Below are positions 1 through 33,152 of a stretch of 33,152 nucleotides of DNA, piece by piece; position 1 is the stretch's first letter, and each line of letters begins with the position of its first letter. The notes under the pieces were generated by a model. It saw only the letters and a list, made by a program, of their open reading frames with translations, was not told the origin of the DNA and did no database searches. Source of the stretch: Planctomicrobium piriforme (GTDB lineage Bacteria; Planctomycetota; Planctomycetia; Pirellulales; UBA1268); assembly GCA_945869735.1 (NCBI GenBank), contig CAMBPQ010000031.1:1-33152 (forward strand), in the 5' to 3' direction. The translations under genes were made by a program, and so were the position numbers.

Positions 1-857
1 ATGGGGCGATTCGCTCCACCCCCCGGTCGAGGACCGGGGCGATTCGCCCCATGACGAGGACCTGCAGCCTGAGCAACATGCCTACCGGTCCGGCCACGAC
101 GCCCACGGGGCGATCGCGGCGGTCCAAGGCTGGCTGGACCGTGGCTTCACGGAGGTCGTTGACGCGGACCTGAGCGGTTACTTCGACACGATTCCGCACC
201 ACGAACTGATGAAGTGCGTGGCTCGCCGGATCAGCGACCGGCACCTGCTGCATCTGGTGAAGATGTGGCTGGAGGCTGCGGTCGAGGAAACGGACGAGAA
301 AGGGCGGAAGGTGCGGACGACCCGCAACAAGGACGAGGGTCGTGGCACGCCGCAGGGCGGCGTGGCCTCGCCGCTGTTGGCGGAACCTTTCCATGCGACG
401 GTTCGTGCTGGGTTGGAAACAGGGTGGGCACGAGCAGCGGCTAGAAGCCCGCATCGTGAACTATGCAGACGACTTCGTGATCTGCTGCAAGCCGGGGCGG
501 GCCGATGCGGCCCGTGCCCAGATGCAGTCGATGATGGAACGGCTCAAGCTCACGGTGAACGAGCGGAAGACGCGGCAGTGCTCGCTCCCGGCCGAGACGT
601 TCACCTTCCTGGGATTCACGTTCGGAGAGCAAGTCTCCTGGAGAACGGGCCGACGGTATCTCACACCGGCTCCGTCCAGGAACAAGGTTCGCTTGATCTG
701 TGAAAGGATCAGCGAACTGACGAACTCCCGGACGACGTGGCGTGATCCGGAGCGGGTAGTCGTTGACCTCAACCGGGCCTTGTCCGGCTGGGGAGTGGAA
801 ACGGAGCATGGTGGGGCTCGTGAGGCACCGGCAGACGAAAGAGCCGGAAACAGATAG
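1..857 (+). pseudogene. ltrA: Group II intron reverse transcriptase/maturase, degenerate
   Basis: This is a remnant of a group II intron-encoded reverse transcriptase. One frame, open from about 53, reads DLQPEQHAYRSG, then DADLSGYFDTIPHHEL (first catalytic Asp region), then the GRGTPQGG motif. Around 345-430 the coding switches to another frame, which carries MRRFVLGW, the catalytic YADD box (about 463-474), the FLGFTF motif and the start of the maturase (X) region. Similarity stops near SGWG at about 790. After that a third frame has the kind of tail found downstream of such ORFs (RHRQTKEPETDRPRLNHRAT, 816-875). The frameshift and the unusual first 52 bases mean no functional protein is made. 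Intron RNA domains V/VI were not identified. The gene may begin left of the window. Confidence 0.85.
3..50. repeat. Repeated 15-bp palindrome
   Basis: Two near-identical 15-mers, ggggcgattcgctcc at 3-17 and ggggcgattcgcccc at 36-50, lie 33 bp apart. The second is a perfect inverted repeat (7-bp arms around one base); the first differs at one base. They sit where the reverse-transcriptase reading frame loses family similarity, so they may mark a rearrangement point or belong to a small repeat family. Function is unknown. Confidence 0.5.
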
Positions 858-897
858 GCCCCGCCTCAACCACCGCGCCACTCCCCGACTCTCCTTT

Positions 898-1017
898 TTA
901 GCGGAAGGCGGCATCGATGCGGAGTGCCCAGGCATCGAGCGTGACGATATTCTCGCGGTCCTCGCTTTTGCGGCGCGCTTGAGCCGGGTCAACAGCATGG
1001 CCGCAAGCATCTCGTGA
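898..1017 (+). pseudogene. DUF433 antitoxin-like C-terminal remnant
   Basis: The frame ending with TGA at 1015-1017 reads PGIERDDILAVLAFAARLSR, which fits the C-terminal helix of DUF433 family proteins (typically a YP...L..EDILACLAFAA pattern). The DNA-binding N-terminal half is missing and the upstream bases belong to the reverse-transcriptase tail. In the family, DUF433 proteins are commonly encoded just upstream of a PIN-like DUF5615 protein, and the next frame fits that. The stop overlaps the next start as GTGA, the expected coupling. This is assigned from remembered family patterns, not a database search. Confidence 0.6.
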
Positions 1018-1133
1018 GATTTCTGGTTGATGCCCAGTTGCCGCGGAGAATCGCGGATCTCCTGGCACGCCTCGGCCACGACGTGCTTCACACCCTGGAC
1101 CTTCCGGAGGCGAATCGTACCTCTGACGCGTGA
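1014..1133 (+). pseudogene. DUF5615 PIN-like toxin, truncated
   Basis: A GTG start at 1014 overlaps the stop of the DUF433 remnant and opens a 39-residue frame beginning VRFLVDAQLPRRIADLL, followed by LGHDVLHTLDLPEANRTSDA. This is the N-terminus of DUF5615/Mut7-C-like PIN-fold proteins, including the first acidic residue (D6) and the conserved GHD..HT..L block. Family members are about 110-120 residues, so roughly two thirds is missing after the TGA at 1131-1133, including the other acidic residues. It is probably inactive. The alternative, a true micro-protein, is unlikely because the break falls in the middle of the domain. Confidence 0.65.
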
Positions 1134-1210
1134 CTGGTCGGTCGGGCGGTGCCGCCGTCACATTCCGTGGCCTTTGAGACAGACTCGTCAACGCCTCTGC
1201 AGGAGTTTGG

Positions 1211-1510
1211 CTACACCATTTCCTCGCACGGGTCCACGCGGCCTTCGTGCAGGTCGGCGACTTTCCAGGGGGGGATGCCCAGGCGTTGCCGCACGGGCAC
1301 GGGTTCCCAGCCATACCAGCGGCGAAAGGCGTGGTAGCCGGGCGAATCCGGCAGCGGGAAGCGATCGAAGACATCCCGCCATCCGGCAAACTCCGCCCAG
1401 TCCGTCTCCTCCGGGAAAACTCCGAAGTCGAAGGCGGCGCAGATTCGCTGTAGGTAATCGGCCCGGGCTCGGTGATGAAAGCAATCAGCCGGATGTCGCC
1501 GCTGCCGCCG
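1211..1510 (-). pseudogene. Degenerate coding remnants, possible transposase C-terminus plus unknown ORF end
   Basis: Two overlapping minus-strand frames look like former protein. One (about 1453-1510) reads SGDIRLIAFITEPGPIT, resembling the C-terminal patch of IS91/IS801-type transposases (typically GG.M..IAFIT.P). The other runs down to a TAG at 1211-1213 and reads RADYLQRICAAFDFGVF, then FAGWRDVFDRFPLPDSPGY, then FRRWYGWEPVPVRQRLGIPP. It has natural-looking composition and codon use but I do not recognise the family. No start codon or ribosome binding site supports either as a current gene. The flanks at 1134-1210 and 1511-1824 show no gene I can support. Confidence 0.35.
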
Positions 1511-1824
1511 ACTTTTTTTGCGCGGCCGTCTGCGCCATGCGGCGGCCGATGCGTGAGGCGCACAGTCCCCGTCCCTTGCATGACAAGGCCACGACGAATC
1601 CCTGGCCGCAAGTGGTCGCGGACGGTGCGATGCTTCGGCTCTTCAGGGCTCAAGGGCACCGCCGTCGGCCCTTGGCCGGTGGCGATCCAAGCCGGGCTGC
1701 GAAGGCGATGCCTTCAACGCCGTTTCGCAGGCCGAGCTCGTCTACTCCATGGGCGACACACTCCTTCGCGACACCGGCACCAACAGCATGCGACATTCGC
1801 TCGAGGTACGCGCGATATTCCCTC

Positions 1825-2109
1825 TTCAAGGCTGAGCATCATGATTGGTCGGGGACCTTCAGCGGCCGCTCGCAGGTGGGCCTGCAGTTGAGCACGGAGG
1901 ACTTCTATCGCGACTTTGCCTCTCGAGCCGTACCAGCCGATGTCCACGGGATTCTCCTGCGGGTGGCGTCGATCGAAGACACACTCGCCGGTAAGATGAA
2001 GGCATGGCGCACGCCGGAGCGGTGGCCAAGCAAGTCGATCAAGGATTTGGGCGACATCGTCCGGCTCATCGAGCGGCTGCCGTTTGCGCCAGATCTCGAG
2101 CGGCCGATT
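1825..2109 (+). pseudogene. Nucleotidyltransferase-like protein, C-terminal fragment
   Basis: The plus-strand frame from about 1825 reads FSGRSQVGLQLSTEDFYRDF, then ADVHGILLRVAS, DTLAGKMKAWRTPER and IKDLGDIVRLIE. By hand alignment, 59 of 72 residues match the C-terminal half of the intact gene at 21664-22194 on the opposite strand. The N-terminal catalytic part (GG...DxD) is absent, and upstream sequence in this frame shows no similarity. The terminal helix is also replaced. I read it as a truncated relic of a second family member, abutting the 3' end of bioA. No start codon is supported. Confidence 0.75.
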
Positions 2110-2161
2110 CGGTACCGCAGCGCTCCGCGGCACCACGTCTCGCGGTCATGTCTGACCCGGA

Positions 2162-3574
2162 TCACTCCGTCGCGTCGCGGATGCCGGTCTCGGTGGCGGC
2201 CGCCAGCAGGTCGATCTCGTCGAGCGTGATCGAGAGCGGCGGCATGATCACTACCACGTCGCCGAGGGGACGCAGGAGCGCTCCATGCTTTCGCGACGCG
2301 AGACAGGCCCGCATGCCCCGCTTCTCCTGCCACGGATAGGCCGCGGCCGTCGCCTTGTCGGCCACGAGGTCAAAGCCCGCGAGCAGCCCGCACTGCCGCA
2401 CGCCGCCCACATGGTCGAGCCGCGACATCCGCTCGACATGTCCGCGGAGCCGCTCGATTTTCGGCGGGAGCGACTCGAGCACCCGCTCGTCGTGGAAGAC
2501 GTCGAGCGACGCGAGTCCGACGGCCGCCGCGAGCGGGTTGCCGCCGTAGGTGTGGCCATGGAAGAACGTGCGGCGGTCGGTATGCGTGCCCAGGAAGGCG
2601 TTCCAGACCCGCTCGGTCGTGAGCGTGGCGGCCATCGGCAGGTAGCCGGCCGTCAGCCCCTTCGCGAGGCAGAGAAAGTCGGGCGACACGTTCTCTTGCT
2701 CGCAGGCAAACATCGTGCCCGTGCGACCGAAGCCGACGGCCACCTCGTCGAGGATCAGGAGCACGTCATGCCTGCGGCAGAGGTCGGCCACCCCGCGGAG
2801 AAACCCGCGCGGGTGCACGTAGATGCCCGCCGCCGCCTGCACGAGCGGCTCCATGATCAGCGCGGCGAGCGTGCCGGCGTGTTCGGTCAGAATGCGTTCG
2901 ACCGTGGCGAGCGACTCGGCAAGCGACGGGGCGGGATTCCCGGTCGCGGGGCATGGGCCGCCGGGCGACGGCACGCGGATCGCCTCGAAGGTGAGCGGCG
3001 CGAACATCGCCGTAAATCGGTCAACGCCCCCGACCCCGATCGCGCCGAGCGTGTCGCCGTGGTAGGCCTCGCCGATCGCGACGAATCTGGTCCGATCCGG
3101 CTGCGGCGGCTCGGCCTGCGTCCAATACTGGAAGGCCATCTTGAGCGCCGTCTCGATGGCGCTCGAGCCGTCGCCCGAAAAGAACACCTTCTCGAGTCCC
3201 GGTGGCGAAACCTCGACGAGCCGCCGCGCAAACTCGACGGTCGTGGGGTTTGAGAGCCCGAGGTTCGTGGTGTGGGCCACCTTGCCCGCCTGGGCCGCGA
3301 GCGCCGCGTCGAGCCGCGGGTGGCGGTGGCCATGCACGTTGCACCACATGCTGGCCGAGCCGTCCAAATAGCGGCGGCCGTCGGTATCGACGAGCCAGGA
3401 TCCCTCGCCCCGCTCGATCAGGAGCGGCTCGTACTCCTGCATCTGTGTGAATGCGTGCCAGACATGCTCGCGGTCCCAGCTGCGGAGCAGGTCGGCGGCC
3501 GGCGGGGCCTCGGGACTGCGGCCGAGCGGCGCTCGAGGCTGTAGGCCGGCTGGGGATGAGGGGGGCATCAGCAT
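2162..3574 (-). CDS. bioA: Adenosylmethionine-8-amino-7-oxononanoate aminotransferase (BioA)
   Basis: This is a 470-residue class III PLP aminotransferase of biotin synthesis. It transfers the amino group of S-adenosylmethionine to 7-keto-8-aminopelargonate, giving 7,8-diaminopelargonate. BioA-type features are HVWHAFTQMQEY (38-49), the DGSASMWCNVHGHRHP block (71-86), GDGSSAIETALKM (cofactor phosphate, 134-146), EAYHGDTLGAIG (169-180), LILDEVAVGFGRTG with PLP-ring Asp276, and the Schiff-base lysine K305 in CLAKGLTAGYLP. The HGHTYGGNPLAAA motif follows. The first 30 residues are poorly conserved, so a slightly later start is possible (ATG at 3568, for example). No other bio gene lies in the window. 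The gene is intact between mobile-element relics. Confidence 0.93.
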   Translation of the reverse strand: MLMPPSSPAGLQPRAPLGRSPEAPPAADLLRSWDREHVWHAFTQMQEYEPLLIERGEGSWLVDTDGRRYLDGSASMWCNVHGHRHPRLDAALAAQAGKVAHTTNLGLSNPTTVEFARRLVEVSPPGLEKVFFSGDGSSAIETALKMAFQYWTQAEPPQPDRTRFVAIGEAYHGDTLGAIGVGGVDRFTAMFAPLTFEAIRVPSPGGPCPATGNPAPSLAESLATVERILTEHAGTLAALIMEPLVQAAAGIYVHPRGFLRGVADLCRRHDVLLILDEVAVGFGRTGTMFACEQENVSPDFLCLAKGLTAGYLPMAATLTTERVWNAFLGTHTDRRTFFHGHTYGGNPLAAAVGLASLDVFHDERVLESLPPKIERLRGHVERMSRLDHVGGVRQCGLLAGFDLVADKATAAAYPWQEKRGMRACLASRKHGALLRPLGDVVVIMPPLSITLDEIDLLAAATETGIRDATE

Positions 3575-3654
3575 GCCTGCAGTTTAGCCCAAGTGACGCA
3601 CCTGTGAGGATTCAGCGAGAAGCAAGGTGCCGCTGCTGTTGATCCGCGCGAACT

Positions 3655-3673
3655 CCCCCGCAGAGCTCGGGGG
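3655..3673. terminator. Possible hairpin between DUF4926 gene and bioA
   Basis: CCCCCG at 3655-3660 can pair with CGGGGG at 3668-3673 around a 7-base loop, forming a strong 6-bp GC stem. It lies in the 258-bp gap downstream of the minus-strand DUF4926 gene and upstream of bioA. No T-run follows on either strand, so termination is a guess. The rest of the gap (3575-3832) shows no supportable gene. Confidence 0.25.
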
Positions 3674-3832
3674 GCGGCTCCGGTTCGGGTAACGTCTGTT
3701 CTGTCAATCGCCCAGCATGAAAAACAGCCCCCTCAGCAGAATCAGTTTCGACGACTCTCGGGACGGTCTTTCGAACACGGGGCTGCTCGGGGAAACGCTT
3801 CCTGATCAAAGCCGGCACCTCTTGACCGCCTG

Positions 3833-4060
3833 TCAGGCTGCGTGGATGTCGCGGGCATGTGTGATGTCGCGAGCCGTCACGCTCCGTACATCGTCGGTGC
3901 CGATTGTTTCCACTGCCCGGGTATGCCCGTCGAGCGAGACGAACTCCACCTCGAAGGCCGCACGGTCCGAAGACACATGAATGATCGTGCCGACATCGCC
4001 CAAGGCCAGGCCGGCGTTTGGAAGGTCCTTCAGCAGAACCACGCGATCATGCTCGTTCAT
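3833..4060 (-). CDS. DUF4926 domain protein
   Basis: A 75-residue protein starting MNEHDRVVLLKDLPNAGLALGDVGTI, then VEFVSLDGHTRAVETI and ending in a short charged tail. This fits the DUF4926 pattern: a small SH3-like beta-barrel with D.V.L..DLP..GL..GD.GT..H at the start. Its ATG (4060) overlaps the stop of the upstream DUF6883-like gene as ATGA, so the pair is almost certainly co-translated. I chose this ATG over longer in-frame starts because they would run deep into the upstream gene. Function is unproven; DUF4926 proteins often sit beside small partner genes in accessory regions. Confidence 0.75.
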   Translation of the reverse strand: MNEHDRVVLLKDLPNAGLALGDVGTIIHVSSDRAAFEVEFVSLDGHTRAVETIGTDDVRSVTARDITHARDIHAA

Positions 4061-4269
4061 CGCTCGGTCGTGGCGACTGCCCGCACGACACCGGTTGCTG
4101 CAACCTCTGCCAGCGCATCCGTGAGCAAATGCCAATCAGCCCTGCGATACCCCATGCCTCGGAAAAAAGCCGCCTTGCCGGCACCGTCCGGGTGCGGGGC
4201 ATTGAGCAGGTATTCGAGAATCTTTGCCGCGGAGAACTCTGCGACGTTGGCATTCGGCATGATGCTCAT
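4057..4269 (-). CDS. DUF6883-like small protein
   Basis: A 70-residue protein reading MSIMPNANVAEFSAAKILEY, then LNAPHPDGAGKAAFFRGMGY, ending in a helical segment with WHLLTDALAEV. The order LPNA..., K(I)..YLLN..HP.G..KA.FF...G(F/Y) fits the DUF6883 family, small proteins found in genomic islands, often beside DUF4926. The ATG at 4269 is preceded by AGGA at a 7-base spacing, which favours it over the ATG at 4293. Its stop overlaps the DUF4926 start. The role is unknown; a toxin-antitoxin or toxin-immunity pairing is inference from size, overlap and neighbourhood. Confidence 0.65.
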   Translation of the reverse strand: MSIMPNANVAEFSAAKILEYLLNAPHPDGAGKAAFFRGMGYRRADWHLLTDALAEVAATGVVRAVATTER

Positions 4270-4384
4270 GCATCGATCCTGAGCGGCATGCAAAGAGTAG
4301 ACACATGTATCTCTCTCGTTTTTGGAGGCATGCCGGCGAGCTCACCCCCGCTTAAACTCGACAAACGTCCATAATAGGCTACGT

Positions 4385-4409
4385 TCCGGATTTGCACGAC
4401 ATATCCGGA
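4385..4409. promoter_or_regulatory. Inverted repeat upstream of the DUF6883/DUF4926 pair
   Basis: TCCGGAT at 4385-4391 is mirrored by ATCCGGA at 4403-4409 with an 11-base spacer, a dyad like a dimeric repressor operator. It lies about 115 bp upstream of the DUF6883 start. The stretch 4270-4450 has no gene I can support. Regulation is only suggested by position. Confidence 0.25.
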
Positions 4410-4450
4410 TCTGGCTCCATGTACGTTGACCGTCTTTGCAAGCCTCGAAG

Positions 4451-5099
4451 GTCTGGAACGAGCACCTTGTCGCTCGCCTCGACCCATTTCGCGCCTTTCT
4501 TGAAGTGGCAGCTCAGTCGAGCGGCCAGCTCGTGAACATGGCCGCCATCGCCCGCGACGTCGGCGTCGATGACAAGACCGTCGCCTCGTAATTTTTAGAT
4601 TCTCGAGGACACCCTGCTGGGATTTTTCCTCGAATCGTTCTCCACGTCGGTGCGGAAGCGTCAGGTGCAGGCACCCAAGTTCTACTTGTTCGACCTGGGT
4701 GTACAGCGCAGTCTCGAGCGGACGTTGCGGCAGGCAATCGTCCCTGGCACGTTCGCCTTCGGTCGGGCCTTCGAACACTTCGTGATTGCCGAAATGGTCC
4801 GGCTGAACGACGCCTTGAAACTCGATTGCCGCTTCTCGCACCTGCGCACGAAAGACGGTGTGGAGATCGATCTGATCGTGGAACGCCCGGGCGAGCCGCC
4901 GGCGCTGGTCGAGATCAAGTCAGCTCCGCGGACGACGGCCCATGATGCCCGGCATCTGAAGCCGTTTCTTGCAGATATTCCTGGGGTCAGAGGCCTGTGC
5001 CTATCGCTTGACCCGACGGAGCGGCTTGCGGATGGCATCCTGTACGTCCCATGGCGCCGCGGTCTGGAGACTCTCGGATTCTGGCCGCGGGGCCGCTGA
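4451..5099 (+). pseudogene. AAA family ATPase with DUF4143 domain, C-terminal remnant
   Basis: Two frames joined by a lesion encode the C-terminal half of an ATPase with DUF4143. The first frame (4451-4588) reads VWNEHLVARLDPFRAFLEVA, then SGQLVNMAAIARDVGVDDKT; it meets TAA at 4589-4591. The next frame resumes at 4599 with ILEDTLLGFFLESF, then APKFYLFDLGVQRSLE, FGRAFEHFVIAEM, and the nuclease-like core DGVEIDLIV...ALVEIKSA (D-ExK-like), ending YVPWRRGLETLG at the TGA 5097-5099. The N-terminal AAA (Walker A/B) part is missing. The segment from 4650 could still be translated but would lack the ATPase. Such proteins are common in accessory DNA and turn over rapidly. Confidence 0.8.
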
Positions 5100-5200
5100 C
5101 ATCACGCGTTCACTGCCGCGGCTCCGGACCGCGTAACGCCCTGCCGCAGCGCAGCAGCCAGATCACGATCCGCTGAGACGGGATGTGTTTCCGCAGCCCT

Positions 5201-6703
<1,503 letters not shown>

Positions 6704-6710
6704 GGCTGTG

Positions 6711-8261
<1,551 letters not shown>

Positions 8262-8337
8262 GACCAGGAGACACGTGGGCGTTAGGGGGGTGAGCCGGTG
8301 CGGCGGAACACGGCGGGATCGCCGCGGGTGAGGATCG

Positions 8338-8640
8338 TCAGGCGGCTCCCGAATCGCCGAGCACGGCCGGCACCAGGAAGCACGAGCCATCGTGGCGGGG
8401 CGATGACTGCAGGGCTTCGGCCGTTGTCAGCGAAGGAGCCGGGACGTCGTCGCGGAAGACGTTTTGGGTGTCGAGCGGGTGGGCAAGCGGGGCGACGGCG
8501 CTCGTGTCGATCTCTTCGAGTTGCGACACCAAGCCCACGATCTTGGAGAGCTCGCCGGTCATCCGGTCGAGGTCGTCGCTCGAGAGCGCGAGCCGGGCGA
8601 GTAAACCCACCTTCGCGACGTCCTGTCGGGAGAGTGCCAT
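8338..8640 (-). CDS. gatC: Asp-tRNA(Asn)/Glu-tRNA(Gln) amidotransferase subunit C
   Basis: A 100-residue GatC, the small belt-like subunit that stabilises the GatA-GatB complex. The N-terminal helix reads MALSRQDVAKVGLLARLALS (family pattern: V..(I/V)A.LARL.L), followed by L..IVG.V..LEEIDTS and the family's extended middle LAHPLDTQNVFRDDVP. The C-terminus (PRHDGSCFLVPAVL) fits the usual F.VP.(V/I) ending. It lies 33 bp downstream of rpmB and 76 bp upstream of gatA on the same strand, so the amidotransferase genes form a C-A-B cluster, probably transcribed with rpmB. Confidence 0.93.
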   Translation of the reverse strand: MALSRQDVAKVGLLARLALSSDDLDRMTGELSKIVGLVSQLEEIDTSAVAPLAHPLDTQNVFRDDVPAPSLTTAEALQSSPRHDGSCFLVPAVLGDSGAA

Positions 8641-8673
8641 GGGCGGGAGTCCGAGGCGGGCGAGTGCAGTTGG

Positions 8674-8994
8674 TCAGGGCCGGGCACGTGGGCCGGACGG
8701 CACCGATTCCTCGGCTGACGGCTTCGCCTTCTCGACCTTGGGAAGGCGGAACGGCTGCTGTCGCACGAGTTTGGTCACGGTCCCGCTCTTGATGCACTGC
8801 GTGCAGACGAGCACCGACGTGTTGGTGCCGCGGCCCACCGTGATGCGGAGCCGCTGCAGGTTTGGCTTGAACTTCCGGCGGGTGATCCCGGTGACTTTGG
8901 TGCCGACGCCCCCGAGGTACTTGGCCTTACCTCGGATCGTCACCTGATTGCCGACCGAAACACCCTTACCGCAAACCTGACAGGATCGTGCCAC
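8674..8994 (-). CDS. rpmB: Large ribosomal subunit protein bL28
   Basis: A 106-residue ribosomal protein bL28. It starts MARSCQVCGKGVSVGNQVT, continues with TRRKFKPNLQRLRI, a hallmark of the family, and has VCTQCIKSG. Two CxxC pairs (C5/C8 and C64/C67) indicate the zinc-binding form. The last 20 or so residues (proline, glutamate and arginine rich) are a non-conserved extension; typical bL28 is about 60-90 residues. It is the first gene of the minus-strand run leading into gatC, gatA and gatB. The usual partner rpmG is not adjacent. Confidence 0.95.
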   Translation of the reverse strand: MARSCQVCGKGVSVGNQVTIRGKAKYLGGVGTKVTGITRRKFKPNLQRLRITVGRGTNTSVLVCTQCIKSGTVTKLVRQQPFRLPKVEKAKPSAEESVPSGPRARP

Positions 8995-9103
8995 GGGAAA
9001 CTCGCGAATTACGGGGAAAGTTGAGGCCCATATGGTACCGGGCGGCCTGTTTCCCGCAAGCCCAAGCCACCGCGGACGGTTGGGGGCCTACAATCTTCCC
9101 GGG

Positions 9104-9547
9104 ATGCCCGTGTTCGACTATGCCTTCGTCGTCGATGCCCCGCTCGAGGCGGTCAGGGACTTCCACAGCCACACCTCGGCGCTGAAACGGCTCACGCCCC
9201 CTCCTACGATCGTGCAACTGCATTCGATCGAACCGCTCGGCGAGGGCTCGGTGTCGACGTTCACGCTCTGGGTGGGGCCGCTGCCGCTTCGCTGGAAGGC
9301 GGTGCACAGAAACGTCACCGACCGCGGCTTCACCGACGTGCAGGCGTCGGGCCCGGCTGCCAAATGGGAACACACCCACTCGTTTGTGCCCCTGACCGAC
9401 GGCCGCACGGAGATCCGCGAGCACATCGAGTTTGAGCACAAGCGCGGGCCCTGGGGGCTCGTCACGCGGCTGCTCTTTTCGCGGCCGAACCTGCTGCTGA
9501 TGTTTGGCTACCGCGCATTTGTCACCCGCCGCTGCCTTGCTCGTTGA
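9104..9547 (+). CDS. SRPBCC (START-like) family protein
   Basis: A 147-residue protein starting MPVFDYAFVVDAPLEAVRDF, the opening strand and helix of SRPBCC ligand-binding folds. It continues with LTPPPTIVQLHSIEPLGEGS, FTLWVGPLPLRWKAVH, and a final strand and long helix ending LLLMFGYRAFVTRR. Family members bind hydrophobic ligands or act as small cyclases, but no catalytic residue can be assigned here. No signal peptide or membrane segment is seen. The ATG at 9104 matches the start of the fold; an upstream in-frame start at 9032 adds non-conserved residues. It faces away from rpmB and ends 9 bp before the 3' end of the convergent Nramp-like gene. Confidence 0.75.
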   Translation: MPVFDYAFVVDAPLEAVRDFHSHTSALKRLTPPPTIVQLHSIEPLGEGSVSTFTLWVGPLPLRWKAVHRNVTDRGFTDVQASGPAAKWEHTHSFVPLTDGRTEIREHIEFEHKRGPWGLVTRLLFSRPNLLLMFGYRAFVTRRCLAR

Positions 9548-9556
9548 GGGGCCGGT

Positions 9557-11089
9557 TCACGCGACTGCGGCGAGCAGTTCTGTGATCTTCTGCCAGATTG
9601 TCCAGGCGGCGACGACGATGAAGCCCGTTGACGACACCCAGAGAAGCACATCCCAGGCCCGCGACGGCATGAGTCGCTGATCGACCGCACCGTAGCGAAA
9701 CCAAAGCACGGCGATACCGAGGGCAGCGAGCATGATCGCCTGGGCCACGCCGCTGGCCAGTACCATGGCGACGGGCTCACGAATCACGAGCGCGAAGACG
9801 AGCGCCACCAGCGGCCAGGCGCCGGCAATCCGCCGCGTCCATTTTCTTCGCGATTCGTCATCGGCTGGTAGACGGCCGGCGAGGATCAGGCCGTCGGTCA
9901 GGATTCTCGCGTTGCCGTCGGCCGCCGCAAAGAGCGTCGAATAGAGAACAGCGAACGCGCCGGCGAGAAAGACCTGCCCTGCCCAGTTGCCGAACACGGG
10001 GCCATACATCGCCCCAAACGACCGCACCATCTCGCCGCCGGCCGGCCGGAGGCCGAGTCTGCCGAGCGTCGCAGCGCCGAGCAGATAGAAGGCCACCGTC
10101 ACGGTCGTATAGACGAGCATCGACGACCAGGCGTCGAGTTGCAGCACCTTGATCCAGCCCCGCGCCCGATCGGCCCAGGCCGGCGAATCATCCCGCGGAC
10201 CGACGGCGCGTCCGTAGCCCTTTTCGAGGCACCAGTAGGGATAGAACATCAGCTCCGACGCGCCGACGCCGATGATGCCGAACGTGGCCAGCCCAGTCAG
10301 GAGTGCCGAGCGGCCGTCGATCACGGGTGGAATGGAGGGCACCAGTCCGGTGGCCAGTTCGCTGCCGGAGATGGCCCAGGCGGGATCAAACTGCAGCAGC
10401 GCGAGCGCCGCGAGGGTCACGAGCGTAAACGTGCCCACGAGCACGATCGACACCACTTCCACCACCCGGTAGCGTCCGATGCCCAGCAGAATCGAGGTCA
10501 CACTGGCGGCGACGACGGCCCATATCGTCCAGTCGGATGGCGGAGCGAGCGTGGCCGCCTCGCGGTCCAGCGTGTCCATCCTGTCGCGGAGCTTGTCGGC
10601 CCGAGCGGGTTCGCCGCTCCGACGGGCCGTTGCCTCGGCGATCCGCAGGGCGGCCGCCTCGTCGTGAACGCGATTCCACTCCACGCCGGCCCGGGTCAGC
10701 GGAATGCCCCCGGCGAGTGTCTGGGCGACGCCCGCGAGGATCCCCCCCTGCTGCACGATGATGAGCATCGTCATGATGGCCCAGCACCAGTAAATCCAGC
10801 CGCGACCGGCGAATCGTGGGCCCGGCACGGCGTCGAACGCGGCCAGGGGCGTGCGTCCCCACGTGAGCGTCATGCGGCCGATCTCGACCTGCGCCGCCAC
10901 CTTGATAACGCAGCCGATCACGATCAGCCACAACAGCGCGAAGCCCGCCTCAGCTCCGACGGTCGTGGCGGCGATCAACTCGCCCGATCCGACTATAGAG
11001 CTGGCGAGGATGATCCCGGGCCCCATGTGGGCCAGCGCTGCCCAGAGGGATCGCGGCGGTTCGGAGACGGGATGGGTTATTCGCTGCAC
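9557..11089 (-). CDS. Nramp-related transporter with altered metal-site motifs
   Basis: A polytopic membrane protein of about 510 residues with the Nramp (LeuT-fold) layout. TM1 begins LAHMGPGIILASSIVGSGEL, where classical Nramp has GPG.L.......DPGN; later helices include FGIIGVGASELMFYPYWCLE where TM6 normally carries MPH. Both the DPGN and MPH metal-binding signatures are thus absent, so manganese or iron transport should not be assumed. A charged, helical insertion (about 60 residues, rich in Glu, Arg and Ala) lies between early helices. The start is uncertain: GTG at 11089 overlaps the hisN-like stop by 13 bp, while an earlier GTG at 11161 would overlap by 85 bp. Neither has a clear ribosome binding site. 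Confidence 0.8.
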   Translation of the reverse strand: MQRITHPVSEPPRSLWAALAHMGPGIILASSIVGSGELIAATTVGAEAGFALLWLIVIGCVIKVAAQVEIGRMTLTWGRTPLAAFDAVPGPRFAGRGWIYWCWAIMTMLIIVQQGGILAGVAQTLAGGIPLTRAGVEWNRVHDEAAALRIAEATARRSGEPARADKLRDRMDTLDREAATLAPPSDWTIWAVVAASVTSILLGIGRYRVVEVVSIVLVGTFTLVTLAALALLQFDPAWAISGSELATGLVPSIPPVIDGRSALLTGLATFGIIGVGASELMFYPYWCLEKGYGRAVGPRDDSPAWADRARGWIKVLQLDAWSSMLVYTTVTVAFYLLGAATLGRLGLRPAGGEMVRSFGAMYGPVFGNWAGQVFLAGAFAVLYSTLFAAADGNARILTDGLILAGRLPADDESRRKWTRRIAGAWPLVALVFALVIREPVAMVLASGVAQAIMLAALGIAVLWFRYGAVDQRLMPSRAWDVLLWVSSTGFIVVAAWTIWQKITELLAAVA

Positions 11090-11997
11090 GATATTCGATG
11101 GTTGGCCCGGTCGTGGTTCACGTCTGGAAAAGCGCAGCCCCCGCAGAGCAGCAAGAGCCACATCATCGCGCCGGAAAGCATCCGCAACGCCTCGGCGTGG
11201 ACGCGGCTGTTGCTCGCCACGCCGTTACCCGACTCGATGCTATCGCGGCCGCTCCAGTCGGTGAATCGGCCGCCCGCCTCGGTCACGACCACGTCGACGG
11301 CGGCCGCGTCCCAGGCGTTGAGGAGCGCATCGACCATGACGTCGCCGCGTCCGGTGGCTACGAGCAGGTAGCCGTAGCCGTCGCCCCAGGTGCGAACGAC
11401 ACCGCTGGCCTCCTCCAGCCGCTCGCGGGCGGCCACGCCGGCGGTCCGGCCGCCGCTCCAGCGGGCAAACGACGTGAAGTCGCTCGAACAGACGAGCGCC
11501 TCTCGGAGCGTGGTCCGGGAGGAGACCCGCGCGACGACAGGCTCCGCGGCGCCACGCGTGTGCCAGGCCCCGCCGCCACGGGCAGCGTGCACCATCTCGT
11601 CGAGCGCCGGGATCGCGATCACGCCGAGGATGCCCCGGCCCTCGTGGCGGCAGCCGACGAGCGTTGCATAAAGCGGCACGCCGCGGATGAACGACTTCGT
11701 GCCGTCGATTGGGTCGACGATCCATTCGTAGCCCGAACGGCCCGCGGTCGCGCCGGTTTCCTCGCCGAGGAAGGCGTCGTCGGGAAACCCCCCGAGGAGT
11801 TCCCGACGCAGGATCGCCTCGGCGGCACGATCGGCCTGCGTGACCGGCGACTGATCGGCCTTGGTGTCAACGACGAGCGCGGCGGCGCCGAACCAGCGCA
11901 GGGTTTCCGCGCCGGCGAGGCGGGCGGCGGCGATCGCAGCCGCGAGCCGGGCGGTGACGGGTGGTGCGGGGGCGGAAGTGGTGCTCATGGTGCTCAT
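11077..11997 (-). CDS. hisN: Histidinol-phosphatase-like inositol monophosphatase family enzyme
   Basis: A 306-residue protein of the Mg-dependent, Li-sensitive phosphatase superfamily. Metal ligands are visible in FLGEETG (Glu), WIVDPIDGTKSFIRGVPLYA (DPxDGT) and LLNAWDAAAVDVVVTEAGG (WD). The exact SFIRGVPLY stretch favours HisN-type histidinol-phosphate phosphatase, the penultimate histidine step, over SuhB or CysQ, but this is not certain. The last 30 residues (MLSGAMMWLLLLCGGCAF...) go beyond the family end and carry a hydrophobic, cysteine-containing stretch. The start is ambiguous (ATG at 11997 or 11988) because the codons ATGAGCACC are duplicated there. It follows lspA by 40 bp and overlaps the next transporter gene. 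Confidence 0.82.
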   Translation of the reverse strand: MSTMSTTSAPAPPVTARLAAAIAAARLAGAETLRWFGAAALVVDTKADQSPVTQADRAAEAILRRELLGGFPDDAFLGEETGATAGRSGYEWIVDPIDGTKSFIRGVPLYATLVGCRHEGRGILGVIAIPALDEMVHAARGGGAWHTRGAAEPVVARVSSRTTLREALVCSSDFTSFARWSGGRTAGVAARERLEEASGVVRTWGDGYGYLLVATGRGDVMVDALLNAWDAAAVDVVVTEAGGRFTDWSGRDSIESGNGVASNSRVHAEALRMLSGAMMWLLLLCGGCAFPDVNHDRANHRISCSE

Positions 11998-12046
11998 GGT
12001 GTTCTTGGATGCATGGTAACCATGGTCACCATGGTATTCATGGCGT
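11985..12046. repeat. CATGGT-rich tract at the hisN start
   Basis: Seven CATGG copies lie between 11988 and 12040, several as the palindrome accatggt, in the gap between lspA and hisN. On the minus strand the tract gives repeated ATG codons, including a duplicated ATGAGCACC that supplies two candidate hisN starts. It looks like slippage-prone simple sequence. Confidence 0.6.
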
Positions 12047-12622
12047 GGATGACCCCGGGCCGGACGTCCTGCCTCCGTCGGCGGTGCTCGCGGGGGCGGT
12101 GAACGAGGAGAGCAGGAGGATGCCGGCACCGATCACGAGCCAGGAGTCGGCGAGGTTGAAGATCGGCCAGTCGATCACGCCGGGCAGCGTGAAGTGGATC
12201 CAGTCCCTGACGGCGAGCACGGCTTCGCCGCGGCGCTCGAGGGGGGCGTGCCACTCGAGTCCTGGCGAGCCCAATCGATCATAGAGGTTGCCGATGATGC
12301 CGCCGACGATGAGCCCCAGCGCCGTCAGCAGCCAGGGATCGCTCCGCGTCGCCGTCCGGCTGACGAGCGCGAGGATGCCGATCATCGCAGCCACCGACAC
12401 GGTCGCGAAGAAGGCCCCCATCCCCTGCCCCATGCCGAAGAGGGCGCCTTCGTTGAGGTTGGTCTCGAGCACCAACACACCCGACAGGAGGCTGATGGGG
12501 CGGGATTCGCCCGGCATGCCCAGAGCGCGAAAGACCCACTCCTTGCTCACGAGGTCAGTCGTGGCGGCGATCCCTGTCACCGCGAGGAACAGCGGCCAGC
12601 CCTTGCCTGAGAATGCCGCCAT
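12038..12622 (-). CDS. lspA: Lipoprotein signal peptidase II
   Basis: A 194-residue inner-membrane aspartyl protease that removes signal peptides from diacylglyceryl-modified prolipoproteins. Four hydrophobic segments are seen: 9-24, 69-88, 98-112 and 160-175. The two catalytic aspartates are D115 in GGIIGNLYDRL and D159 in FNLADSWLVIG, and the ETNLNEGALFG stretch matches the family's periplasmic NxGxxFG region. The VRDWIHF...WPIFNLAD order is typical. The serine/glycine-rich C-terminus is not conserved. It sits 73 bp downstream of the dksA-like gene on the same strand and is followed by the hisN-like gene. Confidence 0.95.
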   Translation of the reverse strand: MAAFSGKGWPLFLAVTGIAATTDLVSKEWVFRALGMPGESRPISLLSGVLVLETNLNEGALFGMGQGMGAFFATVSVAAMIGILALVSRTATRSDPWLLTALGLIVGGIIGNLYDRLGSPGLEWHAPLERRGEAVLAVRDWIHFTLPGVIDWPIFNLADSWLVIGAGILLLSSFTAPASTADGGRTSGPGSSTP

Positions 12623-12695
12623 GCGAGTCGCCCGCCTCTCCGTGTCGGGAACAAATGCATCGCCGCGGCTACCACTGCCCCGCGTGCGGGCCGGG

Positions 12696-13130
12696 TCAGC
12701 GGGGCTGGCGGGGCCGGGCGTTTTCCATCTTCTCGGCGCAGCGGATACACATCGGCGCGAACGGGATCGCCTCCAACCGCTTTTTAGCGATCACGCCACC
12801 GCACTCCTCGCAGAGGCCGAACTTTCGGAGTTTGATCCGTTCCAGGGCCAGTTCGACGAGTTCGAGCGTGCCCTCCTCGTTGGCCACCAGGCTGAGAGTG
12901 AACTCCTGCTCGTAGGCATCGGTGCCGATGTCGGCCATGTGGATCGGCATCCGCGACAGGTCGCCGCTGGCGTCCGCGCCGGTGTGCCGCAGCGCAGCGT
13001 CGGCCATCGTAGACACGTCGCCCCGGAGCCGCGCCCGCATCGTTTCGAGGGCGATCCTAAAGGCCTTGATTTCAGCCGCTTTGAGCGATTTGAGCATGGT
13101 GTCAGACTCGCGTTCCGCCTCGGGAGCCAT
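12696..13130 (-). CDS. DksA/TraR-type C4 zinc-finger protein
   Basis: A protein of about 144 residues with a long charged alpha-helical N-terminal region and a C-terminal four-cysteine zinc finger, CEECGG...17 residues...CIRC, followed by a short basic tail (ENARPRQPR). The arrangement is that of DksA/TraR proteins, which bind in the RNA polymerase secondary channel and adjust transcription with ppGpp. Whether this one keeps the acidic coiled-coil tip cannot be judged here; the helical region contains DASGDLSRMPIHMADIGTDA, typical of the YteA/TraR-like branch. The ATG at 13130 is preceded by GGGGAG at 6 bases, favouring it over the starts at 13148 or 13097. It leads the lspA-hisN run. Confidence 0.85.
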   Translation of the reverse strand: MAPEAERESDTMLKSLKAAEIKAFRIALETMRARLRGDVSTMADAALRHTGADASGDLSRMPIHMADIGTDAYEQEFTLSLVANEEGTLELVELALERIKLRKFGLCEECGGVIAKKRLEAIPFAPMCIRCAEKMENARPRQPR

Positions 13131-13367
13131 GCGGAACTCCCCGCACACGAATCCAGAGCCCGGAAAGAGTAGTAGCGAGAGCCCGGACTGTCAAACTGAC
13201 AGGGCGGACCGGGCGGCGTACGGTTTGTAAGGCCTGCGGCCTGCTTGCTGACTGGGAAAGCATGACCTACCTTTGATGGCTCCTGTGGCCGATACCGCAG
13301 GAAAACCCCGGTTGTTGAGTCGCGTGTCCCGCGGCCACAGCGGCCCCAGGGGTCGTGGAGATTTCCC

Positions 13368-14777
13368 GTGGCTGTCGCCGCCCGCACCGACCTCGCCTTT
13401 CAACAGTGCATCGATCCCGCGTGCCGGGCGACGTTTTCCGTCGACGAGGTGCTGACGGCCTGCCCCTCCTGCGGCAACCTGCTCGATGTCGAGTATGACT
13501 GGGATCGGCTGCGGCCGCCGACGTCGTTCGAGGTTTTCGAGCGGAAGTGGATGCGGCGGAGTGATCCGCTGGCCTTCAGCGGCGTGTGGCGGTTTCACGA
13601 ACTGCTCCCCTACGCGCCGCGTGAGAGCGTGGTCACGATCGGCGAGGGGCAGACGATGTGTCCTGTGTCCGACACCGTCGGATCGTTCGTGGGCCTGCAC
13701 AATGGCCGCCTGCATCTGCAGTACGAGGGCCTCAACCCTTCCGGATCGTTCAAAGACAACGGCATGTCGGCGGCGTTCACCCACGCCCGGATGATCGGTG
13801 CCAAGCGGGCCGCCTGTGCCTCGACCGGCAACACCAGCGCGTCGCTGGCCGTCTACTGTGCCGTGACGCGGCTGATGCGGGGCATTATTTTCATCGGCTC
13901 CGGCAAGATCTCCTACGGTAAACTCTCCCAGGCGCTCGACTACGGCGCGCTCACGATCCAGATCGCCGGTGACTTCGACGACGCGATGGCCCGCGTTAAA
14001 GAGGTCTCAGGCAAGCTCGGCATCTATCTGGTCAACAGCGTGAATCCCTTTCGGCTCGAGGGCCAGAAAACGATCATGTTTCGGGTGCTCGAATCACTCG
14101 GCTGGGAGGTGCCCGATTGGATCGTGGTGCCCGGCGGCAACCTCGGCAACTCGAGTGCCTTCGGCAAGGCCTTCGCCGAACTTCGTAAGCTTGGTCTCAT
14201 CGACCGCGTGCCGCGGCTGGCGGTCATCAACGCCGCCGGCGCCAATACGCTTCACGAGCTCTACACCCGCCGCGGGCTCCGCTGGGAAGGGGGCAAGGCG
14301 GATCTCGCCCCCGCCTGCCACTATTACGACGAGCTCGACCGCGACCAGAAACGGGCTCACACGATCGCCAGCGCCATCGAGATCAACCGGCCTGTGAATC
14401 TCAACAAGTGCCTGCGGGCCCTCGAGGTCTGCGACGGCGTGGTTCGCGAGGTGAGTGAGCAGGAGATCCTTGACGCCAAGGCCCAGGTCGGCGCAGGCGG
14501 CCTGGGCTGCGAACCGGCGAGCGCCGCGAGCGTGGCGGGAGCGAAGCAGCTCGTCGCCGAGGGGGTGATCGGCCGCGACGAACGGGTGGTCTGTATTCTC
14601 ACCGGCCACCAGCTCAAGGATCCGACCGCGACGGTCGCCTACCACACGACCGACCAGAAGCTCTTCAACGAGGTGCTCGGTAGCCGGGGCGTGAGCCGGG
14701 CGAGCTTCGCGAACCGGGCCGTGAGTGTGGGCAATCGTCTCGACGAGATCGTGCAGGCGATTGATCTGTATTCCTAA
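13368..14777 (+). CDS. thrC: Threonine synthase with N-terminal zinc ribbon
   Basis: This 469-residue PLP enzyme converts O-phosphohomoserine to threonine. An N-terminal zinc ribbon is formed by C14, C19, C32 and C35. The PLP lysine is K129 in [12 protein letters not shown], followed by the [13 protein letters not shown] loop and the phosphate-binding [16 protein letters not shown] segment. The overall pattern is the plant/archaeal-like class. The GTG start at 13368 has GGAG 7 bases upstream. It is followed after 61 bp by dapB on the same strand; both are in the aspartate family, so joint transcription is likely. The final 40 or so residues ([14 protein letters not shown]...) are conserved-looking but not part of the catalytic core. 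Confidence 0.94.
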
Positions 14778-14838
14778 CCGCCGCGCGTCCGTTTCTGCTC
14801 GTGCCGTGATCGATAGGTGCCATTTCAGGGAGGAATCC

Positions 14839-15648
14839 GTGGCCAGCAGTCCGCTTCGTCTCGTCGTTCATGGAGCCGCTGGCCGGATGGGTCAGCGGAT
14901 CGTGGGCTGTGCTGCGTCCGACACGATGCCTTGGAAACTCGTGGCGGCGATCGAGCGGCCCGGCCATCCTCGGGCCGGCTTCGACGCCGGCGTGCTCGCA
15001 GGCATTCCAACAGCGGACGTGGCGATCGCCGCGGGTTGGGAGTGCCTGGCCGACGTGGTGATCGACTTCTCGCTGCCTGAGGCAGTCGCGGGCATCGTCT
15101 CGACCTGCGTGGCCAAGAAGGTGCCGCTTGTCGTGGCCACGACGGGGCTCGAGGATTCGGAGCGACGCGCGATCGCAGAGGCCGCGAAGACGATTCCGAT
15201 CCTCCAGTCGCCGAGCATGAGCCTCGCGGTCAACGTCGCGATGGACTTGGTGGGCCGCGCAGGTGCCCTGCTCGCCGGTGTCGGCGGCCGCACGGACGTC
15301 GAGATCATCGAATGTCACCATCGGCACAAGGAGGATTCCCCAAGCGGCACCGCGCTCAAGTTTGGCGCGATCGTGCAGCAGGCGATGGGGCAGACGAACG
15401 TGGTGCATGGCCGCGATGGGCGGCCCGGCGCCCGGCCCGCCCACGAGATCGGCTATCACGCCGTCCGCGCGGGTGACAATCCCGGCGAGCACACGATCCT
15501 GTTCGGCATGGAGGGCGAATCGCTGTCGGTGAACGTCCGAGCCACCAACCGCGATTGCTATGCCCGGGGCGCCCTGGCCGCCGCAGCCTTCCTCGTCGGC
15601 AAGCCGGCGGGGCTTTATTCGATGCGCGATGTGCTCGGGATTGCCTGA
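14839..15648 (+). CDS. dapB: 4-hydroxy-tetrahydrodipicolinate reductase
   Basis: A 269-residue NAD(P)H-dependent reductase of lysine and diaminopimelate synthesis. The Rossmann motif is VVHGAAGRMGQRI (9-21), the nucleotide loop VVATTGLED lies near 98, and the catalytic block is ECHHRHKEDSPSGTA with H160, H161 and K164. The family norm is KxDxPSGTA; the glutamate at the x position is acceptable. The GTG at 14839 is preceded by GGGAGGA at 4-5 bases, clearly preferred over upstream starts within thrC's tail. The 3' end overlaps the convergent membrane-protein gene by 34 bp. Confidence 0.95.
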   Translation: MASSPLRLVVHGAAGRMGQRIVGCAASDTMPWKLVAAIERPGHPRAGFDAGVLAGIPTADVAIAAGWECLADVVIDFSLPEAVAGIVSTCVAKKVPLVVATTGLEDSERRAIAEAAKTIPILQSPSMSLAVNVAMDLVGRAGALLAGVGGRTDVEIIECHHRHKEDSPSGTALKFGAIVQQAMGQTNVVHGRDGRPGARPAHEIGYHAVRAGDNPGEHTILFGMEGESLSVNVRATNRDCYARGALAAAAFLVGKPAGLYSMRDVLGIA

Positions 15649-16538
15649 GTGGGCTCCACCTGGGGAGTCAGAAACATGCCCATCAGCCGTGACAGGAGCC
15701 ACAGTGTTCCCAGCGGCAGCAGGATTGTGGAGATCGTGAAGTAGATGGCGAGGTTCACGATTGATTCGCCGACCGCGGCGAGCGACTCGTAGAGTTTCTG
15801 GGCCCGATCGCCGATCGCGTCGACTGGGTTGTACCGCTCGTACCACGGGCGGCCCGAGTCGTCGGCCTCTGCCCGCTCGATCTTCTCGGTCGTCGCGGCC
15901 ACCGCCGCTGACGCCTGCTGGTAACTCGGCTCAAGAAACGTGTCGGCGACCAGCGAGTCGATCCAGCCGGCGGCAGGGAGCGCCAGTCGTGCGAAGAGCG
16001 CGAGGCTGAAGAGCCGCTTATTCCAGCTGACGAGCGACCGTCGTCCGCCCGGTCCGCAGAGAGCCGAGAGGCCCAACGCCGCCAGTGCCGGTAGAAACAG
16101 CCAGGAGCCGAGCGTTCTGGCGATCTGCATCCCGAGCCGCTGCACGCCCAGGGCCGTGGTGCTCGTGAGGAGCAGCGCACCGTACTGTTCAACGAGATCG
16201 TTGATCGGGTCGAGGGCCTGGCCGATGCCGAGGCTGCCGCCGGGGCCGAACGAGAAACTCACCTCTGAGCTTTGGGCGAGTGAGATGGCGCTGTCGAGGC
16301 CGCGGGTGGCGGCAAGGGCCGCGAGCGTGCGGGCGAACGACGCCTCCATCCAAGCGTCGCCCTTCGTGTCTGCCAGGGGGGCGATCGTGAGGAGCACGAT
16401 CGCCGCGATCGCCACCTGGATCACCGCCCGTGCCGCGGGCTCACGGAATCGCGACGGCAGGAACGGCAGCCAGTCACCGCGGACGAGAGTGGCAAGCCGG
16501 TCGTCGATCCCGCCGGCAGGTTCCGCGTCATCATGCAT
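15615..16538 (-). CDS. Predicted multi-pass membrane protein, unknown function
   Basis: A 307-residue protein I do not recognise. A cytoplasmic-looking acidic N-terminus precedes a hydrophobic segment at about 38-56. A soluble stretch of about 60 residues follows, then membrane segments near 119-133, 143-162, 175-193 and 259-284. Between the last two is a charged helical loop with RPWYERYNPVDAIGD. The two large soluble loops and the regular Trp/Pro boundaries suggest a true membrane protein rather than a shadow. The ATG at 16538 has GGAG 8 bases upstream; a further ATG lies at 16559. Its 3' end overlaps dapB convergently. Function cannot be given. Confidence 0.7.
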   Translation of the reverse strand: MHDDAEPAGGIDDRLATLVRGDWLPFLPSRFREPAARAVIQVAIAAIVLLTIAPLADTKGDAWMEASFARTLAALAATRGLDSAISLAQSSEVSFSFGPGGSLGIGQALDPINDLVEQYGALLLTSTTALGVQRLGMQIARTLGSWLFLPALAALGLSALCGPGGRRSLVSWNKRLFSLALFARLALPAAGWIDSLVADTFLEPSYQQASAAVAATTEKIERAEADDSGRPWYERYNPVDAIGDRAQKLYESLAAVGESIVNLAIYFTISTILLPLGTLWLLSRLMGMFLTPQVEPTQAIPSTSRIE

Positions 16539-16620
16539 TGCAGCGTCTCCGGTAAGCATCGCGCCGTTGCCGGCTGAGTATATCCCGTGCCATGCAGGCC
16601 GCGGCGTCGCCTCTTGCCAG

Positions 16621-16724
16621 GAAGCCCCAAGCGCGAGCGCGGGGAGTACGCGCTCCACCCCGCCCTGCTCCGCGCCACTGCCACGGTGGCCACCCGCATT
16701 CCCATCGCTCGCGCTCCGGGCTTC
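16621..16724. repeat. Imperfect 20-bp inverted repeat downstream of pckA
   Basis: gaagccccaagcgcgagcgc (16621-16640) is the inverse of 16705-16724 at 17 of 20 positions. The 64-bp spacer contains smaller dyads (ggag...ctcc near 16642-16655, and ccacggtgg). It fills the 207-bp gap between the pckA stop and the membrane-protein gene. It could act as a bidirectional-type terminator or be a REP/MITE-like unit; no T-run supports simple intrinsic termination. Confidence 0.55.
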
Positions 16725-16745
16725 TTGAAGGCCCCTCGGGGTGGG

Positions 16746-18332
16746 TCACTCGCTCGGGCCGGCCAGGGCGACCTCGCCGGTGACCTTGTCGAGGTACTGC
16801 CGGAAGTTGTGGGCGAAGAGTCCCGCGAGTTTGCGGGCGGTCACGTCATAGGCCGTCGTGTCGGCCCAGGTGTCGCGGGGGACGAGCACGTCGGCCGACA
16901 CGCCCGGGCACGACGTGATCGCATCGACGCCGAACACGGGGTCGGGCGTGGCCGGCGCCTTCCGCAGGGCCCCCGAATGGATCGCGTCGATGATGCCGCG
17001 GGTGATCGTCAGGCTCATCCGCTTGCCGATGCCGTAGGAGCCGCCGCTCCAGCCGGTGTTAACGAGCCAGACATTGACCCGGTGTTTGAGGATCTTCTCA
17101 GCGAGGAGCCCGGCGTATTTCATCGGATGCCAGACCAGGAATGGCCCGCCGAAGCAGGGCGAGAACGTGGCCTGCGGCTCCGTGACCCCCATTTCGGTGC
17201 CGGCAATCTTCGCCGTGTAGCCGCTGATAAAGTGATACATCGCCTGCGTCGGAGAAAGCCGGCTCACCGGGGGCAGCACGCCGAAGGCGTCGCAGGTCAG
17301 GAAGATGATGTCGGTGGGATGGCCCGCCACGCACGGGATCTTGGCGTTGCGGATGAAGTCGATCGGGTAGGCCCCGCGGGTGTTCTGCGTGATGCTCGTG
17401 TCGTGGAAATCGACGTGATGTGAGTCCTCGTCGTAGACCACGTTCTCGAGCACAGCCCCGAACCGCAGCGCCTGAAAGATGTCGGGCTCGGTGTCGGGGG
17501 CGAGGTCAACCGCCTTGGCGTAGCAACCCCCTTCGATGTTGAAGATCCCTGAGTCGCTCCAGCAGTGCTCGTCGTCGCCGATCAGGAGTCGCTTAGGGTC
17601 GGCGGAGAGCGTCGTCTTGCCGGTGCCGGAGAGCCCGCACAGTAGCGACGAGGCGCCGGTGTCGCGGTCGGCGGTGGCCGAGCAGTGCATCGAGAGGATG
17701 TTCCGCTTCGGAGCGAAGTAGTTAATCATGGTGAACACACCCTTCTTCATCTCGCCGGCATACTCGGTGCCGAGGATCACCATCTCCTTCGACTCGAGCG
17801 AGAGGTCGATGCTCGTCTTCGACGTCATCCCCTGTGTCTTCCGGTTGGCCGGAAACCGGCCGGCGTTGTAGATCACGGCGTCGGGTTCGCCGAACTCGGC
17901 GAGTTCGTGCACCGTCGGCCTGATCAGCATCGTGTGCATGAAGAGCGCATGATACGGCCGCGAGCAGATCACGCGGACCTTGAGCCTGTGCTGTGGATCC
18001 CAGCCGGCGTAGGCATCGACGCAGTAGAGGATCTCGCGGGTGTTGAGATAGTCCTTGGCCCGCTCGGCATTGATCTGGAAGGTCTCGTCGTCGATCGGAA
18101 GGTTGACGGTCCCCCACCAGACATCGTGTTCCGACGCCGGGTCGCGGACGATCCGTTTGTCCTTCGGCGAACGGCCGGTCTTGTCGCCGGAGTAGGCGAT
18201 CAGAGCCCCCGAGTCAGCGATCGCGCTGCGGGCGTCGATCCGCAACGCCTCGGCGTAGAGTTCGGCCGGGGCGAGGTTGCGGCGGACGTCGGCGACGGTA
18301 ATGCCGTGCTGGGAGAGGTCGATGTGTCGCAT
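16746..18332 (-). CDS. pckA: Phosphoenolpyruvate carboxykinase (ATP)
   Basis: A 528-residue ATP-dependent PEP carboxykinase, interconverting oxaloacetate plus ATP with phosphoenolpyruvate, CO2 and ADP at the entry to gluconeogenesis. Features are the substrate-arginine motif SGDKTGRSPKDKR (48-60), the lysine/histidine metal site around YAGEMKKG (191-198) and MHCSA, the kinase P-loop GLSGTGKTT (233-241, K239), the LIGDDEHCWSD acidic motif (250-260), and the adenine-site region near NTRGAYP. The C-terminal lid region TGWSGGSYGIGKRMSL is present. The start at 18332 gives the family-typical length. It is divergent from the gcvP unit. Confidence 0.96.
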   Translation of the reverse strand: MRHIDLSQHGITVADVRRNLAPAELYAEALRIDARSAIADSGALIAYSGDKTGRSPKDKRIVRDPASEHDVWWGTVNLPIDDETFQINAERAKDYLNTREILYCVDAYAGWDPQHRLKVRVICSRPYHALFMHTMLIRPTVHELAEFGEPDAVIYNAGRFPANRKTQGMTSKTSIDLSLESKEMVILGTEYAGEMKKGVFTMINYFAPKRNILSMHCSATADRDTGASSLLCGLSGTGKTTLSADPKRLLIGDDEHCWSDSGIFNIEGGCYAKAVDLAPDTEPDIFQALRFGAVLENVVYDEDSHHVDFHDTSITQNTRGAYPIDFIRNAKIPCVAGHPTDIIFLTCDAFGVLPPVSRLSPTQAMYHFISGYTAKIAGTEMGVTEPQATFSPCFGGPFLVWHPMKYAGLLAEKILKHRVNVWLVNTGWSGGSYGIGKRMSLTITRGIIDAIHSGALRKAPATPDPVFGVDAITSCPGVSADVLVPRDTWADTTAYDVTARKLAGLFAHNFRQYLDKVTGEVALAGPSE

Positions 18333-18410
18333 GGTGGGTGTCTTCCGGTCCGCGGCGCGTGTGGGAGCGAGCAGTGTATTTGCATCCGGACGAGGCGACA
18401 GCCCGCACGG

Positions 18411-18439
18411 TTGTCGGTTTCGGCGGTGTGGCCTAGACT
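18411..18439 (+). promoter_or_regulatory. Sigma-70-like promoter of the glycine riboswitch/gcvP unit
   Basis: TTGTCG (18411-18416) and TAGACT (18434-18439) are separated by exactly 17 bases. Each matches the -35/-10 consensus at 4 of 6 positions. Transcription would start about 18446, the first base of the riboswitch P1 helix, which strengthens the call. Confidence 0.55.
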
Positions 18440-18445
18440 TTAAGA

Positions 18446-18608
18446 GTCAGGAGAGAGTCGTAAGACCGCCGAAGGCCGAACGCTCAGGCAAAAGTACTGA
18501 CGACATACACTGTTGGAGAGTGACCCGGCCGTTCGCGGCCGTGTCCACCGAAGGGGCAACCCGCGGGCCTTTGCCCGCGGCGAATCTCTCAGGTCCAAAG
18601 GACAACAG
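18446..18608 (+). ncRNA. Tandem glycine riboswitch
   Basis: Two glycine aptamers in tandem precede gcvP. Aptamer I: P1 GTCAG (18446-18450) pairs with CTGAC (18497-18501), enclosing ggagagag, the conserved ccgccgaagg and gctcaggcaaaag core. Aptamer II: P1 CTGTTG (18510-18515) pairs with CAACAG (18603-18608), enclosing ggagagtgacc, caccgaaggggcaa, a GC-rich P3 extension (cccgcgggcctttgcccgcgg) and atctctcaggtccaaaggac. Both cores match the known glycine riboswitch consensus. In the family, glycine binding normally turns on glycine-cleavage genes. The expression platform would lie in 18609-18658, immediately before the start codon, so control of translation or of a short terminator are both possible. 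Confidence 0.92.
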
Positions 18609-18658
18609 GGTTCCACGGTGGGGCTTCGTGCCTCCATCACGACACGAGGAGCCCTGTG

Positions 18659-21625
18659 ATGCCCACGACCCTCACGCCCCACGCCGCCGGTGTTCAACCT
18701 GGTTTGCACTCCGGTCATCTCAGCGGCTCGTCCTCCGCCGTCGCCGACCGCCGCGTGGTACTCGAGTCGCTCGAGAATGCCGCGGAGTTCCAAGGCCGTC
18801 ATATCGGCTGTAGCCCAGACGACGAGCTACGGATGCTGGAGACAATTGGTGAGGAGTCGTGCGAGTCGCTGATTGCGGGGATCGTGCCCGCGAGCATCGC
18901 CCGCCACGACGAGATGCGGCTGCCCGCGGCCGTGACGGAGGCGGCGGCGCTGGCGGAGTTGCAGGCGATCGCGTCGCAGAATCGGCTGCTCACGAGCTTC
19001 ATCGGCCAAGGCTATCACGGCACCCACACTCCTGGAGTGATTCTGAGGAACATCCTCGAAAACCCCGCCTGGTACACCGCCTACACACCCTACCAGGCTG
19101 AGATCAGCCAGGGCCGCATGGAGGCGATCGTCAACTTCCAGACCATGGTCTGCGACCTCACCGGGATGCCGATCGCCAATGCGTCGTTGCTCGACGAGGC
19201 GACCGCGGCCGCCGAGGGGATGACGCTCGCGAAGCGGGCGGGCGGGTCATCGAGCAGCGTCTTTCTCGTCGATGCCGGCTGCCATCCGCAGACGATCGAG
19301 GTGCTGCGGACGCGGGCGGCGCCTGTGGGGATCGAGGTCGTGGTCGGTGACGCCCTCGCCCTGCTCGACCGCACCGACTGCTTCGGCGTGCTGGTGCAGT
19401 ATCCCTCGACCGATGGCGAGGTCATCGACTGGCGTGACCTCGCCGCGCGGGCCCATGCGAAGAAGGTCGCCGTGGTCGCGGCCGCCGATCTCCTCGCGCT
19501 CACAGTGCTGATGCCACCGGGCGAATGGGGGGCTGACATCGTCGTGGGCACCACGCAGCGGTTCGGCATGCCGATGGGCTGCGGCGGCCCGCATGCCGCC
19601 TTCTTTGCCTGTCGCGACGAGTTCAAGCGGTCGATGCCGGGCCGACTTGTGGGCGTGAGCATCGATTCGCATGGCCGGCCGGCCTATCGGCTCGCCCTCC
19701 AGACTCGCGAACAGCACATCCGTCGCGAGAAGGCCACCTCCAACATCTGCACCGCACAGGTCCTGCCCGCTGTGGTGGCGAGCATGTACGCCGTCTATCA
19801 CGGACCAGAGGGGCTCACGCAGATCGCCGACCGGGTCGCTTCCTACACCGCGACCCTCGCCCTTGGTCTCCGGCGACTGGGGATGGCGGTCGTCAGCACT
19901 GCCGCCTTCGATACGCTGCGGCTCGACACTGGTGAGCGGACCGAGGAGTTTCTCACCAAGGCCCGCGGCCTGGGCATGAACCTCCGGCGGCTCGACCTGC
20001 GCTCGATCGCGATCGCCCTCGACGAGACCACCACCCGCGAGCACCTCGTGCGGCTCTGGGAGGCGTTCGCGGCGTCGGGGGCGGCCCTGCCCGACGTTGC
20101 CGCGGTCTCGCGGGAGGCCGAGCCGCTCGTGCCGGCGGCCCTGCGTCGGTCGACGCCGTTTCTCACGCACCCGGTCTTCTCCCGCCATCACAGCGAGACT
20201 GCGATGCTGCGGTACATCCGCGCGCTTTCCGATAAGGACATGGCGCTCGATCGCGGCATGATTCCGCTGGGCAGCTGCACGATGAAGCTCAACGCCACCA
20301 GCGAGATGATCCCGATCACCTGGCCGGGGTTTGCCAACGTGCATCCGTTTGCGCCGGCCGACCAGCGGACGGGCTACGCGATCCTCGATCGGCAGCTGCG
20401 GGAGTGGCTCTGCGAAGCCACGGGCTATGCCGGTATCAGCCTGCAGCCCAATGCGGGCAGCCAGGGGGAGTACGCCGGGCTGCTCGTGATCCAGGCCTGG
20501 CAGCGGGCCCGCGGGCAGGGGCATCGCACCATCTGCCTGATTCCGTCGTCAGCGCACGGCACAAACCCCGCCAGCGCGCATATGGTCGGCATGGAGGTGG
20601 TCGTGACGGGCTGCGATGCCCACGGCAACGTCGACATGGCCGAGCTCCGCGCGAAGTGCGAGCAGTATTCCGATCGGCTCTCGGCGGTGATGATCACCTA
20701 CCCGAGCACGCATGGTGTGTTCGAGACGCAGGTCAGGGAACTCTGCGAGATCGTGCATCGTCACGGCGGCCGCGTGTATATCGACGGAGCCAACATGAAC
20801 GCGCTCATCGGCGTCGCAGCCGCGGGTGAGTTTGGTGGCGACGTCAGCCATCTCAATCTTCACAAGACCTTCTGCATTCCGCACGGCGGTGGTGGCCCGG
20901 GCGTGGGACCGGTCTGTGTGGTCGAGGATCTCGTGCCGCACCTGCCCGGCCATGCCACGGGGGGCGTGCCGGTGAACGACGTCGGGGCGGTCTCGGCCGC
21001 ACCCCTGGGCAACGCCTCGGTGCTCCCGATCAGCTGGATGTATTGCCGGATGATGGGCGCCGAGGGGCTGCGGCGGGCGACTGTCGCGGCGATCCTCGCA
21101 GCCAACTACATCAGCACGCGGCTCAAGGACCACTACCCGACACTCTACGCGGGCGACAACGGCCGCGTGGCCCACGAGTGCATCCTCGACCTGCGGCCGC
21201 TGAAGGAGACAAGCGGGGTCACAGCCGAGGACGTGGCTAAGCGACTGATCGACTACAGCTTCCACGCGCCGACGCTGAGTTTTCCGGTACCGGGCACGCT
21301 GATGGTCGAGCCGACGGAGAGCGAGCCGCTCGCCGAACTCGATCGGTTCATCGAGGCCATGATCGCGATCCGTGAAGAGATCCGGCTCGTCGAGACGGGC
21401 GCGTGGCCAAAGGACGACAACCCGCTCAAGCATGCCCCGCACACGGCCGACACGTGCGTGGCCACCGAGTGGCAGCGGCCGTATACCCGCGAAGTTGCGG
21501 CGTTTCCAGTGAAGTCGCTCGTGTTGCAGAAGTACTGGCCGCCTGTGGGTCGGGTCGACAACGTCCACGGCGATCGCAACCTCTTCTGCAGTTGCGTGCC
21601 CGTATCGGCCTGGGTGTCGGAATAG
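18659..21625 (+). CDS. gcvP: Glycine dehydrogenase (decarboxylating), P protein, fused form
   Basis: This 988-residue homodimer-type P protein decarboxylates glycine with PLP and transfers the aminomethyl group to the lipoyl H protein. The N-terminal half has [17 protein letters not shown], then [39 protein letters not shown]. The C-terminal catalytic half has [20 protein letters not shown], and the PLP lysine K736 in [18 protein letters not shown]. Bacteria with split gcvPA/gcvPB would show two genes; here both halves are one frame. The ATG at 18659 has GAGGAG upstream; a GTG at 18656 is an alternative. The gene lies directly downstream of a glycine riboswitch. gcvT, gcvH and lpdA are not in the window. 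Confidence 0.96.
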
Positions 21626-21663
21626 ATCGATTCTCCGTTGCAGCATCGCATTTGGAGCGCGGG

Positions 21664-22194
21664 CTACGCTCTATCGAGGGCGGCAATGACGTCGGCCGGC
21701 AACATGGCCGCGAGCTGTGGATGGGCTTCGACGAGCCGGGCGATGTCGCCGAGATCCTTGATTGCTTTGCTGGTCCGCCGTTCGGGTGTTCGCCAGGCCT
21801 TGATCTTGCCCGCCAGCGTATCTGGGAGTGAGGCCACCCGCAGAAGAATCCCATGCACGTCGGCCGCCACGGCGCGGGCAGGAAAGTCGCGATAGAAATC
21901 TTCCGTGCTCAGTTGCAGGCTCACCTGCGACCGGCCGCGAAAGTTCACCGACCACTCGTGTCGTTCGACCATGAAGCCGACGGCCTCCAGGGCGGCGACC
22001 GCACGGGCAATCTCCTCGACTGCAACGACAAAGTCGACATCCCGCGTGACCATAGGCTCGGCAGCCCAGTGGTTCACGGCGATGCCGCCGATCGCGCACC
22101 AGTGCAGTTCGGCCCGCTCGAGCGCATCAACCATGCGCATCACGTCGTCCGCGCCGCCGGCCGTCTGCCAATCGTAGAATTGTCGCCCAGTCAT
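21664..22194 (-). CDS. Nucleotidyltransferase-superfamily protein
   Basis: A 176-residue protein with a nucleotidyltransferase fold signature: CAIGGIAVNHW (G36, G37), then RDVDFVV with D52 and D54 as the presumptive metal ligands, in the G-G...D-x-D spacing of MNT, AbiEii and DUF6036-like proteins. The C-terminal half (QLSTEDFYRDF, then VHGILLRVAS, KIKAWRTPER, KDLGDIARLVE) resembles the helper region that orders the substrate in that group. Such proteins often act as antitoxin or toxin halves, but no obvious partner is adjacent, so the role is open. The ATG at 22194 fits the fold start; longer readings upstream are in non-coding-looking sequence. A truncated relative sits at 1825-2109. It is convergent with gcvP (38-bp gap). 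Confidence 0.78.
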   Translation of the reverse strand: MTGRQFYDWQTAGGADDVMRMVDALERAELHWCAIGGIAVNHWAAEPMVTRDVDFVVAVEEIARAVAALEAVGFMVERHEWSVNFRGRSQVSLQLSTEDFYRDFPARAVAADVHGILLRVASLPDTLAGKIKAWRTPERRTSKAIKDLGDIARLVEAHPQLAAMLPADVIAALDRA

Positions 22195-22373
22195 GGGGCC
22201 GATTGTACGCAGCGTTCGATGCGCCTGCCGAATCCGGCCCGTGAAGGATTGGCTGCCAGGGGCTGCCGCCAGTCGCCACCGGTTCGTTTGCCGAGGTGTG
22301 TCAGGATCTTTCCGATGGAGCTTTGGCTCCGTGATGAGGGATTCCGGCCAAAGGTGTCGCAGCACTGGTTCCG

Positions 22374-23117
22374 TCAGGGGGTTCCAGCTCCGGGAACGTC
22401 GACCTCGACGACTTGGAGGCTCGCGCTCGGATGTCGCAGGATCTCTGCCGGATCGTGCGACGCTGACGTGCTGATGAAGAGGTGTCTCCGCTCTGGCCCG
22501 CCCAGCATCACCGCATAGGCATGGGTGGCAACTTGGATCCGATCCGTGATTTCCCCACCTTCGCGGACCCGTACCACACTGTCGGCCCCCTCGGGATTGG
22601 CGCACCAGACTGCGCCGTCGGCGTCGAGGCCGATGCCGTCGGGGGTGATCACCATGCCATTCGGAAAGAAGAGCTTGTCGGAGACGACAGATGCACCACC
22701 ATCCTGGCCGACGAGGACAATGACACACGTTTCAACGGGCTCGGCTTTCGGATCGATGAAGTTGTAGCCGATGTCTCCCACGTACAGACGGCCTCGTGCA
22801 TCGACGATGCCATCGCTCAGGCAAAACATCGTGAGACTGCCAATGTCGGCAGTCTGTTCCAGTTTGCCTGCCGCCTTGCGATAAATCTTCCGATGAAACG
22901 CGTCGCCAACCACGATTGTTCCCTCGGGAGTGAGTCCGAAGGCATTCGGGATGAATGGCACTTCCAGTACCGTTGCCACACAACCCGAGGGGTCCACCGT
23001 CTTGATGCGTTTTTCGTGGATGTCGATGAACCATAGCTTTCCGTCGTGCCACCGGGGGCTCTCGGTGAACTTCAGGCCCTTCGTCGCATCAGCCAGTGTC
23101 TTGAGAGGGCTTGGCAT
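22374..23117 (-). CDS. SMP-30/gluconolactonase family protein with internal deletion
   Basis: A 247-residue six-bladed beta-propeller protein of the SMP-30/gluconolactonase/LRE family, which hydrolyses sugar lactones with a divalent metal. The first metal ligand is the Glu in KFTESPRW, the next is in the LFFPNGMVITPDG region (Asn), and the third is the Asp of PDG. In the family about 40-50 residues separate the NGM....PDG strand from the later PDG..LDA.GAVW strand. Here they are joined directly as TPDGIGLDADGAVWCANPEG, so one blade is largely missing. The reading frame is intact, but activity is doubtful. The ATG at 23117 starts near the conserved Glu motif. The 22195-22373 gap holds a small hairpin (ggagc tttg gctcc, 22317-22330) and nothing else I can support. 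Confidence 0.8.
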   Translation of the reverse strand: MPSPLKTLADATKGLKFTESPRWHDGKLWFIDIHEKRIKTVDPSGCVATVLEVPFIPNAFGLTPEGTIVVGDAFHRKIYRKAAGKLEQTADIGSLTMFCLSDGIVDARGRLYVGDIGYNFIDPKAEPVETCVIVLVGQDGGASVVSDKLFFPNGMVITPDGIGLDADGAVWCANPEGADSVVRVREGGEITDRIQVATHAYAVMLGGPERRHLFISTSASHDPAEILRHPSASLQVVEVDVPGAGTP

Positions 23118-23255
23118 TGGATGTCCCCTCGGCAGTGCTATGGCTTGTGGATTCTTGCATGTGCGTCAGATGCAGGCCCCAATTCACGAACGCCAGCGTC
23201 AAGGAAACTGCCTCTTCACGAGTTCGCCTCAGGGGGGCGGGTGACGGTTTCGTAG

Positions 23256-23800
23256 ACCTGCACGGCTGCGGCGATCGTGGCGTCGTCCACGGCGGGGGCC
23301 ACGGAGGCCATCGACACCGTCGATCTCTCCACGCTCGACGAGATCGTCGAGCCGCGGGAGCGGCAGACGGTCTGGGACGCCGTTCCCTACGAGCCGGCCG
23401 GCCTCAGGGACGAGGACACGCCGCGGTTCTACGTCACGGGGCTCCTCGGCGCGTCGTTCGCCACGCTCAATGATCCGCTCTACCAGGGCTTTCGCGATGG
23501 CTCGATCAACAGCACGGTGCTGACCGCTGGTGGTGCGGCGGGTATCGCATTTGAACGCGAGGATGGCCGGCTGCGGCTGGAGTTCGAAGGCCGCGGACGC
23601 GACGACCTGATGAGACTGTCAGCGACCGGGTCGCGCTGGACTTAGGCTATCGGTTCTTCGCGCTCGAACAGGCCGACGCGACCTACTTCATCAGCTCGTA
23701 CGGCTCGCTTGTCAACGTGACAGAACGGCCCAATCGGTTCACGGCCAGCGAGTTGCTGGTCGGGGTGCGGGTCTACGAGCCGTTCCGCCGCTGGCGCTGA
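23256..23800 (+). pseudogene. Outer-membrane beta-barrel protein, truncated and frameshifted
   Basis: The first frame (open from 23256 after a TAG) has a signal-peptide-like end (TAAAIVASSTAGATEA), a linker with RERQTVWDAVPYEPAG, then FYVTGLLGASFATLNDPLYQ and AGIAFEREDGRLRLEFEGRG, the alternating pattern of beta-barrel strands. Around 23605-23612 coding shifts to another frame reading DETVSDRVALDLGYRFFALE, then YFISSYGSLVNV and finally VGVRVYEPFRRWR at the TGA 23798-23800, a barrel end with a terminal aromatic/hydrophobic strand. The N-terminus lacks a full signal sequence and start. Total length is short, so internal sequence is also probably missing. The barrel family is not identified. Confidence 0.7.
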
Positions 23801-23905
23801 CATTTCTCGCGGCCGGCATCGGCATCGAGTCGTTCGCCCTCGATGGCAGAGCTCCGCACGACGTCACTGGTGAGCACCTCGACCGCGGCCTCCGCCCGCT
23901 TCCGC

Positions 23906-25177
23906 CTACCGCAGGCGGCGAAGGAGCCACCAGCCGGCGAGGAGCTGGAGAAGCAGCGCGGTCAGGCCGGTGCGGGGATCGTTGGTGAGGACCTGCACGC
24001 TGCCGAAGGCGAGGCTGGCGACGAAGCCCGTGAGTTTTGTCCCCACCTGCATGAGCCCAAACGTCACCCCTGCCCTGCCCTGCGGAGCCAGCGTGGCGAT
24101 CGTGGCACGGATCACACTCTGCACACCGCCGAGCACAATGGCCAGCAGTACGGCGAGCGCGTGAAGTTGCGTGGGTGTGCGAATAAAGCATGCTAGCACG
24201 AGCACCGTGACCCAGCCGGCGAGTGAGATGGCGAGTCCCCAGGCCCTGCCGTAGCGCGAGGAGAGCCAGCCGATGGCGAGCGCGCCGGGAAGGGCCACTG
24301 CCTGCACGAGGAGGACGAGCCGGACGAGTGCCGGGCCATCGAGGTTGAACTGCTCGAGCGCCACGCTCGAGAACTGCGCGATCGCTGTCTGAACCGCCCC
24401 GAGCACGAGCACCGCCCCGAGGAGGATGCTGCCCAGGTTTTGTGACGCATCGTCGTCGGGTGTTGGGCGGGCAAGGGAGCGGGCGAAGGCGAGTAGTTCG
24501 CCACCCGACGTCGCGGCATGCCGCTCGCGTTCGCCGTCCCCGAAGCGGGCGAAGGCAGCCGGCAGCGAGAAAATGAGCCACCACGCGGCCGTCAGCGCGA
24601 AGGCGACCCGCAGGCCTTCGCTGGCGGTGAGGCCGAGGCGGTCGTGGGCCGCCACGACCGCGGTGGCCGCGATCAGTGCGATCGCGCCGCCGGCGTATCC
24701 CGCCGCGAATCCCCAAGCGGAGAGCCGGTCGGCGTCGCGGCCGCCGGCGATCCTCGCCAACAGGCTGCCGGTGAAGATTGCCGCCATGTCGAAGCCCACG
24801 GCGGCGGCGGTGATCGACGCCGCGACGGCGAGCCGCGCCGTGGAAGGCACGAGAGCGAGCAGGAGGAGACCGCCGGCCCCGGCGGCGACGCTGGTGAGCA
24901 GTGCCTGCTTGTGGCCGCGTGTCCGATCAGCCCACGCGGCGACCCACGGGGCCAGCACCGCCGAGGCCAGCATCGCGGCCGCCAGCGTCCAGGCCCAGAC
25001 AACGCCGGCCGACACGCCCCAGACACGGTCCACAAACACGACCCGTTCGACGTAGGCCACGACAAGCGTGATCAACACGGTCGAGAAGGCGCTCGCCGCC
25101 CAGTCAAGCAGGATCCAGGCGGTCCGGGCGAAGCCCTCGGAATCGCGAACAGGCTTGCCACTCAATCGCAGAGCCAT
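23906..25177 (-). CDS. MFS transporter of the Atg22/UMF1 type
   Basis: A 423-residue transporter with about 12 hydrophobic segments. The start SEGFARTAWILLDWAASAF resembles the Atg22/UMF1 family's conserved W..YDWA(N/S)SAF, and WADRTRGHKQALL after TM2 is the MFS loop 2-3 signature. The second half carries YGRAWGLAISLAGWV and VQSVIRATIATLAPQGRAGV, the equivalent of the family's Q...R(S/A)......P....FFG motif, with TFGLMQVGTKLTGF. Substrate is unknown (fungal Atg22 exports amino acids from vacuoles). The ATG at 25177 lies inside the end of the preceding gene (16-bp overlap), so translation is coupled. It ends the four-gene run. Confidence 0.85.
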   Translation of the reverse strand: MALRLSGKPVRDSEGFARTAWILLDWAASAFSTVLITLVVAYVERVVFVDRVWGVSAGVVWAWTLAAAMLASAVLAPWVAAWADRTRGHKQALLTSVAAGAGGLLLLALVPSTARLAVAASITAAAVGFDMAAIFTGSLLARIAGGRDADRLSAWGFAAGYAGGAIALIAATAVVAAHDRLGLTASEGLRVAFALTAAWWLIFSLPAAFARFGDGERERHAATSGGELLAFARSLARPTPDDDASQNLGSILLGAVLVLGAVQTAIAQFSSVALEQFNLDGPALVRLVLLVQAVALPGALAIGWLSSRYGRAWGLAISLAGWVTVLVLACFIRTPTQLHALAVLLAIVLGGVQSVIRATIATLAPQGRAGVTFGLMQVGTKLTGFVASLAFGSVQVLTNDPRTGLTALLLQLLAGWWLLRRLR

Positions 25178-26307
25178 CGCAGCAACGTCTCCACGGTCGG
25201 TGCCCTGACACGGTCGATGAAGGCGAAGACCGCGGAGGCCACGGCGAGAAACACGAAGGCCAGCACGAGCGACATGCTGGGCGGCATCGCGATCTGCCAC
25301 AGCGACGTCGGCTCTTCTGTCGTCGCCGCGCCGATCAGCCACAGCGGCCAGAGGTGCACGACGTGGTGGAGCAGGTAGAGCGAAAGCGAATGCCGGCTGA
25401 TCATGGCAGCCCAGTCGAGGATGCGAGCCTGCCAGCCGTTGGCGCTGCGTGCCGTCCGGAGGTCGACCGTGCGATGGAGCAAGGTGGCGGCGAGGATCGT
25501 TGCTCCGAGGGTGCCGAGCACGTAGGTCGTCGTGGCGGGAAACATCGTCCATGGGCTGGACGTGGTGACAAGGCTGGCCGGCAGCCACGGTCGCACGAGG
25601 ACCGTGGCCAGTGCCGCGAGCAGGAGCGCGGCCCCGATCATGGCCGGCCGCAACCGCTGGAGGACTGTCGGTGGGGAAAAAATCGAGACTGACGCCAGGA
25701 AGCCCGCGATCGGGAACACGAGCCAGGGAAAGATCGGGAAGAATCCAGTCACGAGGAATCCGAGCACGACGTCGCCGAGCGTGAAGTCATAGTCAAAGTA
25801 GCCCGCGGTCCAGTAGTCGCCGTAGCCGGCGATCAGCCGCAACACGGGTGCGAGCGTGACGAGTATCCCGCAGGCGACCAGCGGCACCGCGGGGGGCAAC
25901 CGCCGCACAACGTCGAGCACGATCAGGGCAGCGCCGATGAAGGTGAGGATGTCCCAGTTGAAGACGTCTTCGGGCATCCAGACGGCCACGTTGAAGACGA
26001 GTCCGAGGAGAATCAGAAACAGTCCGCGGCGGATCGTGGCCTTCGAGATGGCGTCGGTGTCGCGGCCGCGGCGTTCCTGTCCAACGACCCAGAATCGGTA
26101 GCTTGCGCCCGACAGAAACGTGAACAACGGCGCGGCGAAGCCCGTCGGGAGCCACCAGTAACGATAGGCTCCGAGCAAGGGACCACCGTCGGCCCCGTAG
26201 GCGCCGGAGAGGTTTTCCACGAAGTGCACGGTCACCATCAGTACGATGGCGACCGCGCGCAAGACGTCGATCGATGGTTGCCGCGCCGCGGTGCTGCCCG
26301 GCTTCAT
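25162..26307 (-). CDS. DUF1624/heparan-glucosaminide acetyltransferase-like membrane protein
   Basis: A 381-residue membrane protein that starts with ...QPSIDVLRAVAIVLMVTVHF, the hallmark R(S)...D..RG.....M...H first helix of DUF1624/YeiB-like acyltransferases. It continues with FTFLSGASYRFW, RRGLFLILLGLVFNV, NWDILTFIGAALIVLDVVR (order I..Y..L..IG.....L), FFPIFPWLVFPIAGFLAS, and a C-terminal SRHSLSLYLLHH. Roughly ten helices are visible. The family likely transfers acyl groups across the membrane; no substrate can be given. Its ATG (26307) overlaps the stop of the RMD1-like gene as ATGA, and its end overlaps the transporter start. Confidence 0.8.
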   Translation of the reverse strand: MKPGSTAARQPSIDVLRAVAIVLMVTVHFVENLSGAYGADGGPLLGAYRYWWLPTGFAAPLFTFLSGASYRFWVVGQERRGRDTDAISKATIRRGLFLILLGLVFNVAVWMPEDVFNWDILTFIGAALIVLDVVRRLPPAVPLVACGILVTLAPVLRLIAGYGDYWTAGYFDYDFTLGDVVLGFLVTGFFPIFPWLVFPIAGFLASVSIFSPPTVLQRLRPAMIGAALLLAALATVLVRPWLPASLVTTSSPWTMFPATTTYVLGTLGATILAATLLHRTVDLRTARSANGWQARILDWAAMISRHSLSLYLLHHVVHLWPLWLIGAATTEEPTSLWQIAMPPSMSLVLAFVFLAVASAVFAFIDRVRAPTVETLLRWLCD

Positions 26308-27143
26308 GTCGTCCGCACCGCAAGGAGGCCGACGACGAGCAGCATCAGCTCCGCGGCGAGCAGGAGGATGATCACCCACTCGAGGATCGCGTGGCGGCGC
26401 GAGACTGCGTAGTCTCCGACACGATCGGCGCACGCAAAATAGACCCGCTCGAGGAGTTCGGCCTGGTCGACCGCAGACTCGAGCCGCTCGACGATCCGGG
26501 TACGGTCACGGAGCCGCTCGCCGAGCTGGCCCGCCAGCGTGGGTGGCTGAGGGGCGGGCCGCTGCACGGCCGGCGCGAGCATCGCAAGCCGGCGCCGCAG
26601 GGAGACGGCCTGACTGAATCGTGCGGCCAGGTCGCCGCGGCGAGGCAGGGCCCGCTCGTCGAAATGAAAGGCCAGCGGGGCGTCGGCATCCACGTGGGCC
26701 AGAGCCTCGGTGATTTGGGATTCGACGTCGCGGAGTTCGGCGTCGTGGCCGGCGAACTCGACCACGGCGGCCCGCATCTGCGGCAGTCGTTCCGGTGGCC
26801 CGATGATGGCGGCCCGCCGCGGGCTCCAGACCATGTGCGTGCCGTAGAGCGGCACCACGGTGACGGCTGCGGCGGCGGTGAGACCCGCGGCGGCGGTAAG
26901 ACTAGCGGCAGCGGTCGTCTCGTTCGCGGCAGCCCATGCCGCCGCGCGGGCTACCACGTCTGCGATCTTGGCGTCGTGAGCGACCACATCGTCGGCGTCC
27001 ACAGCCGACCGGGCGACGCTCGCGAGTTGGAACGTCCCGCCGCAGGCAAGTGTGATCCGCTCGATGTCCGCGTCGGGAGGCAGGCCGCTGGCCGCCGCAG
27101 GTCCGGCGGATGGGGCGGCGAGGTCGTGATGCGTTGTGATCAT
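26304..27143 (-). CDS. RMD1/DUF155-like protein with C-terminal membrane anchor
   Basis: A 279-residue protein. The C-terminal half has the DUF155 (RMD1/YagE) order: LAARFSQAVSLRRRLAML, a central charged helix LGERLRDRTRIVERLESAVD, then SRRHAILEWVIILLLAAELMLLVVG-type sequence, a single membrane helix (about 252-275) following a conserved R...LEW motif. The N-terminal half is more diverged and includes an alanine-rich repeat (about 76-93) and a WSPRRAAIIG stretch. In eukaryotes RMD1 proteins are organelle-membrane proteins; bacterial function is unknown. ATG 27143 lies 21 bp after the FAD oxidoreductase stop. Assignment to DUF155 depends mainly on the C-terminus. Confidence 0.6.
   Translation of the reverse strand: MITTHHDLAAPSAGPAAASGLPPDADIERITLACGGTFQLASVARSAVDADDVVAHDAKIADVVARAAAWAAANETTAAASLTAAAGLTAAAAVTVVPLYGTHMVWSPRRAAIIGPPERLPQMRAAVVEFAGHDAELRDVESQITEALAHVDADAPLAFHFDERALPRRGDLAARFSQAVSLRRRLAMLAPAVQRPAPQPPTLAGQLGERLRDRTRIVERLESAVDQAELLERVYFACADRVGDYAVSRRHAILEWVIILLLAAELMLLVVGLLAVRTT
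26866..26919. repeat. 18-bp in-frame tandem repeat in the RMD1-like gene
   Basis: Three 18-bp units (26866-26883, 26884-26901, 26902-26919) share a gcggcggcggt core and encode six-residue Thr/Leu-Ala-rich units (TTAAAS, LTAAAG, LTAAAA) on the minus strand. The first two units read on the plus strand differ at three bases or so; the third has diverged. It is a length-variable candidate that keeps frame. Confidence 0.7.
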
Positions 27144-27164
27144 GGGAGTCCTTCCCGGAGAGTC

Positions 27165-28535
27165 TCAAACAGCAGTGAGCGCGGCCAGCCATCCGGCCAC
27201 GTGGTCGGCCGAATCGAGCACACCGTTGAGCGTGGAGTCGTAGAGGTAGTCTCCCACAACGAAGAGTTGCGGGTGATCGATTGGTTCTGGCTGGTGTCGC
27301 CGGTCGATGCCCGGCGGCCGCCAGCCACCCGGCAGGCTGCTCACGGCCCCAGCCCAGCGGTGAACGCGGGCTTCGACGAGTCGCGACCGAGCCTGGTGGA
27401 ATGCCGGCGGCAGCGAGTCGAGCGCCAAGGAGATCAGGTGCTCGTCGTTGTCCTCGGCCATCTCGACCGCAGCCCGGCCTCCGAGGAGCCAACCCAGCAC
27501 ACCGTGCCGCGACTCCGGCTCGCGTGACGACTCGTCGTAGAGGCAGCAGCCTCCGAAGGCGTCGAGCATGAGGTAGGAGCCGTCGATCGTGCCGCGCCAA
27601 AAGGGTTCTTCGAAGAGCGCCGTGATCCGGAGGTAATGTGCGGGATGATCGTGCTCCTCGCAGTGTCTCCGCATCGCGGCGGCCAACCGAGCGCCTTCGA
27701 AGGTGAGGGCTGTGATGTGCTGGATCGGCAGGGCGACGACCACGGCATCGAAATTCGTGGTGAGCTCCCGCCCGGCTGCCTGCGCGGTGATTCGGAGTGA
27801 TCCTGCGGTACCGCTTCCAATGGACGTGACACGCGTGCCCAGCCGCACCGTGGCGTCGATGCGGGCCACGATGGCGGCGATCAACTGGTCGTTTCCGCCG
27901 GCGATGCTGTAGAGACGCATGTAGGCGGGGTCGTTCATGAGGTAGTTCTGCAGGCCGTACGACGCGCTGGTGAGCGCAGGCTCGGTCGCCAGATCGCTGT
28001 GGATCAGCGTCTCCACGTAACGCCGCACGGCCGGGGTGTTGATCTGGTCAAGCACGCGGGTGAACACGGCCGGGGCCGCGGGCTGGCCGTCGTCAGACGA
28101 GTAGAACTCCCGCGGAGTCATGCCACCGCGGGCGTGGTTGTCAAACTCCAGCAGGTCACGGTGGGCATCGTGTCCCAGCGAATCGGCGATGTCGTCGAGG
28201 TTCGACAGCGGCTGGCCGCCCATGATCACCGAGGCTCCGCCCAAGGGCGTGGTCGGCAATCCGAGTTCGGCCACGAGGCCACGAAGCGGGTCCGCGCCCA
28301 CCGGCGTGTAGTCATAAAACTCGGCGGCACCGGCCTCGTACCGGACCGGTGCGGCCGAGAAGGTGGGGGTGAGGATCTTGCCGCCGAGGCGACCGCTTGC
28401 CTCGAAGATCGTCGTCCGGATGGGCCGGCTTGCGGACCGCTGCAGAAACAAGGCGGTGAGCAGGCCGCCAGGACCGCCACCGACGATGGCGACGCTCGAT
28501 GCCCGTCCCGGATCGTCCTCTGGGGATGCAATCAC
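27165..28535 (-). CDS. FAD-dependent amine-oxidase-like oxidoreductase
   Basis: A protein of about 456 residues in the flavin amine oxidase/protoporphyrinogen oxidase superfamily. The dinucleotide motif VAIVGGGPGG (15-24) is followed by the ribose-binding Glu in IFEASGRLGGKI and an RYEAGAAEFYDY segment. A later VVVALPIQHI strand and a C-terminal HPQLFVVGDYLYDSTLNGVLDSADHVAGWL motif, which normally closes over the FAD, are typical. No substrate is clear: neither an amine-oxidase aromatic cage nor a carotenoid-type region is recognised. The GTG at 28535 is the best start near the Rossmann motif, but no strong ribosome binding site is visible. It opens the four-gene minus-strand run (gap to the next gene 21 bp). 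Confidence 0.82.
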   Translation of the reverse strand: MIASPEDDPGRASSVAIVGGGPGGLLTALFLQRSASRPIRTTIFEASGRLGGKILTPTFSAAPVRYEAGAAEFYDYTPVGADPLRGLVAELGLPTTPLGGASVIMGGQPLSNLDDIADSLGHDAHRDLLEFDNHARGGMTPREFYSSDDGQPAAPAVFTRVLDQINTPAVRRYVETLIHSDLATEPALTSASYGLQNYLMNDPAYMRLYSIAGGNDQLIAAIVARIDATVRLGTRVTSIGSGTAGSLRITAQAAGRELTTNFDAVVVALPIQHITALTFEGARLAAAMRRHCEEHDHPAHYLRITALFEEPFWRGTIDGSYLMLDAFGGCCLYDESSREPESRHGVLGWLLGGRAAVEMAEDNDEHLISLALDSLPPAFHQARSRLVEARVHRWAGAVSSLPGGWRPPGIDRRHQPEPIDHPQLFVVGDYLYDSTLNGVLDSADHVAGWLAALTAV

Positions 28536-28581
28536 AGTCCGAGTGTAACGGTTCTCCCGCCGCAGAGTTGCAGGCCCGGCG

Positions 28582-28833
28582 TTACGCGGCGGGAGCCCAG
28601 AGATGGAGCGTTCGCTCCGTCGGCACGCCATAGCGAACCTCGATCGGCAGTTCCGCCGGATCGGCCGGAGCCCCCACGATGGGCTTCATAGCCGTGACCG
28701 CCACGCGGGCAGCGTCGGGCAGTGGGCCTCGGTTGGCAAACCAGACCCAGCCGCTGAAGCCGATGATAGCCAGCACGGGAAGAAGGGCGCACGCAGGATG
28801 CGGACCCCAGAAGCCTTGGGCATTGGATCGCAT
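28582..28833 (-). CDS. Small single-pass membrane protein, unknown
   Basis: A minus-strand frame of about 83 residues from the ATG at 28833 has a hydrophobic segment ALLPVLAIIGFSGWVWFANR (about residues 15-34), then a soluble tail with LPDAARVAVTAMKPIVGAP and LPIEVRYGVPTERTLHLWAP. The frame stays open up to 28929, so a longer N-terminus is possible, but no start has a clear ribosome binding site. It fills the gap between the adenine deaminase stop (28960) and the FAD gene and is on the same strand. Family not recognised; support is the membrane helix and absence of a competing gene. Confidence 0.45.
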   Translation of the reverse strand: MRSNAQGFWGPHPACALLPVLAIIGFSGWVWFANRGPLPDAARVAVTAMKPIVGAPADPAELPIEVRYGVPTERTLHLWAPAA

Positions 28834-28959
28834 GAAGAGACTCGTCTTGAGGAGAACTGGACCAGCCAGACGTGGCCGCACCTCAGACTCTACCCGCGCC
28901 GGCAGAGCGACGTCGGGGCCCATGGACACTGCCGATCGTGCGGCTTGTGCGGCCCTTTT

Positions 28960-30627
28960 TCAGTCGAAAAGCCCCACCGGGCCGAAGGCGTCGACGTCGA
29001 ACAGTCCCTGCGGCCCGAGTTTGAGCGCGGGGATGACGAGCAGCGCCATGAAGGAGAGCGTCATGTAGGGGGCGGCGAGTCGCGTTCCCAGAGCCTTGGC
29101 CCGCCGGTCGATATCGGCGTAGGCGGCGGCCACTTCAACGCCCGGGCGGTCCGACATCAGGCCCGCGATCGGTAGTGGCAGGATGGCCTCGCCTCCGGGG
29201 CCGACGACCGACAGGCCTCCCTTGCCTGCAATCACGAGATTGACCGCACGGGCGAGATCGGTGTCGCTGGTGCCGACCGCCACGATGTTGTGGGAGTCGT
29301 GCGACACACTCGATGCGATTGCGCCCGCCGTCAGCCCGAAGTTGTGTACGAGCGCCACGGCTGGCGGCCGGTCGTCATACCGGTCCACAACCGCGATCTT
29401 CAGCACGTCGTCGGCGGGATTCGCCGAGAGGAAGCCCTCGACGACATGAGGCCGCATACGAAGCGAGCCGGTCACCAGTTGGCCATCGAGGGCCTCGATC
29501 ACCCGCACCATCCGGGCGGTGTCGCTCGCTGAAGCCCGAATCTCAAAATCGGCCGGCTGCTTGGGACTCGCCGCGAACCGGTTGGGCCGTGTGGATTCGA
29601 GCCGCGGCCATGTCGTCGCGCCATCGACCGCTGCCACAACGCCATCGACGAACACCCGGCGGATCCGCAGGCTTTCCAGATCGTCGACCTCGATGAAGTC
29701 GGCGGGATCGCCGACCTGCAGAAGCCCGATCGGGAGCCTGTAGTGTCTGGCGGGGTTGACCGATGCCGCCTGCAGCACGTCGAAGAGGTTGCTGCCGCGG
29801 GCGATCGCCCGGCGGACGAGCTGGTCGATGTGGCCGACGATGAGCTGATCGGGATGTTTGTCGTCGCTGCAGAGCATGCAGTGTTCGGGATGGGTGTCGA
29901 TCAGGCTCGCGAGGGCGTCGAAGTTGCGGGCCGCCGAGCCTTCGCGGATCAGGATCCTCATCCCGAGGGCGATCTTACCGAGGGCCTCGTCGAGCGTGAA
30001 GCACTCGTGGTCGGTGGAGATACCGGCCGCCGCGTAGCGGGCCGCCGCAGCGCCCCGGAGCCCAGGCGCGTGGCCGTCGATCGGCTTGCCGCGTGCCGTC
30101 GCCGCCGCCAGCTTGGCTACCACCTGCGGATCCCCGACGAGCACGCCGGGATAGTTCATCACCTCCGAGAGATACCCGACGTCCGGCCTGTCGAGCAGTG
30201 CCGCCACACCGGTGGCGTCGATCGTGGCCCCTGCGTGGTCGAAGACGGTCGCCGGCACGCACGACGGCGCCCCGAAGTGGAACTTGAAGGGCGAACGCCG
30301 CGCGTCGTCGAGCATGTATTCCACGCCTGCGATGCCGAGCACGTTGGCGATCTCGTGGGGATCGGAGACGGTGGCGACCGTGCCGTGGGCGACGGCCAGC
30401 CGCGCGAACTCCGTAGGCGGCAGAAGCGAGCTCTCGACGTGCACGTGGGCGTCGACGAAGCCCGGGAGGATCCAGGACGCATGCGGCCTAGGATCGTCGG
30501 AAATACACTCGATTCGGCCAGCCGCGATCGTGAGCGTGGCAGGCCGGATGCACCGTGCGACGGGATCGACGAGGTTGCCCGAGATCCTCCAGGGTGCGGG
30601 ATGCGGTGAGGACGCGGCGTCGTGCAT
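28960..30627 (-). CDS. ade: Adenine deaminase
   Basis: A 555-residue amidohydrolase that converts adenine to hypoxanthine in purine salvage. The metal site is WILPGFVDAHVHVESS (H61, H63), with VATVSDPHEIANVLG, the LSEVMNYPGV motif, GHAPGLRG, ISTDHECFTLDEA (His, Glu), and the SDDKHPDQL metal Asp region. The Ade-specific C-terminal domain is complete: RHHVEGF-like RPHVVEGFLS, SSVSHDSHNIVAVG, and ALKLGPQGLFD. This separates it from cytosine or dihydropyrimidine enzymes. It diverges from the FabZ-like gene across a gap of about 100 bp that shows no gene. Confidence 0.95.
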   Translation of the reverse strand: MHDAASSPHPAPWRISGNLVDPVARCIRPATLTIAAGRIECISDDPRPHASWILPGFVDAHVHVESSLLPPTEFARLAVAHGTVATVSDPHEIANVLGIAGVEYMLDDARRSPFKFHFGAPSCVPATVFDHAGATIDATGVAALLDRPDVGYLSEVMNYPGVLVGDPQVVAKLAAATARGKPIDGHAPGLRGAAAARYAAAGISTDHECFTLDEALGKIALGMRILIREGSAARNFDALASLIDTHPEHCMLCSDDKHPDQLIVGHIDQLVRRAIARGSNLFDVLQAASVNPARHYRLPIGLLQVGDPADFIEVDDLESLRIRRVFVDGVVAAVDGATTWPRLESTRPNRFAASPKQPADFEIRASASDTARMVRVIEALDGQLVTGSLRMRPHVVEGFLSANPADDVLKIAVVDRYDDRPPAVALVHNFGLTAGAIASSVSHDSHNIVAVGTSDTDLARAVNLVIAGKGGLSVVGPGGEAILPLPIAGLMSDRPGVEVAAAYADIDRRAKALGTRLAAPYMTLSFMALLVIPALKLGPQGLFDVDAFGPVGLFD

Positions 30628-30728
30628 GCCGGCATCCTACCGAAAGTTTCAGCGATTTGGCCGCCGCGCTGGCCTGTGCCACACTTGGCAGATGAAACAG
30701 GACCGGCCGGCCGGCGGGAGTCATTACG

Positions 30729-31244
30729 ATGCGCTGGTTTTGGATCGACCGCTACGAGGAGTTTCGCCGTTGCCGCGATGCAACGGCGATCAAGGCTGTG
30801 ACGTTGGCCGAGGAGCATCTTCACGACCACTTTCCTGGCCTGCCTGTGATGCCCAACTCGCTCGTGCTGGAAGGGCTGGCCCAGACGGCGGGCCTGCTTG
30901 TCATCGATGCGATCGACTACGCGAGGCAGGTTGTCCTCGCCAAGGTGACGAAGTCGGAGTTTTTCTTCGACGCGATGCCGGGCGACGTGCTCCGGTATCA
31001 CGTCGAAATTCTGGAACTCAACGAATCAGGCTCGATGGTCAAGGCCACGAGCATGGTGGGCGATCGCTTGCAGGCCGAGGCGGAGTTGGTCTTCGGGCAC
31101 CTCGTCGAAAGTGGTTTGGTTCCGAAGCTCATGTCACGCAAAGAACTGATGACGTGGTACGACAACCTGCACGTCTTCGAAGTGGCCGTCGATCTCGACG
31201 GCAGCCGCGTGCCTTACGACAGGGTTCCGCCCGAGGTGAACTGA
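30729..31244 (+). CDS. FabZ-like beta-hydroxyacyl-ACP dehydratase
   Basis: A 171-residue hotdog-fold protein. The catalytic segment DHFPGLPVMPNSLVLEGLAQTAG carries H34 and E48, the pair that dehydrates beta-hydroxyacyl-ACP in FabA/FabZ. It continues with VVLAKVTKSEFFFDAMPGD, typical of the FabZ core (K...F....PGD). An extension of about 25 residues (KELMTWYDNLHVFEVAVDLD...) follows the fold. It lies alone with GGGAG 8 bases before the ATG and is not next to fatty-acid synthesis genes, so it may be a stand-alone dehydratase rather than the housekeeping FabZ. Confidence 0.88.
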   Translation: MRWFWIDRYEEFRRCRDATAIKAVTLAEEHLHDHFPGLPVMPNSLVLEGLAQTAGLLVIDAIDYARQVVLAKVTKSEFFFDAMPGDVLRYHVEILELNESGSMVKATSMVGDRLQAEAELVFGHLVESGLVPKLMSRKELMTWYDNLHVFEVAVDLDGSRVPYDRVPPEVN

Positions 31245-31285
31245 GCCGGGTGCGGCCTGCCGGATCCACTGAACGCAACTCAAAG

Positions 31286-31367
31286 CGGAGGGCACGAGAT
31301 TCGAACTCGCAACTCCTTTCGGAGCACCACATTTCCAGTGTGGCCGCTAACCATTCGCTTACCCTCC
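31286..31367 (-). tRNA. tRNA-Ser(GGA)
   Basis: Read on the minus strand, the acceptor GGAGGGT pairs with GCCCTCC (one T-G pair). The anticodon arm is CCACA-CTGGAAA-TGTGG with anticodon GGA (plus-strand 31334-31336), a long variable arm (TGCTCCGAAAGGAGT) marks class II serine tRNA, and the T arm is GCGAG-TTCGAAT-CTCGT. The discriminator is G and CCA is not encoded. Position 8 reads A instead of the usual T with this folding, a mild oddity. An AGTATA (31453-31458; TATACT on the minus strand) about 85 bp upstream is a possible -10. Confidence 0.88.
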
Positions 31368-31411
31368 CAAACCGCGTAAAAACGAGTGCTGTCGACTGCT
31401 TGAGAGTCATT

Positions 31412-31430
31412 GGATCACAACAGGATCACA
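31412..31430. repeat. Direct repeat GGATCACA upstream of tRNA-Ser
   Basis: GGATCACA occurs at 31412-31419 and 31423-31430, one helical turn (11 bp) apart, between the tRNA and the istA scrap. It could be an operator-like or an attachment-related repeat. The stretch 31368-31695 otherwise shows no gene. Confidence 0.4.
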
Positions 31431-31695
31431 TCTCTGGCATCGACTTCGCGGCAGTATACCGGGACCGGCCCCTTCGGCCACGCCCGCCCAATCGGCCCGG
31501 ATTTGACTTACCACCCCCCAAGAAACTCAAGGATGTGGCTCTGCTGGTGATCCCGAGGGGCCTGACTCGGCTACAGGCGGCTGAACACGTGACCCGAACC
31601 TGCGTGTATTTCTTGGCCGGGCTCGTTCGGGTCGGATGGGCTCGGCGTGGCGGCGGGCCGAACGAGCGGTGCGGTGCATGAGCGGCGCTCGAGGG

Positions 31696-31815
31696 CGGCG
31701 GCTCCACGTGCGCGAGCATCTTCACCAGCGTTCGCCAGTTGATGCCGTACTCTCGGCATGCGGCACGCTTCGACAACTCGCCGGTCAAGACCCGACGACG
31801 GAACTCCGTCCACAT
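31696..31815 (-). pseudogene. istA: IS21-family IstA transposase N-terminal scrap
   Basis: The minus-strand frame reads MWTEFRRRVLTGELSKRAAC, then REYGINWRTLVKMLAHVEPP, the N-terminal helix-turn-helix of IS21-type IstA transposases. Similarity ends after about 40 residues; following sequence in this frame is low-complexity proline/arginine text without IstA features, and no istB follows. The region 31245-31950, flanking the tRNA, is therefore a decayed insertion site. The stretch 31816-31952 shows nothing further. Confidence 0.6.
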
Positions 31816-31952
31816 CTCCGGTGCTGCGCAGTTGTGCACTGCATTTTTCGACCGGCGTTCACACCGCGGTGACACTCCGGAATCGTGCGAAGAAACCTGG
31901 CCGACGTGGCGGAAAGCATGTGCCGGCAAAATCCTTCAACTCGAACCGGTGG

Positions 31953-33149
31953 TCAGCGGCCGAGGTCGAGCTTTTTCCACTTCTTGGCAGAGAACTTCGC
32001 TGCGGTCTCGGCGGAGACCGCCCCGTTTGAGAACGTGAGCGACGCCAGCTTCGGCATCGCCAGAATCTTCTCCAGGCAGGCTTCCGTCACGCCCGTCTCG
32101 CGAATGGAAAGCTCCTTGAGATTGGGCAGAGTCGCGATCACGTCGACGCTGGCATCGGTCATCCGCGGCAGGCTCCAGATGTCGAGCACCTCGAGATTCC
32201 TGGCCGCGGCGAGGTGGTTCAGCCCATCGTCTCCCACCGACGCCAGTTCGTGGAGGTACAGCCGCTTGAGTTCCGGCAGTTCGCCGAGCACTGCGAGCGC
32301 CGGATCACCCACCTCGGGGAGGTCCCGGAGCGTGAGCCGGCCGAGTTTCTTGAGCGACGCAAGCGCGAGCACCCCGTCGGACCCAAACCCCTGGCAGCGG
32401 AAGATTTCGAGCGACGTCAGCCCGGTGAGGGCGGCCAGATGGCGGCCCGAGGCATTCGTGATCGCAAAATCCTGTGCAAGCAGCGATTCGAGTGTCGTGC
32501 TCTCGGCGAGTTTCGCGAGCCCCTCGTCGCTGACGACGGTGCTGCGATGCTTCAACGCCTTGAGGTGGGGGAGGCCACCGACCACGCCGAGCGTCATGTC
32601 GCCAGCCTCCATGTTGCCCCGCAGGTCGAGCGCCTCGAGTGCCGCGAGCTTGGAGAGCCGGCGGGTGTTGAGGTCATTGAAACGGGTCTGCACGAGCGTC
32701 AGTCGTTGGAGTTTTTTCAGACCAGTGATCGGCTTCATTGCCCCGCCCGTGAGGTTGGTGTTGGATGACAGGTCGAGATCGACGAGGTCGGGGAACGAGT
32801 CGGCGATCAGCTGCACGGCGTCGTCAGTGATTGCCGTGTTGGTGAGTGCGAGCGTTTTCAAGTGGGCCAGGCCGGAGAGCGAGGCGACCATCTCGTCGTT
32901 GAGCGTCCGGCAGTTGAGAACCTGCAACTTCTCGAGATCGGTGAGCGTGCCGATGCGTGCGAGGTCGGCGGCAGTCACTTCGGCCCCGTCCGGGATCGTG
33001 ATCTCGGTGAGCCGACCAGCGGCATCGACGACGCACGCCGCGCCGGCGCCCAACGCCACGACACGCTTCCTCGCCACCTCGACGGCGGCCGGGTCGGCCG
33101 CCCACACGGCAAGCGGCGCGAGACCTACGGCAGCGAACGCGAAGAGCAT
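31953..33149 (-). CDS. Secreted leucine-rich-repeat protein (may continue past the window)
   Basis: A frame of about 398 residues begins MLFAFAAVGLAPLAVWAADP, a signal peptide with likely cleavage after AVWA. It is followed by a short domain, then about eleven leucine-rich repeats of 23-25 residues with the pattern L..L..L.L....I.D, for example LAHLKTLALTNTAITDDAVQ and LPNLKELSIRETGVTEACLE. The repeat type (bacterial, RI-like with D and T turns) is common in planctomycete secreted proteins. The frame is still open at the right edge, so an earlier start outside the window cannot be ruled out. Ligand unknown. The stop at 31953 lies 137 bp from the istA scrap. Confidence 0.8.
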   Translation of the reverse strand: MLFAFAAVGLAPLAVWAADPAAVEVARKRVVALGAGAACVVDAAGRLTEITIPDGAEVTAADLARIGTLTDLEKLQVLNCRTLNDEMVASLSGLAHLKTLALTNTAITDDAVQLIADSFPDLVDLDLSSNTNLTGGAMKPITGLKKLQRLTLVQTRFNDLNTRRLSKLAALEALDLRGNMEAGDMTLGVVGGLPHLKALKHRSTVVSDEGLAKLAESTTLESLLAQDFAITNASGRHLAALTGLTSLEIFRCQGFGSDGVLALASLKKLGRLTLRDLPEVGDPALAVLGELPELKRLYLHELASVGDDGLNHLAAARNLEVLDIWSLPRMTDASVDVIATLPNLKELSIRETGVTEACLEKILAMPKLASLTFSNGAVSAETAAKFSAKKWKKLDLGR

Positions 33150-33152
33150 GCG

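Follow-up and report, generated by a model that had tools for sequence, protein, structure and literature searches.

A conserved trio of genes for an amine-oxidase-fold flavoenzyme, a distant DUF155/RMD1 relative and a transmembrane acyltransferase in planctomycetes

The flavin amine oxidases (PF01593) comprise monoamine oxidase (MAO), polyamine oxidase (PAO), putrescine oxidase and L-amino-acid oxidase (LAAO). All PAOs share the lysine that is Lys300 in maize PAO, and it is also present in putrescine oxidase and MAOs (PMC7576179). Its equivalent in MAO A, Lys305, drives O2 reactivity and the K305R variant of this enzyme is inactive (PMC8009472). Among membrane acyltransferases, the TmAT superfamily, which includes HGSNAT (PF07786) and the AT3 proteins OafB and OatA, acylates cell-surface glycans and lipids (PMC12423673), and HGSNAT requires the residues H297 and D307 (PMC11199644). 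Operons described with PspA (PMC11237479) combine SpeD, a SpeE-like protein, a polyamine oxidase and DUF350 with membrane proteins.

The locus described below lies in a window (the whole stretch of DNA that was analysed) of 33,152 nucleotides and comprises the following genes:

Gene A, 27165..28535, minus strand: GTG start; FAD-dependent flavin amine oxidoreductase of 456 aa.
Gene B, 26304..27143, minus strand: protein of 279 aa with a single C-terminal TM helix, distant member of the DUF155/RMD1 superfamily.
Gene C, 25162..26307, minus strand: polytopic membrane acyltransferase of 381 aa, HGSNAT_cat (formerly DUF1624), TmAT superfamily.
Gene D, 23906..25177, minus strand: Atg22-like MFS transporter of 423 aa, accessory.
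Small one-TM protein gene (about 83 aa), 28582..28833, minus strand: possible extra 5' gene, 46 bp upstream of A.

The junctions re-derived from the sequence (A/B, +21 bp; B/C, -4 bp with ATGA; C/D, -16 bp), all on the minus strand, are identical to those on which the initial annotation based a four-gene operon. With an alternative TTG start of D, the C/D junction would become -4. The same annotation named A, C and D as an FAD oxidoreductase, a DUF1624-like protein and an Atg22-type transporter, and these assignments hold, PF01593, PF07786 and PF11700 all being reached above their cut-offs.

Gene A encodes a member of the flavin amine oxidases (92.3 bits against PF01593, Pfam cut-off 19.8), from which no obvious signal peptide could be read. 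It shares the fold and the FAD-binding motifs of these enzymes, and a Foldseek search with its structure model (pLDDT 84.8) gave LAAO, putrescine oxidase and MAO as the best matches (E 7e-24 and similar). The presence of putrescine oxidase and MAO among these structural neighbours was counted for the amine/polyamine model discussed below. However, A differs from the solved flavin amine oxidases by an identity of only 15-20% and from the family by its location in a predicted operon with a membrane acyltransferase. It also carries an arginine in place of the conserved lysine: Arg303, invariant in alignment A3, stands opposite the LAAO lysine in the HMMER alignment, so the catalytic lysine near flavin N5 that characterizes functional polyamine and monoamine oxidases is missing from A. 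The spacing from Arg303 to the PFW motif is presumably the same as in MAO. As judged from the sequence, this replacement argues against ordinary amine oxidation, while the inactivity of MAO A K305R could alternatively mean that A catalyses a wholly different reaction. Secondary matches of A to the PPOX and HpnE models were also found, and PPOX appears among the structural matches. HpnE, CrtI and PPOX are enzymes of the same superfamily that act as desaturases or dehydrogenases. Neither identity was retained for A, whose scores (34.5 for HpnE, 40.7 for PPOX) are far under the equivalog cut-offs of 283 and 517, respectively.

Gene B encodes a protein with an N-terminal alpha/beta part, long helices and a C-terminal TM helix (about residues 252-275), whose structure model has a pLDDT of 90. 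It gave no match in Pfam and NCBIfam, and none of the 25 B members matched PF02582 (DUF155; cut-off 27 bits) at E <= 1, so B is not a true DUF155/RMD1 family protein. By contrast, hhalign of B with DUF155 proteins gave a probability of 95.4 (E 2e-8), over the C-terminal 69 columns only, and the weak matches L162 and L165 retrieved by the B profile are true PF02582 proteins (106-125 bits). From this profile-profile similarity and reverse retrieval, B appears as a distant member of the DUF155/RMD1 superfamily in the wider sense; the RMD1/DUF155 label that it first received thus stands for the superfamily and not for the family. B shares the charged C-terminal helix and the tail anchor of the DUF155/RMD1/RMND1-Sif2-Sif3-Mrx10 proteins, whereas its N-terminal part is unalignable with them. 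Real DUF155 genes occur in unrelated contexts in G018 and G032, where A-B-C is absent. Structure searches with the B model returned CorA, ZntB and MRS2 among the highest-ranking proteins (Foldseek E 1.6e-3, rmsd 14). The Z values are 9.8-12.4, the highest over 120 residues; these lie within what long-helix models are stated to give, and unrelated helical proteins come close to them. Membership of the CorA Mg2+ channel family was rejected, since B has one C-terminal hydrophobic helix instead of two and no GMN motif. B is predicted to be a DUF155/RMD1 relative anchored C-terminally in the membrane, perhaps in a CorA-like arrangement.

The product of gene C reaches both PF07786 (HGSNAT_cat; 72.5 bits, cut-off 22) and PF01757 (52.9 bits, cut-off 31). 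Its invariant residues in alignment A4 are D14, R17, H28, F62, G67, R93, R94 and Y311, and the TmAT motifs DxxR, FxxxxG, TMH3-Arg and TMH9-Tyr (as given in PMC12423673) are kept. Score and motifs together place C in the PF07786/TmAT superfamily, and its sequence bears the predicted acyl-CoA-site hallmarks that transmembrane acyltransferases such as HGSNAT, OafB and OatA share. Unlike HGSNAT, C has no H297/D307 dyad by motif spacing, Gly56 occupying the D307 position in a loop without His; amine acylation does not follow, therefore, from this membership. Instead, the TMH1 histidine (H28) stands at what we take to be the HGSNAT N286 position, as in AT3 O-acyltransferases. Gene D encodes an Atg22-type MFS protein (83.0 bits against PF11700, cut-off 24.1; 54.4 bits against PF07690, cut-off 33.4).

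The contiguous, co-directional order A-B-C was found in 28 loci of the window's own taxonomic family and in four further loci that belong to other families of the phylum. Its junctions are short or overlapping (-4, -1, -8 or small positive gaps when re-made in the relatives), as expected of an operon. The order is thus not unique to this genome. The genes flanking the trio differ between loci while the trio itself persists, across families and classes. Moreover, the distances of A, B and C are correlated (Mantel r 0.90, 0.85 and 0.90; 0 of 2000 permutations as high). The conserved order and overlaps, the varying flanks and this correlated divergence indicate that A, B and C very probably have one shared, undescribed job, and a literature search found no described pathway with this set, in agreement with the initial annotation. 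The view that they are mere neighbours, co-transcribed without a shared function, could draw on the flanking genes that are also close in places, but the retention of the trio amid changing flanks and the coupled divergence make it highly improbable. The situation of D is different. It lies close behind C in eight of the 28 loci (the window, G009, G015, G021, G014, G017, G004 and G006), while in G012 it is found 914 bp from C with an opposite-strand gene between them. D is confined to part of the window's genus; in loci of the other genera, C has no D beside it. What is conserved is therefore a set of three genes and not of four, and D, excluded as a core member by its distribution, is an optional extra: the predicted operon structure and the shared function initially proposed for four genes stand for A-B-C, the latter with strong support, but do not extend to D. 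Two candidates for a replacement transporter were rejected, cluster c17, downstream in other genera, being a PQQ/BamB-like beta-propeller and the gene beside C in G025 being GlgC.

A and B also occur beyond the trio. The search of genome contigs gave no match with B alone and gave matches with a profile of A. A-B is found without C in L080, L099 and L100, and likewise in L097, which is truncated by the end of its contig. Alphaproteobacterial A is part of a fusion with a methyltransferase, and B usually follows this fusion gene. From these two arrangements, A-B is an older core than A-B-C. An ABC exporter lies behind A in Phreatobacter-type loci only, and no B was detected in these genomes. A search of plasmids with the L106 fusion and a search of phages with A gave no match.

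All four planctomycete B homologues without A are located directly behind a polyamine-type gene. This is speE (spermidine synthase) in L038, L082 and L083, with a 4-bp overlap between speE and B and an upstream speD in L038, and a homospermidine-synthase (HSS)-like gene, weakly matched (E 0.028 and 0.053), in L081. The three speE-B loci, few in number and partly related (speE 76% and 57% identical), may correspond to one or two independent events, and no further case was found in the class of G220. No polyamine gene adjoins A-B-C itself. A canonical polyamine pathway was also rejected for the f1 genomes: SpeY was found in 0 of 72, and a strong match to the spermidine-synthase domain in only 15 of 72, the window genome having none.

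With low confidence, we tentatively read A-B-C as a module of three genes whose products would carry out membrane-coupled chemistry on a single small molecule, most likely of amine or polyamine type. Cytoplasmic A would oxidise or desaturate the substrate and, as suggested by the Arg that replaces the O2-activating Lys, would pass the electrons to an acceptor other than O2; that a quinone or cytochrome receives them is purely conjectural. B, which would lie N-in by means of its tail helix, would be a putative dock for A at the membrane beside C, as it may be for SpeE elsewhere. C would take cytoplasmic acyl-CoA and acylate an acceptor at the outer face and, where present, D might export the product. 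The polyamine substrate is suggested by the alternative partners of B and is the weakest step of this model. The modification and export of a small molecule or lipid, as first proposed, fits in outline the predicted anatomy (flavoenzyme, acyl- or methyltransferase, sometimes an exporter), except that export is not constant.

It is possible, if doubtful, that the module modifies lipids or the envelope and handles no polyamine: A would be a desaturase or dehydrogenase acting on an isoprenoid, lipid or glycolipid, C would acylate its product outside and B would be a scaffold. The known acceptors of the superfamily of C (PMC12423673), the missing amine-oxidase Lys, the secondary PPOX/HpnE matches and PPOX structures, and the pairing of Alphaproteobacterial A with a methyltransferase or ABC exporter are consistent with such a role. 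However, A remains far under the HpnE and PPOX cut-offs, B homologues without A lie behind spermidine synthase and across genera no gene of a lipid pathway was observed as a recurrent neighbour of A-B-C. The same speE context, joined to the HGSNAT_cat score of C, could instead point to extracytoplasmic N-acetylation of an amine, whether a polyamine or another. A and C would then belong to one pathway, and C, working like HGSNAT, would pass the acetyl group of cytosolic acetyl-CoA to this external amine; the lack of the H297/D307 dyad (PMC11199644) makes this decidedly unlikely. Still less probable is a role of the operon in transport or membrane stress, with B as a CorA-type ion or polyamine channel or sensor and A and C as regulatory or protective enzymes. 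The CorA-type structural matches and the recurrence elsewhere of polyamine-metabolism genes with membrane-stress genes (PMC11237479) agree with it, but the single TM helix, the missing GMN motif and the unspecific Z values do not.

A further reading, unlikely when taken as a whole, is that B-type proteins are an undescribed DUF155/CorA-like offshoot of docking proteins that would recruit interchangeable amine-handling enzymes to the inner membrane. Their partners would be the Lys-less flavoenzyme, the flavoenzyme-methyltransferase fusion, spermidine synthase and the HSS-like dehydrogenase; in planctomycetes, the transmembrane acyltransferase would complete a new modified polyamine or aminolipid. 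The PspA-type operons share the theme of polyamine-type enzymes, including a flavin oxidase, with membrane proteins, but their DUF350, PspA and ATP-grasp partners were not identified at A-B-C, and the part of PMC11237479 considered here does not mention B or C.

With A-B-C, three poorly understood kinds of protein become open to testing together: an amine-oxidase-fold flavoenzyme with Arg for Lys, a distant bacterial RMND1 relative partnered with metabolic enzymes, and an acyltransferase that is bacterial and resembles HGSNAT. RMND1 is a disease-linked mitochondrial protein. Should B prove to be a membrane dock for amine enzymes, a function could be proposed for DUF155-like proteins generally. 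As for the small one-TM protein encoded upstream of A, a family search gave no match; its homologues lie directly 5' of A in G009, G004 and G010 (cluster c12), the gene being kept in the closest relatives only.

The initial annotation had described the genes at 23906-28535 as a four-gene membrane/redox operon of unknown purpose, with coupled translation that suggested a shared function. Re-reading of the window sequence upheld four minus-strand genes with spacings of +21 (A/B), -4 (B/C) and -16 bp (C/D), and Pfam scores agree with the families named for A, C and D. These genes and their neighbours are:

28535-27165, minus: A, flavin amine oxidoreductase (Pfam, 92.3 bits)
27143-26304, minus: B, no match in Pfam or NCBIfam
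26307-25162, minus: C, HGSNAT_cat, once called DUF1624 (Pfam, 72.5)
25177-23906, minus: D, Atg22/MFS (Pfam, 83.0)
28582-28833, minus: small one-TM protein gene between the adenine deaminase gene and A, no family match
28960-30627, minus: adenine deaminase gene upstream of A (cluster c4)
21664-22728, minus: ORF whose end resembles, on visual inspection, a minimal-nucleotidyltransferase protein (GGIAVNHW...TRDVDFVV)

In the window sequence, a good Shine-Dalgarno-like GGAAGGA precedes the ATG of B; C has no obvious Shine-Dalgarno and starts inside the stop of B (ATGA), as expected for coupled translation. Eight loci from the window's genus have the adenine deaminase gene upstream of A in the same orientation, and it may extend the transcription unit there. 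Homologues of the small one-TM gene are kept immediately upstream of A in genomes G009, G004 and G010.

The conserved unit is the trio A-B-C. When relatives were searched with B, 25 of 60 had it, most of them in the family of the window genome (f1), whose B loci have A upstream and C downstream. Once longer stretches had been fetched, contiguous A-B-C was counted in 28 f1 loci, the window included. Junctions vary yet remain tight, at -4 or about +21 bp for most A/B pairs and at -4 or +4 for B/C; the flanking gene families differ from genus to genus, and there is a strong correlation between the distances of the three genes (Mantel r 0.85-0.90). Among 392 sampled genomes of the phylum, A-B-C is kept at four loci from other families, and one further locus has A and B without C. 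The order is not unique to the window genome. Of the 28 loci, 8 have D close behind C, and these all belong to the window's genus, so that the proposed unit holds for A-B-C and not for D. A occurs in 35 of 72 f1 genomes and is missing from whole genera, its distribution thus being patchy. A-B-C is a real, conserved and apparently undescribed module, made of known superfamilies and one family for which Pfam and NCBIfam, the libraries searched, have no profile. A-B-C-D genes are also carried by L085, a contig titled Candidatus Kuenenia stuttgartiensis, a label that is probably wrong.

B had been called RMD1/DUF155-like. Membership of Pfam DUF155 is ruled out, since B has no Pfam match; the superfamily relation stands, as profile comparison matched B to true DUF155 proteins over the C-terminal 69 columns (E 2e-8). 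A broader B profile weakly retrieves these proteins via the same segment, and B may be read as an offshoot of the superfamily. Its structure model is confident (pLDDT 90), residues 217-278 forming one long helix with the single membrane segment at its end; the RRH immediately before this segment suggests an N-in, C-out tail anchor. CorA-type proteins are the top Foldseek matches, with Z up to 12.4, values common for long-helix models. Unlike CorA, B has one TM helix and lacks GMN, and the fold resemblance is unproven.

H28 of C is AT3-like: by spacing, it stands at the position of HGSNAT N286, where AT3 enzymes have His. Invariant residues of C (D14xxR17, F62xxxxG67, Arg93/94 of TMH3, Tyr311) fit the motifs of the TmAT superfamily (PMC12423673). 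Unlike HGSNAT, whose catalytic pair is His297-Asp307 (PMC11199644), C has no counterpart of this pair, judged by spacing. C is probably an active enzyme, and its acceptor need not be an amine.

Foldseek placed the model of A among L-amino-acid oxidases, putrescine oxidase, MAO and PPOX. An Arg of A lies opposite the conserved Lys in an alignment with an L-amino-acid oxidase; this Arg (R303) is invariant in 18 aligned members, and it is also seen in the Alphaproteobacterial and Acidobacterial sequences inspected. Lys300 of maize polyamine oxidase is a conserved residue throughout the polyamine oxidases, and putrescine oxidase and MAOs have it as well (PMC7576179). The equivalent Lys drives O2 reactivity in MAO A: the K305M mutant still oxidises amines, but its reoxidation by O2 is slow and it can use quinones; the K305R mutant is inactive (PMC8009472). 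This substitution and the behaviour of the mutants make an ordinary H2O2-producing amine oxidase unlikely; we infer a dehydrogenase or desaturase role.

All confident B homologues whose neighbourhood was read are either linked to A or behind a polyamine-type gene. Three of the four planctomycete homologues without A sit directly behind spermidine synthase (speE), each with a C-terminal TM helix:

L038:6936-9643: speE, then B homologue (4-bp overlap), with AdoMet decarboxylase (speD) upstream
L082:4951-6813: speE, then directly B homologue
L083:2301-4623: speE, then directly B homologue

The fourth (L081) follows a protein whose sole PDB match, a weak one, is homospermidine synthase (E 0.028; 0.053 with a two-sequence profile). 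Since the cases are few and those with speE are mutually related, the polyamine connection is a lead, not proof. SpeY is entirely absent from f1, and most f1 members, the window genome included, have no strong spermidine-synthase-domain match.

In the proposed model, A would work in the cytoplasm, B would tether it to the membrane, C would acylate an acceptor outside the cytoplasm and D, where present, would export; the conservation and the family assignments are observed, and substrate, docking, electron transfer and step order are what we infer. Comparable couplings, with different partners, have been reported for the surroundings of PspA, where polyamine genes, including a polyamine oxidase, are coupled with membrane proteins (PMC11237479).

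Run against named genomes, the A profile matched planctomycete MAGs (one titled Pirellulales), Alphaproteobacteria (Xanthobacter, Phreatobacter, Rhodoblastus, a Rhodospirillales MAG) and one Acidobacteria MAG. The Alphaproteobacterial A carries a fused SAM-methyltransferase domain, and a B homologue follows this fusion in Xanthobacter, Rhodoblastus, the Rhodospirillales MAG and genome G569; A-B is therefore probably older than A-B-C. B was not found in a search of Phreatobacter-type genomes, and in their loci L101 (checked by Pfam) and L102 an ABC exporter follows A-methyltransferase. Further arrangements are:

L168:6890-12294, minus: A-methyltransferase fusion, then B and a small secreted-looking protein (about 130-156 aa), twice in tandem, Alphaproteobacterial (G569)
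L107:4037-5458: another flavin amine oxidase gene, distinct from the first, shortly after the A-methyltransferase/B pair

A similar small secreted-looking protein is encoded behind B in L106 and L107.
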